Origin: Aquipuribacter sp. SD81 | Lineage (GTDB): Bacteria; Actinomycetota; Actinomycetes; Actinomycetales; JBBAYJ01 | NCBI RefSeq assembly: GCF_037153975.1 | Contig: NZ_JBBAYJ010000019.1 | Span: 1-64,000 of the forward strand | DNA: 64,000 nucleotides | Reading direction: 5' to 3' | Shown: one piece after another, positions 1-64,000 of the stretch | Layout: each line of letters begins with the position of its first letter | How positions within the stretch are numbered: position 1 is the stretch's first letter | The notes under the pieces: model-generated | Told to the model about the DNA's origin: nothing | The model's input: only the letters and a program-made list of their open reading frames with translations | Database searches by the model: none | Position numbers and translations under genes: made by a program

Positions 1-1
1 G

Positions 2-391
2 GGTGCGGGGGCCGCCGGCGGGGCGGGCGCCGCGCTGCTCGCGCTGGGGGCGGTGCGGCAGCCGGGCGCGTCCGTCGTCGCCGCCGCCGCGGGCCTCGCC
101 GGCGCGGTGGCGACGGCCGACCTCGTGCTCACGGGGGAGGGTGCCTTCGACTGGGACAGCCTGCGCGGGCGGGTCGTCGGCGCGGTGTGCGACAGCGCCG
201 CCCGGCTCGGCGTGCCGGTGGTCGTCGTCGCCGGGCAGGTGCTCGTCGGGCGCCGCGAGCTCGCGGCCGTCGGCGTCGAGGCGGCCTACCCCGTCGCGGC
301 GACGGCCCGCGACCTGCCCGGCGTGCTCGCCGACCCGGCGGGGACGCTGGCGGCCCGCACCGAGCGGGTCGCGCGCACCTGGCACCGCTGA
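2..391 (+). CDS. Glycerate kinase, C-terminal fragment (cut by window start)
   Basis: The reading frame is open from base 2 and ends at the TGA at 389-391, leaving 129 residues. The stretch DLVLTGEGAFDWDSLRGRVV followed by an alanine/valine-rich strand resembles the C-terminal part of the GarK/GlxK glycerate kinase family, which phosphorylates D-glycerate in glyoxylate and serine metabolism. The N-terminal two thirds and the start lie outside the window, so completeness and operon context cannot be judged. The next gene starts 124 bases downstream behind its own -10-like box, so this gene probably ends a transcription unit. The family call rests on the TGEG(x)D(x)(S/Q) region and is fairly secure; the exact product isomer is not known. 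Confidence 0.75.
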   Translation, partial: GAGAAGGAGAALLALGAVRQPGASVVAAAAGLAGAVATADLVLTGEGAFDWDSLRGRVVGAVCDSAARLGVPVVVVAGQVLVGRRELAAVGVEAAYPVAATARDLPGVLADPAGTLAARTERVARTWHR

Positions 392-444
392 GCGGCGCGG
401 TGCCGCGCGGCACCCGGGTCGCGAGGGAACACGCGGGCGGCCCG

Positions 445-450
445 TAGCAT
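445..450 (+). promoter_or_regulatory. -10 box for erpA
   Basis: TAGCAT fits the actinobacterial TANNNT -10 pattern and lies 65 bases before the ErpA start, implying a short leader. No convincing -35 is visible. Confidence 0.4.
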
Positions 451-515
451 TGACGACATCGGTGGGCGCCGCGCGCGCTCCCGGACCAGAGCCCCCGGCG
501 ACACAGGAGCCGTAC

Positions 516-875
516 ATGACCGACACGACCGCCTCGACCAGCACGAGCACCCACGAGGTCACCCTCACGACGGTGGCCGCCGAGAAGGTCAAGGCGCTGC
601 TCGCCCAGGAGGGCCGCGACGACCTGCGGCTGCGCCTGGCCGTCCAGCCCGGCGGCTGCTCCGGCCTCATCTACCAGCTGTACTTCGACGACCGCCAGAT
701 GGACGGCGACGCCGTCCGCGACTTCGACGGCGTCGAGCTCGTCGTCGACCGCATGTCGGTGCCCTACCTCGCCGGCGCGACGATCGACTTCGCCGACACC
801 ATCGAGAAGCAGGGCTTCCAGATCGACAACCCGAACGCGCAGGGCTCCTGCGCGTGCGGCGACTCGTTCCACTGA
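516..875 (+). CDS. erpA: ErpA/HesB-type iron-sulfur carrier
   Basis: The 119-residue A-type carrier holds a transient Fe-S cluster and passes it to apo-enzymes in the cytosol. The three ligand cysteines are present: one in QPGGCSGL and two in the C-terminal CACG. Length matches the family. An ATG start behind CAGGAG (503-508) is chosen because everything upstream in frame is low-complexity Arg/Pro sequence. The gene is followed after 22 bases by aat. A nearby TusA/NifS-like pair on the other strand suggests a loose sulfur-handling neighbourhood, but this is inference. Paralogous A-type carriers are hard to tell apart by sequence alone; in actinobacteria the single copy is usually called ErpA or HesB. 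Confidence 0.9.
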   Translation: MTDTTASTSTSTHEVTLTTVAAEKVKALLAQEGRDDLRLRLAVQPGGCSGLIYQLYFDDRQMDGDAVRDFDGVELVVDRMSVPYLAGATIDFADTIEKQGFQIDNPNAQGSCACGDSFH

Positions 876-897
876 GCCGCCGCCCGGTCGAGGGACG

Positions 898-1620
898 GTG
901 AGCCACCCCTTCGACCGCGCGCTCGACCGCGCCCCCGACGGCCAGGACCTGGTCTGCGTCGGGGGCGCGCTCGCGTCCGGGCTCCTGCTCGAGGGGTACC
1001 GGCGCGGCGTCTTCGCGATGTCGGTGCGGGTGCGTCGCCGTGACGTGCTCGGCTGGTTCTCGCCGGACCCGCGCGGCGTGCTCCACCCTGCGGACGTCCA
1101 CGAGTCGCGGTCCCTGCGCCGCAGCAGCCGCCGCTTCGAGACCCGGGTCGACACCGCGTTCGACGAGGTGGTCGCCGCGTGCGCGGACCCCTCGCGCGAG
1201 GGCGCGTGGATCGACGACGACTACCGCCGCGCCTACGCCGAGCTGCACGCCGCGGGTCACGCGCACTCCGTCGAGACCTGGGCCGACGGCCGGCTGGTCG
1301 GCGGCCTGTTCGGCGTCGCGGTCGGCGGCCTGTTCGCCGCGGAGTCGAAGTTCCACCGCGAGACCGACGCGTCCAAGGCCGCGGTCGTCTCCCTGGCCCG
1401 GCTGCTCGCGGCCGACCCCGCCGGCCCGCGGCTCGTCGACGTGCAGTGGTGGACCCCGCACCTCGGCAGCCTCGGCGTCGCCGAGGTGAGGCGCGAGGAG
1501 TACCGCGCGGCGCTGCCCACCCTGCTCGACGTCCCCGCGCCGGCGTGCTTCACGGTTACCCCGGACCCGCCGGGCGACGGGCGGGCGGCTCAGGGGCCGA
1601 GCCGCACCAGCACCCGGTAG
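898..1620 (+). CDS. aat: Leucyl/phenylalanyl-tRNA--protein transferase
   Basis: Aat moves Leu or Phe from aminoacyl-tRNA to N-terminal Arg or Lys of proteins, making them N-end-rule substrates for ClpS/ClpAP-type degradation. The 240-residue protein carries family landmarks in order: GYRRGVFAM and the WFSPDPRGVL block near the N-terminus, AHSVETW and GLFGVAVGGLFAAESKFHR in the centre, and LVDVQW with HLGSLG near the end. The GTG start follows a purine-rich GAGGGA (889-894). A short Gly/Pro/Arg tail after residue 220 exceeds the core. The gene is 22 bases after erpA and probably shares its transcript. It converges with the minus-strand TusA gene, overlapping its last 31 bases. Confidence 0.9.
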   Translation: MSHPFDRALDRAPDGQDLVCVGGALASGLLLEGYRRGVFAMSVRVRRRDVLGWFSPDPRGVLHPADVHESRSLRRSSRRFETRVDTAFDEVVAACADPSREGAWIDDDYRRAYAELHAAGHAHSVETWADGRLVGGLFGVAVGGLFAAESKFHRETDASKAAVVSLARLLAADPAGPRLVDVQWWTPHLGSLGVAEVRREEYRAALPTLLDVPAPACFTVTPDPPGDGRAAQGPSRTSTR

Positions 1621-1880
1621 CCCGCCGCGTCGGTCCGGCCGTCCGCCTTCGCCCCGGCGTCGTCGACGGGCCCCACGGACTCCACGGTGTGCCCGCGCAT
1701 GCCCGCCCACGCCGGGACGTCGTGCACGACGGCCGGGTCCGTGGCCAGCACCGCGGCGCGGGTCCCGGGGGGCAGGTCGCGGACGGCCGCGGCCAGGCGC
1801 AGCACCGGCAGCGGGCAGCGCAGCCCCCGGGCGTCGACCACGAGGACGTCGGGCGCGCCGCCGCCGGGCCCGGCCGTCAC
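1590..1880 (-). CDS. TusA-family sulfur carrier protein
   Basis: This 96-residue protein carries the TusA signature RGLRCPLPVLRLA, whose cysteine takes up persulfide sulfur. It ends with a beta-strand-rich fold typical of the family. The GTG start shares the four bases GTGA (1877-1880) with the stop of the upstream NifS-like gene, so the two are almost certainly translationally coupled. In many other actinobacteria the same two domains are, to my knowledge, a single polypeptide annotated as cysteine desulfurase/TusA; here they are separate but coupled. The last 31 bases overlap the convergent end of aat. Role: likely accepts or relays sulfur; recipient unknown. Confidence 0.8.
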   Translation of the reverse strand: MTAGPGGGAPDVLVVDARGLRCPLPVLRLAAAVRDLPPGTRAAVLATDPAVVHDVPAWAGMRGHTVESVGPVDDAGAKADGRTDAAGYRVLVRLGP

Positions 1881-3037
1881 AGGTCCTCCGCCCCGAGCTC
1901 GCGGCGGACCTCCGCGACGACCTCGGGCAGCGCCTCGGCGAGGCGGTCGACCGCCTCGGGGCCGGTCCCGCGGGCGAGACCGACCCGCACGTTGCCGTGC
2001 GTGAGGGCGCCGACCGCCGCGAGCACGTGGCTCGGGCGCAGCGTGTCGGCCGTGCACGCCGAGCCGGACCCGACCCGCAGCCCGCGCACGTCGAGGCGAC
2101 GCACCAGCTCCTCGCCGGGCACGTACAGCGCCGACAGGGTGAGCACGTGCGGCAGCCGCTCGTCGGGGTGCCCGACCAGCCGCGTCGACGGCACCGTCGC
2201 GAGCGCCCCGCGCAGCCGGTCCACCAGGGCGTGCCGGGGGTCGGCGGCGCCGAGCGGGCCGGCGAGCAGCCCCTGGAGCGTGACGGCCGCGGCCAGCGCG
2301 GCCGGCACGTCGACCGTCCCCGGGTGCTCGCCGGGACGCCGGGAGGCGCCGGCCTCGCCCGGCTCGTGGGGTCGCCACCGCACCCCCTCGCGCAGCGCGA
2401 GCACCGCGGCCCCGGCCACCGAGCCCCACGCCCGGGGGGAGGCGACGAGCACGTCCCACGCCGCCGGGACCGGCACGTGACCGAGCGAGGCCCCCGCGTC
2501 GACGACGAGCGGCACCCCGGCGTCGCGGCACAGGGCGTGCACCCGCTCGAGGTCCTGCACCGTGCCGATCTCCGCGTTCGCGTGCTGCACGCACGCGACC
2601 CGGGCGCCGGGCAGGGCGCGCTCGAGCGCCTCGAGGTCGACCCGCCCGTCGCCGTCGACCGGCACCTCGCGCGGCTCGGTCGACCCGGCGCTGCGTGCCG
2701 CGTCGGCGGCCGCGTGGTGCACGGCGGAGTGCTCGACGGCCGAGAGCACGACCGGGCCGTCGGCGCGTCCCGGCGCGGCGCAGCCGAGGACGGCCGCGTG
2801 CAGGGCGCGCACGTGGTCCGGCGGCAGGCCCACGAGGCAGCCCGGGTCGCCGAGCGCCGTGGCCAGCGCCCCCCGGACCTCGTCGAGCACCAGCCGCGAG
2901 CGGGCGCCGCTGCCGTGCCGGGCCCGCTCGTCGGCCCACGCGTCCAGCGCGCCCGCCCGCCACGCCTCCAGGGCCTCCGGCAGCGGCGGGGCCGCGACCG
3001 AGTTGTCGAGGTCCACGGGGTCCCCGGACGCGGTCAC
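1877..3037 (-). CDS. Cysteine-desulfurase-like protein lacking the PLP lysine
   Basis: The 386-residue protein has the class V (NifS/IscS) fold order: DLDNSVAAPP at the N-terminus, HSAV (His103), NAEIGT (154-159), VVDAG with Asp180, and the cysteine loop GSGSACT (Cys328). The segment that normally reads SxHKxxGPxG reads SPRAWGSVAG (200-209), so the lysine that binds PLP is Ala203 (codon GCG at 2431-2429), the preceding His is Arg, and the PLP-stacking Gln after Asp180 is Ser184. As read it should not form the internal aldimine and may be a pseudoenzyme or scaffold. GTG 3037 is chosen because the in-frame extension upstream is low-complexity. It is coupled by GTGA to the TusA gene and diverges from ctaC. 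Confidence 0.75.
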   Translation of the reverse strand: MTASGDPVDLDNSVAAPPLPEALEAWRAGALDAWADERARHGSGARSRLVLDEVRGALATALGDPGCLVGLPPDHVRALHAAVLGCAAPGRADGPVVLSAVEHSAVHHAAADAARSAGSTEPREVPVDGDGRVDLEALERALPGARVACVQHANAEIGTVQDLERVHALCRDAGVPLVVDAGASLGHVPVPAAWDVLVASPRAWGSVAGAAVLALREGVRWRPHEPGEAGASRRPGEHPGTVDVPAALAAAVTLQGLLAGPLGAADPRHALVDRLRGALATVPSTRLVGHPDERLPHVLTLSALYVPGEELVRRLDVRGLRVGSGSACTADTLRPSHVLAAVGALTHGNVRVGLARGTGPEAVDRLAEALPEVVAEVRRELGAEDL

Positions 3038-3060
3038 GGCCCGACGGTATCCCCGCCCGC

Positions 3061-3099
3061 CGCGGCCCCGGCCCCCCGCGGCCCCGGCCCCCCGCGGCA
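3061..3099. repeat. 16-bp G+C-rich tandem repeat, about 2.4 copies
   Basis: The unit CGCGGCCCCGGCCCCC occurs at 3061-3076 and 3077-3092, with a partial third copy starting at 3093. It lies in the 202-bp divergent spacer between the NifS-like gene and ctaC. No coding or binding role is visible. Confidence 0.6.
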
Positions 3100-3147
3100 C
3101 GGGTGTGGACCGGCGAGCCCACCCGTGTCCTACGAGCAGGGCACAGG

Positions 3148-3153
3148 TAAGGT
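3148..3153 (+). promoter_or_regulatory. -10 box for the cytochrome oxidase genes
   Basis: TAAGGT fits TANNNT and would start a transcript about 80 bases before the ctaC GTG at 3240. In-frame GTGs at 3159 and 3162 could in principle be leaderless starts, but they would put 58 residues or more ahead of the lipobox cysteine. Confidence 0.4.
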
Positions 3154-3239
3154 TCCCGGTGGTGGTCCGGCGTCGGGCCGCCGACCCACCGCACGAGGGC
3201 ACACCAGCGCCCGTCGACAGGACCTCCGGGAAGGCGCCA

Positions 3240-4184
3240 GTGACGACAACCCACCCCGCGGCCCGCCGGGCCCCCCGCGCTCGCGTCGCGCGGCTGGGTC
3301 TCGTGGCGGCGGCCGCCCTCGCGCTCAGCGGGTGCTCCGCCGACCAGCTGCGGCGCGGCTACCTGCCCGCCGAGAGCGTCGGCGCCACGAACCACACGCC
3401 GATGGTCCAGGACCTGTGGAACGGCTCGTGGATCGCCGCCCTCGCGGTCGGGGTGATCGTGTGGGGCCTCACCATCTGGTGCGTCATCGCCTACCGGCGC
3501 CGCAAGGGCGACCCCGAGGTGCCCCCGCAGTTCCGCTACCACCTGCCGCTCGAGGTCATGTACACGGCCCTGCCGCTCATGATGGTCGCGGTGCTCTTCT
3601 ACTACACCGCCGTCTCCCAGGCCGCTATCACGGACCTGGAGGAGGACCCCGACGTCACCATCGAGGTCATCGGCAAGCAGTGGTCGTGGGACTTCAACTA
3701 CGTCGACGAGGACGTCTACGAGACCGGCGTCCAGGCCGACCTCGACGGCGAGGAGGGCGCGGAGGACCGCATCCCCACGCTCGTCCTCCCGGTCGACGAG
3801 CGAGTCGAGTTCCACCTCTTCGCCCGCGACGTCAACCACTCGTTCTGGATCCCCGCGTTCCTGTTCAAGATGGACAACATCGCCGGCCGGCAGAACCGCT
3901 TCCAGCTCGTGCCCACCAAGGAGGGCACGTTCCAGGGCAAGTGCGCCGAGCTGTGCGGGGAGTACCACTCGGAGATGCTCTTCAACGTCGCGGTTGTGTC
4001 GCGCGAGGAGTACGACGACTACATCGCGCTCCTGCGGGCCCGGGGCCAGACCGGTCAGCTCGAGACCGACCTCAACCGGAGCGGCCTCACCGGTGAGGTG
4101 GGCGGCAGCGTGACGGGTCAGCGCGACGTCGAGCTCCCGGTCGACTTCCCGGACGCAGTGCCGTCGGTTTCGGAAGGGGACTGA
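3240..4184 (+). CDS. ctaC: Cytochrome c oxidase subunit II
   Basis: Subunit II of the aa3-type oxidase carries the CuA centre that receives electrons from cytochrome c. The 314-residue product starts with an Arg-rich n-region, a hydrophobic stretch and the lipobox LSGC (Cys about residue 32), so it is probably a lipoprotein. Two membrane helices follow (about 60-85 and 105-130). The periplasmic cupredoxin domain has DVNHSFW with a Cu-ligand His and the full CuA loop [13 protein letters not shown] with two Cys, His and Met. The GTG start at 3240 is preceded by GGGAAGG at a good distance. ctaD follows after four bases. A short acidic tail ends the protein. Confidence 0.95.
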
Positions 4185-4188
4185 GCAC

Positions 4189-5982
4189 ATGGCCACGTAC
4201 ACCGGTGTCGCGTTCCGCGACGCGCAGGCGGCCGGCACGGCCACGCCGGTCGCGGTCCGCTCGCGCGGCCGCCTGATCGCCGACTACCTCACGACGACCG
4301 ACCACAAGAAGATCGGGACGCTGTACCTCGTCTCGTCCTTCTTCTTCTTCGTCGTCGCGGGCGCCATGGCGCTCGCGATCCGTGCCGAGCTGTTCGCGCC
4401 GGGCATGCAGGTCGTGGGGACCAAGGAGACCTACAACCAGCTGTTCACCATGCACGGCACGATCATGCTGCTGCTGTTCGCGACACCCCTGTTCGCGGGC
4501 TTCGCCAACTGGCTGCTGCCGCTGCAGATCGGCGCGCCGGACGTCGCGTTCCCCCGCCTCAACGCCTTCGCGTACTGGCTGTACCTGTTCGGCGGCCTCA
4601 TCGCCGTGTCCGGCTTCCTCACCCCGCAGGGTGCGGCCGGGTTCGGCTGGTTCGCCTACACCCCGCTGTCGACCGAGGCGTACTCGCCCGGCCTCGGCGC
4701 GGACCTGTGGATCTTCGGCCTCGCCCTCGGTGGCTTCGGCACGATCCTCGGCGCCGTCAACTTCATCACGACCGTCATCGGCATGCGCGCGCCCGGCATG
4801 GTCATGTTCCGGATGCCGATCTTCTCGTGGAGCGTCCTCATCACGAGCGTGCTCGTGCTCATGGCGTTCCCGCCGCTGGCCGCCGCGCTGCTCGTGCTCG
4901 GCTCCGACCGTGTGCTCGGCTCGGTGGTCTTCGACGCCGTGAACGGCGGCGCGATCCTCTGGCAGCACCTGTTCTGGTTCTTCGGGCACCCCGAGGTGTA
5001 CATCATCGCGCTGCCGTTCTTCGGCATCATCAGCGAGGTCATCCCGGTCTTCAGCCGCAAGCCGCTGTTCGGCTACAAGGGCATGGTCTTCGCGATCATC
5101 GCGATCGCCGGCCTGTCGGTGGCGGTGTGGGCGCACCACATGTACGTGACCGGCGCGGTGCTGCTGCCGTTCTTCGCCTTCATGACGATGCTCATCGCGG
5201 TGCCGACCGGGGTGAAGTTCTTCAACTGGATCGGCACGATGTGGAAGGGCTCGGTCACCTTCGACTCGCCCATGCTGTGGGCGATCGGCTTCCTCGTCAC
5301 GTTCCTCTTCGGCGGCCTGACCGGCATCATCCTCAGCTCGCCGACGCTCGACTTCCAGCTGTCCGACAGCTACTTCGTCGTGGCGCACTTCCACTACGTC
5401 GTCTTCGGCACGGTCGTCTTCGCGATGTTCGCGGGCTTCTACTACTGGTGGCCGAAGTTCACCGGCACGATGCTGAACGAGGGGCTCGGCAAGCTGCACT
5501 TCTGGCTCACCTTCGTCGGCTTCCACACGACGTTCCTCATCCAGCACTGGCTCGGTGTCGACGGCATGCCCCGCCGCTACGCCGACTACCTGCCGGAGGA
5601 CGGCTTCACGCTCATGAACCAGGTGTCGACCGTCGGTGCGTTCGTGCTCGGCGCCGCGACCCTGCCGTTCCTGTGGAACGTGTACCGGACCGCCGTCCGC
5701 GGCGAGAAGGTGACCGTCGACGACCCGTGGGGCTGGGGCGCGTCGCTGGAGTGGGCCACGAGCTGCCCGCCCCCGCGGCACAACTTCACGAGCCTGCCGC
5801 GCATCCGCTCCGAGCGTCCCGCGTTCGACCTCGCCCACCCCGAGGTGGCCGCCGCCGACCGCTCCAGCGCCGACAAGACCGTGCTCGAGCACCTGCTCGG
5901 CGACGGTGACGTGGACCGCAGCGACAGCCCGCCCGCCGGCGCCAGGGGCGCCACGGGCGACGACCGGGGAGGCCGGGCATGA
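4189..5982 (+). CDS. ctaD: Cytochrome c oxidase subunit I
   Basis: Subunit I holds heme a and the heme a3-CuB site where oxygen is reduced, and pumps protons. The 597-residue protein has twelve hydrophobic segments and all metal-ligand motifs: the heme a His in FTMHGTIM, the CuB His with its cross-linked Tyr in HPEVYI, the HH pair in WAHHMYVTG, and HFHYV with the heme a3 and heme a histidines. The sequence after about residue 555 is a hydrophilic Asp/Ser/Gly tail of the kind seen in actinobacterial CtaD. The ATG is four bases after ctaC. The stop overlaps the ctaF start as ATGA, so the three subunits are made together. Confidence 0.97.
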
Positions 5983-6377
5983 GGGTCGAGACCTGGGTGT
6001 TCGGGTCGGGGACGTTCTTCTTCGTCCCCCTCGCGTTCGTGTACGGCCTGCTGTCGGGCTGGGAGCACGTCGGCTTCATCGCCATCCTGCTCACCGGCGG
6101 CCTGTCGGCCATGGTCGGGCTCTACCTCTACCTCGTGTCGCTGCGGGTCGACGCCCGCCCCGAGGACGACCCGACCGGCGAGGTGGCGCAGGGCGCCGGG
6201 GACCTCGGCTTCTTCAACCCGCGCAGCATCTGGCCGATCCTCGTCGCGTTCGGGGCGGCGACGGTGTTCCTCGGCCTCGCCGTCGGGTGGTGGATGTTCC
6301 TCATCGGCGCCGGCATCATGCTCTTCACCACGCTCGGCCTGCTGTTCGAGCACTACACCGGCGACTTCACGCACTGA
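5979..6377 (+). CDS. ctaF: Actinobacterial cytochrome c oxidase subunit IV
   Basis: The 132-residue protein has four predicted membrane helices (about 5-22, 27-50, 80-100 and 103-125) and the conserved start [19 protein letters not shown] found in the actinobacterial subunit IV family, a small accessory subunit of the aa3 oxidase in the bc1-aa3 supercomplex. It overlaps ctaD by four bases. Its position after ctaC-ctaD is standard. The qcrCAB genes that usually follow in actinobacteria or lie nearby are not in this window. Confidence 0.9.
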
Positions 6378-6424
6378 CCGGCGTGGGTGTCCCCGGACCC
6401 GCCCTCGCGGCGGGTGGCTCCGCC

Positions 6425-7081
6425 GTGCCCGTCGGCCGCGCCCACGCCGCCGTCCTGTTCGACATGGACGGCACCCTCGTGGACTCGACCGCCTCGGTCG
6501 TGCGGTGCTGGGTGCGGCTCGCCGAGGAGCTCGGCGTCGGGCTCGACCGGCTGCGGGCGGCCGCCGGCCACGGGCGGCCGGCGCGCGACATCGTCGCCGA
6601 CCTGCTGCCGGGCGAGGACGAGCGCGTCCGGGCCGCGGCGCTCGCCCGCATCACCGAGCTCGAGGTCGCCGACGTCGAGGGGGTCGTCGCGCTGCCGGGC
6701 GCGGTGGCGGCGCTCACCGCGGCGGGAGCGCGCGGCGCGATCGTCACCTCGTGCACGCGCGACCTCGCCGTGGCCCGGTGGAGCGCGGCGGGCCTGCCGG
6801 TGCCCGCCGTCGTCGTGACCGCCGACGACGTCGCCCGCGGCAAGCCCGACCCCGAGCCGTTCCTGTCGGGGGCGCGCCTGCTCGGAGTCGACCCGGCCCG
6901 CTGCCTCGTCGTGGAGGACGCCCCCGCGGGGCTCGTCGCCGGCCGCGCCGCTGGTGCGGCGACCCTCGCGGTCACGACGACGCACGCGGCCGAGGACCTC
7001 GACGCGGACCTCGTCGTCCCCGACCTGGCGGCCGTGCGCTGGCACGCGGACGCGGACGGCGTCACGCTCCTGCCGGCCTGA
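6425..7081 (+). CDS. HAD-family phosphatase
   Basis: The 218-residue protein belongs to HAD subfamily IA, the beta-phosphoglucomutase/sugar-phosphatase-like group. Motif I is LFDMDGTLVDS with the nucleophile Asp, motif II is IVTSCT, the motif III lysine is in ARGKPDPEPFL, and motif IV is VVEDAPAG. A helical cap sits between motifs I and II. The substrate cannot be told from sequence; small sugar phosphates are typical. GTG 6425 places motif I ten residues in, as is usual; GTG 6383, six bases after ctaF, would add 14 residues. No good ribosome binding site supports either. It is probably co-transcribed with the oxidase genes without a functional link. Confidence 0.85.
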   Translation: MPVGRAHAAVLFDMDGTLVDSTASVVRCWVRLAEELGVGLDRLRAAAGHGRPARDIVADLLPGEDERVRAAALARITELEVADVEGVVALPGAVAALTAAGARGAIVTSCTRDLAVARWSAAGLPVPAVVVTADDVARGKPDPEPFLSGARLLGVDPARCLVVEDAPAGLVAGRAAGAATLAVTTTHAAEDLDADLVVPDLAAVRWHADADGVTLLPA

Positions 7082-7122
7082 GGACCCGCGGCGGTCGTCG
7101 TCGTGGCGCGACGGCGGGCGGC

Positions 7123-7128
7123 TAGCGT
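7123..7128 (+). promoter_or_regulatory. -10 box, leaderless thyX
   Basis: TAGCGT lies six bases before the GTG start of thyX, so transcription should begin at or next to the start codon. No Shine-Dalgarno sequence is present. Confidence 0.6.
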
Positions 7129-7134
7129 GGGCGC

Positions 7135-7896
7135 GTGACGAGCGACGTGAGCGTGCAGAGCCCCTCCCACGGCGTCGGGGACGGCGACCTCGTCTTCCGC
7201 TCCGACGTCGACGTCGAGCTCGTCAAGCACTCCGCCCGCGACGCCGACGTGCTGTTCGCGGCGCGGGTGTCGACCAAGGGCGAGGCGAGCCTCGCCGACG
7301 TCGACGCGGACCCCGAGAAGTCGGCGGGCCTCGTCCGGTACCTCATGCGCGACCGGCACGGCAGCCCGTTCGAGCACGCCGTCATGACCTTCTACGTGAG
7401 CGCGCCGCTGTTCGTGTTCCGCGAGATGCAGCGGCACCGGGTCGCGAGCTACAACGAGGAGTCCGGTCGCTACCGGGAGATGCGGCCCGTCTTCTACGTC
7501 CCCTCGCGCGAGCGGAACCTGCGCCAGGTCGGCAAGCCCGGTGCCTACGACTTCGAGCCGGGCACGCCGGAGCAGCACGACCTCGTCGAGCAGCGCACGC
7601 GCGAGGCGTGCGCGACGGCGTGGGCGGCCTACCAGGACATGCTCGGCGCGGGCGTGCCGCGCGAGGTGGCCCGCATCGTCCTCCCGCTCACGCTGTACTC
7701 CTCGATGTACGTGACGATGAACGCCCGCGCCCTCATGAACTTCCTCTCGCTGCGCACCCGCCGCGAGGACTCCCGCTTCCCGTCGTTCCCGCAGCGCGAG
7801 ATCGAGCTCGTCGCGGAGCGGATGGAGGAGCTGTGGCGCGGGGTCATGCCCGTGACGCACGCCGCGTTCGACGGCAACGGCCGGGTCGCGCCCTGA
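7135..7896 (+). CDS. thyX: Flavin-dependent thymidylate synthase
   Basis: ThyX makes dTMP from dUMP with methylene-tetrahydrofolate, FAD and NADPH. The diagnostic ThyX motif is complete in RHRVASYNEESGRY, and the downstream block VLPLTLYSSMYVTMNARALM with NFLSLR is typical of the C-terminal half. At 253 residues it has family length. A GTG start is chosen because a -10 box sits six bases upstream. With the class II nrdJ further along the window, dNTP supply here uses oxygen-independent enzymes. The downstream gap of 206 bases carries a CRP-like palindrome 12 bases past the stop. Confidence 0.95.
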   Translation: MTSDVSVQSPSHGVGDGDLVFRSDVDVELVKHSARDADVLFAARVSTKGEASLADVDADPEKSAGLVRYLMRDRHGSPFEHAVMTFYVSAPLFVFREMQRHRVASYNEESGRYREMRPVFYVPSRERNLRQVGKPGAYDFEPGTPEQHDLVEQRTREACATAWAAYQDMLGAGVPREVARIVLPLTLYSSMYVTMNARALMNFLSLRTRREDSRFPSFPQREIELVAERMEELWRGVMPVTHAAFDGNGRVAP

Positions 7897-7907
7897 GTCG
7901 CACCTCC

Positions 7908-7925
7908 GTGTGAGCCAGGTCACAC
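7908..7925. promoter_or_regulatory. CRP-family-type palindrome
   Basis: GTGTGA-N6-TCACAC is a perfect inverted repeat whose core TGTGA-N6-TCACA equals the consensus for Crp/GlxR-type regulators. It lies between thyX and dapA, 178 bases before dapA and about 165 before its -10 box, so it could act on dapA from a distance or on an unseen transcript. Confidence 0.5.
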
Positions 7926-8089
7926 GTTGACGGTGTAACGACCTCCGGGGTCCGCGCGATGACCCCCCTGAACCGCGGTGCCAGCCGGACCCCCCGAGCG
8001 ACTGGTGCCGCGGTTCTCTGCGTCCGCGACCGGCCGCCACGGGACACGGCGCACGGCTGCGTCCCGGCGGTCGGCCGCCGGGTGGTCGG

Positions 8090-8095
8090 TAGTCT
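8090..8095 (+). promoter_or_regulatory. -10 box, leaderless dapA
   Basis: TAGTCT ends seven bases before the dapA ATG, the same spacing seen at other leaderless genes in this window. Confidence 0.6.
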
Positions 8096-8102
8096 CGCGG
8101 GC

Positions 8103-8990
8103 ATGGTCGCCCGCCCCTTCGGAGCCCTCGTCACCGCGATGGCGACGCCCTTCGCCGCCGACGGCACCGTCGACCTCGAGGCCGTCGCGGCCCTCGCCGA
8201 GCACCTCGTCGACGCGGGCACCGAGGGCCTCGTCGTCAACGGGACCACGGGGGAGTCGCCGACCACGACCGACGCCGAGAAGGCGGACGTCGTGCGGGCC
8301 GTCGTGGCGGCCGTGGGGGAGCGCGCGCACGTCGTCGCCGGCGTGGGCACCAACGACACCGCCCACAGCGCCGAGCTGGCCCGCCAGGCCGTGGCGGCGG
8401 GAGCGCACGGCCTCCTCGTCGTCTCGCCGTACTACTCCCGACCGTCGCAGGAGGGGCTGGTCGCCCACGTCCGGGCGGTCGCCGACGCCGGCGGGCTGCC
8501 CGTCATGCTCTACGACATCCCCGGGCGCACGGGCGTGGAGTTCCGCACCGAGACGCTGCTGCGGCTCGCGGAGCACCCGCACGTCGTCGCGGTCAAGGAC
8601 GCGAAGGGCGACCTGCAGGCCGCCACGCGTGTGATGTCCGGCAGCGACCTCGCGATGTACTCCGGAGACGACGGCCTCCTGCTGCCGTACCTGGCGGTCG
8701 GCGGCGTCGGCGTGGTCGGCGTCACGACCCACCTCGCGGCCCCCGCGTACGCGCGCATGGTCGCCGCGCACGACGCCGGCGACGTCGCCGCCGCCCGGGA
8801 GGAGCACCACGCCCTGCAGCCGCTCGTCGACGCCGTGATGACTCGCATGCAGGGCGCGGTGGCGGTCAAGGTCGCCCTCCACGCGCTCGGTCACGTGCCG
8901 AGCCCGCGCGTCCGGCTCCCGCTCGTGGAGCCCGAGGCCATCGAGCGCGAGGAGCTGCTCGCGGCCGTGCACGCCGCCGGTCTCACCTGA
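8103..8990 (+). CDS. dapA: 4-hydroxy-tetrahydrodipicolinate synthase
   Basis: DapA condenses pyruvate with aspartate semialdehyde, the first committed step to diaminopimelate and lysine. The 295-residue TIM barrel shows the GTTGE loop (NGTTGESPT), the tyrosine proton relay in PYYSRPSQ, the MLYDIPGRTG strand, and the Schiff-base lysine in VVAVKDAKGD. The ATG at 8103 is supported by the -10 box seven bases upstream and by alignment of the family start just before the GALVTAM strand. The gene is alone in its orientation group with RNase J following after 66 bases, a very common actinobacterial pair. dapF lies at 44.2 kb in the same window. Confidence 0.95.
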   Translation: MVARPFGALVTAMATPFAADGTVDLEAVAALAEHLVDAGTEGLVVNGTTGESPTTTDAEKADVVRAVVAAVGERAHVVAGVGTNDTAHSAELARQAVAAGAHGLLVVSPYYSRPSQEGLVAHVRAVADAGGLPVMLYDIPGRTGVEFRTETLLRLAEHPHVVAVKDAKGDLQAATRVMSGSDLAMYSGDDGLLLPYLAVGGVGVVGVTTHLAAPAYARMVAAHDAGDVAAAREEHHALQPLVDAVMTRMQGAVAVKVALHALGHVPSPRVRLPLVEPEAIEREELLAAVHAAGLT

Positions 8991-9044
8991 GCCGACCCGA
9001 CCGCCGGTCGCCTCGACCGCGGCGGACGGGTCCGCCCGCCCCAC

Positions 9045-9050
9045 TAGTCT
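9045..9050 (+). promoter_or_regulatory. -10 box, leaderless RNase J gene
   Basis: TAGTCT ends six bases before the GTG start at 9057; no ribosome binding site is visible. Confidence 0.6.
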
Positions 9051-9056
9051 CGTCGG

Positions 9057-10742
9057 GTGCTGCCCGCCCGAACCGACCTGCCCCAGCCGCCGCCCCTGCG
9101 TCCCGGGGTGACCCGTGTCGTGCCGCTCGGCGGCCTCGGAGAGATCGGCCGCAACATGGCCGTCCTCGAGCACGACGGCAAGCTGCTCGTCATCGACTGC
9201 GGCGTCCTGTTCCCCGAGGACGACCAGCCGGGCGTCGACCTCATCCTCCCGGACTTCCAGTACATCGCGGACCGGCTCGACGACGTCGTCGCGATCGTCC
9301 TCACCCACGGCCACGAGGACCACATCGGCGCGGTGCCGTACCTGCTCCGGCTGCGCGAGGACATCCCGGTCGTCGGCTCGCAGCTGACGCTCGCCTTCGT
9401 CGAGGCGAAGCTCAAGGAGCACCGCATCCGTCCCTACCAGCTCACCGTCAAGGAGGGCATGACGGAGCAGCTGGGCCCGTTCGCGTGCGAGTTCCTCGCC
9501 GTGAGCCACTCGATCCCCGACGCGCTCGCGGTGGCCGTCACGACCGGCGCGGGCACGGTGCTCCACACCGGCGACTTCAAGCTCGACCAGCTGCCGCTCG
9601 ACCGACGCATCACCGACCTGCGCCACTTCGCCCGGGTCGCCGAGCGCGGCGTCGACCTGCTCATGATCGACTCCACGAGCGCCGACATCCCGGGGTTCAC
9701 GCTGCCCGAGCGCGAGATCGGGCCCGTCCTCAGCACGATCTTCGCGCGCGCCGAGAAGCGGGTCGTCGTCGCGAGCTTCGCCAGCCACGTGCACCGCGTG
9801 CAGCAGGTGCTCGACGCGGCCGCGGCCCACGGGCGCAAGGTCGCCTTCGTGGGTCGATCGATGGTCCGCAACATGGGGGTCGCCCGCGACCTCGGCTACC
9901 TCGACGTGCCCCAGGGCGTCCTCGTCGACATCAAGCAGGTCGAGGACCTGCCCGACGAGAAGGTCGTCATCATGTCGACCGGCTCGCAGGGCGAGCCGAT
10001 GGCCGCCCTGTCGCGGATGGCCAACGGCGACCACCGCGTGCAGGTGGGGCCGGGCGACACGGTCGTCCTCGCCTCGAGCCTCATCCCCGGCAACGAGAAC
10101 GCCGTCTACCGCGTCATCAACGGGCTGACCCGGCTCGGCGCGGACGTCGTGCACAAGGGCGTCGCCCGGGTGCACACCGGCGGCCACGCCACGGCGGGCG
10201 AGCTGCTCTACGTGTACAACCTCGTGCGGCCCGGCAACGTCATGCCCGTGCACGGCGAGCCGCGCCACCTCAAGGCGAACGCGCAGATCGCCACCCTGTC
10301 GGGCGTGCCGGCCGAGCGCGTCGTCGTCGTCGAGGACGGCCACGTCGTCGACCTCGAGGACGGCGTCGCGCGGGTGGTCGGGGCCGTCGAGTGCGGCTAC
10401 GTCTACGTCGACGGCTCGACCGTCGGCGAGATCACCGACGCCGACCTCAAGGACCGCCGCATCCTCGCGGAGGAGGGCTTCGTGTCGTGCTTCGTGGTCG
10501 TCGACCACGAGAACGGCAAGGTCGTGGCCGGCCCGCACGTGCACGCGCGGGGCTTTGCCGAGGAGCAGACGGTCTTCGAGCAGGTGACCCCCCGCATCGA
10601 GAAGGCCCTCGTCGAGGCCGTCACGAGCGGGGCGACCGACCAGCACCAGCTCCAGCAGGTCGTGCGCCGCACCATCGGGCGCTGGGTCAACGAGAAGTAC
10701 CGGCGCCGGCCCATGATCGTCCCGGTGGTCCTCAGCGCCTGA
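9057..10742 (+). CDS. rnj: Ribonuclease J
   Basis: RNase J is a metallo-beta-lactamase/beta-CASP nuclease with endonuclease and 5'-3' exonuclease activity in mRNA decay and rRNA maturation. The 561-residue protein shows the metal-binding motif [10 protein letters not shown], a further His in [16 protein letters not shown], the beta-CASP insert around [10 protein letters not shown], and [11 protein letters not shown] near residue 400. The C-terminal domain has the family ending MIVPVVL. GTG 9057 is supported by the leaderless -10. It sits between dapA and ftsK, a conserved actinobacterial order. A compact hairpin 30 bases after the stop may end its transcript. Confidence 0.95.
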
Positions 10743-10771
10743 CCGGCACGACGGCCGCGGGCCGGCCACCG

Positions 10772-10790
10772 CGCCGCCCCCGGGGCGGCG
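10772..10790 (+). terminator. Possible hairpin terminator after RNase J gene
   Basis: CGCCGCCCC and GGGGCGGCG form a near-contiguous 9-bp inverted repeat; the real stem would be about 7 bp with a small loop. No T-run follows, as is common in this genome. Confidence 0.4.
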
Positions 10791-10821
10791 TGTGCGGCGC
10801 GGCCGGTCACCGCCCGGCGCG

Positions 10822-10827
10822 TACGGT
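10822..10827 (+). promoter_or_regulatory. -10 box, leaderless ftsK
   Basis: TACGGT ends six bases before GTG 10834 and decides this start over an in-frame position 42 bases upstream. Confidence 0.55.
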
Positions 10828-10833
10828 GACGAG

Positions 10834-13698
10834 GTGGCTCGGACGACCTCCTCACGCCCTGCGGGGCGCACCGCCCCCGGCGGCGCCGGTCGGTCGTCCG
10901 GCGGCGCCCGCCCGGCGACGCGCTCCGGCGGCTCGCGCGCGGGCTCCACGGCCCCGAAGGCCACCCCGAAGGCGAAGGGCGCGGCCGCGGGGGGACGGGC
11001 CACCGCGCGGACCGGCAGCAGCAGGCCGCCCGCCCGGGGCGGGTCGCGCCAGGCCGCCCAGCGCCGGCCCGGCGGCGGCACCCGGCTGCTCCTGGGGCTG
11101 CTGCTCCTGCCCGGTCGGGCCGTCGGCTCGCTCGTGCGATCGGTGCACCGCAGCACCGCGGAGCTCGACCCGGCGCACCGGAGGGACGGCGCGGGCTTCC
11201 TGCTCCTCGCCGTGGCCGCGGTCGTCGCGGCGGGGGAGTGGTTCCGGGTCGACGGCGTCGTCATCGAGGCCGTGCACTGGGTGACGGCGGGGGCGCTCGG
11301 CCGGGCCGCCCTCGCGCTGCCGGTCGTCCTCCTCGCGCTCAGCCTGCGCCTGTTCCGCCGCCCGGACGAGGAGCAGGCGAACGGGCGGATCGGGGTCGGC
11401 CTCGTCGCCCTGGGCGCCGCGGCGGCGGGCCTGCTGCAGGTCGCCGCCGGGCTGCCCACGCCGCCGGAGGGAGCCGAGGCCCTGCAGGCCGGGGGCGGGG
11501 TCGTCGGCTTCGTCGTCGCCAACCCGCTCGAGGCGGCCGTGTCGGCGTGGCTCGCGGTGCCCATGCTCGTGCTGCTCGCCGGCTTCGGGCTGCTCGTCGT
11601 CACGGCGACACCGCTGCACGCCGTCACGGACCGGCTCCGCGAGGCAGGGGCGTGGCTGACCGGCAGCACGCGCACCGACGACGACGCGACCGACGAGGAC
11701 GACGACGCCCGTGCAGGCGGCGAGGCCGACGACCCGGTCGCGACCGGTCGGCACGGCCAGGCCCTCACGAGCGGGTCCCGGCGCCGCCGTCGTGGCCGTG
11801 GCGCGGAGGCCGACCCCGCGGAGGGCGAGGACCGGGACGGGGTGTCCCTGCTCGACGGCCGCGGCGCCGGCCGGGCCGACGACACGCCCTACGACTCCGC
11901 CGCCGTCGTCGGCCGCGAGGACGGGGGCCCCGGCGGCACGGGCGGCACGGGCGGCACGGGTGCCCCCACGCCGGGCGCCGGTGCGGCCGCCGCGGCCCCC
12001 GCCGCACGGCGCGAGCCGGTCGCACCCGAGCCCAGCGGGCTGCCGGAGCGCGTCGAGCAGCTCGTGCTCGCCGGCGACGTCGTCTACACGCTGCCCGACG
12101 TGCAGCAGCTGCACGCCGGCACCCCGCACCGCACGCGCACCGCGGTCAACGACGACGTCGTCGCCGCCCTCACCGACGTGCTCGCCCAGTTCCAGATCGA
12201 CGCGGCCGTCACGGGCTACACGAGAGGGCCGACCGTGACCCGCTACGAGGTCGAGCTGGGCAACGGGGTGAAGGTCGAGCGCGTGACCGCCCTGTCGCGG
12301 AACATCTCCTACGCCGTCGCGAGCGCCGACGTCCGCATCCTGTCGCCCATCCCCGGCAAGTCCGCGATCGGCATCGAGATCCCCAACGCCGACAAGGAGA
12401 CGGTGTGCCTCGGCGACGTGCTCCGCTCCGAGGTCGCGCGGCGCAGCAGCCACCCGATGACGATCGGGGTCGGCAAGGACGTCGAGGGCGGCTACGTCGT
12501 GGCGAACCTCGCGAAGATGCCGCACATGCTCGTCGCGGGCGCGACCGGCGCCGGCAAGTCGTCGTTCATCAACTCCATGATCACCTCGGTGCTCGTCCGG
12601 TCGACGCCCGACGAGGTGCGCATGGTGCTCGTCGACCCGAAGCGCGTCGAGCTCACCGCCTACGAGGGCGTGCCGCACCTCATCACCCCGATCATCACGA
12701 ACCCGAAGAAGGCGGCCGAGGCGCTGCAGTGGGTCGTGGCGGAGATGGACTCCCGGTACGACGACCTCGCCGCGTACGGGTTCCGCCACATCGACGACTT
12801 CAACAAGGCGGTCCGCACCGGCAAGGTGACGCCGCCCCCGGGCTCGGAGCGCGCGCTCGCGCCCTACCCGTACCTGCTCGTGATCGTCGACGAGCTCGCG
12901 GACCTCATGATGGTCGCCCCCCGCGACGTCGAGGACTCCGTCGTCCGCATCACGCAGCTCGCGCGCGCCGCCGGCATCCACCTCGTGCTCGCGACGCAGC
13001 GCCCGAGCGTCGACGTGGTGACGGGTCTCATCAAGGCGAACGTGCCGAGCCGGCTCGCGTTCGCGACGAGCTCCCTCGCCGACTCCCGGGTCGTCCTCGA
13101 CCAGCCCGGCGCGGAGAAGCTCATCGGCCAGGGCGACGCCCTGTTCCTGCCGATGGGCGCGTCCAAGCCGATGCGCGTGCAGGGCGCGTGGGTCACGGAG
13201 TCCGAGGTCGCCGAGGTCGTCGCGCACGTCAAGGAGCAGCTGCAGCCGGTGTACCGCGTCGACGTCACGGCGCCCGCGGCCAAGAAGCAGGTGGACGAGG
13301 ACATCGGCGACGACCTCGAGGTTCTCCTGCAGGCCGCGGAGCTCGTCGTCACGACGCAGTTCGGGTCCACGTCGATGCTGCAGCGCAAGCTGCGGGTGGG
13401 CTTCGCCAAGGCGGGCCGGCTCATGGACCTGCTGGAGTCCCGGGAGGTCGTGGGCCCCAGCGAGGGGTCGAAGGCGCGCGACGTGCTCGCGCGACCCGAC
13501 GACCTGCCCGAGGTCCTCGCCCGCCTGCGCGGGGAGAGCGCCGGTCCAGGACCCGGCGGCGGGGGCGCTGCGACCGGCGGCGGCGCGGACGACGCGCCGG
13601 ACGCGCACGGCGCCGACGCGTGGGACGCTGACGACCTCGACGCGGAGTCCGGGGACAGCGGGTCCGAGGACGCGTGGGAGCTGACGGGACGTGGTTGA
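10834..13698 (+). CDS. ftsK: DNA translocase FtsK/SpoIIIE
   Basis: FtsK anchors at the division septum and pumps chromosomal DNA before septum closure. The 954-residue protein starts with about 85 basic, low-complexity residues, then about four membrane helices (roughly 110-260), then a long Asp/Gly/Arg-rich linker with a GGTGGTGG run near residue 370. The motor has Walker A GATGAGKS (about 570-577), Walker [13 protein letters not shown] (about 680-690) and [12 protein letters not shown]. The winged-helix gamma domain follows, with [20 protein letters not shown], which reads KOPS-type sites. After it comes an unusual Gly/Asp-rich tail of about 60 residues. It overlaps the NYN gene by eight bases. 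Confidence 0.95.
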
Positions 13699-14419
13699 CG
13701 TGGCGGACTCGACGTACCCGGCCGACCCCCTCGTGACGACCTCCGGCGACGACGGGACCGGCGACGGGACCGTGCCGTGGGGCGACGAGGGCCGCCCGAC
13801 CCCGGAGTTCCCCCTGCCGCCCGGGGACGCGCCGGTCGACCTGCTCGTGTGGGACGCCCCCAACGTGGACGCGACCCTCGCCCAGGTCATCGGGGCCAAG
13901 CCCACCGCGGCGAACCGCCCGCGCTACGACGCGATCGCGCGCTGGCTCGTCGACACCGCCGGCGACCACGACGTCGAGGGCGCGGTCTTCGCCAACGTGC
14001 CGCCGGTCGCGGCCCACGGCATGCGCGGCTGGGTCGAGGCGGTGCGGGCCATCGGCTTCGCCGTGTTCGCTCGGCCGAAGCGGCAGGACGGCGACGACGT
14101 CGACCTCGACATGCTCGCCCACGTCCGGCACCGCGCCCGCTCCGGGCGCCTCGCCCGGCTCGTCGTCGCCAGCGGTGACGGCCGCAACTTCCTCGCGCCG
14201 CTCGAGCAGCTCGCGCAGTCCGGCGTCGAGGTCACGGTGATCTCCTTCTTCGAGGTCGCCGGATACGCCGCGGAGTCACCGCACCTGCGTTTCCTCGACC
14301 TCGAGGAGGTGCCGGGCGCGTTCCTGCAGCCCCTCGACCGCACGCGGCTGGACTCCCTGCCGGACGACGGCGCGTGGCTGCGCCCGACCCGCTCGCTGCG
14401 CGAGGCCGCCGCCGGCTGA
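13691..14419 (+). CDS. NYN-domain (PIN-like) protein
   Basis: The 242-residue protein has a core [18 protein letters not shown] (about 50-67), later [12 protein letters not shown], and [31 protein letters not shown]. This order of acidic residues (WDxxNVD, DDVDxD, SGDGD-like) matches the NYN family of PIN-like ribonucleases. The last acidic position of the usual SGDxD motif reads Arg (SGDGR), so the active site may be altered. The start GTG lies inside the end of ftsK (8-bp overlap), so the two genes are translationally coupled; GTG 13700 is an alternative. Substrate is unknown. A weak inverted repeat follows the stop. Confidence 0.75.
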
Positions 14420-14420
14420 G

Positions 14421-14449
14421 CGGCCGGCCCGACGGCCTTCCGCCGGCCG
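14421..14449. terminator. Weak hairpin between convergent genes
   Basis: CGGCCGGC (14421-14428) pairs with GCCGGCCG (14442-14449) around a 13-base loop, two bases past the NYN gene stop. It may serve as a terminator. Confidence 0.35.
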
Positions 14450-14478
14450 GCGGGTGCCGGCGACGGGCGCTGCCGACC

Positions 14479-14568
14479 GGTGCGCGTCGGTCCGGTGCAC
14501 GTCGGTCCGGTGCGCGTCGGTCCGGTGCGCGTCGGTCCGGTGCGCGTCGGTCCGGTGCGCGTCAGTCG
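14479..14568. repeat. 15-bp tandem repeat, about six copies
   Basis: Five units of GGTGCGCGTCGGTCC start at 14479, 14494, 14509, 14524 and 14539; the second has one substitution (GCAC). A sixth, degenerate unit starts at 14554 and runs through the stop codon of the CYTH-CHAD gene at 14562-14564. It occupies most of the spacer between two convergent genes. Confidence 0.9.
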
Positions 14569-16175
14569 AACCAGCGTGCCGCGGCGCGCCTCAGCCGCCG
14601 CACCGCCCGCTCCAGGCGCGGGTCGTCCGGCCCCAGGCCGGCGGTCGCGGCGCGCTCGAGCCCGGCGAGCACCCCGTAGCCGAAAGTGTTCTCCCCGTCG
14701 GCGTACGCGCGCAGCGCCACGACGCGCAGGGCGTCGGCCGCTACCACCGCGTCCTGGTGCTCCCCGAGCAGCTCCTGCAGGTCCTCGGCGCGCCCCGCGA
14801 GGCGGGAGGCCCGACGGCCGTGGACGTCGGCGAGCGCCTCGGCGGCGTACCGGACGCGCTTGGTCGCCTTGCGCACCTCGTGCAGGGCCTCGTCGCGCCC
14901 GGGTCCCGGCTCGGTCGGCACCGCGTCCAGCCGTCGCTGCACCCGGCGCCACGCCCGCCGGGCCCGCGCGCGCGTGGTCCGGCGGGCAGGTGCGTCGGCG
15001 CGCGGGCCGCGGGTGGGGTCCTCGCACAGGCGGACGAGGTCCTCCAGCAGGCGGGTGTGCTCCTCGGAGTCCAGGTGCCCGACGGCGGCCGCGCGCTCGC
15101 GCTCGTAGGCGCCGTCGAGGTCGGCGTCCAGCCGCCCGGCCACCGGACCGGGCACGAGCTCGGGCGGCAGCGCGGCGAGGCGGGCTCGCAGCCGCGCCGC
15201 GAGCACCTCCGAGTCGCGGGCACGGCCGAGCACGGTGCCGAGCTCCGTGAGCGAGGCGCGCAGCGGCTCGGTGGTGCCGCGACCGAGGACGGGTCGGAAC
15301 GTGGCGAGGTCGCTGCGCAGGCGCCGCGCCGCCACGCGCGCCTTGTGCACAGAGTCGGGGACGTCGAGGCGGACGAGCGCGTCCTCGGCCACGAGCCGCT
15401 CGACGTGCTGCCGCAGCGCCTCGACCACGACCGCGAGGGCCGAGCCCGCCGCCGGCGCGTCGCCCCCGGTCCGTGCCGCGGCGCCGGTCGTCCCGGCGGC
15501 GTCGAGCGCGCCCGCCGCGGCGAGCGCCCGGCCCAGCTTGGACGCGGCGTCCGGCTCCCACGCGCCCGCCTCCCGCACGAGGGCGACGACCGCCTCGAGC
15601 ACGTCGCGGTCGCCGTCGACCAGCTCGACCTCCACCTCGTGCCAGGTCGAGGCGGCCTCGTGCCCGGCGGCGACGAGGGCGTCGGCGACCTCGGTGCGGA
15701 CGGCGTCGTCGGCCACCTCCACCAGCTGCCGACCGTCGGCGTCGAGCAGGCGGACCACGCGCCGCCGGGTCCGCAGGACGGCGACCGGCGCGAGCGGACG
15801 GCCGCGGTGCCGGGAGCGGGACAGGGCCGCGAGCCGCTCGGGGACGGGGCCGTCGTCCGCGCCGAGCGGCTCGTGCACCTCGGTGCGGCTGCCCGCCTCG
15901 CGCCCCGGCAGCTTCAGGTGCCACCCGGCGTCCTCACCGCCCGTGCGGCGCCGCAGCGTCGCCCGCGCGCGCAGCAGGTGCAGCCGGGGCGTGTCGTGGT
16001 ACGTCGCGACGAGCTCGACGGGGTCCTCGGCACGCACCTCCGCGACCCCCGGCAGGTCCTGCAGGGCGGAGCCCGGCCGCAGCAGCGCGGCCACGGCCTC
16101 CGCCGCCCCGGCCGGCACCTCCAGCTTGGTCTCGACCTCGGTCTGGGTGCCCGCCGCGGGCCCGTCACCTGCCAC
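14562..16175 (-). CDS. CYTH-CHAD domain protein
   Basis: The 537-residue protein has an N-terminal CYTH (triphosphate tunnel) domain of about 215 residues with the EXEXK signature at 13-17 (TEVETK), and a C-terminal CHAD domain (about 235-535) made of helices rich in conserved His, Arg and Lys, such as VHKARVAARRLRSDL and LHEVRKATKRVRYAAEAL. CYTH enzymes hydrolyse inorganic or organic triphosphates; CHAD domains bind polyphosphate. The pairing suggests a polyphosphate-linked protein, but its reaction is not established. GTG 16175 is chosen because CAGGAT, a -10-like hexamer, ends six bases upstream. It diverges from rimO. A 15-bp repeat array runs into its stop codon. Confidence 0.85.
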   Translation of the reverse strand: MAGDGPAAGTQTEVETKLEVPAGAAEAVAALLRPGSALQDLPGVAEVRAEDPVELVATYHDTPRLHLLRARATLRRRTGGEDAGWHLKLPGREAGSRTEVHEPLGADDGPVPERLAALSRSRHRGRPLAPVAVLRTRRRVVRLLDADGRQLVEVADDAVRTEVADALVAAGHEAASTWHEVEVELVDGDRDVLEAVVALVREAGAWEPDAASKLGRALAAAGALDAAGTTGAAARTGGDAPAAGSALAVVVEALRQHVERLVAEDALVRLDVPDSVHKARVAARRLRSDLATFRPVLGRGTTEPLRASLTELGTVLGRARDSEVLAARLRARLAALPPELVPGPVAGRLDADLDGAYERERAAAVGHLDSEEHTRLLEDLVRLCEDPTRGPRADAPARRTTRARARRAWRRVQRRLDAVPTEPGPGRDEALHEVRKATKRVRYAAEALADVHGRRASRLAGRAEDLQELLGEHQDAVVAADALRVVALRAYADGENTFGYGVLAGLERAATAGLGPDDPRLERAVRRLRRAAARWFD

Positions 16176-16223
16176 CGGCCCATCCTGCCGGGCGGGCCGT
16201 CCGCCGTCGCCGGGACGCACGCC

Positions 16224-16229
16224 TAGGCT
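16224..16229 (+). promoter_or_regulatory. -10 box, leaderless rimO
   Basis: TAGGCT ends six bases before GTG 16236, favouring that codon over GTG 16230. Confidence 0.55.
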
Positions 16230-16235
16230 GTGCGC

Positions 16236-17744
16236 GTGAGGACGAGCGGACGCAGCGTGGCGATCACGAGCCTCGGCTGCTCCCGCAACGACGTCGACTC
16301 CGAGGAGCTCGCGGGCCGGCTCGACGCCGCCGGCTGGACGCTCGTGGCGGACCCGGCGCAGGCGGACGTCGCGGTCGTCAACACGTGCGGGTTCGTCGAG
16401 CAGGCGAAGAAGGACTCCATCGACACGCTCCTCGCGACCGCGGACCTCAAGTCCGAGCCGGGGGGCCGTACGCAGGCCGTCGTCGCCGTCGGCTGCCTCG
16501 CCGAGCGCTACGGCCGCGAGCTCGCCGAGCAGCTGCCCGAGGCCGACGCCGTGCTCGGCTTCGACAGCTACGCCGACCTGTCCGAGCAGCTGCAGCGTGT
16601 GCTGGCCGGCGAGCGGCCCGCCAGCCACGCCCCGCGGGACCGGCGGACCCTGCTCCCGCTCAGCCCCGTCGACCGGCAGGCCGCCCGGGCGGCGGCCGCG
16701 GTGCCCGGCACCGGTGCCGCCCTCGCCGACGTCGCACCCGCCGCCGGGCCGCCCGTCCTGCGGGCCCGGCTCGACGACGCGCCGTGGGCGCCGCTGAAGA
16801 TCGCGTCGGGCTGCGACCGGCGCTGCACGTTCTGCGCGATCCCGGCGTTCCGTGGCTCCTTCGTGTCCCGGCGCCCGACGGAGGTGCTGCAGGAGGCCCG
16901 CTGGCTCGCCGAGCGCGGGGTGCGTGAGCTGTTCCTCGTCAGCGAGAACACGACGAGCTACGGCAAGGACCTCGGCGACCTCGACCTGCTGCAGCGGCTG
17001 CTGCCCGAGCTGGTCGGGGTGCCCGGGGTCGAGCGGGTGCGCGTGTCGTACCTGCAGCCGGCCGAGCTCCGCCCCGGCCTGCTCGAGGCCCTGGCGTCGA
17101 CGCCGGGCGTCGCGCCGTACTTCGACCTGTCCTTCCAGCACGCCTCGCCGGGGCTGCTGCGGCGCATGCGCCGCTTCGGGGGCCGGGAGCCGTTCCTCGA
17201 CCTGCTCGCACGCGTGCGGCACCTCGCGCCGACCGCCGGCGCCCGCTCCAACGTCATCGTCGGGTCCCCCGGGGAGACCGAGGCCGACGTCGCCGAGCTC
17301 GAGGCCTTCCTCGCCGCCGCGCGGCTCGACGTCGTCGGCGTCTTCGGCTACTCCGACGAGGACGGCACCGAGGCCGCCGGCCTCGACGGCCACCTCGACG
17401 AGCAGGAGGTCGCGGCCCGCGTCGCGCACGTCTCCGCCCTCGTCGACGAGCTCGTCGCCCAGCGCGCGGAGGAGCGCGTGGGGGAGGAGCTCCTCGTGCT
17501 CGTCGAGCACGTGCTCGACGACGACGACGCGGCCGAGGCCGCGCTCGACGCCGCGCTGCCGGCGGGTCTCGGCGGGGCGGTGTCGGGGCGGGCCGCGCAC
17601 CAGGGTCCGGAGGTCGACGGCACCACGACGGTCGTGCTCCCCGCCGGGGCGCCGCTCCCGCGGCCCGGCGAGATGGTGACCGTGCGGGCGGTCGCCGCGG
17701 CCGGCGCGGACCTCGTCGCGGTCCCGTCCGGGCGCCCCTCGTGA
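16236..17744 (+). CDS. rimO: Ribosomal protein uS12 methylthiotransferase
   Basis: RimO adds a methylthio group to an aspartate of ribosomal protein uS12, using two [4Fe-4S] clusters and SAM. The 502-residue protein has the N-terminal UPF0004 domain with cluster cysteines in SLGCSRN, VNTCGFV and VGCLAERY, the radical-SAM motif GCDRRCTFC (Cys 193, 197, 200), and a C-terminal TRAM domain. An insertion rich in Ala and Pro (about 125-170) separates the first two domains, as is common in actinobacteria. The GTG start is set by the leaderless -10. It shares GTGA with pgsA. Confidence 0.93.
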
Positions 17745-18358
17745 CGCAGCCCCGCCGCGGGGTGGTGGACCGCGGCTCCCTCCGGCGCAACGCGAACGTG
17801 CCGAACGCGCTGACGCTGCTGCGCATCCTCCTCGTGCCGCTGTTCGTGTGGCTGCTGTGGCGCGCCGGCGGCGGTGACGGGGCCGACCCGGCGGGACGCA
17901 CCTGGGCGGCGGTCGTCTTCGTCGTCGCCGCCGCCACCGACCGCCTCGACGGCTGGCTCGCCCGGCGGCAGGGCAGCGTCACCACCTTCGGCATCGTCGC
18001 CGACCCCATCGCCGACAAGGCGCTCACCGGCGCGGCCTTCGTCGTGCTCAGCGCCCTCGGGGACCTGCCGTGGTGGCTCACCGTGCTCGTGCTCGTGCGG
18101 GAGGTGGCGGTAACGGTGCTGCGCGCCGTCGTCATCCGCCACACGGTCGTGCCCGCCTCCCGCGGCGGGAAGCTCAAGACGGTGCTGCAGACGGTCGCGC
18201 TGGCCGCCTTCGTGCTGCCGCTGCCGTACCCGCTCACCCTGCTGGCGTGGGCGGTCATGCTCGCCGCGGTCGCCGTCACCGTCGTGACGGGCGTGCAGTA
18301 CACCGTCGCGATCCTCGGGGCGGCGCGTCGTCACCGGGCCGCGACCCGCGCGGGCTGA
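17741..18358 (+). CDS. pgsA: CDP-diacylglycerol--glycerol-3-phosphate 3-phosphatidyltransferase
   Basis: PgsA makes phosphatidylglycerol phosphate in the membrane. The 205-residue protein holds the complete CDP-alcohol phosphotransferase motif D-x2-DG-x2-AR-x8-G-x3-D-x3-D in [10 protein letters not shown] followed by GIVADPIAD. It starts with [15 protein letters not shown] and has about five membrane helices and the conserved GKLKT turn. The GTG start overlaps the rimO stop as GTGA. In many actinobacteria cinA comes next and then the ClgR-type regulator; here cinA is absent and 265 bases separate pgsA from the regulator. Confidence 0.93.
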
Positions 18359-18527
18359 CGCCCGCCCGGGAAGCCGGGGGCGGGCCGTGGCGTTGCACCG
18401 GGTGCACCGGTCTGCCGCCGGTGCGTGCCCACCCGGCCGGCCCGACCGCCCGGCCGGGCCGGCACTCCGAGCGGGTGCTGTTCGCCGATCGTTACCCCCC
18501 TGCGCTGCTCTCCGGCGGACGGGGAGG

Positions 18528-18533
18528 TACCGT
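18528..18533 (+). promoter_or_regulatory. -10 box for the ClgR-type gene
   Basis: TACCGT lies 90 bases before the start. The rest of the 18359-18623 spacer shows only G+C-rich sequence with no clear ORF. Confidence 0.4.
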
Positions 18534-18623
18534 GAGACGACCAACCGCACACGCGAGCCCGACCGAGACGACCGGGAGGGCGCACCGTACGAGGCCGGGT
18601 TCCGGCCGGTAAGGGAGGTCGTC

Positions 18624-19016
18624 ATGGTCCTGCTCCGCGAGGAGATCGGCGACGTCCTGCGCGGCACGCGCCAGCGTCAGGGACGCACCCTGCGCGACGT
18701 GTCGTCGACCGCACGGGTCTCGCTCGGCTACCTGAGCGAGGTCGAGCGCGGCCAGAAGGAGGCCTCCTCGGAGCTCCTCCTCAGCATCTGCGACGCCCTC
18801 GACGTGCCCATGTCGAGCGTCCTGCGGACCGTGAGCGACCGGGTCGCGATGTCGGAGTCGCTCGCGGCGCGGCTGGAGTCCGGCGTCCGGACCCCGGGTG
18901 CCGAGGCGGGCCGCCCGGCCCGCGGCCGCACCGGCGAGACCGTCGACCCGATCCGCAAGACGGTCATCCCGGCGCCGGTCCCGACCGACGACGACACGCT
19001 CGCGACCGTCGCCTGA
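18624..19016 (+). CDS. clgR: ClgR-type XRE-family transcriptional regulator
   Basis: The 130-residue protein starts with [44 protein letters not shown], written here only in part as the helix-turn-helix [20 protein letters not shown]. That is the conserved DNA-binding region of ClgR, which in streptomycetes, mycobacteria and corynebacteria controls clp protease genes. The C-terminal third is a variable Pro/Arg/Thr-rich tail. AAGGGAGGT at 18611-18619 is an exceptionally good ribosome binding site and fixes the ATG, in contrast to the leaderless genes around it. Position after pgsA is conserved. A hairpin follows the stop. Confidence 0.8.
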
Positions 19017-19045
19017 CGGCCCCTCGGCCCGACTGCACGCGTTTC

Positions 19046-19085
19046 CGCCGGCGCCCCGTCCCCCTGCCGGGGCGGGGCGCCGGCG
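19046..19085. terminator. Bidirectional hairpin terminator
   Basis: CGCCGGCGCCCCG (19046-19058) pairs with CGGGGCGCCGGCG (19073-19085), with three further G-C pairs towards the loop after one mismatch. It separates the convergent clgR-type and Nei2-type genes and lies only four bases from the latter's stop. Confidence 0.75.
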
Positions 19086-19088
19086 TCG

Positions 19089-19961
19089 TCAGGGGCGGTA
19101 GCGGGTGCGGCCCTGGGTCGGCGGCAGCAGCACCCGCAGCGGCACGGGTGGCGGTGCCGGGCCGCGCTGGCAGCGCGGGCACCAGTACGCGACCCGCTCG
19201 CGGCCGCCGGAGCCGGTCGTCGCGGTGAGCACGCCCGTGCCGCAGCGAAGGCAGCGCCGCTGCTCGAACACCCAGTGGTGGCGACCACGGCGCGTGTCGC
19301 CGGTCGTCACCTGCAGCACCCGGCCGCGGTTGAGGTCGAGCAGCCGGCGTGCGACGTCGACCACCCGGGCCGCGCTGGTCCCGTGCTCGGGCAGCGCCCC
19401 GACGGGGGTGAAGGGGGTGACGCCGGCGACGAAGCACGTCTCGGCCCGGTACAGGTTGCCGACGCCCGCGAGGACCCGCTGGTCGAGCAGGGCGTCGCCG
19501 ACCTCTCGCGCGGGGTCGCGCACGAGGTTCGCGACCGCGAGCCCCGGGTCCCAGTCCGGACCGAGCACGTCCGGACCGAGGTGGCCGACGACGTCGCCCT
19601 CCCGGGCCGTCGGCAGCAGCTCCACGACGGGCAGCCGGTAGCCGACAGCGACGGTGCCGGGCACCCGCAGCACCGCCCGCACCTGCCAGTCCGGGCCGCC
19701 GCCCCACCGCTCGCCGTCGGGGTACAGGTGCCACGAGCCGTCCATGCGGAAGTGCGTGTGGAGGCTGAGGCCGTCACCCGGCCCGCCCACGAGCCGGGTG
19801 AGCAGGTGCTTGCCCCGGCTCACGACCCGCTCGACGGTGCTGCCGGTGAGGTCGGTCGTCGCCAGCTGCGGCACGCGCAGGTCGGCGCCGGTCAGCACCC
19901 GGCCGCCGAGCGCGGCGTCGAGGCGCTGCCCGGCCAGCCAGACGGTGTCCCCCTCGGGCAT
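19089..19961 (-). CDS. Endonuclease VIII-type DNA glycosylase (Nei2-like)
   Basis: The 290-residue Fpg/Nei-family protein begins MPEGDTVW, with catalytic Pro2 and Glu3 after Met removal. It continues with the lysine in VSRGKHLLTRL and a helix-two-turn-helix around DQRVLAGVGNLYRAE. It ends with a zinc finger whose cysteines are in CLRCG and CPRCQRG. Such enzymes excise oxidised pyrimidines and nick the abasic site. The sequence fits the Nei2 (actinobacterial endonuclease VIII) branch better than Fpg. Its ATG overlaps the stop of lhr as ATGA, so glycosylase and helicase are co-translated. Confidence 0.88.
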   Translation of the reverse strand: MPEGDTVWLAGQRLDAALGGRVLTGADLRVPQLATTDLTGSTVERVVSRGKHLLTRLVGGPGDGLSLHTHFRMDGSWHLYPDGERWGGGPDWQVRAVLRVPGTVAVGYRLPVVELLPTAREGDVVGHLGPDVLGPDWDPGLAVANLVRDPAREVGDALLDQRVLAGVGNLYRAETCFVAGVTPFTPVGALPEHGTSAARVVDVARRLLDLNRGRVLQVTTGDTRRGRHHWVFEQRRCLRCGTGVLTATTGSGGRERVAYWCPRCQRGPAPPPVPLRVLLPPTQGRTRYRP

Positions 19962-22900
19962 CAGCCGGCGCGCAGCCCGCGGGGGGTCGCGCGGAAGCCC
20001 GCCTCCTCCAGGACCCGCGCGACCGTCGACGTGCCGTCCAGCACCGCCTGCCCGTCCGCGCGGGTCACCGTGATGCGCCCGAGGCCGCCGTCGTCGACGT
20101 GCGCCACGAGGGCCATCGCCGCCGCGCGGAGCGCGGCCTCGTCGGCGGTGTAGGTGAGGAGGCTCTTGGCGCCCCGCTCGAGGTAGAGCGCGAGGGCGCC
20201 GTCGACCGTGACGACCAGCGCACCCGCCTTCCGCCCCGCGCGGTGCCCCTCCCGCTCCGGCCACGGCAGCGCCGCGCCGTACACGTTGCCCGGGTCGGTC
20301 GCGGCCAGCACGAGGGCCTCGGGGGCGGCCTCCTCGGTCGCGGCGACCGGCGCCCACGGGTCGGGCGCGGCCGCGTCGGGGTCCGCGACGTCGCGGCTGC
20401 CGGCGCGCAGCCGGTCCACCGCCCCGACGGTCGCGAACTGGGCGGCGCCGAGCCCCTCGACGAAGTAGCCGCGGCGCACCCGACCCGCCTCCTCCATCGC
20501 CGCGAGCACGCGGTAGACGGCGGCGAAACCGCCCGGCACGTCCTCCGCGACGACGGCGCCGCGCGTCACCACGCCGTACCGGTCGAGCAGCAGGTCGGCG
20601 ACGGCCGTCGCGCGCACCGTCGGGTCGGCGGCGCCCGCGCCGGGGTGGACGGCCGGCACGAGGGACCACCGGCCCACGCCCTGCGCCGGCGCGGGTGCAC
20701 CCCCCAGCCCGCCACCGAGGCCGAGGCCCCCGCCGGCGCGCAGGCCCGACCCCACGGGACCCGCGCCCCGCAGGCCCGTCCCCGCCCCGCGGAGACGCGG
20801 TCGACCGCGCTGGCGCGACCGTGGGGCGCTGCGCCCGCCGGAGCGCCGCGGCCCGCTGGGGACACGGGCGCGCAGCGGCGCGAGCGTGTCGTTGGTGACC
20901 CGGCCCTCCCACACGAGGTCCCACAGCAGCTCCAGCAGCGCGCCGTCGGGGACCTGCGCGGCGTCGCCGAGGCGCCGGAAGAAGAACGCACCGCCCCCGT
21001 CGAGCAGGTCGAGCACGCGGGCCCGCACCAGCGGGTCCGGCCCGTCGGCGCCGGGCGCCGTGGCGTCGTCGCCGGGCCCGTCGGCGGCGGCCGGACCGCC
21101 GGGTCCGCCGGGGCCGCTGCCCGCGGCGAGCGGCAGGGTGAGGTGCGCGGTGCCCGTCGGGTGCAGCGACACCCAGCCGTCGCCGCCGGGCAGCGCGCCG
21201 TGCCCGACCCACAGCAGCTCACCGGCCGCGGTGAGCTCGTCGAGCATCGCGGGCTCGTAGCCCACGACCCGCGCGGGCAGGACGAGCGTCTCCAGCGCGC
21301 TCGCCGGCAGCCGCACGCCCGCCAGCTGCTCGACGGCGCGCGCGACCCCCTCGACCCCGCGCAGGCCACCCCGGCGACGCCGTCCGCCGCTCGGGTCCGG
21401 CGGGGCGACGTTCTGCCACGCCGGGGTGAAGCGGGCGAGCTCCAGCGCGGTGACCGGCTCGACCTCCTGCCGCAGCGCGGCCAGGGAGCGACGACGCAGG
21501 ACCCGCAGCACCTCGCTGTCGCACCAGTCGAGCGTGTCGACGTCCCCGCCCGCCGCCAGCGGGCGGATCTGGCCGGACGTCACGCGGCCGCGTTCCTCCA
21601 GCCGCCGCAACGCGGTGCGCACGACGGCGACCCCCAGCCCGAGCCGGGACGCCACCTGCTCGGCGGTGAACGGGCCGTGGGTGCGCGCGTGCCGCGCCAC
21701 GAGGTCGCCGAGGGGGTCGGGGCCGGGCTCGAGGAACGCCTCCGGCAGGCCGACGGGCAGGGCGACGCCGAGCCCGTCGCGCAGCCGCGCGGCGTCCTCG
21801 ACCGCCGCGTGGTGCTCCTCGCCGGCCAGTCGCACCTGCACGACGCGCCGCGTGCGGGTGAGGTCCGCGAGCCACCCCGGCGCCGCCGCGGCGTCGGTCG
21901 AGCGCTCGACGACCTGCGCGGTCGTGAGCGGGCCGAGCACCCGCAGCAGGTCCGCGACGCCCTCGGCGTCGCGGGCGCGCCGCTCCTCCGACAGCCGCTG
22001 CAGGTCGGCCTCGGTGGTGCGGACGGCCTCCGGGTCGAGCAGGTCGCGCAGCGTGGCGCCGTCACCGCGGCCGAGCAGCTCCGACAGCAGCTGGGGGTCC
22101 AGCGACAGCGCGGCCGCCCGCCGCTCGGCCAGCGGGGAGTCGCCCTCGTAGAGGAACTGCGCGACGTAGCCGAACATGAGCGAGCGCGCGAAGGGCGACG
22201 GCGAGCTCGTCTCCACCTCGACGACCTTGACCCGCCCGGCGGCCACGTCGCGCATGAGCGCGACCAGGCCGGGGACGTCGAACACGTCCTGCAGGCACTC
22301 GCGGACGGTCTCCAGCACGATGGGGAAGCTGGGGTAGCGGCGTGCGACGTCGAGCAGCGACGCGGCCCTCTGCCGCTGCTGCCACAGCGGCTGGCGCCGG
22401 CCGGGGTCCCGGCGGGGCAGCAGCAGCGCCCGCGCGGCGCACTCGCGGAAGCGTGCGGCGAACAGCGCCGACCCGCCGACCTCCTGCGTGACGACGTCCT
22501 CGACGTCGTCCGGGTCGAGCACGACGAGGTCGCCGACCTCGACGCCGTGCACCTCCTGGGTGAGCGGCCACGCGGCGCCGGTGTCCCACGGGTCGCGCTC
22601 CTGGCCCGCGCCGTCGGCCCCGCCGGCCGCCCCGTCGCCCGCGCCGCCGTCGGCGTCCGAGGTGCCCCAGCCGCCCACCTCGACGTCCGGCAGGCGGAGC
22701 ACGATGCCGTCGTCGCCGTGCATGGCCTGCACGTCGAGGCCGTGCCGCTCGCGGAAGCGCGCCGCGAGCGCGAGCGCCCACGGCGCGTGCAGCTGCGCGC
22801 CGAACGGGGAGTGCAGGCACACCCGCCAGTCACCGAGCTCGTCGCGGAAGCGCTCGACGACGATGGTGCGGTCGTCGGGCACGTGCCGGGTCGTCTCCTG

Positions 22901-24961
22901 CTGCTCGCCGAGGTAGGCGAGGAGGTTGTCGACGGCCCACGTGTCGAGCCCGGCGGCGCCCGCCCGCTCCCGCGCGGCCTCGGGGGTCGCCCGGACGAGC
23001 TCGCGGACGAAGCCGCCGACGGCGCGGCCGAGCTCGGCGGGACGCCCGGCGGCGTCGCCGTGCCAGAACGGGAGCCGGCCGGGCTGGCCCGGCGCCGGGG
23101 TGACGAGGACCTGGTCGCGCGTGATGTCCTCGACCCGCCACGAGCTCGCGCCGAGGGTGACGACGTCGCCGACGCGGGTCTCGTACACCATCTCCTCGTC
23201 GAGCTCCCCGACGCGGCGGCCCGGGCCCTCGCCGCCGGCGAGGAACACCCCGAACATGCCGCGGTCCGGGATCGTGCCGCCGGAGGTCACCGCGAGGCGC
23301 TGCGCGCCGGGACGGCCGCGGAGGGTGTCGGTGACCCGGTCCCACACCACTCGCGGGCGCAGCTCGGCGAACTCCTCGCTCGGGTAGCGGCCGGCGAGCA
23401 TGTCGAGGGTCGCCTCGAACGGCCCGCGGGGCAGGTCGGCGAACGACGCGGTGCGCCGCACGAGCGCGTAGAGGTCGTCGACCTGCCACTCGTCCATGGC
23501 GCACATCGCGACCACCTGCTGCGCGAGCACGTCGAGCGGCGAGCGCGGCACCTGCAGCGCCTCGATGCCGCCGGCGCGCATGCGCTCGGCGACCACGGCG
23601 GCCTGCACGAGGTCGGAGCGGTGCTTGGGCAGGACCACGCCGCGCGACACGGCGCCGACCTGGTGCCCGGCCCGCCCCACGCGCTGCAGGCCGCTGGCGA
23701 CGCTCGGCGGGGACTCGACCTGCACGACGAGGTCGACCGCCCCCATGTCGATGCCGAGCTCGAGGCTGCTCGTCGCGACGACCGCGGGCAGCCGGCCCGT
23801 CTTGAGGTCGTCCTCGATGAGCGCGCGCTGCTCCTTGCTCACCGAGCCGTGGTGGGCGCGCGCGAGCTGGGCCGGCGCCCCCGAGGAGGCGCCGGACTGG
23901 CCCATGACCTCCGCCGGCACCCGTGCGGGCACGTCGCCGCCGCCCCCGTTCCCGGCCTCGTCGTCGTCGTCCTCCGGCGGTGCGTGCCGCTCCGCCCACA
24001 CCTCGTTGAGCTGTGCGGTGACCCGCTCGGCGAGCCGCCGGGAGTTGGTGAACACGAGCGTCGCGCGGTGCTCGTCGACGAGGTCGACGACCCGGGAGTG
24101 GATGCTCGGCCAGATCGAGGTGCGCCTCTCCTCGCCCGCCGCGCTGCCGACCACCTCCCCGGTCGGGGCGCCGAGCTCCGACATGTCGGGCACCGGCACC
24201 TCGACGACCACCTCGAGCCGCTTCTCCGAGGGCGGCTGCACGACGCGGACGGGCCGCCCGCCCGACAGGAACCGGGCGACCTCGTCGACGGGCCGGACGG
24301 TCGCCGAGAGCCCGACCCGCTGCGCCGGTCGCTCGAGCAGCGCGTCGAGACGCTCGAGGCTGACGGCCAGGTGCGCGCCGCGCTTGGTGCCCGCGACGGC
24401 GTGCACCTCGTCGACCACGACCGTCCGCACGCCGCGCAGCGACTCCCGAGCGGCGGAGGTGAGGAGGAGGAACAGCGACTCTGGGGTGGTGATGAGCACG
24501 TCCGGCGGCGTGCGGGCGAGCCGGCGGCGCTCGTCGGCAGGCGTGTCGCCGGAGCGGATGCCGACGCGGACGTCCGGAACCGGCAGGCCGAGCCGCTCGG
24601 CGCTGCCGCGCATGCCGGCCAGCGGCGAGCGCAGGTTGCGCTCGACGTCGACCGCGAGCGCCTTGAGCGGCGAGACGTACAGGACCCGGCAGCGCAGCGA
24701 GGCCTCCGGCTCGGGCTCGACCACGAGCCGGTCCAGCGCCCAGAGGAAGGCCGCGAGCGTCTTGCCTGAGCCCGTCGGGGCCACGACGAGGGCGTCCTCC
24801 CCGCCGCTGACGGCCTCCCACGCCCCGACCTGCGCCGCGGTGGGCGCCGCGAACGCGCGCGAGAACCAGTCGCGCGTGGGCGCGGAGAACCGGTCGAGGA
24901 CGGCGGCGGGTCCGGACCCGCCGTCACCGGGCGACGGGTCCGCCGACGAGGGGCGGGGCAC
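19961..24961 (-). CDS. lhr: Large DEAD/H-box helicase Lhr
   Basis: Lhr is a 3'-5' DNA/RNA-DNA helicase linked to repair in mycobacteria. The 1666-residue protein has Walker A in APTGSGKTLAAF, Ia LYVSPLKAL, DEVH as motif II, SATVRPVD as motif III, and motif VI QRVGRAGHQ. After these come the winged-helix and Lhr-core domains, and a long C-terminal region with a Gly/Arg-rich spacer before about residue 1440. An Asp/Gly run near residue 340 and a Gly/Asp-rich insert near 770 are extra loops. GTG 24961 is chosen because CATGAT ends six bases upstream, matching the promoter spacing of other leaderless genes; the longer reading frame is low-complexity. It is coupled to the Nei2-type gene. Confidence 0.92.
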   Translation of the reverse strand: MPRPSSADPSPGDGGSGPAAVLDRFSAPTRDWFSRAFAAPTAAQVGAWEAVSGGEDALVVAPTGSGKTLAAFLWALDRLVVEPEPEASLRCRVLYVSPLKALAVDVERNLRSPLAGMRGSAERLGLPVPDVRVGIRSGDTPADERRRLARTPPDVLITTPESLFLLLTSAARESLRGVRTVVVDEVHAVAGTKRGAHLAVSLERLDALLERPAQRVGLSATVRPVDEVARFLSGGRPVRVVQPPSEKRLEVVVEVPVPDMSELGAPTGEVVGSAAGEERRTSIWPSIHSRVVDLVDEHRATLVFTNSRRLAERVTAQLNEVWAERHAPPEDDDDEAGNGGGGDVPARVPAEVMGQSGASSGAPAQLARAHHGSVSKEQRALIEDDLKTGRLPAVVATSSLELGIDMGAVDLVVQVESPPSVASGLQRVGRAGHQVGAVSRGVVLPKHRSDLVQAAVVAERMRAGGIEALQVPRSPLDVLAQQVVAMCAMDEWQVDDLYALVRRTASFADLPRGPFEATLDMLAGRYPSEEFAELRPRVVWDRVTDTLRGRPGAQRLAVTSGGTIPDRGMFGVFLAGGEGPGRRVGELDEEMVYETRVGDVVTLGASSWRVEDITRDQVLVTPAPGQPGRLPFWHGDAAGRPAELGRAVGGFVRELVRATPEAARERAGAAGLDTWAVDNLLAYLGEQQETTRHVPDDRTIVVERFRDELGDWRVCLHSPFGAQLHAPWALALAARFRERHGLDVQAMHGDDGIVLRLPDVEVGGWGTSDADGGAGDGAAGGADGAGQERDPWDTGAAWPLTQEVHGVEVGDLVVLDPDDVEDVVTQEVGGSALFAARFRECAARALLLPRRDPGRRQPLWQQRQRAASLLDVARRYPSFPIVLETVRECLQDVFDVPGLVALMRDVAAGRVKVVEVETSSPSPFARSLMFGYVAQFLYEGDSPLAERRAAALSLDPQLLSELLGRGDGATLRDLLDPEAVRTTEADLQRLSEERRARDAEGVADLLRVLGPLTTAQVVERSTDAAAAPGWLADLTRTRRVVQVRLAGEEHHAAVEDAARLRDGLGVALPVGLPEAFLEPGPDPLGDLVARHARTHGPFTAEQVASRLGLGVAVVRTALRRLEERGRVTSGQIRPLAAGGDVDTLDWCDSEVLRVLRRRSLAALRQEVEPVTALELARFTPAWQNVAPPDPSGGRRRRGGLRGVEGVARAVEQLAGVRLPASALETLVLPARVVGYEPAMLDELTAAGELLWVGHGALPGGDGWVSLHPTGTAHLTLPLAAGSGPGGPGGPAAADGPGDDATAPGADGPDPLVRARVLDLLDGGGAFFFRRLGDAAQVPDGALLELLWDLVWEGRVTNDTLAPLRARVPSGPRRSGGRSAPRSRQRGRPRLRGAGTGLRGAGPVGSGLRAGGGLGLGGGLGGAPAPAQGVGRWSLVPAVHPGAGAADPTVRATAVADLLLDRYGVVTRGAVVAEDVPGGFAAVYRVLAAMEEAGRVRRGYFVEGLGAAQFATVGAVDRLRAGSRDVADPDAAAPDPWAPVAATEEAAPEALVLAATDPGNVYGAALPWPEREGHRAGRKAGALVVTVDGALALYLERGAKSLLTYTADEAALRAAAMALVAHVDDGGLGRITVTRADGQAVLDGTSTVARVLEEAGFRATPRGLRAG

Positions 24962-25157
24962 GCGGTCATCATGGGACAGACCACCGACAACCGCCGCCCC
25001 GGGCGGGCCGCGTCCGGGGGCGGTGGGTGGGGAGTGGTGGCGGGGCCACCGCCGGCGTGGCCGTGCGGCTCCGGTGGCGCGCGCGGGTGACGGGCGCGGG
25101 CCCCGGGCCGGTCTTCCGCGTGGGGTGCGCGTCCGGGGTCCGTGGTAGCAATGCGGG

Positions 25158-25400
25158 GTGAGGCTCAGCGAGTTCCGGACGCTCACCCGCGAGGAGTTCG
25201 GGCGGGCGCTGGCCGACACCCTCGTCACCGACCTCGTGCTCGCCCGCTTCGACGCGACCGCCGCGCAGGCCCTCGAGCGCGGCGAGGACCCGCGCGTGGT
25301 GTGGCTCGAGCTGTGCGAGGCGATGGACGTGCCGCCGGAGCGGCGCCTCGGGCGCGACCGGAGGCGACGGGGCAGCCGCGACGTCGGGCCCGCCGCGTGA
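25158..25400 (+). CDS. DUF3046 family protein
   Basis: The 80-residue protein starts MRLSEFRTLTREEFG and ends with WLELCEAMDVPPERRLG, the pattern of the DUF3046 family, small actinobacterial proteins often found next to recA. Function is unknown. The GTG start follows TAGCAA by six bases, so it is probably leaderless. It shares GTGA with the App1-type gene, and recA lies 4 kb further on rather than next door. Confidence 0.8.
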   Translation: MRLSEFRTLTREEFGRALADTLVTDLVLARFDATAAQALERGEDPRVVWLELCEAMDVPPERRLGRDRRRRGSRDVGPAA

Positions 25401-26443
25401 ACGCGCCCGCCGAGACCCCGGCGCTCCACATCGCCGCGGTCCTGGAGGACACCGTCAACCGTCGCCTGGTCGGGCTGCTGCGGCGGCGGGGGTGGGTGCC
25501 GCACGCGCAGGTGCACCGGGGCTACGGCGCGGCGGCCGGCGTCCCGGCGCCCCACGGCGTGCCGTGGGTGCGGGTCTTCGGCCGCGTCCTCATGTCACGG
25601 CCGCAGAGCCCGTACCAGGCGTGGGTCCGCTCCCGCGGCTGGCGCAGCTTCTTCACCGCCCAGGTCGAGCACGCGCAGGTCCGCGTCGAGGTCGGCGGGC
25701 AGGTGTTCGACGTCCGCGCGGACCGCGCCGGTCTCGTCGACGTGGTCCTCGCCGTCGAGCTGACCGAGGGCCGGCACGAGGTCGTCATGACACCCCTCGG
25801 CGGCGAGCCGGGCCGCGGCGAGGTGGTGGTCGTCCCGCCCGACGCCGAGTGCGGGCTCGTCAGCGACATCGACGACACCGTCATGGTGACGTGGCTGCCC
25901 CGGCCCTTCATCGCGGCCTGGAACACCTTCGTGCGGCACGAGACCGCGCGGGCGGAGGTGCCGGGCATGCCCGACCTGTACCAGGAGTTCCTGCGCGAGC
26001 ACCCGAAGACCTTCGTCGTCTACCTGTCGACGGGTGCGTGGAACACCGCACCGTTCCTGCGGCGCTTCCTGCGCCGGCACGGCTTCCCCGTCGGCCCGCT
26101 GCTGCTCACCGACTGGGGCCCGACGAACACCGGCTGGTTCCGCTCCGGGCGCGAGCACAAGCTCGGTGCGCTGCGCCGGCTCCGCGAGGAGCTGCCGCAC
26201 CTCACGTGGCTGCTCGTGGGGGACGACGGCCAGCACGACCCCGACATCTACAGCACCGTCGCCCGGGAGGCGCCGGACTCGGTGCGGGCCGTGCTGCTGC
26301 GCGAGCTGTCCCCGGCCGAGCAGGTGCTGTCGCGCGGTCTCACGCCGCCGGAGTCCGACGAGGGCATGGGACCCGTGCCGGTCGTGCACGGCGGCGACGG
26401 GTACCGCCTCGCGGAGCGGCTGCGCGCGGTCGGCCGGATGTGA
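25397..26443 (+). CDS. App1-type phosphatase domain protein
   Basis: The 348-residue protein has the catalytic core of the APP1 phosphatidate-phosphatase family (HAD superfamily). It contains LVSDIDDTVMVT with the DxDxT nucleophile motif (about 157-161), YLSTGAWNTAPFL, the lysine in REHKLGALRRL, and LVGDDGQHDPDIY. An N-terminal domain of about 110 residues precedes it. In yeast App1 hydrolyses phosphatidate; bacterial relatives are poorly studied. The start shares GTGA with the DUF3046 gene and the stop overlaps the MFS start, giving a tightly coupled three-gene operon. Confidence 0.8.
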   Translation: MNAPAETPALHIAAVLEDTVNRRLVGLLRRRGWVPHAQVHRGYGAAAGVPAPHGVPWVRVFGRVLMSRPQSPYQAWVRSRGWRSFFTAQVEHAQVRVEVGGQVFDVRADRAGLVDVVLAVELTEGRHEVVMTPLGGEPGRGEVVVVPPDAECGLVSDIDDTVMVTWLPRPFIAAWNTFVRHETARAEVPGMPDLYQEFLREHPKTFVVYLSTGAWNTAPFLRRFLRRHGFPVGPLLLTDWGPTNTGWFRSGREHKLGALRRLREELPHLTWLLVGDDGQHDPDIYSTVAREAPDSVRAVLLRELSPAEQVLSRGLTPPESDEGMGPVPVVHGGDGYRLAERLRAVGRM

Positions 26444-27759
26444 GCCTGCGCCGACGGGTCGCGGTGCTCGCGACCGCCCAGGTGGCCATCGGCCTCGGGG
26501 CCGGGGTCGGCGTCGCGGCGGGCAGCCTCGTCGCACGGGAGGTGGCCGGGCGCACCGCCCTGTCCGGTCTCGCGCAGACCGCCTCCGTGCTCGGTGCCGC
26601 CCTCCTCGCCGTGCCGCTCGCCCGCCTCGCCGCGCGCACCGACCGCCGCACCGCCCTCGTCGCCGGTCTCCTCCTCGCCGTGGCCGGCGCCGCGGGCATC
26701 GTCGCCGCGTCGGCGCTCGGCAGCTTCGCGCTCCTGCTGCTGGCCGCCGGCCTGTTCGGGGGAGGCACGGCCGTCGGGCTGCAGGCCCGTTTCGCGGCCA
26801 CGGACGGGGTCGAGGCGGGCCGGCGCGGCCGGGCCCTGTCGACCGTCGTGTGGGCGACGACCGTCGGGGCGGTCCTCGGGCCGAACGTCACCGGCCCCGC
26901 CGGGCGGCTCGACGCCGTGCTCGGGCTGCCGCCCTTCACCGGGGCCTACGTCGTGGCGGCCCTCGCCTTCGGCGTCGCCGCCGTCGTCCTGCTGCTCGGC
27001 CTGCCGCGGCTGCGGGCCGGCTCGGTCCCGACCGACCCGTCCGACCCGTCCGCGGCGACCCCCGCCGCGACGGCCCGCGGGACGCGGGGCGCCGGCGCGG
27101 TCGCGGTCGGCCCGGCGGCCCCCGTGCCGGGCACCCGGGAGGTCCTGCGCGCGGTGTGGCAGGTGCCGGCCGCACGGCTCGGCGTGGTCGCGCTCGGCGC
27201 CGCCCACGCCGTCATGGTCGGGGTCATGGTCATGACGCCGGTGCACCTGGAGGGCCACGGCGCCCGGGTGACGGTGATCGGCCTCGTCATCAGCGGCCAC
27301 GTCGCCGGCATGTACGCCCTCAGCCCCCTCTTCGGTGCGCTCGCCGACCGGTGGGGACCCCGCGCGGGTATCGCGTGCGGCCTCGGCCTGCTCGTCGCGT
27401 CGCTGGCGGTCGCCGCCCTCGGCGGCTGGCGCGGCACCGGCCCGCTCGCGCACGGCGCCGTCGCGGTCGCGCTCGTGCTGCTCGGCCTCGGCTGGTCGGC
27501 GTCGCTGGTGTCGGGCTCCGCGGTGCTCGCCCGCGCCTTCGACGGGGCCGACCCCCGCGCCCGCGCGCTGCAGGGCGCCTCCGACCTCGTCATGGGCGTC
27601 GCCGGGGCCGGGGCGGGTGCCGTCGCCGGACCGGTGCTCGCCGTCGTCGGCTACCCGGGCCTGGCCGCGGTCGCGGGGGTCCCGCTGCTGGGCGTCGCGG
27701 TGCTGCTGCTCCGGCGCCCCGAGCCGGTCGACGAACCGGCCCGCGCGGTCGCCGCCTGA
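26440..27759 (+). CDS. MFS transporter
   Basis: The 439-residue protein has about twelve hydrophobic segments in two blocks with a central loop rich in Thr, Ala and Gly (about 195-230). It includes the short cytosolic signatures RLAARTDRRTALV after helix 2 and GALADRWGPRAGI in the second half, the A-type motif of the major facilitator superfamily. The substrate cannot be read from sequence. The GTG start overlaps the App1-type gene by four bases, which makes a shared function plausible, for example lipid or phospho-compound handling. A strong hairpin follows. Confidence 0.85.
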   Translation: MSLRRRVAVLATAQVAIGLGAGVGVAAGSLVAREVAGRTALSGLAQTASVLGAALLAVPLARLAARTDRRTALVAGLLLAVAGAAGIVAASALGSFALLLLAAGLFGGGTAVGLQARFAATDGVEAGRRGRALSTVVWATTVGAVLGPNVTGPAGRLDAVLGLPPFTGAYVVAALAFGVAAVVLLLGLPRLRAGSVPTDPSDPSAATPAATARGTRGAGAVAVGPAAPVPGTREVLRAVWQVPAARLGVVALGAAHAVMVGVMVMTPVHLEGHGARVTVIGLVISGHVAGMYALSPLFGALADRWGPRAGIACGLGLLVASLAVAALGGWRGTGPLAHGAVAVALVLLGLGWSASLVSGSAVLARAFDGADPRARALQGASDLVMGVAGAGAGAVAGPVLAVVGYPGLAAVAGVPLLGVAVLLLRRPEPVDEPARAVAA

Positions 27760-27824
27760 CACCCGGCCCGGACGTGGCCGCGTCGACGTGGCCGTGACGG
27801 TAGCCGGGCCGGCGCGAGGACGAG

Positions 27825-27855
27825 GACGGGCCCCCGCACGCTGCGGGGGCCCGTC
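27825..27855. terminator. Bidirectional hairpin terminator
   Basis: GACGGGCCCCCGCA (27825-27838) and its perfect complement (27842-27855) make a 14-bp stem with a 3-base loop between the convergent MFS and siderophore-binding genes. Confidence 0.85.
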
Positions 27856-27891
27856 GTGTCGGAGCCGGGTGGGCGCCGGGCGCCGGGGCGG

Positions 27892-29016
27892 TCAGCGGCC
27901 GGACTGCGCCGCCTCCGCCGCCTCGACGAGCTCGGTCACGAACGTGTCGAGGGAGTACGTGAGCGACAGCGCGGTCGGCGGGGACACCGACGACACGTTG
28001 TCCTGCCCGACCACCTGCGCGACGGAGCCCTGCTGGACCTGCTCCATGGACGCGGCGTACGGCTGGTCGAGGAACGCCTGCGCGGCCTCCTCGGACTCGG
28101 CGTAGTTGAGCAGCACGTCGCTGTCGAGGTCGCCCACGAGCTCGGTGGACAGCGTGTAGAAGAATGTGGACTCACCCGTCGACAGCTCGCTCACGCTCGG
28201 CGCGACCTCCATGCCGAGGTCGGTGAGGAACTCCACGCGCGGGTCGGCCGGCTCGTACACGTAGAACGCGTCGGGCGTGTCGTACACCGCGGCGACGGTC
28301 GTGCCCTCGAGCACCGGGTTGGCCTCGGCGGCGGCGGAGACCTCCGCCTCGATGTCGGCGAGCACCTGCGCGGCCTCGTCCGGGCGCCCGAGGGCCTCGC
28401 CGACGGTCGTCACGACGTCCCGCCACGGCGTCGACCACGCCTGGTCGGGGTAGGCGACCACCGGGGCGATCTCCGACAGGGTGGCGTACTCCTCCTCGGT
28501 GATGCCGGAGTACACCGCGAGGATGAGGTCGGGCTGCGCGGCGGCGACCTGCTCGAACGGGATGCCGTCCGCGTCGGGGATGAGCGTGGGCGTCTCGGCG
28601 CCCTGCGCCTCCAGCGCCTCCGCCACCCACGGCAGGACACCGTCCTCGTTGCCGCCGTAGGAGGCCAGCGGGATGGCGACCGGGACGGTGCCGAGCGCGA
28701 TGGCGGCGTCGGTGGAGCCCCAGCCCCACGTCACGACGCGCTCCGGCGCCTCCTCGATCGTCGTCTCGCCGAAGGCGTGGGTGATGGTGACGGGGAAGCC
28801 GCCCGCCGTCGCGTCGTCCCCGGCGGCGTCGGTCGCGACGTCGCTCGCGGCGTCCGTGGCGTCGTCCACCGCCGCGGTGGCGGCGTCGCCGGCCGCGCCG
28901 GTCGCGTCGGTGGCCTCGTCGACGGCGTCGCCCGAGCCGCCGCAGCCGGCGGCGAGGAGGACGGCGGCGGTGGTGGCCGCGCCGAGGACGGCGCGGCGGT
29001 GCAGGGAGAGGGTCAC
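27892..29016 (-). CDS. Siderophore/iron ABC transporter substrate-binding lipoprotein
   Basis: The 374-residue protein has a lipoprotein signal ending LLAAGC, then about 45 residues of an Ala/Asp/Thr-rich repeat linker (DATDA-like units), then a type III periplasmic-binding fold: RVVTWGWGSTDAAIALG near the start, IPFEQVAAAQPDLILAVY in the centre and a C-terminal helix bundle. This is the FepB/FecB-like group that binds ferric siderophores or heme. No permease or ATPase gene is adjacent, so it must use partners elsewhere. GTG 29016 follows GAGAAG weakly. An iron box sits 31-48 bases upstream, supporting iron-repressed expression. Confidence 0.85.
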   Translation of the reverse strand: MTLSLHRRAVLGAATTAAVLLAAGCGGSGDAVDEATDATGAAGDAATAAVDDATDAASDVATDAAGDDATAGGFPVTITHAFGETTIEEAPERVVTWGWGSTDAAIALGTVPVAIPLASYGGNEDGVLPWVAEALEAQGAETPTLIPDADGIPFEQVAAAQPDLILAVYSGITEEEYATLSEIAPVVAYPDQAWSTPWRDVVTTVGEALGRPDEAAQVLADIEAEVSAAAEANPVLEGTTVAAVYDTPDAFYVYEPADPRVEFLTDLGMEVAPSVSELSTGESTFFYTLSTELVGDLDSDVLLNYAESEEAAQAFLDQPYAASMEQVQQGSVAQVVGQDNVSSVSPPTALSLTYSLDTFVTELVEAAEAAQSGR

Positions 29017-29046
29017 GGTTTCACTTCTCTTTGTGTTGGAGAAACA

Positions 29047-29064
29047 GGTAAGGCAAGTCTTACC
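29047..29064. promoter_or_regulatory. IdeR/DtxR-type iron box
   Basis: GGTAAG-N6-CTTACC is an inverted repeat within AGGTAAGGCAAGTCTTACC. It matches the spacing and TTAGG(T/C)-type character of the IdeR/DtxR operator and lies just upstream of the minus-strand siderophore-binding lipoprotein gene. Confidence 0.7.
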
Positions 29065-29163
29065 ACACACGCCGTAGGTGCCACGGCGGCCCCCGACCTG
29101 CCCCGCGACCCGGCAGGCGACCCGGCGCGACACGCCGCACGACACGCGGTCCACCTGCAGCCG

Positions 29164-29179
29164 TCGAACACGTGTTCGT
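29164..29179. promoter_or_regulatory. SOS (LexA) box of recA
   Basis: TCGAACACGTGTTCGT contains a perfect 14-base palindrome (29165-29178) and fits the actinobacterial SOS box. A TATCGT -10 hexamer begins three bases after it, so LexA would cover the promoter. Confidence 0.85.
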
Positions 29180-29181
29180 CC

Positions 29182-29187
29182 TATCGT
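29182..29187 (+). promoter_or_regulatory. LexA-controlled -10 box of recA
   Basis: TATCGT lies directly downstream of the SOS box. A second candidate, TAGCGT at 29269-29274, lies nearer the gene and could be a LexA-independent promoter, as known for mycobacterial recA. Confidence 0.5.
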
Positions 29188-29314
29188 TCGTCGTGTCCAC
29201 AGCGCCTCGGAGCGCGGTCCCGTCCACAGCGGGGCCACGTCGCCCGGGGTTGTGTCGGAGGCGCTGCCTAGCGTCGTCTCCGTGCCCATCAGACGACCCG
29301 CACGAGGTGACCAG

Positions 29315-30364
29315 ATGCCCGCTCCCACGCCCGGCGGCGACCGCGACAAGGCGCTCGCGTCCGCCCTGTCCCAGATCGACAAGCAGTTCGGCAAGGGCTC
29401 GGTCATGCGGCTGGGCGACGAGGCCCGCGCCCCGATCGACGTCATCCCCACCGGGTCGATCTCGCTCGACGTCGCCCTCGGCATCGGGGGCCTGCCCCGC
29501 GGCCGGGTCGTCGAGGTGTACGGCCCGGAGAGCTCCGGCAAGACGACCGTCGCCCTGCACGCGGTGGCCAACGCGCAGCGCGCCGGCGGCATCGCCGCCT
29601 TCGTCGACGCCGAGCACGCGCTGGACCCCGAGTACGCCCGCAACCTCGGTGTCGACACCGACGCGCTGCTCGTGTCCCAGCCCGACACGGGGGAGCAGGC
29701 GCTGGAGATCACCGACATGCTCATCCGCTCCGGGGCGCTCGACATCATCGTCATCGACTCCGTCGCCGCGCTCACGCCACGCGCCGAGATCGAGGGCGAG
29801 ATGGGCGACAGCCACGTCGGCCTGCAGGCCCGCCTCATGTCCCAGGCGCTGCGCAAGATCACCGGCGCGCTCAGCCACTCCAAGACGACCGCCATCTTCA
29901 TCAATCAGCTGCGCGAGAAGGTCGGCGTCGTCTACGGCTCGCCCGAGGTCACCACGGGCGGCAAGGCGCTGAAGTTCTACGCCTCGGTGCGCCTCGACGT
30001 CCGGCGCATCGAGACGCTCAAGGACGGCTCGGAGCCGGTCGGCAACCGCACCAAGTGCAAGATCGTCAAGAACAAGCTGGCCGCCCCCTTCAAGGTGGCC
30101 GAGTTCGACATCATCTACGGCACCGGCATCAGCCGTGAGGGCGGGCTCATCGACATGGGCGTGCAGCACGGCTTCGTCCGCAAGGCCGGCGCCTGGTACA
30201 CGTACGAGGGCGACCAGCTCGGCCAGGGCAAGGAGAACGCCCGCGCCTTCCTGCGCGACAACCCCGACCTCGCCGACGAGCTCGAGAAGAAGATCAAGGA
30301 GAAGCTGGGTGTCGGCGCCAAGGTCGACCGCCCGGCGCCGGTCGAGGCCCCGGTGGAGTTCTGA
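29315..30364 (+). CDS. recA: Recombinase A
   Basis: RecA forms filaments on single-stranded DNA, drives strand exchange and triggers LexA self-cleavage. The 349-residue protein shows Walker [10 protein letters not shown], the DAEHALDP block, Walker [14 protein letters not shown]-binding loop L1 [20 protein letters not shown], and [12 protein letters not shown] short Pro/Val tail ends it. The ATG is preceded by CGAGGTGA, a fair ribosome binding site. No intein is present. recX follows after seven bases. Confidence 0.98.
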
Positions 30365-30371
30365 TGCTCCT

Positions 30372-30905
30372 GTGACCTCGCCCCACCCCGAGACCCACGA
30401 CGGCGCGCGCCCCTCCTCGGACGGCTCCTCGCCCGAGCCGCCCGAGGAGGTGGCCCGCGCCGTCGTGCTGCGTCAGCTGTCCTTCGGCGCGCGCACCCGC
30501 GCCCAGCTGCGCGCCAAGGTCCTCGCCAAGGACGTGCCCGACGACGTCGCCGACGCCGTCCTCGACCGGATGGGCGAGGTCGGCCTCGTCGACGACCGGC
30601 AGTTCGCGCACGACTGGGTGCGCTCCCGGCACCGCAGCAAGGGGCTGTCCCGGCGGGGCCTGGCCGACGAGCTGCGCCGCAAGGGCGTCGACCGCGACCT
30701 CGCCGACGAGGCGCTCGGCCAGCTCGACGGCGACGACGAGCGCGCCGCCGCCGAGCGCCTGGTCGCGAAGCGCCTGCCGTCCGTGCGCGGGCTGGAGCGA
30801 CAGCGCGCGGCCAACCGGCTCATGGGCATGCTCGCCCGCAAGGGCTACCCGGCGGGTCTGGCCGGCGAGGTCGTGCGTCAGGCGCTCGCTGCGGACGACG
30901 CCTGA
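30372..30905 (+). CDS. recX: Regulatory protein RecX
   Basis: RecX binds RecA filaments and limits their activity. The 177-residue protein carries about 28 Pro/Ser-rich residues and then the three-helix RecX repeats with VLRQLSFGARTRAQLRAKV, GLVDDRQFAHDWV and KGLSRRGLADELRRKGVD. The GTG start is seven bases after recA, so the two are co-transcribed. The stop is ten bases from the convergent end of gluD, leaving no room for a separate terminator. Confidence 0.93.
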   Translation: MTSPHPETHDGARPSSDGSSPEPPEEVARAVVLRQLSFGARTRAQLRAKVLAKDVPDDVADAVLDRMGEVGLVDDRQFAHDWVRSRHRSKGLSRRGLADELRRKGVDRDLADEALGQLDGDDERAAAERLVAKRLPSVRGLERQRAANRLMGMLARKGYPAGLAGEVVRQALAADDA

Positions 30906-30915
30906 CCGGCTGACG

Positions 30916-31884
30916 TCATCGAGCCGGGCCGTGGCCCGCGGGGTCCTCCTCATGCGTGTCGCGTGCGGGACCTCGGCTGCCGTGTGTGGCGCTGTCGGCG
31001 TCCACGATCTGGTCCGCGTTCTCGGCGAGGTCCGGCTCCGCGTCCGGTGCCCCGGCCCGCGACTCGCTGAGCTTGCGCTCGGCGAACACCGCGAGCCGGC
31101 TCAGCAGGGTGTTGACGAGGATGAAGATGATGGCGACGAGCAGGTAGATCTGGACGGGGTTGTCGAAGAAGTTCCGCAGCTGGCGCGCGATGCGCAGCAG
31201 CTCCTCCGGGCCGGTGAGCACGAAGTACGCGAGCGACGTGTCCTTGACGATGACGACGAGCTGGCTGATGAGCGCGGGCAGCATGAGCCGGAACGCCTGC
31301 GGCAGCTGGATGCTCAGGACCGTCTGGGACCGGGTGAGCCCGATCGCGAGGCCGGCCTCGGACTGCCCGCGCGGCAGGGCGGCGACGCCTGCCCGCAGGA
31401 TCTCGGCGATGACCACGCAGTTGTAGAGGACCAGGCCGATGACGAGGTACCAGAGGTTCGACAGGTCGACGCCGACGGCGGGCAGGAACTTGCCGGAGAA
31501 GAAGATGAGGACGATGACCGGCGTGCCGCGGAGGATCTCGATGAGGAGCACGAGCGGCAGCCGGCTGGTCCGGCCGAGCATGAGCCGGCTCGTCGTGATG
31601 AGCGTGCCGATGACGAGGCTGAAGGCGATGGCGAGCACGGCGGCGAGCAGCGTGTAGTACACGCCCGTGCCGATGCGGCCCCAGACCGCGGGGAACTGCT
31701 CGTCGCCCGGCCAGAACAGCGGCGACCACAGGTCCGCCTCGAACTGGCCCTGGCGGTACAGCCGCAGCAGCGCGAGTCCGAGGAGGACGACGAAGACGAC
31801 GACCGACACCACCGACAGCAGGCGCGAGCGGCGGATCGCCTTGGGTCCGGGCGCGTCGTACAGGACGCTCGTGGGGGCGCTCAC
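30916..31884 (-). CDS. gluD: Glutamate-type amino acid ABC transporter permease GluD
   Basis: The 322-residue inner-membrane permease has an N-terminal helix (about 15-35), then a HisM/GlnP-type core with five more helices and the EAA loop ALPRGQSEAGLAIGLTRSQT that contacts the ATPase. The C-terminal 50 residues are hydrophilic and acidic with Asp/Ala/Glu. It pairs with GluC to form the channel. Its GTG start shares GTGA with the gluC stop. It is the last gene of gluABCD and converges on recX. Confidence 0.9.
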   Translation of the reverse strand: MSAPTSVLYDAPGPKAIRRSRLLSVVSVVVFVVLLGLALLRLYRQGQFEADLWSPLFWPGDEQFPAVWGRIGTGVYYTLLAAVLAIAFSLVIGTLITTSRLMLGRTSRLPLVLLIEILRGTPVIVLIFFSGKFLPAVGVDLSNLWYLVIGLVLYNCVVIAEILRAGVAALPRGQSEAGLAIGLTRSQTVLSIQLPQAFRLMLPALISQLVVIVKDTSLAYFVLTGPEELLRIARQLRNFFDNPVQIYLLVAIIFILVNTLLSRLAVFAERKLSESRAGAPDAEPDLAENADQIVDADSATHGSRGPARDTHEEDPAGHGPAR

Positions 31885-32531
31885 CGGACGATCGCCACCT
31901 TCCGCTCGATGGCCGCGAGCAGGGCGCCCGTCGGCAGCGTGATGGCGAGGTAGCCGAGCCACACGCCGATGAGAACCCACGTGATGGCGAAGCCCTGGGC
32001 GCTCGTCAGCCGCGTCCCGACCGAGAGCAGGTCACCGCCGACGCCGAACACGCCGACGACGGCGGAGTTCTTCATCATCGCGATGATGACGCTGCCCAGC
32101 GGCGGCACCACGGAGCGCAGCGCCTGCGGCATGACGACCTCGCCGAGGGTCTGCCCGAAGGTCAGCCCGACCGACCGCGCCGCCTCCGCCTGACCGGGCG
32201 GGACCGAGTTGATGCCGGAGCGCACCGCCTCGCAGACGAAGCCGGCCGTGTAGAGCGTGAGGCCCAGCACGCCGAGCCAGAAGAACGGCGCGTTGAACCC
32301 CAGCTCGGGCAGCACGAACGCCGTCACGAAGAGCATGACGGTGAGGGGGCTGTTGCGGACGATGCCGACGTAGCCGGACGCGAACCGCTGCAGCGGCGGG
32401 ACCGGCGACACGCGCATCATCGCGAGCAGGGAGCCCAGCACGAGGCAGCCCACGAGCGTGTAGGCGATGATCTCGAGCGAGCGGAAGAAGCCGGCGACGA
32501 AGAGGTCGAAGTTGTCGACCAGGATGTCCAC
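31881..32531 (-). CDS. gluC: Glutamate-type amino acid ABC transporter permease GluC
   Basis: The 216-residue permease has about five membrane helices and the EAA loop VPPGQAEAARSVGLTFGQT. It forms the membrane channel with GluD. The ATG start is preceded by GGAGAGGAG (32535-32543 region), a good ribosome binding site. A long perfect hairpin lies between gluB and this gene, which may lower its expression relative to the binding protein. Confidence 0.92.
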   Translation of the reverse strand: MDILVDNFDLFVAGFFRSLEIIAYTLVGCLVLGSLLAMMRVSPVPPLQRFASGYVGIVRNSPLTVMLFVTAFVLPELGFNAPFFWLGVLGLTLYTAGFVCEAVRSGINSVPPGQAEAARSVGLTFGQTLGEVVMPQALRSVVPPLGSVIIAMMKNSAVVGVFGVGGDLLSVGTRLTSAQGFAITWVLIGVWLGYLAITLPTGALLAAIERKVAIVR

Positions 32532-32582
32532 GGGCGGGTGCTCCTCTCCGGTGCCGGGCAGGACGGCGGCGCGGGTGGCGCC

Positions 32583-32622
32583 ACGGTGGTGCGGTGCGGC
32601 CGGAGCCGCACCGCACCACCGT
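32583..32622 (-). terminator. 18-bp hairpin between gluB and gluC
   Basis: ACGGTGGTGCGGTGCGGC (32583-32600) and its perfect complement (32605-32622) enclose a CGGA loop. It begins ten bases after the gluB stop and ends 51 bases before the gluC start, inside the operon. It probably works as an attenuator or a 3'-end stabiliser. Confidence 0.8.
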
Positions 32623-32632
32623 CAGACGTCGC

Positions 32633-33592
32633 TCAGGAGCAGGGGTCGGGCTCGGGGAGCACGGGCTCCTCGGAGCCCTCGATGGCACCCGCGGTGGAGT
32701 TCCACGCCTCCACGTACGTGCCGGCCTCCTCGGCCGCGGCGAGCGTCTCGTTGATGAACTCGCAGAACTCGACGTCGCCCTTCTCGATGCCGACGCCGTA
32801 GGGCTCCTCGGTGAAGGTCTCACCGGCGATGGCGAACTCCTCCGGGCTCTCGGAGACGAAGCCGAGGAGGATGACGTTGTCGGTCGTGACGACGTCCACC
32901 TGGTTGTTGCGCAGCGAGTCGACGCACTCGCCGTAGGTGCCGAACAGCGTGAGCTGGTCGTCGGAGGCGAGGTACTCGCGGATGTTCTCCGACGGCGTGG
33001 AGCCCTCGACGGAGCAGACGCGGATCGACTCGTCGGACAGCGAGTCCGGACCGGTGATCTCCGACTCCTCGCCGGCGCGGACCATGAGGGTCTGGCCCGC
33101 CTCGTAGTACGGCCCGGCGAAGGTGATGCGCTCACGGCGCTCGTCGTTGATCGTGTAGGTCGCGACGACCATGTCGACCTGGTCGGTCTCGAGAACCTCC
33201 TCGCGGATGGCCGAGGGCGTCTCGGTCCACTCGATGTTGTCCTCGGAGATGCCGAGGCCCTCGGCGATGATCTTCGCGATCTCGACGTCGAAGCCCTCGG
33301 GGGTGCCCTCGAGGTTGGCGAGGCCGAACAGCGGCTGATCGAACTTCGTGCCGACGCGGATCGTGCCCGCCTCGGCGAGCTCGGCCATGGTCGTGCCCTC
33401 GGCGAAGTCGCCGGCACCGCCCGCGGCGGCGGTCTCCTCGCCGCCGGCAGCGTCCTCGGTGGCAGCGGTGTCCCCGCCGGCCGCGGCGGTGTCCTCGGCG
33501 GCGGCGTCACCGTCGCCGCCGCCGCAGGCGGCGAGGACGAGGGCGGCGGCGCTCAGGGCGGCGACGCCGAGGATCGGACGACGTGCGGTCAT
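32633..33592 (-). CDS. gluB: Glutamate-type substrate-binding lipoprotein GluB
   Basis: The 319-residue protein has a lipoprotein signal ending LVLAAC, an Ala/Thr/Glu/Gly-rich linker of about 40 residues, and a type II periplasmic-binding fold. Landmarks are GTIRVGTKFDQPLFG, GFDVEIAKIIAEGLG, DMVVATYTINDERRERITF and PYGVGIEKGD. These match the GluB/GlnH family for acidic amino acids, though specificity is inferred. It delivers the substrate to GluCD. An ATG start is used; the upstream base run is GGGAGGGA. Confidence 0.92.
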   Translation of the reverse strand: MTARRPILGVAALSAAALVLAACGGGDGDAAAEDTAAAGGDTAATEDAAGGEETAAAGGAGDFAEGTTMAELAEAGTIRVGTKFDQPLFGLANLEGTPEGFDVEIAKIIAEGLGISEDNIEWTETPSAIREEVLETDQVDMVVATYTINDERRERITFAGPYYEAGQTLMVRAGEESEITGPDSLSDESIRVCSVEGSTPSENIREYLASDDQLTLFGTYGECVDSLRNNQVDVVTTDNVILLGFVSESPEEFAIAGETFTEEPYGVGIEKGDVEFCEFINETLAAAEEAGTYVEAWNSTAGAIEGSEEPVLPEPDPCS

Positions 33593-33650
33593 GTTCCCTC
33601 CCGGGATGTAGGGGGCGTGGGGTGGTGGCCCCCGCCGTGGTGGTGCGGGG

Positions 33651-34424
<774 letters not shown>

Positions 34425-34431
34425 GTCGGGA

Positions 34432-34437
34432 AACCTA
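34432..34437 (-). promoter_or_regulatory. -10 box, leaderless gluA
   Basis: On the minus strand TAGGTT ends seven bases before the gluA ATG at 34424, giving a leaderless or near-leaderless transcript of gluABCD. Confidence 0.55.
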
Positions 34438-34580
34438 GACCGAAGCGTTCGACGCACACCATGGCGGACAGGCGCCGTTGCCGATCCGTGACCTCTTGCT
34501 CACGATGACCCGGGGCATTGTCACGACCGCATAACCGACCGTACGGTTCGCGCACCGTCCACCGACCGGAGGTCACCACC

Positions 34581-36002
34581 GTGCCCGAGCCCACGAGCGC
34601 CGCGTCCGCCCACCCGGCGGCGCGCCTGTCCCGACGCGGCGCCCTCGCCGCCCTCGGAGGCGTCGCCGCCTCCCTCGTCGCCGCCCCGGCGTGGGCCGTC
34701 GACGACCGGCGCCCCGGCGCGGTCGCCGCGCCGGCCCTGACCGCCCGGGACCGCGTCGTCGTGCAGCGCGTGTCCGCCGCCCGCGCCATCGAGCACGTCG
34801 TCGAGCTGTCCGAGGGCATCGGCCCGCGCATCGGCGGCACGCCGTCCGAGCGCGCCGCCGCGGACTACCTCGCCGGGGTGCTCGACTCCTACGGCTACGA
34901 GGTCCGGCTGGAGCCGTTCGGCGTCGCGGACAAGTTCCTCGCCGACCTCAGCGGTACGCCCGCGCTCGACGACGACATCTGCTGGCAGGCCGGCGCCTCG
35001 GAGCGGGGTGCGCTCGACGTCAGCGTCACCGCCGAGGCCGTCGACATCGGCCCGGCCACCACCGAGGCCCCCGACCTCACCGGGAAGATCGCGCTCGTCG
35101 ACCAGGTCGTGGCCAACGCCGCCGGCCGCACCCCGCAGGTCGCACTCGCGGTCGCCCGCGGTGCGGTCGCCGTCGTGCTGCTGCCCGCCGACAACCCCAA
35201 CCCCATCCGTCGCTCGCAGGCCTTCTCGCCGCTGCTGTCGGAGGACTTCGGGGTGCCCGTCGTGGGGGTCGCGCAGGTGCAGAAGCACCGCCTGCGCGAG
35301 GCGCTGGCGCGCGGCCCGCTCACCCTCACCGTCCGCACCGACGCCTTCCGGGGCCTCACGAGCCACAACGTGCTCGCGGAGCGTGCCGGTCGCGGTCGGC
35401 CCAGCGGCGCCCGCCCGGCACTCATGGTGTGCGCGCACTACGACTCCGTCATCGGCGCCCCCGGCGCCAACGACGACGGCTCCGGCACGGCCCTCACCCT
35501 CGAGGTGGCGCGCGTCATGCGGTCGCTGCCCACCGAGGCCGACCTGCGCTTCTCGCTGTGGGGCTCGGAGGAGCAGGGCCTCATCGGCTCGCGCTACCAC
35601 GTCGCCCAGCTCGACCAGGCCGAGCGCGACCGGCTCCTCGGCGTCTACAACAACGACATGGTGGCGACGAGCTGGGACCCGGCGACCCGCTACTGGGTGC
35701 TGTCGTGGGACGGCTCCGCCAACGTCGTCAACACCTCGGTCATCGACGCGGCCGAGCGGCTCGGCTACTCCCCGTCGCTGTCGCCGGTCACCACCCGCGG
35801 CGCGAGCGACCACCAGTCCTTCCAGGAGCAGGGCATCGCGAGCAGCAACTTCTCCTGGCGCGGGGAGGAGTCGCCCGCGCTGCTGGAGCCGCCCTACCAC
35901 TCCCCGGAGGACACGGTGGCGAAGAACATCAGCCCGGAGCGCATGCAGGTGAGCCTCGAGCTCATCGGCTCGGCGCTGTACGAGCAGGCCCGCGCGGTCT
36001 GA
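34581..36002 (+). CDS. Exported M28-family metallopeptidase
   Basis: The 473-residue protein has a Tat-type signal with SRRGALAAL and a cut after AWA (about residue 39), a PA-type insert (about 120-240), and an M28 zinc peptidase core. Visible zinc ligands are the His in CAHYDS, the Asp in GANDDGSG, the Glu pair in WGSEEQG, the Asp in YNNDM and the His in YHSPED. The family includes aminopeptidases and carboxypeptidases with two zinc ions. The GTG start follows CCGGAGG closely and is preferred to a longer form starting at 34518. A second Tat-type peptidase gene converges 70 bases away. Confidence 0.88.
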   Translation: MPEPTSAASAHPAARLSRRGALAALGGVAASLVAAPAWAVDDRRPGAVAAPALTARDRVVVQRVSAARAIEHVVELSEGIGPRIGGTPSERAAADYLAGVLDSYGYEVRLEPFGVADKFLADLSGTPALDDDICWQAGASERGALDVSVTAEAVDIGPATTEAPDLTGKIALVDQVVANAAGRTPQVALAVARGAVAVVLLPADNPNPIRRSQAFSPLLSEDFGVPVVGVAQVQKHRLREALARGPLTLTVRTDAFRGLTSHNVLAERAGRGRPSGARPALMVCAHYDSVIGAPGANDDGSGTALTLEVARVMRSLPTEADLRFSLWGSEEQGLIGSRYHVAQLDQAERDRLLGVYNNDMVATSWDPATRYWVLSWDGSANVVNTSVIDAAERLGYSPSLSPVTTRGASDHQSFQEQGIASSNFSWRGEESPALLEPPYHSPEDTVAKNISPERMQVSLELIGSALYEQARAV

Positions 36003-36012
36003 GACCGACGGT

Positions 36013-36042
36013 GCCGCCGCGCCGCACGAGCGGCGCGGCGGC
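36013..36042. terminator. Bidirectional hairpin terminator
   Basis: GCCGCCGCGCCGC (36013-36025) and its perfect complement (36030-36042) enclose ACGA between two convergent peptidase genes. Confidence 0.8.
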
Positions 36043-36072
36043 TCCCGGGTCGAGCCGGGTCCTGGCTGCGAC

Positions 36073-37098
36073 TCAGCGCTGACGGTCGCGGTCGCCGCGC
36101 TCCGGCAGCAGGTCGGCGTCGGCCGGGTCGACCTCGTCGAAGGAGCCGTCGGCCAGCGACTCGAGCACGGCCTCCATCGCGACGAGCGCCTCGCGCGTGA
36201 AGGCGCCGAGCGACTTCTGCCCGACCTCGTACTGGCCCCGCTGCTCGATGAGGAGCGCGGGCGTGCCGGCGAGCGCGAGGCCGTTCCGGGCCACCGAGCG
36301 CGTCGTCGACTCCGGGTACCGGGTGACGGTCGCGTGGCCGAAGTCCTCGAGTGCCTCCGCGACGACGACGGCCGCGCGCCGCCCGTCGTCGACGACCGAC
36401 GGCTCGACGCCACCGACGGTCGCCCACAGCACGGACATGGTCACCTGCTCGCCCGCGTCGGTGACGTAGGAGACCTGGTGGTGGTAGTCGAGCACGAGGT
36501 CGGGCTGCACCTGGTCGACGAGGGCGCGGACGGCCGCGGCCTCCGGGGCGTCGGCGCTCACCGGCACGGCCGGGTCGTACTCGCGGTTGAGGTCGAGGTT
36601 GGCGGCGTTGCGGCGCGGGTCCTCGCCGGGGTAGCTCTCCGGGTCGAGCCAGCGCTCGAAGCCGTCGGGGTTGACGCGCGGGACGACCTCGAGGGTCACC
36701 TGCTCCCGCAGCGCGCTCGCCTCGCGGGAGGGTCCGCTGACGTGTGTGAGCAGCTGCAGCGCGGCCTCGGTGCCGACGGGCTCGTCGCCGTGCTGCTGCG
36801 TGACGACCATGAGCGTGCGCGGGCCGGACCCGACGCTCACCCGGTAGATCGGCCGGTCCTCCAGGCTGCGACCGATCTCGGTGAGCCGGACGGTGTCGGG
36901 GCGCCGGGCGGCGAGGCGCTGCAGCTCGGCGACGAGCTGGGAGTTGTCGGTCATGCCGGCGAGCACGACGGGCTGGTTCTCCTGCACCCACGGGCCGCCG
37001 GGGACCGTCTCGGCGGCGGCGGCGGGCACCGCCCCGGCGACCGCGGCGGCGGGCAGGGCGGCGAGCGGGACGAGCAGGGCCTGGCGACGGCTGATCAC
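36073..37098 (-). CDS. Exported M14-family carboxypeptidase
   Basis: The 341-residue protein has a Tat-type signal (SRRQALL then a hydrophobic alanine-rich core, cut near residue 30) and an M14 zinc carboxypeptidase fold. The zinc motif HxxE is in [12 protein letters not shown], the third ligand in LVLDYHHQ, and the catalytic Glu in [19 protein letters not shown] and NLDLNREY are family blocks. The final 20 residues are Asp-rich. GTG 37098 is chosen because GGAGGA (37102-37107 on this strand) precedes it; a longer start at 37140 would bury the signal. Its convergent neighbour is the M28 peptidase. Confidence 0.87.
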
Positions 37099-37186
37099 GG
37101 GTCCTCCGAAGGGTCGGGACGGTCGAACGGGACGGATCACCGTATTCCCGACCGCGCCGTCGGGCCAGGGTCCCCGCCCGCCGCCG

Positions 37187-37192
37187 TACCCT
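37187..37192 (+). promoter_or_regulatory. -10 box for miaB
   Basis: TACCCT lies ten bases before the miaB ATG; the transcript would have almost no leader. Confidence 0.4.
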
Positions 37193-37202
37193 GGGACCTG
37201 CC

Positions 37203-38756
37203 ATGACCACGTACCCCGAGGCCGCCACGCCGGCCGCCACGCCGGCCGCGCCGCAGGCGCGCACGTACCACGTGCGCACGTTCGGCTGCCAGATGAACGT
37301 CCACGACTCCGAGCGGCTCACGGGGCTGCTGGAGGAGGCCGGCTACGTCCCGGCCGACGAGTCGCTCGTCGCCCGCGAGGGCGCCGACGTCGTCGTGCTC
37401 AACACGTGCGCGGTGCGCGAGAACGCCGACAACAAGCTGTACGGCAACCTCGGTCACCTCGCGCCGGTCAAGCAGCGTCGTCGCGGGATGCAGATCGCCG
37501 TGGCCGGCTGCCTCGCGCAGAAGGACCGCGGCGAGATCGTGCGCCGCGCGCCGTGGGTCGACGTGGTCATCGGCACCCATAACCTCGGCTCGCTGCCCGC
37601 GCTGCTCGAGCGCTCCCGCCACAACGGCGAGGCCGAGGTCGAGATCCTCGAGGCGCTGGAGACCTTCCCCTCGACGCTGCCCACGCGACGGGAGTCCGCG
37701 TACGCGGCGTGGGTCTCGATCAGCGTCGGGTGCAACAACACGTGCACGTTCTGCATCGTGCCGAGCCTGCGTGGCAAGGAGAGGGACCGCCGCCCCGGCG
37801 ACGTGCTCGCCGAGGTCGAGGCGCTCGTGGAGCAGGGTGTCGTCGAGGTCACCCTGCTCGGGCAGAACGTCAACAGCTACGGCGTCGAGTTCGGCGACCG
37901 GCTCGCCTTCGGCAAGCTGCTCCGCGCGGTCGGCGCGGTCCCGGACCTGGAGCGCGTCCGGTTCACCAGCCCGCACCCGGCCGCCTTCACCGACGACGTC
38001 ATCGAGGCGATGGCGGAGACCCCGACGGTCATGCCGCAGCTGCACATGCCGCTGCAGTCCGGCTCCGACCGGGTGCTGCGGGCCATGCGCCGCTCGTACC
38101 GCTCCGAGCGCTTCCTCGGCATCATCGACAGGGTGCGCGCCGCCATGCCGGACGCCGCCATCAGCACCGACATCATCGTCGGGTTCCCGGGGGAGACCGA
38201 GGAGGACTTCGCCGCGACCCTCGACGTGGTGCGGCGGGCGCGCTTCGCCAACGCCTTCACCTTCCAGTACTCGATCCGCCCCGGGACGCCGGCGGCCACG
38301 CTGCCGGACCAGCTGCCCAAGGCGGTCGTGCAGGAGCGCTACGAGCGGCTCGTGGCGCTGCAGGAGGAGATCTCCTGGGCGGAGAACCGCCGCCAGGAGG
38401 GCCGGCGGCTCGACCTGCTCGTCGCGGAGGGCGAGGGCCGCAAGGACGGCGCGACGGCCCGCCTCAGCGGCCGCGCGCCCGACAACCGGCTCGTCCACTT
38501 CGCGCCCGATCCGGCCGCCGGGGTCGAGGTGCCCGCGGGGGGCGTCCGGCCCGGTGACGTCGTCACCGTCGAGGTGACGTACGGCGCGCCGCACCACCTC
38601 GTCGCCGACGGCGGCGTGCTCGCCGTGCGCCGCACGCGCGCCGGCGACGCCTGGGAGGCGAGGCAGCAGCAGGCCGCCACCGACGCGGCCACGGGCCCGA
38701 CCGGCCCGGTGCCCGTCGGGCTCGGCATCCCCCGCGTGGGAGCACCCGGCGCCTGA
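37203..38756 (+). CDS. miaB: tRNA-2-methylthio-N6-dimethylallyladenosine synthase
   Basis: MiaB adds a methylthio group to i6A37 of tRNAs that read UNN codons, the step after MiaA. The 517-residue protein has N-terminal cluster cysteines in [17 protein letters not shown] and AGCLAQKD, the radical-SAM motif GCNNTCTFC (Cys 177, 181, 184), the MPLQSGSD strand, and a C-terminal TRAM domain. About 30 variable residues follow. The ATG with a near-leaderless promoter is used. A strong hairpin lies seven bases after the stop, so miaA is not on the same transcript. Confidence 0.95.
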
Positions 38757-38763
38757 CCCGACC

Positions 38764-38793
38764 GGCGACGCGCCCGCCCACGGGTGCGTCGCC
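38764..38793 (+). terminator. Hairpin terminator after miaB
   Basis: GGCGACGCGCCCG (38764-38776) pairs with CGGGTGCGTCGCC (38781-38793), 13 pairs with one G-T, around a CCCA loop, seven bases after the miaB stop. Confidence 0.75.
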
Positions 38794-38870
38794 CACCTGC
38801 GGCCCCGTCCCTGCCCGCAAGCGGCCCACGCGGGCTGCGGCGCGGGCCGACCTGACGGCGTCGCGCTGTA

Positions 38871-38887
38871 TGCCCCCACTGGGGGCA
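38871..38887. promoter_or_regulatory. Inverted repeat in the 38757-39158 spacer
   Basis: TGCCCCC-ACT-GGGGGCA is a perfect inverted repeat in a 402-bp noncoding spacer. Apart from this and the miaB terminator, the spacer shows only G+C-rich sequence; no ORF there has support. It may be an operator or another hairpin. Confidence 0.45.
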
Positions 38888-39158
38888 CACCGCGCGCGAG
38901 GGGTCGTCGCCCCCGCCGGACCGCACCCGGCCAGGTCGAGGGGCGGGCCACCTCAGGACGCCCTCAGCGCCTCGTGACGGCCCCTCAGCAGGGAGGGGAC
39001 GCCCCGGCCGCCGCCTCAGCCGCCGCTCCGGTGCGCTCACCGCCCGACCGGCTCGGCCCGTCCCCGGACGTGCGCACCCGACCGATCCGCCGGCCCCGGC
39101 CTCAGGCGGAGTCTCGTAGGTGTCCGGGGGAGTCCCGGGCAGGACCGAGGAGGCCACC

Positions 39159-39341
39159 ATGTCGCACACCTACCTGACCGTCGGGGTGCTCGTCGACGCC
39201 GAGGTCGCCTACCGCCAGGAGCGGGTCGCGGCCGACGTCGCCGCCTCGCGCGGCGTCGTCCGGACCGCGCTCGCCGGCTGGCGCGCACGCCGTGCGCTGC
39301 GCCGCAGCCGGCGCGAGGCCGAGCTCGCCCTCGCCGCCTGA
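39159..39341 (+). CDS. Small basic protein of unknown function
   Basis: The 60-residue product begins MSHTYLTVGVLVDAEVAYRQ and continues as an Arg/Ala-rich helix ending LALAA. No domain is recognised. The start is chosen because GAGGAG (39147-39152) precedes this ATG at good distance; an in-frame extension to 39120 lacks support. Codon use is ordinary for the genome. It lies 45 bases before a large regulator gene and could share its transcript. Function is unknown. Confidence 0.6.
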   Translation: MSHTYLTVGVLVDAEVAYRQERVAADVAASRGVVRTALAGWRARRALRRSRREAELALAA

Positions 39342-39386
39342 CCGGGGACGTCGCCGTCCGTCGGCCCCTGCTGCCACGATGAGCAG

Positions 39387-42300
39387 GTGCCACGGATGAG
39401 CCTCGACGCGCCCCTCGTCGGCCGCGAGGCCGAGCTCGACCGGCTGCTCGACCGCTTCGGTGCGGCCGCGGCCGGTCGGCCGGGAGCCGTGCTGCTCGCC
39501 GGGGACGCCGGCGCCGGCAAGACCCGCCTCGTCGAGGCCTTCGCGGACCTCGTCGCCGGTCGCGGCGCGGTCGTCCTGCGCGGGCACTGCGTCGACTTCG
39601 GAGCGGCCGGCCTTCCCTACCTCGCCTTCGCCGAGGCCGTCGGGGCGTACCTCGCCGCGACCGGCCGTCCCGTCCCCGACGGCCTGCGCCCGCTTCTCGG
39701 GGCCGACGCGTCCCCGGCCGGTCCCGGCGCGACGGGGCAGGCCCCCGACCGGTCCCGGCCCGCCCCGCCACCGGCGGACGCCGTCGCCGACGCGACCGCC
39801 GTCGAGGTCGGCCGGCTGCGCCTGTTCGAGGCCGTCGCCGGGTTCGTGGGGCGCCTCGCCGAGGAGCAGCCCGTCGTCGTGGTCGTGGAGGACCTGCACT
39901 GGGCCGACCCCTCCTCCCGCGACCTGCTCCGCTACCTGCTCGGTCGCATGCGGCGCGAGCGCGTGCTCGTCGTCACGAGCCACCGCAGCGACGACCTGCA
40001 CCGCTCGCATCCGGTGCGGGCCCTGCTCGGCGACCTCGCCCGCCTGCCGCACGTCGAGCGGGTCGAGGTGCGGCCATTCGACCTGCCCGGCATGACGCGC
40101 TTCCTCACGACGCTCGCGGGCCGGGACGTGCCGGTCTCCACCGTGCAGCGGGTGCTGCAGCGATCGGAGGGCAACGCGTACTTCGCCGAGGAGCTCTTCG
40201 CCGCCGGCGACCGGCCCGGCGTCCCCGACGGGCTCGCCGACGTCCTGCTCGCGCGGCTCGAGCGGCTCGGCCCGGCGGCCCGGCAGGTCGCCCGCGTCGC
40301 CTCCGTCGGGGGACGCCGGGTCGACGACACCCTGCTCGCCGAGGTGTGCGGCCTGCCACGCCACGAGCTGGACGACGCCCTGCGCGAGGCGGTGTCCGCC
40401 CAGGTGCTCCGCGCGGAGGGCGAGCGCTTCGCCTTCCGGCACGCCCTGCTGCAGGAGGCGGTGTACGACGACCTGCTGCCGGGGGAGCGTCGCCGCTGGC
40501 ACGGCGCCTACGCGGGGGTGCTCCGCCAGGTGGTCGAGGCCCCGGCCGGCGCGAGCGGCCAGGTGCGCGGCAGCGCGGCGGAGCTCGCCCACCACAGCCT
40601 CGCCGCGCACGACGTGCCGACGGGGCTCACCGCGTCGGTGCGCGCGGCGGACGAGGCCGTCGACCGGCTCGCGCCGCGCGAGGCGCTCGCGCACCTGGAG
40701 CGGGCGATCGAGCTGTACGACAGCGTCCCGGACGCCGCGGAGCGGCTCGGCCAGGACGACGTCGACCTGCACCGCCGCGCCGCGGGCCTCGCGAGCCGCT
40801 CCGGGCAGGTGGAGCGCGCCGTCTCGCTGGCGCGCGCCGCGCTCGAGCGCGCGCACGCGGCCGGCGACGACCACCGCGCCGGGGTGCTGCACCACCGCCT
40901 CGCCCAGCACCTCATCGCCTCCGAGCGGACCGGGGAGGCGCTGGAGCACGCCCGCGCCGCCGTCCGCACCCTCGGCGTGGGCGACTTCGCCGTCACCGCG
41001 GTCTGCGACGGCCCCGACGAGGTCGTCCGGGACCGGGCGTGGGCGCTCGCCGGTCTCGCACGCGCCCTCATGCTCGCCGGCAAGCCGGGTGCGCGCCTCG
41101 CCGGCGAGCGGGCCCTCGCCGTCGCGGTGGAGGCGGGGCTGCCGGACGTCGAGGCCGACGCGCTCGCCACGGTCGCCGTCGCGCTCGGCGAGGAGGCCGC
41201 GGGCGGGGCGGACGCCGCCGCGGCCGGGCAGGTGGCCGACGAGCGCCTCGTGCAGGCGGTCGCGCGCTCCCGCTCGGCCGGCGACCTGCTCACCGAGCTG
41301 CGTGCGTGCGTCAACCTCGGCTGGGCCCGCTACGGCCGCGGGGCCGTGCCCGAGGCCCTCGCCGTCGCCGACGAGGCCGTCGAGCGGGCGGGCGCCGCCG
41401 GTCTGCTGTGGAGCCCGCTCGCGGTCGAGCTCCGCGTGCTGCGCCGGCTCGCCCGGTACATGACGGGGCACTGGCGCACCCGCCCGGAGGCCGACACCGA
41501 CCTCGCCCCCGACACGCCCGCCGCCCGGCTGGCGGCCATCGACCTGTACGTCGCCGTCGCGCGCGGCGACGACACCGCCGAGGCGGCCGTGGAGCGGCTC
41601 GTGCCGCTGCGCGGGCTGGACGTGGGCGTGCAGGTGGTCGTCGACGGCTGCCTCGCGGAGCTGCGCCGCTGGCAGGGCCGCCCCGAGGAGGCCGCCGACG
41701 TCGCCCGCGCCGCCCGCGACGACCTCGTGCGCGTGCTCGGCGACGAGCGCCTCGCGGCCGTGTGGTTCGGCGCCGTCGAGGTCGCCGCCCTCGCCGACGT
41801 CGCGGAGGAGGCGCTGCTGCGACACGACGCCGCGCGCGCCGCCGGCCTCGCGCGCCGGGCGCTCGCCCGGGGCCGGGCGGTGGAGGAGCTCGTCGCCGAG
41901 GCGGCCGCCCACCCCGACCCCCGGGAGCGCCCCGGACCGGAGGCCCGGGCGTGGCAGGCGCGGCTGCGGGCGGAGCTGACCCGGCTGCGCCCGGTCCTGC
42001 CGGTGGCGGCACCGGACGGCGGGCAGGCCCCGGACGACGCCGTACCCGGTCCGCGGGACGGTGACCTCGACCCGGTCCCCGCGTGGCGCGAGGCGCTCGC
42101 CGCCTTCGCCGTCCTCGGCCACCCCTACGAGCAGGCGCGCTGCCGCCTCGGGCTGGCCGCCGCCCTCCTCGGCAGCGGCGCGCGCGGCGCGGCCGCGGAG
42201 GAGGTCGAGCCCCTGCTCGCCGAGGTCCGCCGCACGGCGGCCGAGCTCGGTGCGGCGCCGCTGTCCGCGCAGGTCGACGCCCTCGAGCGCCGGGCCGGGC

Positions 42301-42536
42301 TCGGCGAGGCCGGCGCGGGGGCCGACGCGGTCCTCACCGCGCGCGAGCGGGAGGTGCTCCGTCTCGTCGCCCAGGGCCTGACGAACCGGCAGGTGGGCGC
42401 GCGGCTGTTCATCAGCGAGAAGACCGTCTCGGTGCACCTGTCGAACGCCATGGCCAAGCTGGGGGCGTCGGGGCGCACCGAGGCGGTCACCCTCGCGCAC
42501 CGCACCGGGCTGCTGCCGCTGGAGCCGCTCACCTGA
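39387..42536 (+). CDS. LAL-family LuxR-type transcriptional regulator
   Basis: The 1049-residue protein is a large ATP-binding LuxR (LAL) regulator. It has an AAA/NACHT-like ATPase with Walker A AGDAGAGKTRLVEAF (about 40-54) and Walker B VVVVEDLHWADPSSRDLLRYL, and a long TPR-like helical middle. It ends with a LuxR helix-turn-helix with LTAREREVLRLVAQGLTNRQ and ISEKTVSVHLSNAM. Such proteins often sense a small molecule and control secondary metabolism or carbon use; the target here is unknown. GTG 39387 is preferred because CACGAT ends six bases upstream; ATG 39396 is the alternative. It sits between miaB and the gene pair leading to miaA. Confidence 0.88.
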   Translation: MPRMSLDAPLVGREAELDRLLDRFGAAAAGRPGAVLLAGDAGAGKTRLVEAFADLVAGRGAVVLRGHCVDFGAAGLPYLAFAEAVGAYLAATGRPVPDGLRPLLGADASPAGPGATGQAPDRSRPAPPPADAVADATAVEVGRLRLFEAVAGFVGRLAEEQPVVVVVEDLHWADPSSRDLLRYLLGRMRRERVLVVTSHRSDDLHRSHPVRALLGDLARLPHVERVEVRPFDLPGMTRFLTTLAGRDVPVSTVQRVLQRSEGNAYFAEELFAAGDRPGVPDGLADVLLARLERLGPAARQVARVASVGGRRVDDTLLAEVCGLPRHELDDALREAVSAQVLRAEGERFAFRHALLQEAVYDDLLPGERRRWHGAYAGVLRQVVEAPAGASGQVRGSAAELAHHSLAAHDVPTGLTASVRAADEAVDRLAPREALAHLERAIELYDSVPDAAERLGQDDVDLHRRAAGLASRSGQVERAVSLARAALERAHAAGDDHRAGVLHHRLAQHLIASERTGEALEHARAAVRTLGVGDFAVTAVCDGPDEVVRDRAWALAGLARALMLAGKPGARLAGERALAVAVEAGLPDVEADALATVAVALGEEAAGGADAAAAGQVADERLVQAVARSRSAGDLLTELRACVNLGWARYGRGAVPEALAVADEAVERAGAAGLLWSPLAVELRVLRRLARYMTGHWRTRPEADTDLAPDTPAARLAAIDLYVAVARGDDTAEAAVERLVPLRGLDVGVQVVVDGCLAELRRWQGRPEEAADVARAARDDLVRVLGDERLAAVWFGAVEVAALADVAEEALLRHDAARAAGLARRALARGRAVEELVAEAAAHPDPRERPGPEARAWQARLRAELTRLRPVLPVAAPDGGQAPDDAVPGPRDGDLDPVPAWREALAAFAVLGHPYEQARCRLGLAAALLGSGARGAAAEEVEPLLAEVRRTAAELGAAPLSAQVDALERRAGLGEAGAGADAVLTAREREVLRLVAQGLTNRQVGARLFISEKTVSVHLSNAMAKLGASGRTEAVTLAHRTGLLPLEPLT

Positions 42537-42570
42537 GCCACGGCGTGCCCACCGCGAGGCGCCCACCCGG

Positions 42571-42595
42571 CCGCCGGCGGGCCGCGGGCCGGCGG
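42571..42595 (+). terminator. Possible hairpin after the LAL gene
   Basis: CCGCCGGC (42571-42578) pairs with GCCGGCGG (42588-42595) around a nine-base loop, just ahead of the next promoter. Confidence 0.4.
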
Positions 42596-42599
42596 CGGA

Positions 42600-42605
42600 T
42601 ACGGT
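42600..42605 (+). promoter_or_regulatory. -10 box, leaderless dioxygenase-like gene
   Basis: TACGGT ends six bases before the GTG at 42612 and would drive that gene with miaA and dapF. Confidence 0.55.
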
Positions 42606-42611
42606 GAGCCG

Positions 42612-43277
42612 GTGCCCGTCGCCGCCGCGTGCCTCGTGCCGGCCGCACCGGTCCTGCTGCCCTGGCTGACGGGGACCGACGTGCCGGAGGTCGAGCCGGT
42701 CCGGGCGGCCGTCACCCGCGCGCTCGACGTGCTCGACGACTGCGACCGGGTGCTCCTCGTCGCGCACGAGCGGGCGGGCACGTTGGCGGGGTTCGGCTCG
42801 GTGCTGCCCTCGCCGGTGCCCTCGCGCGCCCGCGGCTCGTGGCCGCACGAGCTCGCCCACGCCCTGCTGGACTCCCGGCCCGGGCACCCGGCCATGCCCG
42901 ACTGGCGCCCGGGTCGCGAGGAGACGTCGTGGCCGCGGGTCGCCGGCGACCCGGCCGGCTGGCTCGCGCAGCAGGACGCCGTCCGGGCGCGCACCGGCCT
43001 GCTGCTGCTCGCCGACGGCTCGCGCACCCGCGGCCCCCGCGCCCCCGGGGGCGAAGACCCGCGGGGCGGGGTGGTCGACCGCGCGCTCGCCGCCGCCGTC
43101 CGCGGCCACCGGCGGGTCTCCACCCGCGCGCGGCGCGCAGCCCCGGCCGTCGGCGCCGACGCGTGCGACGCCGTCGACGTGCTCGCGGCCGTGGGCGGTC
43201 GGCGCCCACCCGTCCTGCACCTCGCCGACGCGCCGCTCGGCGTCGGGTACCTCGTCGCGACGTGGCGGCTGGCGTGA
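42612..43277 (+). CDS. Class III extradiol dioxygenase-like protein
   Basis: The 221-residue protein opens AAACLVPAAPVLLPWLTG and contains a DRVLLVAHERA strand and a C-terminal PLGVGYLVATW, the pattern of the actinobacterial protein usually found between miaB and miaA and annotated as a class III extradiol dioxygenase subunit-B-like domain. The fold relates it to LigB/MEMO-type proteins. I cannot see a full set of metal-ligand histidines, so an enzyme activity is doubtful. The start is set by the leaderless -10. It shares GTGA with miaA. Confidence 0.7.
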   Translation: MPVAAACLVPAAPVLLPWLTGTDVPEVEPVRAAVTRALDVLDDCDRVLLVAHERAGTLAGFGSVLPSPVPSRARGSWPHELAHALLDSRPGHPAMPDWRPGREETSWPRVAGDPAGWLAQQDAVRARTGLLLLADGSRTRGPRAPGGEDPRGGVVDRALAAAVRGHRRVSTRARRAAPAVGADACDAVDVLAAVGGRRPPVLHLADAPLGVGYLVATWRLA

Positions 43278-44248
43278 GCGGGGGCCCGGCGACGTCCGGG
43301 GCCCCGCCGGTGGTGCTCGCCGTCGTGGGGGCGACGGCGACCGGGAAGTCCGACGTCGCCGTCGGGCTGTGCGAGGCCCTCGGCGGCGAGGCGGTCAACG
43401 CCGACTCCATGCAGCTGTACGAGGGCATGGACGTCGGGACGGCCAAGCTGACGGTGCGGGAGCGGCGGGGCGTCCCGCACCACCTGCTCGACGTCTGGCC
43501 GGTCACCCGTCCCGCCGCGGTCGCGGAGTACCAGGAACTCGCTCGCGCGGCGTTCGCGGACGTCGCCGGTCGCGGCCGGCTGCCCGTGCTCGTCGGCGGG
43601 TCGGGCCTGTACGTGCGGGCGGCCCTGGACGACCTGCGCTTCCCCGGCACCGACCCGGACGTGCGCGCCCGGCTGAGCGCGGAGGCCGAGGAGGTGGGTG
43701 CGCCGGCGATGCACGAGCGGCTGCGCCGGGTCGACCCCGCCGCGGCCGCGGCGATCCTGCCCGGCAACGTGCGGCGCGTCGTGCGGGCGCTGGAGGTCGT
43801 GGAGATCACCGGGCGCCCGTTCAGCGCGGCCATGCCCGAGCCGGGGGCGCGGGCCCGCGCGGTGCCCGCCGTCGTGCTCGGCCTGCGCCGGGAACGCCCC
43901 GACGTCGACCGTCGCATCGCGGAGCGGGTGGACCGCATGTGGCGCGACGGCCTCGTCGATGAGGTCCGGTCGCTGCGCGAGCGGGGCCTCGCCGAGGGGC
44001 CGACCGCGTCGCGGGCCGTCGGCTACGCGCAGGTCCTCGAGCTGCTCGCCGGGCGCACGGGGGACGACGAGGCCCGCGAGGCCACCGTGCGCGCCACGCG
44101 CCGCCTCGTCCGCCGGCAGGAGTCGTGGTTCGGCGCCGACCCCGACGTGCTGTGGCTCGACGTCGCCGCCGACGACACCGCCGCGGCGCTCACCGAGCGG
44201 GCCCGGGCGCTCGTCGTCCCCCGCCTCCGCGAGAGGATGGGGGCGTGA
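43274..44248 (+). CDS. miaA: tRNA dimethylallyltransferase
   Basis: MiaA transfers the dimethylallyl group to N6 of A37 in tRNAs reading UNN codons, giving the substrate of MiaB. The 324-residue protein has the P-loop GATATGKSDVA, the DSMQLYEGMDVGTAK block, HHLLDVWPV, VGGSGLYVRA and TASRAVGYAQ, all family landmarks. The GTG start overlaps the preceding gene by GTGA, and the stop overlaps dapF in the same way, so the three genes are coupled. Its partner miaB is 4.5 kb upstream behind a terminator. Confidence 0.95.
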   Translation: MSGGPATSGAPPVVLAVVGATATGKSDVAVGLCEALGGEAVNADSMQLYEGMDVGTAKLTVRERRGVPHHLLDVWPVTRPAAVAEYQELARAAFADVAGRGRLPVLVGGSGLYVRAALDDLRFPGTDPDVRARLSAEAEEVGAPAMHERLRRVDPAAAAAILPGNVRRVVRALEVVEITGRPFSAAMPEPGARARAVPAVVLGLRRERPDVDRRIAERVDRMWRDGLVDEVRSLRERGLAEGPTASRAVGYAQVLELLAGRTGDDEAREATVRATRRLVRRQESWFGADPDVLWLDVAADDTAAALTERARALVVPRLRERMGA

Positions 44249-45159
44249 GCAGCCCCCTCGGACCCGACGGCCTGCACGCGCTCAAGGCGCACGGGACGGG
44301 CAACGACTTCGTCGTCGTCCTCGACCCGGACGACACGTGGCCGCTGGTGACCGACGTCGTCCGCGCGCTGTGCGACCGGCGCCTGGGTGTGGGCGCGGAC
44401 GGGGTCATCCGCGCCGTGCGCGCCGACGTCGACGGCGAGGCCGGCTGGTTCATGGACCACGTCAACGCCGACGGCACCACCGCCGAGATGTGCGGCAACG
44501 GGGTACGCGTCCTCGCCCACAGCCTCGTCGACGCCGGTCTCGTCGACCCGGCCGTCGGGCGCGTGCCGGTGCTGTCGCGCGCTGGCGCGCGGCCCGTGCG
44601 GCTCGTCGCGGCGGGCTACCCCGTGTACGCGGTCGAGATGGGGCCGGTGAGCGTCGCCGAGGACCTCGTGGCCGTCGGGGTCGTCGGCCCCGACCGCACG
44701 CGGCGCCTGCCCGGGCGGGCGGTCGACGTCGGCAACCCGCACGTCGTCGTCGACGTCGGCGACGTCGCGGCCGTCCTCGACGCCGACCTCGCGCGCCGTC
44801 CCACCCTCGAGCCGGAGCCGGAGCACGGCGCGAACGTCGAGCTCGTCGGCGGGGTCGGCCAGGGTGACGCCCCCGGGACGGGCTACCTGCGCATGCGCGT
44901 GCACGAGCGCGGGGTGGGGGAGACGTCCTCGTGCGGGACCGGCGCCGTCGCGGCGGCCGCCGCGGCGTCGCTGCGCAACGGGCACCGCTCCTGGACCGTC
45001 GACGTGCCGGGCGGCCGGCTGCGGGTGCGGCTGCGCCGCCGGGAGGACGAGGGCATCGTCGGCAGCGAGCTCGCCGGTCCCGCCGAGGTCGTCGCCCGCC
45101 TGGTCGTCGAGCCCGCGTGGCTGGAGCGGGCCGCGGCCGGTCAGCCGCTCAGCCGCTGA
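44245..45159 (+). CDS. dapF: Diaminopimelate epimerase
   Basis: DapF converts LL- to meso-diaminopimelate for peptidoglycan and lysine. The 304-residue protein has the start HGTGNDFVV, the first catalytic cysteine in EMCGNGVRVLAH, the DVGNPHVVV strand, and the second catalytic cysteine in ETSSCGTGAVAAA. It follows miaA with a GTGA overlap, a conserved actinobacterial order. Its last 11 bases overlap the end of the convergent methyltransferase gene. Confidence 0.95.
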   Translation: MSSPLGPDGLHALKAHGTGNDFVVVLDPDDTWPLVTDVVRALCDRRLGVGADGVIRAVRADVDGEAGWFMDHVNADGTTAEMCGNGVRVLAHSLVDAGLVDPAVGRVPVLSRAGARPVRLVAAGYPVYAVEMGPVSVAEDLVAVGVVGPDRTRRLPGRAVDVGNPHVVVDVGDVAAVLDADLARRPTLEPEPEHGANVELVGGVGQGDAPGTGYLRMRVHERGVGETSSCGTGAVAAAAAASLRNGHRSWTVDVPGGRLRVRLRRREDEGIVGSELAGPAEVVARLVVEPAWLERAAAGQPLSR

Positions 45160-45790
45160 CGTCCCGGCGGACCCGCAGCACCCGGTAGCCCTTGCTGCTC
45201 GCGAGCCGGGTCGTCGCGAGGTGCGCGCCGAGGCCCGCCGGGTCGTCCAGGCCGTCGGCGAGCCAGCGGTGCAGGGAGTCGGCGCCGAGGTTGCGCTGCA
45301 CGACGAGGTCCGCGTGGCCTCCGGTCGCGAGCCGCGGCAGCCAGAGCCGCAGCAGGTCGTGCAGGGCGGCCTTGCCGATCCGGATCGGCGGGTTGGACCA
45401 CACGGCGGCGAAGCGCAGCGCGGGGTCGACGTCCTCCGGCGCCGCGACCCGCACGTTGGTGAGGCCGTTCAGGGCGGCGTTCTCGGCCGTGAGCGCTCGC
45501 GCGCGGGCGTTGACGTCGACCGCCCACACCGTCGCCGCCGGGGCGCGGGCCGCGAGCGCGAGGGCGAGCGGTCCCCACCCGCAGCCGAGGTCGAGCAGGT
45601 CCCCGCCCGCGGGCACGTCCGTCGCCGAGCGCAGCAGCACGGCCGTGCCCGGGTCGAGCCGGTCGCCGCTGAAGACCCCCGCCGCCGTCCGCACCCGCAC
45701 GGCCCGGCCGTCGAGGTCGAGCGAGAGCTCGCGCGCGCGGGCGGGCGCCGCCGGGTCGGCGTCGAAGTAGTGGGGCTGCTGCTCGCTCAC
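45149..45790 (-). CDS. Class I SAM methyltransferase, RsmC-like
   Basis: The 213-residue protein has the methyltransferase small domain: LLDLGCGWGPLALALA as the SAM loop, VWAVDVNARA with the ribose-binding Asp, and WSNPPIRIGK, the NPP(F/W/I)-type active site used for exocyclic N-methylation of guanine. RsmC modifies G1207 of 16S rRNA; this single-domain form lacks the N-terminal half of E. coli RsmC, as is usual in actinobacteria. The GTG start overlaps the exchanger gene stop as GTGA. It converges on dapF with an 11-base overlap. Confidence 0.82.
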   Translation of the reverse strand: MSEQQPHYFDADPAAPARARELSLDLDGRAVRVRTAAGVFSGDRLDPGTAVLLRSATDVPAGGDLLDLGCGWGPLALALAARAPAATVWAVDVNARARALTAENAALNGLTNVRVAAPEDVDPALRFAAVWSNPPIRIGKAALHDLLRLWLPRLATGGHADLVVQRNLGADSLHRWLADGLDDPAGLGAHLATTRLASSKGYRVLRVRRDVSG

Positions 45791-46914
45791 GGTGCCGGGC
45801 TCCCCTCCGGGCCTCTCGCCGTGCGCCGGCGGCGTCGCCTGACCTCGGCGCCGACGAGCACGAGCAGGGTGAGGGCGGTGAGGGGCGCGAGGAAGCCGAC
45901 CACCACCCGTCCGAGCACGGGCACGGCGTCGTGGCCCGTGGCGTCGAGCGCGAGGAACGTGACGTACACGCCGTAGTAGAGGACGAAGACGACCCCCTCC
46001 CAGCGGGCGACGGCCGCCCCGGTGAACACCACCGGCAGGAGCGCGAGCGCGACGACGACCATGACCGGTAGGTCGAGCACCACGGCCCCGCGCGACACCG
46101 GGACGCCGTCCGGGCTGATGAGGGCGGCCAGACCCAGCACCGCCCCGAGGTTGAAGATGTTGCTGCCGACGACGTTGCCGACAGCCATGTCGCGCTGGCC
46201 GCGGACCGCCGCGACGACCGAGGTCGCGAGCTCCGGCAGCGACGTGCCGACGGCCACGACCGTGAGGCCCATGACGAGCTCGCTGACGCCGAGCGCCTCG
46301 CCGATGTCGGTCGCGGCTCCCACCAGCAGGCGGGCGCCGAGCACGAGCAGCGCGACGCCCGCCGCCACGAGCAGGGCGTCGACGACCGTCCGGCGCCGCC
46401 CGCTGCCGCGCCGGACGGGCTCGTCCGTCCCCGGGGCGACGCCCGGCTCGTCGTCGTCGCGCCGGGTCCGCGACGTCCAGACCGTCCGCCCGACGTACAG
46501 CAGCAGGAGCACGAGCAGCAGCAGGCCGTCGAGGCGCCCGATGCTGCCGTCGAGCGCGAGCAGGAGGGCGACGACCGACAGGCCGATCATCACCGGCACG
46601 TCCTGCCGCACCACGCGCGTGCGGACCACGAGCGGCAGCACGACGGCGCTCGCGCCGAGCACGAGCAGGACGTTGGCGATGTTGCTGCCGACGACGTTGC
46701 CGACCGCGAGGCCCGGCGAGCCGGACAGGCTCGCGTCGAGGGTGACGGCGAGCTCGGGCGCCGACGTCGCGAAGGACACGACCGTGAGCCCCACGACGAG
46801 CGGGGACAGGCCGAGCGCGAGCGCGAGGCCGCCGGCCCCCCGCACGAGGAGCTCCCCGCCGACGACGAGGACGACGAGCCCACCGAGGAGACCGAGGACG
46901 GTCAGCAGGTCCAC
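45787..46914 (-). CDS. Calcium/sodium antiporter
   Basis: The 375-residue protein belongs to the CaCA family (YrbG-like). It contains two inverted alpha repeats with the ion-binding pattern: VSFATSAPELAVTLDA and GNVVGSNIANVLLVLG in the first half, and VAVGTSLPELATSVVAA and GNVVGSNIFNLGAVLG in the second. About ten membrane helices are visible; a charged loop (about 145-175) joins the halves. It exchanges cations across the membrane. GTG 46914 is preceded by GGAGG on this strand. It diverges from hflX and is coupled to the methyltransferase. Confidence 0.9.
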   Translation of the reverse strand: MDLLTVLGLLGGLVVLVVGGELLVRGAGGLALALGLSPLVVGLTVVSFATSAPELAVTLDASLSGSPGLAVGNVVGSNIANVLLVLGASAVVLPLVVRTRVVRQDVPVMIGLSVVALLLALDGSIGRLDGLLLLVLLLLYVGRTVWTSRTRRDDDEPGVAPGTDEPVRRGSGRRRTVVDALLVAAGVALLVLGARLLVGAATDIGEALGVSELVMGLTVVAVGTSLPELATSVVAAVRGQRDMAVGNVVGSNIFNLGAVLGLAALISPDGVPVSRGAVVLDLPVMVVVALALLPVVFTGAAVARWEGVVFVLYYGVYVTFLALDATGHDAVPVLGRVVVGFLAPLTALTLLVLVGAEVRRRRRRTARGPEGSPAP

Positions 46915-46978
46915 GCCGCCTCCCTGACGCGTAATCGGCTGGGGCCGACAGGCCACCGCGTGCGATCCTGGCAGGACG

Positions 46979-48445
46979 ATGCCACGCACACACACCGACC
47001 CCACCCCGCGCGACGCCCGCCGGCCGGAGCCCCTCGACGGCCTCGAGCCGGGCGGGCCCGACGACGGGTACGACGCGTACGACGGGGACCAGCTCGACCT
47101 CGCCGACCGCCAGGCGCTGCGCCGCGTCGCGGGCCTGTCCACGGAGCTCACCGACGTCACCGAGGTCGAGTACCGCCAGCTCCGGCTGGAGCGCGTCGTG
47201 CTCGCCGGGCTCTGGACCTCGGCCGGCGTCGAGGACGCCGAGGTGGGCCTCGCCGAGCTCGCCGCCCTCGCCGAGACCGCCGGCTCGCAGGTGCTCGACG
47301 CGCTGCTGCAGCGTCGCGACAAGCCGGACCCCTCGACGTTCCTCGGCTCCGGCAAGGCGGCCGAGCTCCGCGACATCGTCGCGACGACCGGCGCGGACAC
47401 CGTCGTCGTGGACGGCGAGCTGTCGCCGTCGCAGCGGCGCAGCCTGGAGGACGTCGTCAAGGTCAAGGTGGTCGACCGGACCGCGCTGATCCTCGACATC
47501 TTCGCCCAGCACGCCAAGAGCCGGGAGGGCAAGGCGCAGGTCGAGCTCGCGCAGCTGGAGTACCTGCTCCCGCGCCTGCGCGGCTGGGGCGAGTCGATGT
47601 CCCGGCAGGCCGGTGGCCGGGTCGCCGGCGGTGCCGGCATCGGCTCCCGCGGCCCCGGTGAGACCAAGATCGAGCTCGACCGGCGGCGCATCCGCACCCG
47701 CATGGCGAAGCTGAGGCGCGAGATCGCCGACATGCGCACCGCGCGGGAGACCAAGCGCGGCAGCCGCCGCCGCAACGCGGTGCCGTCGATCGCGATCGCC
47801 GGCTACACGAACGCCGGCAAGTCGAGCCTGCTCAACCGGCTCACGGGGGCCGGCGTGCTCGTGGAGGACGCGCTCTTCGCGACCCTGGACCCGACCGTGC
47901 GCCGGGCCGAGCTGCCGGACGGTCGCGCCGTCACCCTTGCCGACACCGTCGGCTTCGTCCGGCACCTGCCGCACCAGCTCGTCGAGGCGTTCCGCTCGAC
48001 GCTGGAGGAGGTGGCGGAGGCCGACCTGGTCGTCCACGTGGTCGACGCGTCCCACCCGGACCCCGAGGGCCAGCTGTCGGCCGTCCGCGCGGTCATGGCC
48101 GACGTCGACGCGCACCGGGTGCCCGAGGTCGTCGCCCTCAACAAGTGCGACGTCGCCGACCCCGAGGTCGTCGACCGGCTGCTGCGCCGGGAGCGCGCGG
48201 CGGTGGCGGTGTCGGCGCGGACCGGCTCGGGCATCGACGCGCTCCTGCAGCGCATCGCCTCCGACCTGCCCCACCCGGACGTCGAGGTCGACGTCGTGGT
48301 GCCGTTCACGCGCGGCGACCTCGTGAGCCGGGTCCACGACGACGGGGAGGTGCTCGCGGTCGACCACGAGCCCGCGGGGACCCGGGTGCGGGCGAGGGTC
48401 GACGAGGCGCTGGCGGCGGCGCTGCACGAGGCGGAGGACCGCTAG
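46979..48445 (+). CDS. hflX: Ribosome-associated GTPase HflX
   Basis: HflX splits stalled 70S ribosomes, notably after stress or antibiotic exposure. The 488-residue protein has the N-terminal HflX domain (about 60-240, with GSGKAAELRDIV and the GPGETKIELDRRRI linker), then a G domain with G1 GYTNAGKSSLLN, G3 DTVGF, G4 NKCD and G5 VSARTG. The first 45 residues are acidic and variable. Position near miaA, dapF and lexA is typical for actinobacteria. The stop overlaps the dinG -10 box. Confidence 0.95.
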   Translation: MPRTHTDPTPRDARRPEPLDGLEPGGPDDGYDAYDGDQLDLADRQALRRVAGLSTELTDVTEVEYRQLRLERVVLAGLWTSAGVEDAEVGLAELAALAETAGSQVLDALLQRRDKPDPSTFLGSGKAAELRDIVATTGADTVVVDGELSPSQRRSLEDVVKVKVVDRTALILDIFAQHAKSREGKAQVELAQLEYLLPRLRGWGESMSRQAGGRVAGGAGIGSRGPGETKIELDRRRIRTRMAKLRREIADMRTARETKRGSRRRNAVPSIAIAGYTNAGKSSLLNRLTGAGVLVEDALFATLDPTVRRAELPDGRAVTLADTVGFVRHLPHQLVEAFRSTLEEVAEADLVVHVVDASHPDPEGQLSAVRAVMADVDAHRVPEVVALNKCDVADPEVVDRLLRRERAAVAVSARTGSGIDALLQRIASDLPHPDVEVDVVVPFTRGDLVSRVHDDGEVLAVDHEPAGTRVRARVDEALAAALHEAEDR

Positions 48446-48448
48446 CCT
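48443..48448 (+). promoter_or_regulatory. -10 box, leaderless dinG-type gene
   Basis: TAGCCT ends seven bases before GTG 48456, and its TAG doubles as the hflX stop codon. Confidence 0.5.
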
Positions 48449-48455
48449 CCCTCCG

Positions 48456-50639
48456 GTGACCGAGCCCGCCGCCGCGCCGCCGGAGGGCGGCGCCGCCGAG
48501 CCGGCCACGGCTGCCGCGGACCTCGCGGACGAGGCGGCCGGGCTGCTGGCGACGGTCGTCGCCGCGACGGGCGGCACCCCCCGCGCCGGGCAGGAGCAGA
48601 TGGCGCGCGCCGTCGCCGAGGCCGTGACGGAGCACCGGCACCTGCTCGTCCAGGCCGGGACCGGCACCGGGAAGTCGTGGGGCTACCTCGTCCCGGTCGT
48701 GGCCGCGGCGGTCCGCCGGGGCGAGCGGGTCGTCGTCGCGACGTCGACGCTCGCGCTGCAGGGCCAGCTCGTGCGCCACGACCTGCCGCGCCTGGCCGAC
48801 GCCCTCGAGGGCCCGCTCGGACGCCGCCCCACGTGGCAGCTCGTCAAGGGCCGCAACAACTACGTGTGCCGGCACCGTCTGGACGGCGGCGACGCCGAGG
48901 AGGACGACGCGCTGTCGCTGTGGGGCGCCGACGACGGCTCCGCGGGACCTCGCTCGGGACTGGAGCTGCAGGTCGCGCGGGCCCGGGAGTGGGCGGAGAC
49001 CACGACGACCGGCGACCGTGACGAGCTCGTGCCCGGGGTGTCGGACCGGGCGTGGCGGGCCGTGTCGGTGACGGCGCGGGAGTGCCTGGGAGCGCAGCGC
49101 TGCCCCGCGGCCGCGGAGTGCTTCAGCGAGGACGCACGCGCCCGCGCGCGGGAGGTCGACGTCGTCGTCACCAACCACGCGCTGCTCACCATCGACGCCG
49201 TCGAGGGCCTGCAGACCCTGCCGCCGCACGACGTCGTCGTCGTCGACGAGGCGCACGACCTCGTCGACCGGGTGACGACGACGTTGTCGCGGGACCTCAC
49301 GGCCACCGCCGTCCGGACCGCGGCCGGGGCCGCCCGCCGGTCCGGCGCGGACGCCTCGCAGGTGCGCGACCTCGAGCGGGCGGCCGACGGGCTCGAGCGG
49401 GCGCTCGCCGACGTGACGCCGGGCCGGCTGCCCGACGGACCGTCCGCCACGGTGCAGGACGCGCTGCTGCTGGTCTCGACCGCCGCGCGCGGCACGCTGC
49501 GCTCCCTGCCGCGCGACCAGCCCGCCGGCGAGGACGCGGGCGCCGCGCGGAGCCAGGCCGGCCGCGCGGCCCTGCTCGAGGTCGTCGGGACCGCCGAGCG
49601 GCTGGCCGGCGTCCCCCGCCCGGACCGCGACGACACGGCCGGCCCCGCGGCGGGGGGCGGGACGGCGGGTGAGGGCGAGACGGACGACGAGGACGCCGTC
49701 GAGGCCGAGGCCGAGGCCGAGGCCGAGGCGCCGGCGGAGGCGCCCACCGGCACCGACGTCGTGTGGCTCGACGACGACGAGCGCCGCGGTCACGTGCTCG
49801 TCGCGGCGCCGCTCAGCGTGGCCGGGCTGCTCCGCAGCCGGCTCCTCGACACCCGCACCGTCGTCGCGACGTCCGCGACGCTCGTCGGGCCGGGCGGCTT
49901 CGACGCCCTCGCGCGCCGCCTCGGGCTCGGTCGGGGCGGGTGGACCGGTCTCGACGTCGGCAGCCCCTTCGACTACCGCCGCCAGGCGATCCTCTACGTG
50001 GCCGCGCACCTGCCGCCGCCGGGCCGTGACGGCCACGGGGAGCCGCTGTGGGACGAGCTCGTCGCGCTCGTCGAGGCCGCGGGCGGTCGCACCCTCGGCC
50101 TGTTCTCCTCGCGCCGGGCCGCCGAGCGGGCCGCGGAGGTCGTGCGCGCGCGCACCGACCTGCCGGTGCTGTGCCAGGGCGACGACGCGGTGCCGACGCT
50201 CGTCCGGCAGTTCGCCGACGACGAGCCCACCTGCCTCTTCGGCACGCTCGGGCTGTGGCAGGGCGTCGACGTGCCCGGGCCTTCGTGCAGCCTCGTCGTG
50301 CTCGACCGGGTGCCGTTCCCCCGCCCCGACGACCCGCTCGCGCAGGCCCGCACCGAGGCGGTCGCCGCCGGCGGCGGCAACGGGTTCATGACGGTGTCGG
50401 TCGCGCACGCCGCGACCCTGCTCGCGCAGGGCGCGGGACGCCTCGTGCGCAGCACCGCCGACCGCGGGGTCGTCGCCGTCCTCGACCAGCGCGTCGTGAC
50501 CCGCCGCTACGGCGACGCGCTCCTGCAGGCGCTGCCGCCCATGTGGCGGACCACGGACCGGGCGACGGTCCTCGCGGCGCTCGAGCGGCTGCGCGCCACC
50601 GCCGGTTCCGCCGGCGACGCACGGGCGGCTACCGGCTGA
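48456..50639 (+). CDS. ATP-dependent DNA helicase, DinG/YoaA type
   Basis: The 727-residue XPD-like 5'-3' helicase shows Walker A AGTGTGKSWGYLVP, VVATSTLALQGQLV, then four Cys that would ligate an Fe-S cluster (YVCRHR, RECLG, QRCPAAAEC). After these come VVVDEAHDLVDR as motif II, VATSATL, and the motif V/VI region with FGTLGLWQGVDVPG and GAGRLVRS. An insert with EAEAEAEAEA (about 412-425) is an acidic linker made by a 6-bp DNA repeat. It acts on forked or RNA-DNA substrates in repair. GTG start by the leaderless -10. Its last 11 bases overlap the LysR gene. Confidence 0.88.
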   Translation: MTEPAAAPPEGGAAEPATAAADLADEAAGLLATVVAATGGTPRAGQEQMARAVAEAVTEHRHLLVQAGTGTGKSWGYLVPVVAAAVRRGERVVVATSTLALQGQLVRHDLPRLADALEGPLGRRPTWQLVKGRNNYVCRHRLDGGDAEEDDALSLWGADDGSAGPRSGLELQVARAREWAETTTTGDRDELVPGVSDRAWRAVSVTARECLGAQRCPAAAECFSEDARARAREVDVVVTNHALLTIDAVEGLQTLPPHDVVVVDEAHDLVDRVTTTLSRDLTATAVRTAAGAARRSGADASQVRDLERAADGLERALADVTPGRLPDGPSATVQDALLLVSTAARGTLRSLPRDQPAGEDAGAARSQAGRAALLEVVGTAERLAGVPRPDRDDTAGPAAGGGTAGEGETDDEDAVEAEAEAEAEAPAEAPTGTDVVWLDDDERRGHVLVAAPLSVAGLLRSRLLDTRTVVATSATLVGPGGFDALARRLGLGRGGWTGLDVGSPFDYRRQAILYVAAHLPPPGRDGHGEPLWDELVALVEAAGGRTLGLFSSRRAAERAAEVVRARTDLPVLCQGDDAVPTLVRQFADDEPTCLFGTLGLWQGVDVPGPSCSLVVLDRVPFPRPDDPLAQARTEAVAAGGGNGFMTVSVAHAATLLAQGAGRLVRSTADRGVVAVLDQRVVTRRYGDALLQALPPMWRTTDRATVLAALERLRATAGSAGDARAATG

Positions 50640-51624
50640 CGGCGACGCCGGACGGCCGGTCCGTCGCGCTCCCCACGAGTGCCTGCAGGACCGCGGCGAC
50701 GGCGGGCACCCGCGCGAGGTCGGGCGTCGTCACGGCCACGACCCGCCGCCGCGCCACCGGGTCGAGGGGCACCGTGACGACGTCCCGGTCCGCGACGTGG
50801 CTGCCGGCGAGCCCGGGCAGCAGCGCGACGCCCAGCCCCTCCGCCACGAGCCCGAGGACCGCGACGTAGTCGTCGGTCTCGTACCGCAGCCGGGGCCGGA
50901 AGCCCGCGGCGGCGGCGAGGTCGACGAGGTGGCCCCGGCAGCGCGGGCAGCCCGCGATCCAGTCCTCGTCCGACAGCTCGGCGACCGCGACCCGGTCGCG
51001 TCGCGCCCACGCTGTGTCGCCCCGCACCGCGAGCCTCACCTCGTCGAGGAGGAGCGGCGCGACGTGCAGGCCGGCCAGGTCCGACACGCGGTCGGTGCGG
51101 TCGGTGCCGTCGGTGCCGTCGGTGCCGTCGGTGCCGTCGGTGAGGTCGTAGGAGAAGGTGACGACGACGTCCGCCTCGCCGTCGCGGACGAGCCGCACCG
51201 AGTCCGGCGGCTCGACCTCCTGCAGGGCGACCTGCAGCCCGGGGTGCGCCGCGCGGAGCGCGGCGAGCGCACGCGGGACGAGGCGCGCGGACGCCGACGG
51301 GAACGCGACGAGGCGCACGGTCCCCGCGGCGAGCCCCGCGACCGCCTGCACCTCACGCTCGGCGACAGCGAGCAGCGCCTCCACGGCGACGGCGTGGCGG
51401 GCGAGGACGCGGCCGGGCTCCGTCGGCCGCGAGCGGCGGCCGACCCGCTCGACGAGCGCGGTGCCCATGACGCGCTCCGCCCGGCGCAGCTGCTGGCTCG
51501 CCGCGGGCTGGCTTACGCCCAGCCGCCGGGCGGCCGCCGACACCGAGCCCTCCTCGGAGACGGCCCGGAGCAGTCGCAGCACGTCGACGTCGAGGGGCAA
51601 GGGCGGCAGCCTACGACGACCCAT
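50629..51624 (-). CDS. LysR-family transcriptional regulator
   Basis: The 331-residue protein has the N-terminal helix-turn-helix GSVSAAARRLGVSQPAASQQ (about 25-44) and a two-lobed effector domain. The effector domain holds an unusual run of TDG repeats (about 160-180), coded by a 9-bp tandem repeat and likely to sit in a surface loop. ATG 51624 is chosen because the longer frame has no family similarity. It diverges from a class V aminotransferase gene by 71 bases; a T-N11-A inverted repeat overlaps its start codon, so it probably controls itself and the aminotransferase. Confidence 0.87.
   Translation of the reverse strand: MGRRRLPPLPLDVDVLRLLRAVSEEGSVSAAARRLGVSQPAASQQLRRAERVMGTALVERVGRRSRPTEPGRVLARHAVAVEALLAVAEREVQAVAGLAAGTVRLVAFPSASARLVPRALAALRAAHPGLQVALQEVEPPDSVRLVRDGEADVVVTFSYDLTDGTDGTDGTDGTDRTDRVSDLAGLHVAPLLLDEVRLAVRGDTAWARRDRVAVAELSDEDWIAGCPRCRGHLVDLAAAAGFRPRLRYETDDYVAVLGLVAEGLGVALLPGLAGSHVADRDVVTVPLDPVARRRVVAVTTPDLARVPAVAAVLQALVGSATDRPSGVAVSR
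51097..51145. repeat. 9-bp tandem repeat inside the LysR gene
   Basis: Consecutive GGTGCCGTC-like units on the plus strand encode Thr-Asp-Gly and Thr-Asp-Arg triplets on the minus strand. The run has about five near-identical copies. Confidence 0.75.
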
Positions 51625-51640
51625 AAGCCCTGTGGATGGG
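51620..51640. promoter_or_regulatory. LysR-type operator, T-N11-A
   Basis: CCCAT-N11-ATGGG is an inverted repeat with the T-N11-A core (T at 51624, A at 51636). It covers the LysR start codon and lies 55 bases from the divergent aminotransferase gene. Confidence 0.5.
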
Positions 51641-51695
51641 TCGCGGAAGAACCTGCTGCTTGTGGCATGACCGCGGCGGTGGGCACGCTGTCGGG

Positions 51696-52763
51696 GTGAC
51701 GACCTCCGCGTGGGCACCGGCTCCGGGCTACCTCAACGCCTCGACCCTCGGGCTGCCTCCGCGAGCCACGGCGACGGCCGTGCACGAGGCGGTCGACGCG
51801 TGGCAGGCCGGGCGGGCGTGCGCTGTCGCGTACGACCGCCACGTCCAGGCCTCGCGGCGCCTCTATGCGCGGCTCGTCGGCGTGGAGCCGTCGTGGGTGG
51901 CGGTCGGCTCGCAGGCCTCCGTCCTCGTCGCCGAGGTCGCGGTGGCCCTGCCCGACGGGGCGCGGGTGCTCACGGTGGCCGGCGAGTTCAGCTCGGTGTG
52001 CGGGCCCTTCGAGGCTCAGGCCGGGCGCCGGGTGAGCGTTGCGGCGGTGCCGCTGGAGGACCTCCCGGAGGCGACCGAGCGGCTGCGGCCCGACGTCGTC
52101 GCCTTCTCGCTCGCGCAGTCCGCGGACGGGCGGGTCGTCGACGCCGACGGGGTGCGTGCCGCCGCGACGGCGTGCGGTGCGCTCACGGTGTGCGACACCA
52201 CGCAGGCCGCCGGCTGGCTCGACGTCGACGCGGCCGCGTGGGACGTCACGGTCTGCTCGGCCTACAAGTGGCTGTGCGCGCCCAGGGGCAGCGCCTTCCT
52301 GACGGTCCGCCCCGCCGTGGCCGACCGCCTCAGCGGCCACAACGCCGGCTGGTACGCCGGGGAGGACGTGTGGGGGTCTGTCTACGGCCCCGGGCTGCGC
52401 GTCGCCGCCGACGCGCGGCGCTTCGACGTCAGCCCCGCGTGGCTCGCGTGGGTCGGCACGCAGACCTCGCTCGAGGTGCTGCTCGACCTGCCGGTCGACG
52501 TGCGCCGCCGCCACGGCGCGGACCTCGCCGACGCGCTGCGCGCCCACCTCGGCTGGGAGCCGGCGGGCCGTCCCGTCCTCGTGGTGCCCGACGCGGACGG
52601 CCGCGTCGTCGCCGCCCTCGGCGACGCCGGGGTCACGGTCGCCAGCCGCGCCGGTCGCGCGCGGGTGTCCTTCCACCTGTGGAACGACGGCGACGACGTC
52701 GACCGCGCCGCGGACGCGCTGTCGGCCGCGGGAGCAGCGGCGCTCGCACGGACCCCGGTCTGA
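51696..52763 (+). CDS. Class V aminotransferase-fold PLP enzyme
   Basis: The 355-residue protein opens PGYLNASTLGLPP and has VCDTTQAAGWLDVD (PLP Asp and Gln) and the lysine motif CSAYKWLCAPRGSAFL, so PLP chemistry is intact, unlike in the NifS-like gene at 1877. It lacks the desulfurase cysteine loop, which suggests an aminotransferase or lyase of the kynureninase/EgtE-like side of the family; the substrate is unknown. GTG 51696 is used. It diverges from the LysR gene and probably responds to it. Confidence 0.8.
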   Translation: MTTSAWAPAPGYLNASTLGLPPRATATAVHEAVDAWQAGRACAVAYDRHVQASRRLYARLVGVEPSWVAVGSQASVLVAEVAVALPDGARVLTVAGEFSSVCGPFEAQAGRRVSVAAVPLEDLPEATERLRPDVVAFSLAQSADGRVVDADGVRAAATACGALTVCDTTQAAGWLDVDAAAWDVTVCSAYKWLCAPRGSAFLTVRPAVADRLSGHNAGWYAGEDVWGSVYGPGLRVAADARRFDVSPAWLAWVGTQTSLEVLLDLPVDVRRRHGADLADALRAHLGWEPAGRPVLVVPDADGRVVAALGDAGVTVASRAGRARVSFHLWNDGDDVDRAADALSAAGAAALARTPV

Positions 52764-52785
52764 GCGCGGCGACGCCTCCGACGCC

Positions 52786-53508
52786 TCAGACGCGGCGGAG
52801 GACCGCCGTCACCCGACCGAGGACGGTCGCGTCGTCACCCGGGATCGGCGTGTAGAGCGGGTTGTGCGGCATGAGCCACACGTGCCCGTCCCGACGCCGG
52901 TACGTCTTGACGGTCGCCTCGCCGTCGATCATGGCGGCGACGATCTCGCCGTTCTCCGCGACGGGCTGCTGGCGCACGACCACCCAGTCGCCGTCGCAGA
53001 TCGCGGCGTCGACCATCGAGTCGCCGACGACCTGCAGCAGGAAGAGCGTGCCGTCGCCCACGACCTGACGGGGGAGCGGGAAGACGTCCTCGACGACCTC
53101 CTCGGCCAGGACGGGTCCGCCGGCGGCGATGCGGCCGACGAGCGGCACCATGCTCGCCTCCGGCATCGGGCTGCCCTCGTCGTGGGCGCCCGCACGCCAG
53201 GCCCCGGGCTCCTCGGCGGCCTCCGGCTCGACGACCGCCGTGACGTCGCCGGTCGGGGCCGGACGCCGGCGCGCGTCCTCGGGCCCGACGACCTCGATGG
53301 CCCGCGGGCGGTGCGGGTCGCGGCGCAGGTAGCCCTTGCGCTCGAGCGTGGCGAGCTGGTGGGCGACGCTGCTCGGGGACGTGAGGCCGACCGACTCGCC
53401 GATCTCCCGCATCGACGGCGGGTACCCGCGCGTGCGGACGGCCTCGCGGATGGTCTCGAGCACCCGGCGCTGGCGCTCGGTGAGCCCTTCCAGGTCCTGC
53501 CCTGCCAT
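52786..53508 (-). CDS. lexA: SOS repressor LexA
   Basis: LexA represses SOS genes and cuts itself when it meets RecA filaments. The 240-residue protein has the winged helix with [20 protein letters not shown] at 29-48, a linker with an extra Pro/Glu/Gly stretch (about 75-115), the cleavage site Ala129-Gly130 in RIAAGGP, and the Ser-Lys pair Ser164 (VGDSMVD) and Lys201 (ATVKTYRR). The ATG at 53508 matches the family start. On this strand a TAGCGT -10 (53603-53598) lies next to an SOS box, showing autoregulation. The LysM gene diverges from it. Confidence 0.97.
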
Positions 53509-53597
53509 GTCGTCCTCCGTCGTCCTCGCCGGGGGTTGTGTCCGACCCCCGGGGTCTCCTCGGTGCGTGCCGCTGACCCGTCGTCCGGGTGATCAGG

Positions 53598-53603
53598 ACG
53601 CTA
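53598..53603 (-). promoter_or_regulatory. -10 box of lexA
   Basis: TAGCGT on the minus strand lies immediately downstream of the SOS box at 53609-53624, the same arrangement as at recA. Confidence 0.5.
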
Positions 53604-53608
53604 GGAGG

Positions 53609-53624
53609 TCGAACACGTGTTCAC
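53609..53624. promoter_or_regulatory. SOS (LexA) box 1, lexA side
   Basis: TCGAACACGTGTTCAC shares its first 14 bases with the recA box and fits the actinobacterial SOS consensus. Confidence 0.85.
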
Positions 53625-53653
53625 AAGCACCGCGGGCGGCGTGTCGCCGTCCG

Positions 53654-53669
53654 TCGAACACACGCTCGA
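53654..53669. promoter_or_regulatory. SOS (LexA) box 2, LysM-gene side
   Basis: TCGAACACACGCTCGA is an imperfect palindrome of the same type. It overlaps a TCGACA -35 hexamer of the LysM gene. Confidence 0.7.
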
Positions 53670-53694
53670 CAAACCCTCGACCTGAGGTTAACGT
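53666..53694 (+). promoter_or_regulatory. Promoter of the LysM gene
   Basis: TCGACA (53666-53671) and TAACGT (53689-53694) are separated by 17 bases, a near-canonical sigma-70-type promoter overlapped by SOS box 2. Confidence 0.6.
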
Positions 53695-53748
53695 ACAGAC
53701 GTTCGAAGGCGCGAGCCCCCACCGAACACCTGTCCAGAGGAGGAACCG

Positions 53749-54177
53749 ATGAGCACCACCGCCGCCGCCCCGCTCCGCCCGACGCTCCACCGCGCCCCAG
53801 GCCGCCGTCCGGCCCTCGTGCTCACCCGGCGCGGCCGCGTCGTCGTGCGCGCCCTCGCGTGGGTCGCGACCACAGCCGCAGCGGCGCTCGCGGTGCTGCT
53901 CGTGTGGGTCGCGGCGGCGTCCTTCGTCGCCCCCGGGGCCTCCGCCGGCGACGGCCGCTCCGGCGTCGTGTCCGGGGTGGGCGCGACCTCGGTCGACGCC
54001 GACGCGGTCGGTGCGGTCAGCGTCGTCGTCGACCCGGGCGACACGCTGTGGTCGCTCGCGCGCGACCACGCACCCGACCGGGACCCGCGTGCCGTCGTCC
54101 ACGACGTGGTCCGGCTCAACGAGCTCGCCTCGAGCACGGTGCTCGCCGGCGACCGGCTCCTCGTCCCCACCCGCTGA
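53749..54177 (+). CDS. LysM-domain membrane protein, DivS/ChiZ-type
   Basis: The 142-residue protein has a basic N-terminus, one membrane helix (about 36-60), and a C-terminal LysM domain (about 90-140) with VVDPGDTLWSLARDHAPDRD. Its place divergent from lexA and ahead of nrdR matches Corynebacterium divS and the mycobacterial Rv2719c/ChiZ gene, which are SOS-induced division suppressors. I infer the same role here from synteny and the SOS boxes; the proteins differ outside the LysM domain. The ATG follows AGAGGAGGA (53735-53743), a strong ribosome binding site. Confidence 0.78.
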   Translation: MSTTAAAPLRPTLHRAPGRRPALVLTRRGRVVVRALAWVATTAAAALAVLLVWVAAASFVAPGASAGDGRSGVVSGVGATSVDADAVGAVSVVVDPGDTLWSLARDHAPDRDPRAVVHDVVRLNELASSTVLAGDRLLVPTR

Positions 54178-54235
54178 GCACCACGACCCCCGGCTGACCT
54201 GCAGGAGCGGGTCGGCCACGGGGAGATGCGTCCCC

Positions 54236-54287
54236 GAGGGCGGCGCCGCGACCCGACGACACGCCGTCGGAAGGCGGCGCCGCCCTC
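54236..54287 (+). terminator. Two-tier hairpin terminator after LysM gene
   Basis: GAGGGCGGCGCCGC (54236-54249) pairs perfectly with 54274-54287; inside it CCGACG (54253-54258) pairs with CGTCGG (54265-54270). It ends where the nrdR promoter begins. Confidence 0.8.
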
Positions 54288-54315
54288 TTGCGTTGTCGGT
54301 GGTCGCTGCTACCGT
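54288..54315 (+). promoter_or_regulatory. Promoter of nrdR-nrdJ
   Basis: TTGCGT (54288-54293) and TACCGT (54310-54315) are 16 bases apart. The first NrdR box lies at the expected transcription start. Confidence 0.5.
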
Positions 54316-54317
54316 TG

Positions 54318-54333
54318 CCACAACATCTAGTAG
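54318..54333. promoter_or_regulatory. NrdR box 1
   Basis: CCACAACATCTAGTAG has the core C(A)A(C)AT(C)T(A)GT of the 16-bp NrdR box. Its partner lies 32 bases downstream. Confidence 0.75.
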
Positions 54334-54349
54334 TTACACCCGTGTGGTT

Positions 54350-54365
54350 CATCCACATCTGGTCC
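54350..54365. promoter_or_regulatory. NrdR box 2
   Basis: CATCCACATCTGGTCC carries the core CCACATCTGGT (54353-54363), nine of eleven bases identical to box 1 and exactly 32 bases away, about three helical turns. Confidence 0.7.
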
Positions 54366-54447
54366 ACAGGTGGTCCACACGGTGAGGTGCCGTCGTCAAC
54401 AGGTACCGCACAGGTCCGTCCACAGGGGCGGGGGAAGGGGGTGCGTC

Positions 54448-55014
54448 GTGCGCTGCCCGTTCTGCCGGTTAGGCGACTCCCGGGTCGTCGACTCCCGCAC
54501 GGCGGACGACGGCACGGCGATCCGCCGCCGGCGTCAGTGCCAGGACTGCGACCGTCGCTTCACGACCGTGGAGTCGGCGAGCCTCACCGTCGTCAAGCGC
54601 TCCGGCGCGACCGAGCCGTTCTCCCGGGAGAAGGTCCTCTCGGGCGTCCGCAAGGCGTGCCAGGGCCGGCCCGTCTCCGAGGACGACCTCGCCCTTCTCG
54701 CGCAGAAGGTCGAGGAGGCCGTCCGCCAGACCGGGGCGGCCCAGGTGGACGCCCACGAGATCGGGCTGGCGATCCTGGGGCCGCTCCGCGAGCTCGACGA
54801 GGTCGCCTACCTCCGCTTCGCCAGCGTGTACCGGGCCTTCGAGTCCCTCGCCGACTTCGAGGAGGCGATCACCCTCCTCCGCGTCGAGCGCGCCGCCCAC
54901 GAGCAGCAGCCCGAGCAGCAGTGCGCGCACCAGCAGCAGACCGCACCCGCACCCGTCCAGAGCACCGTCCGCACGCCGTCCGGCACGACCGTCACCCCAG
55001 GGGAGCCCGCATGA
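54448..55014 (+). CDS. nrdR: Transcriptional repressor NrdR
   Basis: NrdR senses ATP/dATP and represses ribonucleotide reductase genes. The 188-residue protein has the zinc ribbon RCPFC and CQDCDRRF, the helix with [17 protein letters not shown], and an ATP-cone (about 48-140) starting [16 protein letters not shown]. The last 35 residues are Gln/His/Thr-rich and variable. GTG 54448 gives the invariant M-x-CPFC start and follows GGGGAAGGGG. It is coupled to nrdJ by ATGA, and its own promoter carries two NrdR boxes, so it should repress itself together with nrdJ. Confidence 0.95.
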
Positions 55015-57884
55015 CCGACACGACCTCGTCGACCCGACAGACCGCACCCGGCGCCGCCGGCCTCACCGTCGAGCGGGTGTGGACGACCCCCGGCGTCCAC
55101 CCGTACGACGAGGTGACGTGGGAGTCGCGCGACGTCGTCCAGACCAACTGGAAGACCGGCGAGACGATCTTCGAGCAGCGCGGCGTCGAGTTCCCCGACT
55201 TCTGGTCGGTCAACGCCTCCTCGATCGTCACGACGAAGTACTTCCGCGGGGCGGTCGGCAGCGACACCCGCGAGCGGAGCCTCCGTCAGCTCATCGACCG
55301 GGTCGTGCTCACCTACACCAAGGCCGGCAAGGACCACGGCTACTTCGCCACCGACGCCGACGCCGAGGTCTTCGAGCACGAGCTCACGTGGATGCTCCTG
55401 CACCAGGTGTTCAGCTTCAACAGCCCCGTCTGGTTCAACGTCGGCACGCCCGCGCCGCAGCAGGTGAGCGCGTGCTTCATCCTCGCCGTCGACGACACGA
55501 TGGACTCGATCCTCAACTGGTACGCCGAGGAGGGGCGCATCTTCAAGGGCGGCTCCGGTGCGGGTCTCAACCTCTCGCGCATCCGCTCGAGCAAGGAGCT
55601 GCTGTCCTCCGGCGGGACCGCGTCCGGCCCGGTGTCCTTCATGCGCGGCGCCGACGCCTCGGCCGGGACCATCAAGTCCGGCGGCGCCACGCGCCGGGCG
55701 GCGAAGATGGTCGTCCTCGACATCGACCACCCGGACATCGCCGAGTTCGTCGCGACCAAGGCGCGCGAGGAGAACAAGATCCGCGCGCTGCGCGACGCCG
55801 GGTTCGACATGGACCTCGGCGGCGACGACATCACGAGCGTGCAGTACCAGAACGCCAACAACTCCGTCCGCGTGAGCGACGAGTTCATGCGCGCGGTCGA
55901 GAACGGCACGGACTTCGGGCTGCGGGCACGCTCCACGGGCGAGGTCATCGAGTCCGTCGACGCCCGGGCGCTGTGGCAGCAGGTCGCGCAGGCGGCGTGG
56001 GAGTGCGCCGACCCCGGCATCCAGTACGACGACACGATCAACGACTGGCACACCACGCCGGAGTCCGGGCGCATCAACGCCTCGAACCCGTGCAGCGAGT
56101 ACATGCACCTCGACAACTCCAGCTGCAACCTCGCGAGCCTCAACCTGCTGAAGTTCCTCACGGGCGAGGGCACCTTCGACGCCGAGCAGTTCGCGAAGAG
56201 CGTCGAGCTCGTCATCACGGCGATGGACATCTCCATCTGCTTCGCCGACTTCCCGACCGAGCCCATCGGGGAGACGACGCGGGCGTTCCGCCAGCTCGGC
56301 ATCGGCTACGCCAACCTCGGCGCGCTGCTCATGGCCTCGGGCCTCGCCTACGACTCCGACGGCGGCCGGGCGCTGGCGGCGAGCATCACGAGCCTCATGA
56401 CGGGGGTGTCGTACAAGCGCTCCGCGGAGCTCGCCGCCGTCGTCGGCCCGTACGAGGGCTACGCCCGCAACGCCGACGCCCACAAGCGCGTCATGCGCAA
56501 GCACCAGGCCGCCAACGACGCGATCCGCACCATGCACCCCATGGACCGCTCGGTGCAGGCCCTCGCGACCAAGGTGTGGGAGGCCGGCAACAAGACGGGC
56601 GAGACCAACGGCTGGCGCAACAGCCAGGCGAGCGTCCTGGCCCCCACCGGCACGATCGGCTTCATGATGGACTGCGACACGACCGGCATCGAGCCGGACT
56701 TCTCGCTGGTCAAGTTCAAGAAGCTCGTCGGCGGCGGGTCCATGCAGATCGTCAACCAGACGATCCCGCGCGCGCTGCGGAAGTTCGGCTACACCGAGGA
56801 GACGGTCGAGGCGATCGTCGCCTACATCGCCGAGCACGGGCACGTGGTGGACGCGCCTGGTCTCAAGCCCGAGCACTACGAGGTCTTCGACTGCGCGATC
56901 GGCCAGCGCTCCATCGCGCCGATGGGCCACGTGCGCATGATGGCCGCGGTGCAGCCGTTCCTGTCCGGGGCCATCTCCAAGACGGTCAACATGCCGGAGG
57001 AGGCGACGGTCGAGGAGGTCGCAGAGGTCTACTACGAGGGCTGGAAGTCCGGCCTCAAGGCGCTCGCGATCTACCGCGACAACTGCAAGGTCGGCCAGCC
57101 GCTGTCCAGCGGGTCCTCGGCCAAGGAGTCCGGCTCCACGACCGCGACCGAGGAGGTCAAGGTCGAGTACCGGCCCGTGCGGCGCCGGCTGCCGAAGAAG
57201 CGTCCCGCCAACACGACGTCGTTCACGGTCGGCGGCGCGCAGGGCTACATGATCAGCTCGTCGTACCCCGACGACGGCCTGGGCGAGCTCTTCCTCAAGA
57301 TGAGCAAGCAGGGCTCCACCCTCGCCGGGATGATGGACGCCTTCTCCATCGCCGTGTCGATCGGCCTGCAGTACGGCGTGCCGCTGGAGACCTACGTCGA
57401 GAAGTTCACGAACATGCGCTTCGAGCCGGCCGGTCTGACCGACGACCCGGACGTGCGCATGTCCGCCTCGATCATGGACTACGTGTTCCGCCGCCTGGCG
57501 CTGGACTACCTGCCGTTCGAGACGCGGTCCGCGCTCGGCATCCACACCGCCGAGGAGCGGCAGCGGCAGCTGGAGACGGGCTCGTACGAGCCGGTCGACA
57601 CCTACGACGCCGACGACGACGGCGAGTACGACGCCGACGTGTACGCCCAGTCCGCACCGGTCGAGCAGGCGAAGCCCGCCGCGCAGGAGGCCCCGGCGGC
57701 GCCCGCTCCCGCGGCCGCCGCAGCGCCCCTGCCCGCGCAGGTGCACTCCTCGGCCGAGCTCATGGAGGCGATCCAGGGCCGCACGCAGGACAGCCCCATG
57801 TGCCTGACGTGCGGGGTCAAGATGCGCCCGGCCGGCTCGTGCTACGTGTGCGAGGGCTGCGGCAGCACGAGCGGCTGCAGCTGA
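55011..57884 (+). CDS. nrdJ: Adenosylcobalamin-dependent ribonucleotide reductase (class II)
   Basis: NrdJ reduces ribonucleotides with a B12-derived radical, with or without oxygen. The 957-residue protein has active-site cysteines in QQVSACFIL (Cys155), [18 protein letters not shown] (Cys361 as radical Cys context, with Cys372), the [13 protein letters not shown] block and [18 protein letters not shown]. After an acidic and Ala/Pro-rich linker, the C-terminus ends in a cysteine cluster, [13 protein letters not shown] and a final Cys pair, likely metal-binding and redox-active in substrate turnover. The ATG overlaps the nrdR stop. A strong terminator follows. No class I genes are in the window. 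Confidence 0.95.
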
Positions 57885-57920
57885 TGCTGCTCTGAGGCGC
57901 CTCGAGGGCTGACGAGAGCC

Positions 57921-57959
57921 ACGCCGCCCCCGGTCCCGTCGCGGGACCGGGGGCGGCGT
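57921..57959. terminator. Bidirectional hairpin terminator
   Basis: An 18-bp perfect stem (57921-57938 with 57942-57959) and a three-base loop separate nrdJ from the convergent sirtuin fusion gene. Confidence 0.9.
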
Positions 57960-58003
57960 CGTGCCGGGCGGGCGCCGTTGTCCGGGACCGACGACGCCGG
58001 CAC

Positions 58004-60046
58004 TCACATGCGGGGGAGGGCCTCCACCCGCGAGGCCCAACCCCGCAGCGTGTCGTCCTCGCCGGTCCGGCAGGCGACGAGCGCGCACGCGATCGCGCAG
58101 GTGGTGTCCCGGTCGCCGAGGCCGGTGACCGTGCGCCAGAACGTGGCCTCGAGGTCGTCCGGAGCCTGCAGGACCGACCACAGCACGAACGGCACGGTGT
58201 CCCACGAGGCGCCCTCCTGCCCCGTCCCGAGCGCTCCGGCGACGGACCTCACGGTCTCGACGTCGTCACCGATCTCACCGCGGGCGAGCAGGTCCGCCGC
58301 GGCGGTGATGCCGTCGCGCAGCCGGCCGGGCGCGCACGAACCGTCGGCGGCGGCCAGCAGCAGCTCGCGCGGAGGCAGGTCGCCGCCGCGTGAGCCGGCG
58401 AGGACGGCGGCGACGGCGGCCACGACCGCGGCGCCGTCGCGTCCCTCGTCGTGCGCGTGCGTGACCACCGCCTGGCGGGCGGCGACGTCCCGCGCCGCGC
58501 GCCAGTCGCCGGCGTGCCACGCGCCGATGGCCGCGGAGCGCATCGCGGCGCCGTTGCCCCACGAGCCGCCGCCGAAGAGCGACGCCGACTCCCGTCGCCA
58601 GTCGGCGCCCAGCCGGACGGCCCACAGCAGCTCGCGCGACCCGCGGCCGTAGCCGCGACCGACGTCGAGGTGGAGGGCGAGGTGCTGCGCCAGGGCGTCC
58701 GGCGGCACCTCCCCGTCGTGGCGCCGCAGCACCGCCACGACGCTCGCGTGCTGCAACGTGTCGTCGGTCCAGCGGAGCCCTCCCGGCGGCGGGTCGGGCA
58801 AAACCCGCCGGGTGATGAGGTCGAGCGCGGCGCCGGCGGGCCCGAAGAAGCGCTCACCGTGGGCGTCGCCCACCGCGCAGCCGAGCAGCGCGTCACCGGC
58901 CCGGCGCGCCGCCGCCTCGACCGCCGTGTCGGCGCCGGTGGGTCGGGCTGAACTGAGCGGTGCCCACCAGCGACTGTGCCGCCCGGTGGCGGGCTCGGCG
59001 CCGACCTGGGGACGGGCAGGTGCGGTGCCCGCCCGCGGGAGGGCCGACGCGACCGTGCGGACGCCGGCTGCCGCCGGGTCGTCCGCTCCGTCGGCGAGGA
59101 GCAGCGGGAGCGCGACCTCCGCCGGCGCCCGGACGTGGACGTCGTAGCGGTCCGGAGCGCTGCCGTGCAGGGGCAGGCCGTCGGGCGCGGCGTGGTCCGG
59201 GTTCACCGCGACGGTGAGGGCACCGACGTCGCGTGCGTACCGCAGCAGCGCGCTCGCCGAGGAGACCATTCCGCTCGTCCCGACGGCGAGGAGCACGTCG
59301 CACGCCCGCACGGCGCGCCGGGCCTGCCACTGCGCGTCCAGGTCGACCGGCTCGCCGAAGAGCACGACGTCGGGACGGAGCGGGCCACCACAACCGGGGC
59401 AGGACGGGGGCTCGGACCAGGTTGCGGCGTCCGGGGCGCGGTGGCAGGCGGGGTCGCGCACGCACCGCGAGACGAGCAGCTGGCCGTGCAGGTGCGCGAC
59501 GGGCGACTCCGTCGGGCCGCCGCCGGTCGCGGTCGCCGTCACCGGAAGCCCGGCTGCACGCTCGTGCAGGTCGTCGACGTTCTGCGTGACGAGCGTGCGC
59601 CGGGCGCCGGTCGGCGCCGCCGCGAGCCACGCGGCGATCGCGAGGTGCGCGGCGTTGGGCCGCGCGGCCAGGATCTCCGTCCGGCGCGGCCCCCATGCCG
59701 ACCACACCGCGGGGAGGGAGCCGAGGAGCAGCCGACCGTCGAGCTCCGGCGGCAGCTCGTCGTCGGCGTAGGGCGACACAGGGCCGCCTGTGGCCGTGGC
59801 CGGCGTTCGGTACGCGGGCAGGCCGCTGGCCACGCTCACGCCCGCCCCGGTGAGGACGAGCACGTTGCGTGCAGCCGACAGCCGCTGCCGCAGGACGTCG
59901 GCACCGGCGAGCCGGGGGTCGGTCCGCGGGTCGACGCGGATGGTCAGGGCCTCCGGCGGCGGGTCCTGCGTCGCGTTCGGCAGTCTGGTGTCCACGAGCG
60001 GTGCGCCCTCCCCGGCGTCGGCGCGGACCGGTCCGCGCGCGGTCAT
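58004..60046 (-). CDS. Sirtuin fused to ADP-ribosylglycohydrolase
   Basis: The 680-residue protein joins two NAD-linked domains in one uninterrupted frame. The N-terminal sirtuin (about 50-320) has GAGVSVASGLPAYR (67-80), TQNVDDLH (154-161), the catalytic His in HLHG (about 186), a zinc site with Cys 195, 201, 216 and 219, DVVLFGE, and the NAD-binding VGTSG. A Pro/Ala-rich linker follows. The C-terminal ADP-ribosylglycohydrolase domain (about 381-680) has GCAVGDAHGERF, WTDDTLQ (about 426-432) and GDRDTTCAIACAL (about 644-656), the magnesium-binding sets of the ARH/DraG family. ATG 60046 is used; GTG 59995 follows a GGAGG and is an alternative. Expected partners: acyl-lysine proteins, O-acyl-ADP-ribose or ADP-ribosylated substrates. 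Confidence 0.88.
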   Translation of the reverse strand: MTARGPVRADAGEGAPLVDTRLPNATQDPPPEALTIRVDPRTDPRLAGADVLRQRLSAARNVLVLTGAGVSVASGLPAYRTPATATGGPVSPYADDELPPELDGRLLLGSLPAVWSAWGPRRTEILAARPNAAHLAIAAWLAAAPTGARRTLVTQNVDDLHERAAGLPVTATATGGGPTESPVAHLHGQLLVSRCVRDPACHRAPDAATWSEPPSCPGCGGPLRPDVVLFGEPVDLDAQWQARRAVRACDVLLAVGTSGMVSSASALLRYARDVGALTVAVNPDHAAPDGLPLHGSAPDRYDVHVRAPAEVALPLLLADGADDPAAAGVRTVASALPRAGTAPARPQVGAEPATGRHSRWWAPLSSARPTGADTAVEAAARRAGDALLGCAVGDAHGERFFGPAGAALDLITRRVLPDPPPGGLRWTDDTLQHASVVAVLRRHDGEVPPDALAQHLALHLDVGRGYGRGSRELLWAVRLGADWRRESASLFGGGSWGNGAAMRSAAIGAWHAGDWRAARDVAARQAVVTHAHDEGRDGAAVVAAVAAVLAGSRGGDLPPRELLLAAADGSCAPGRLRDGITAAADLLARGEIGDDVETVRSVAGALGTGQEGASWDTVPFVLWSVLQAPDDLEATFWRTVTGLGDRDTTCAIACALVACRTGEDDTLRGWASRVEALPRM

Positions 60047-60130
60047 GCTGCCCGACCCGACGGCCGGCCACGACCTCCGGCCGCCCGGAGCCGGGCGCCG
60101 CACCCGTCATCCGTCGGACGATGAGTTCCC

Positions 60131-61027
60131 GTGCCGGCGACCGTCCTCACCGGCATGACCACCTCGACGCTCGACACCGACGGCGCAGCCCTCACCTACG
60201 ACGTCCACGGTCCGCTGCCGACCGCGGACGGCCGTCCCCCGCTCCTGCTCGTCGGCCAGCCGATGGACGCGAGCGGCTTCGCGACGCTGGCCGGGCTCCT
60301 GCCCGACCGCACCTGCGTGACCTACGACCCGCGCGGTCTCGGCCGCAGTACTCGCACCGACGGGCGCGACGACCACGACCCCACCGTCCAGGCAGAGGAC
60401 CTGCACGCCCTCGTGCAGACGCTCGGCGCGGGCCCGGTCGACGTGTTCGGCAGCAGCGGGGGCGCCGTCACCGCCTTCGCGCTCGTCGCCGCCCATCCGG
60501 AGGACGTCGCCACACTCGTCGCGCACGAGCCCCCGCTCATCCCCGTCCTGCCGGACGCCACGGCGGCCGAGCGCGCCCGAGCCGCCGTCCGGGACGCCTA
60601 CGAGGCAAGGGGCTGGGGCGCCGGGATGGCCGCCTTCATGGTGATGACGTCGTGGCAGGGCGAGTACACCGACGCCTACTTCGACCAGCCCGCCCCTGAC
60701 CCGGCGCAGCTCGGCATGCCCGCCGAGGACGACGGCTCGCGCGACGACCCGCTGCTGTCGGACCGCTCGTGGGCGGTCAGCGGCTACCAGCTCGACGTGG
60801 ACGCGATCCGTGCGGCGCCGACCCGGGTCGTCGTCGCGGTCGGCGAGGAGTCCGCGGGCACGTTCACCGCCCGGACGTCCGAAGCGACGGCCCGGCTGCT
60901 CGGGCAGGACGTCGCGGTCGTGTTCCCGAGCCACCACGGCGGGTTCCTGGGCGGGGAGCACGGCTACGCGGGGCAGCCGGAGGCCTTCGCGCGTCGGCTC
61001 ACCGAGGTGCTGGCCGGCGGGTCCTGA
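60131..61027 (+). CDS. Alpha/beta-hydrolase
   Basis: The 298-residue protein has the alpha/beta-hydrolase order: GQPMDASGF with the oxyanion loop, TYDPRGLGRS, the nucleophile elbow VFGSSGGAVTAF (Ser about 113), a VVVAVGEES strand for the acid, and the catalytic His in FPSHHGGF near the end. The reaction is unknown. GTG 60131 gives the longest frame; ATG 60155 is an alternative with no better ribosome binding site. It diverges from the sirtuin fusion gene with an 84-base gap and converges on the GNAT gene. Confidence 0.78.
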   Translation: MPATVLTGMTTSTLDTDGAALTYDVHGPLPTADGRPPLLLVGQPMDASGFATLAGLLPDRTCVTYDPRGLGRSTRTDGRDDHDPTVQAEDLHALVQTLGAGPVDVFGSSGGAVTAFALVAAHPEDVATLVAHEPPLIPVLPDATAAERARAAVRDAYEARGWGAGMAAFMVMTSWQGEYTDAYFDQPAPDPAQLGMPAEDDGSRDDPLLSDRSWAVSGYQLDVDAIRAAPTRVVVAVGEESAGTFTARTSEATARLLGQDVAVVFPSHHGGFLGGEHGYAGQPEAFARRLTEVLAGGS

Positions 61028-61065
61028 GGCACGGGCCGGTCCGCGCCGTCACTCGCGGGGCCTCC

Positions 61066-61635
61066 TCACGTGCCCAGCTCGCGTCGCACGACCCAGCGGA
61101 CCCGTCGCGCGCTGTGCGCCGTCGTCGCCGACACACGCACGAAGCCCGCGCGCTCGAACAGCTGAACCGACCCGACGTAGCCGGCGACGCTGTCGACCCG
61201 GCCGTCCGCGGCGTCGACGGGATAGCCCTCGACGACCTCGGCGCCGTGGGCCCGAGCGTGCGCCACGGCACCGTCGAGGAGCTCGTGGAGCAGCCCCCGG
61301 CGTCGGTATCCCGGGCGCACGACGAAGCAGACGACGGCCCACGCATCGCGGTCGTCGAGCGTGGGGATCGTGCGGGAGCGCACGAGACGGCGGTAGGAGC
61401 TCCGCGGCGCCACCGAGCACCAGCCGGCCGGCTCACCGTCGACGTAGGCGAGCACACCGGGACCGGGCGGAACGCTGCACAGGTCCCGCAGGGCCGCCGG
61501 CCGCTCGGCGTTGGCAAGCCGGGCGTCGCGGTAGCTCATGCACCAGCAGGCGCCCGCATCCGGACGGCTGGTGCCGACGAGCGTGGCGGCGTCCTCGAAG
61601 CGGCCCACGGCCGTCACGACCTCGACGTGCTCCAC
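61066..61635 (-). CDS. GNAT-family N-acetyltransferase
   Basis: The 189-residue protein has the GNAT acetyl-CoA site in VCFVVRPGYRRRGLLHELLDGAV (R/Q-x-x-G-x-A/G type, read here as RPGYRRRGLL), a preceding GEPAGWCSVAPR strand, and a C-terminal QLFERAGFVRVSAT. Substrate unknown. GTG 61635 is chosen because TAGCGT (61648-61643) ends seven bases upstream, the leaderless pattern of this window; GTG 61644 overlaps that box. It diverges from the SulP transporter gene. Confidence 0.78.
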   Translation of the reverse strand: MEHVEVVTAVGRFEDAATLVGTSRPDAGACWCMSYRDARLANAERPAALRDLCSVPPGPGVLAYVDGEPAGWCSVAPRSSYRRLVRSRTIPTLDDRDAWAVVCFVVRPGYRRRGLLHELLDGAVAHARAHGAEVVEGYPVDAADGRVDSVAGYVGSVQLFERAGFVRVSATTAHSARRVRWVVRRELGT

Positions 61636-61642
61636 GGTCGTC

Positions 61643-61648
61643 ACGCTA
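61643..61648 (-). promoter_or_regulatory. -10 box, leaderless GNAT gene
   Basis: TAGCGT on the minus strand ends seven bases before GTG 61635 and overlaps the alternative GTG 61644. Confidence 0.5.
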
Positions 61649-61700
61649 GGCCCCGCACGGCCACCTCGTCGGCGGGTCGACCACGAACCAGGCGGACTCG

Positions 61701-61721
61701 ACCCTCGGGTGAGGGTAGGGT
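61701..61721. promoter_or_regulatory. Inverted repeat with -10 box of SulP gene
   Basis: ACCCTC-GGGT-GAGGGT (61701-61716) touches TAGGGT (61716-61721), a -10 candidate for the SulP gene. The repeat could be an operator. Confidence 0.4.
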
Positions 61722-61798
61722 TCGTGACGCACCCGTGCGAGCCGCCGTCGTCCCGCGCGCCCACCTGCGTCACCGGCGCCCGGAACGAGAAGAGCTGC

Positions 61799-63325
61799 AT
61801 GACCGAGCCCACGGGGCCCCTGTCCGCGCGCGTCCCCGCACCCCGGCCGCTGCGGGGTCTGCCGCGGCTGCGCCGGCCGGACTGGCTCGCGCCGCGCGTG
61901 CTGCGTACCGAGGTGCTCGCCGGGCTCGTCGTCGCCCTCGCGCTCATCCCCGAGGCGATCTCGTTCTCGATCATCGCGGGCGTGGACCCCCGGCTCGGCC
62001 TCTTCGCGTCGTTCACGATGGCCGTCACCATCGCCGTGGTCGGCGGGCGCAAGGCCATGATCTCCGCCGCGACCGGCGCGATCGCCCTCGTCCTCGCGCC
62101 GCTGTCGGCCGAGCACGGCGCGGAGTACCTCATCGCCGCCGTCATCCTCGGTGGGGTGCTCCAGGTCGTGCTGGGAGCGCTCGGCGTGGCCCGGCTCATG
62201 CGCTTCATCCCGCGCAGCGTCATGGTCGGCTTCGTCAACAGCCTCGCGATCCTCATCTTCCTCGCGCAGGTCCCCCACCTGGTCGGGGTGCCGTGGCTCG
62301 TGTACCCGCTGGTCGGCGCCGGCCTCGTCGTCATCTTCGGTCTGCCGCGGCTCACCACGGCCGTCCCGGCCCCGCTCGTCGCGATCGTCCTGCTGACCGT
62401 CCTCACGGTCACGGCGGCGATCCGGGTCCCGACGGTCGGCGACATGGGGGAGCTGCCCTCGACGCTCCCGGTGCTCGGCGTCCCGGCCGTGCCGTTCACG
62501 CTGGGGACGCTGCAGCTCATCGCGCCCTACGCGCTCGGTGTCGCGCTCGTGGGGCTCATCGAGTCGCTGCTCACCGCCAAGCTCGTCGACGACCTCACCG
62601 ACACCGGGTCGGACAAGACCCGCGAGTCGTGGGGCCAGGGCGTCGCGAACATCGTGACCGGCTTCTTCGGCGGCATGGGCGGCTGCGCCATGATCGGCCA
62701 GACGATGATCAACGTGCGCTCCGGCGCCCGCACCCGGCTGTCGACCTTCCTCGCCGGCGTCTTCCTGCTCGTGCTCGTCGTCGCCCTCGGCGACCTCGTC
62801 GGGCTCATCCCCATGGCGGCGCTCGTCGCGGTGATGGTCCTCGTCAGCATCTCGACCTTCGACTGGCACTCGGTCGCGCCGGCCACCCTGCGGCGCATGC
62901 CGAAGAGCGAGACCGCGGTCATGCTCACGACCGTCGCGGTCGTCGTCACGACCCACAACCTCGCCTACGGCGTGCTCGCGGGTGTCCTCGCGGCCATGGT
63001 GCTCTTCGCGCGACGCGTCGCCCACCTCGTCGAGGTCATGGCCGTCACCGACCCCGACGGCACCCAGGTCGTCTACTCCGTGCACGGCGAGCTGTTTTTC
63101 GCCTCGAGCAACGACCTGGTCCACCAGTTCGACTACGCCGGCGACCCCGCCGACGTCGTCGTCGACCTCAGCGCCGCGCACGTGTGGGACGCCTCGTCGG
63201 TGGCCGCGCTCGACGCGGTGACGACGAAGTACGCGCGCCGCGGCAAGCGGGTCACCATCACCGGGCTGAACCCGGCGAGCGCCTCGATGCACGACCGGCT
63301 CGCCGGGCAGCTGTCGAGCCACTGA
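61799..63325 (+). CDS. SulP-family anion transporter with STAS domain
   Basis: The 508-residue protein is a SulP/SLC26 transporter. It has about twelve membrane helices from EVLAGLVVALALIPEAI onward, the conserved FIPRSVMVGFVNSLAI block, and MGGCAMIGQTMINVRSGART in the second repeat. A C-terminal STAS domain follows (about 405-505) with VVVDLSAAHVWDASSVAALD. Such proteins carry sulfate, bicarbonate or dicarboxylates; the substrate is not readable. The ATG follows GAGAAGAG. It converges on the spermidine-synthase-fold gene. Confidence 0.88.
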   Translation: MTEPTGPLSARVPAPRPLRGLPRLRRPDWLAPRVLRTEVLAGLVVALALIPEAISFSIIAGVDPRLGLFASFTMAVTIAVVGGRKAMISAATGAIALVLAPLSAEHGAEYLIAAVILGGVLQVVLGALGVARLMRFIPRSVMVGFVNSLAILIFLAQVPHLVGVPWLVYPLVGAGLVVIFGLPRLTTAVPAPLVAIVLLTVLTVTAAIRVPTVGDMGELPSTLPVLGVPAVPFTLGTLQLIAPYALGVALVGLIESLLTAKLVDDLTDTGSDKTRESWGQGVANIVTGFFGGMGGCAMIGQTMINVRSGARTRLSTFLAGVFLLVLVVALGDLVGLIPMAALVAVMVLVSISTFDWHSVAPATLRRMPKSETAVMLTTVAVVVTTHNLAYGVLAGVLAAMVLFARRVAHLVEVMAVTDPDGTQVVYSVHGELFFASSNDLVHQFDYAGDPADVVVDLSAAHVWDASSVAALDAVTTKYARRGKRVTITGLNPASASMHDRLAGQLSSH

Positions 63326-63347
63326 GCGAGGCCCGGCGGCCGGGGGC

Positions 63348-64000
63348 TCAGCCTGCCGCGGTCGCGACGTACACCGTGCACGCCGAGCGCCCACCCGTCA
63401 GCGGGTTGGCGAAGTCGACGACGTGGGCCCGGACGTCGGCGAACACGGCGCGGAGGCGGTCGGCGAACGCCTCGTCCGGCGGGTCGTCCGACCACAGCCC
63501 GAACACCCCGCCGGGTGAGAGCAGCCGCGAGAACCGGGTGAGGCCGTCGGCGGTGTAGAGGTCGGCGTGCGAGCCGTGGAGCACGTGGTCGGGGGAGTGG
63601 TCGACGTCGAGCAGGACGGCGTCCCACCGGCGACCGGGTACCGCGGGGTCGAAGCCGTCGCCGCGCGCCATGGCGAAGAAGTCGCCGGTGCGCAGCACCG
63701 TGCGCGGGTCCTCGACGAGGGCGGCGGCGCCGGGCAGCAGCCCCCGCTCGTGCCACGCGATCACCGGGGGCAGGACCTCGACGACGACCAGCTCGGCGAC
63801 GCCGTCGTCGAGCAGCGCCGTCCGGGCGGTGTAGCCGAGCCCGAGCCCGCCGACCACAACGTGCAGCCCACCGTCACCGCGGGCCGGGCGCACCGCCTCG
63901 AGACCGATCCGGGCGAGCGCCTCCTCCGACGCGGTGAACAGGCTCGACATCAGCCACTCCTCGCCGAGCTTCACCTCGTACACGTCGAGGCCCGTCGTCG
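63348..64000 (-). CDS. Spermidine-synthase-fold protein, 5' end cut by window
   Basis: At least 216 residues of a SpeE-like methyltransferase-fold protein are present: VVVGGLGLGYTA is the nucleotide-binding loop, VVVEVLPPVI the following acidic strand, and WDAVLLDVDHSPDHV the active-site region. The frame stays open to the window end through DVYEVKLGEEWLMSS, which in relatives is preceded by further coding sequence, so the true start probably lies beyond 64000; GTG 63983 is the only start inside. A true spermidine synthase would need an acidic residue set I cannot confirm, so function stays open. Confidence 0.72.
   Translation of the reverse strand, partial: TTGLDVYEVKLGEEWLMSSLFTASEEALARIGLEAVRPARGDGGLHVVVGGLGLGYTARTALLDDGVAELVVVEVLPPVIAWHERGLLPGAAALVEDPRTVLRTGDFFAMARGDGFDPAVPGRRWDAVLLDVDHSPDHVLHGSHADLYTADGLTRFSRLLSPGGVFGLWSDDPPDEAFADRLRAVFADVRAHVVDFANPLTGGRSACTVYVATAAG

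Follow-up and report, generated by a model that had tools for sequence, protein, structure and literature searches.

In SirTM-macrodomain operons, a sirtuin ADP-ribosylates a target and the mark is removed again by an eraser encoded beside it (PMC7050489). Human ARH3, a member of the ADP-ribosylglycohydrolase (ARH) family, hydrolyses O-acetyl-ADP-ribose, and the glutamate of its Glu flap (Glu41) was reported to be crucial for activity (PMC7050489). Streptomyces coelicolor SCO5809 acts on RNA, from whose phosphate ends it cleaves ADP-ribose (PMC11833690). No description of a bacterial sirtuin-ARH fusion was found in the open-access literature searched, in agreement with the original prediction, in which this architecture was not recognised as a described system. 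Each half of the protein presented here belongs to a known family; it is the combination that is new.

The fused gene is located in the window, i.e. the whole stretch of 64,000 nucleotides that was analysed, which is part of a draft assembly (3.86 Mb in 69 contigs). Its features are the following:

58004..60046, minus strand: fused gene, 680 aa, open frame from ATG to stop
59087..59950, minus strand: sirtuin (SIR2) part, residues 33-320, with the stand-alone sirtuin gene of the congeneric genome G002 as homologue
59681..59695, minus strand: WGPRR, with Trp118-x-x-Arg121 at the Tyr-x-x-Arg acyl-selectivity site of SIRT5/CobB (alignment)
59483..59494, minus strand: HLHG, residues 185-188, with catalytic histidine 187 (sequence motifs, alignment)
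59384..59464, minus strand: four zinc-binding cysteines, 195, 201, 216 and 219 (sequence motifs, alignment)
58898..59086, minus strand: linker, codons 321-383 (63 codons), aligning to neither separate gene
58007..58897, minus strand: ARH/DraG-type domain, residues 384-680 (Pfam, alignment)
58844..58870, minus strand: GDAHGERFF, Glu-flap region, with Phe401 in place of Glu41 of human ARH3 (alignment)
58757..58771, minus strand: WTDDT, first metal-binding motif (alignment)
58100..58114, minus strand: DRDTT, second metal-binding motif (alignment)

A single open frame carrying both enzymes had been predicted, and the frame is indeed uninterrupted, with two Pfam domains well defined over their cut-offs: SIR2 (PF02146) at residues 67-262 (E 1.7e-24, 87 bits against a cut-off of 24) and ADP_ribosyl_GH (PF03747) at residues 386-664 (E 1.2e-39, 137 bits against 26). 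A GTG start further upstream, at 60103, would give an alternative product of 699 aa. The full zinc-binding sirtuin core was confirmed, the NAD-site motifs GAGVS (67-71), TQNVDD (154-159) and GTSG (256-259) being found at the expected places together with HLHG and the four cysteines, so that all family residues (GAGxS, TQNxD, the catalytic His, GTS and the zinc cysteines) are kept. The same holds for both ARH metal motifs, TDDT at residues 427-430 and DRDTT at 645-649. The G+C content at codon position 3 is 93-95% in the two domains alike, and dN/dS calculated against G002 (NG86) is ~0.28 for the sirtuin part and ~0.36 for the ARH part. Pfam matches, motifs and dN/dS values together indicate complete domains under purifying selection. 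The one-frame sirtuin-ARH structure is far beyond what a chance ORF would display.

From its sequence, the sirtuin half is predicted to be a CobB/SIRT5-like enzyme of the deacylase type. Its nearest folds are SIRT5 deacylase complexes and an archaeal Sir2 (Sir2-Af1), while the match to the NCBIfam CobB equivalog reached 126 bits of the 320 required. At the class III Tyr-x-x-Arg site, Arg121 is kept and the tyrosine is replaced by Trp118, a Trp-x-x-Arg pattern common to the fused sirtuin and those of G002 and G1017. The tryptophan at this position makes the acyl preference uncertain.

In the ARH half, the aspartates of the metal motifs are invariant across 16 aligned ARH sequences. In the Glu-flap column, Phe401 is found in the fused protein and glutamate in none of the 16 sequences, which represent an actinobacterial ARH clade. 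As the clade has no equivalent of Glu41, an ARH3-like hydrolysis of O-acetyl-ADP-ribose cannot be assumed. The DraG equivalog (TIGR02662) scored 19 bits against a cut-off of 337. Clade members share 37-45% identity over the ARH half and the same metal motifs, with FF replacing the Glu flap in most of them. In several Streptomyces-like loci (the genus being read from their gene content), the ARH relative is the fourth gene after nrdJ and follows a histidine phosphatase gene. The pair of ARH and histidine phosphatase genes a few genes after nrdR-nrdJ is conserved in L144, L145, L146, L147, L157, L252 and L253. In S. coelicolor, nrdJ is SCO5805 (PMC9739823); since SCO5809 follows four locus tags later, it is the probable Streptomyces member of the clade, by gene order and not by sequence. 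Judging from SCO5809 and its action on RNA ends, members of the clade are probably active despite the missing Glu flap.

The ARH of this clade is also found with another partner. In G1053, an ORF of 819 aa (L164:19-2475) has such an ARH as its C-terminal part, together with a VWA domain, suggesting that the ARH joins different partners, which weakens any argument from the fusion alone. A search of five genomes for KptA/Tpt1, a writer of ADP-ribose on RNA ends, gave no hit, so that an RNA-end substrate has no known local source there.

The two halves are separate genes in the closest relative. The comparison family consists of one genus with three genomes (G000, G001 and G002). G002 has a sirtuin orthologue (72% identity) beside the same nrdR-nrdJ pair, with a metallophosphoesterase gene occupying the place of the ARH half; its ARH orthologue (62% identity, or 67% over the ARH half in the clade alignment) is located on another contig. 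Both enzymes are present in G000 and G002, and both are absent from the third congener, G001, which has nrdJ. The metallophosphoesterase gene of G002 starts within ~10 bases after the sirtuin (L143:5267-8228), and this sirtuin is divergent from a gene recognised by eye as RtcB RNA ligase-like. Further away, G1017, from another family of the same class, has a separate sirtuin (60%) and a separate ARH (47%) on different contigs, and the 16 other genomes of its family gave no match at E up to 1e-20. A sirtuin without ARH was found in G006, and the Streptomyces ARH genes do not adjoin a sirtuin. ARH and MFS transporter genes are adjacent in both G002 and Streptomyces, but this was not taken for an ancestral order, since by eye the transporters look like members of different subfamilies.

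A count of lineages with the two-domain architecture confirmed it in the source genome and revealed no other fusion among the matches in the sampled genomes. The samples, partly overlapping, comprised 396 genomes of the order (searched with the ARH half) as well as 395 of the class and 396 of the phylum (searched with the whole protein), and no second fusion occurred among the matches listed. Among the matches listed for the whole protein in genome contigs, sirtuins dominate, probably via the common QNVDDLHE motif. No place in the plasmid and phage collections covered 80% of the query, viral contigs delivered sirtuins only, and the ARH alignment contained no viral relative. A profile scan of the retrieved loci detected no two-domain ORF besides copies of the fused gene. 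In a Pseudomonas locus (L071), an ARH gene lies ~6 kb from a sirtuin, which was taken as coincidence.

Comparison with the separate genes of G002 also indicates how the join arose. DNA similarity stops around codon 320 on the sirtuin side and resumes around codon 384, which aligns with the ARH start ATG of G002. Out of 543 coding windows, only 1.3% have a GC3 minus GC2 as low as that of the linker, and GC3 goes down to 0.73-0.80 at codons 342-386. The linker has no in-frame ATG, GTG or TTG, and neither has the whole of codons 324-391; only GTG 392, within the first ARH motif, could serve as the next start in this frame, and none of the GTG starts in shifted frames leads into the ARH reading. 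The ARH is therefore probably made only as part of the fusion. Considering that the linker is unalignable, displays a non-coding-like codon composition and has no start codon, the sequence looks as if two entire genes had run together across DNA that used to be intergenic. The join appears genuine, though of recent date. In an AlphaFold2 model (25 sequences, mean pLDDT 80, pTM 0.57), both domains are mostly above pLDDT 85, while residues 321-371 are below 50 and predicted to be disordered. Consequently, the relative placement of the domains is undefined and facing active sites cannot be claimed.

As had been predicted, the fused gene stands alone, with nrdJ (55011-57884) convergent on one side and an alpha/beta hydrolase gene (60155-61027) divergent on the other. 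The terminator that was placed beside it did not hold: the element at ~57921-57959 is an inverted repeat, rich in G+C, that lacks a T run, and neither a canonical terminator nor a sigma-70 promoter was found by scanning around the fused gene. Downstream of nrdJ, gene content differs in all three congeners (57884-61070 of the window compared with L142 and L143), which gives this stretch the look of a place where genes are often exchanged. A defence role for the fused protein was considered and dropped, as 0 families of the PADLOC models of known anti-phage defence systems were matched at E up to 1.

We infer that the one-chain product is a tethered two-enzyme protein. The best reading, to which a probability of roughly 0.4 is given, is a deacylase tethered to a hydrolase able to clear its O-acyl-ADP-ribose. 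The sirtuin half would remove acyl groups from lysine, consuming NAD and producing nicotinamide and 2'-O-acyl-ADP-ribose. The ARH half would hydrolyse O-linked ADP-ribose esters, most plausibly this very product, to free ADP-ribose and the acid, and the flexible linker would hold the hydrolase close to where its substrate is made, with no fixed channel between the two. Support comes from two complete domains, each under purifying selection, and from a sirtuin whose histidine, NAD and zinc residues are of the deacylase type, as are its nearest folds among the SIRT5 complexes, next to archaeal Sir2. The activity of ARH3 on O-acetyl-ADP-ribose (PMC7050489) and that of SCO5809 on RNA phosphate ends (PMC11833690) also favour this reading. 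Moreover, the fused ARH is the sole ARH of its genome, probably made only in this form, and the joint presence of both enzymes in G000 and G002 and their joint absence from G001 point the same way, within three genomes. On the other side, the activities of both halves are predictions; the clade lacks the equivalent of Glu41 that is essential in ARH3; hydrolysis of O-acyl-ADP-ribose by SCO5809 was not found in the open-access literature searched, and SCO5809 itself is assigned to the clade by gene order. The fusion occurs in one genome only, so that selection for coupling is not demonstrated, the sirtuin of G006 and the Streptomyces ARH genes do without each other, and the modelled linker is disordered with no defined interface.

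Nearly as likely, and ranked just below the tethered deacylase and hydrolase, is an accidental fusion of two active but functionally independent enzymes, co-translated after the loss of a stop codon and of the ARH start codon. The ARH would then go on with its former task, e.g. the clearance of ADP-ribose from proteins or the ends of RNA or DNA, and tethering would be nearly neutral. The single genome, the unalignable and non-coding-like linker and the separate genes of G002 and G1017 are all consistent with such an accident, as are the model, which defines no interface, the unrelated VWA domain fused to the same clade in G1053, and the known activity of SCO5809 on nucleic acid ends (PMC11833690). 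It would, however, require as a coincidence that chance paired two enzymes of NAD/ADP-ribose chemistry, and it sits less easily with their common presence or absence in the three congeners, few as these genomes are. A one-chain analogue of the SirTM-macrodomain pair, with the sirtuin half putting ADP-ribose on a target and the ARH half taking it off again, is unlikely. The operons of that pair act in this manner (PMC7050489) and both chemistries would be available within one chain, but the sequence is nearest to ordinary deacylases, with catalytic histidine and zinc site intact, and no gene recognisable as lipoate-protein or GcvH-L-like adjoins the fused gene. The neighbours are nrdJ and the alpha/beta hydrolase gene, where SirTM operons have a macrodomain and a lipoyl carrier. 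The deacylase-type residues and the lack of SirTM-type neighbours thus make writing and erasing less likely. As for the history of the gene, an ancestral fusion later split in the sister species is still less probable: just three congeners can be compared, and nrdJ is close to the ARH relatives of Streptomyces as it is to the fusion, but the two genes are separate in the outgroup G1017, and so is the sirtuin gene in G006. From few genomes, we infer one event for a fusion in this lineage and two for a fission in G002. Least probable is an artefact of assembly or sequencing by which neighbouring genes were run together. The draft state of the genome, the non-coding-like linker codons and the separate genes of G002 would fit an error. 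However, the halves share one frame with no ARH start at codons 324-391, so that an erroneous join would have had to mask a stop as well as a start; the GTG codons of the shifted frames offer no way into the ARH reading.

A fusion occurring in nature hints directly at a partner, and it places both reactions in a single construct, where they can be assayed and uncoupled. It bears on the fate of O-acyl-ADP-ribose in bacteria and on the role of many uncharacterised actinobacterial ARH proteins. A young, single fusion event is weak evidence of function, and the link of both enzymes in a pathway is hinted at, not proven. The further step, that an ARH lacking the Glu flap clears the product of its own sirtuin and thereby reveals one pathway for the separate actinobacterial sirtuin and ARH genes, is a doubtful one.

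Compared with CobB/SIRT5-type (class III) sirtuins, the fused protein shares the SIR2 fold, GAGxS, TQNVD, HLHG, the four cysteines and GTS, and differs by Trp118-x-x-Arg121, an insertion before HLHG and the C-terminal ARH. With human ARH3 it has in common the ARH fold, the TDDT and DxDT metal sites, the TH motif and GNGxAMR, whereas Glu41 is replaced by Phe401 and sequence similarity is only ~38 bits. The clade to which SCO5809 probably belongs displays the same metal motifs, and the neighbourhood of nrdJ in Streptomyces; the Streptomyces members are mostly single-domain proteins with a histidine phosphatase neighbour, while here the ARH is joined to a sirtuin. The protein of G1053 has a C-terminal ARH of the same clade, with an N-terminal VWA domain instead of the sirtuin. 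Finally, the SirTM-macrodomain operon likewise pairs a sirtuin with an ADP-ribose eraser, but it does so with two genes, a macrodomain rather than an ARH, a transferase-type sirtuin and lipoyl carrier partners (PMC7050489).
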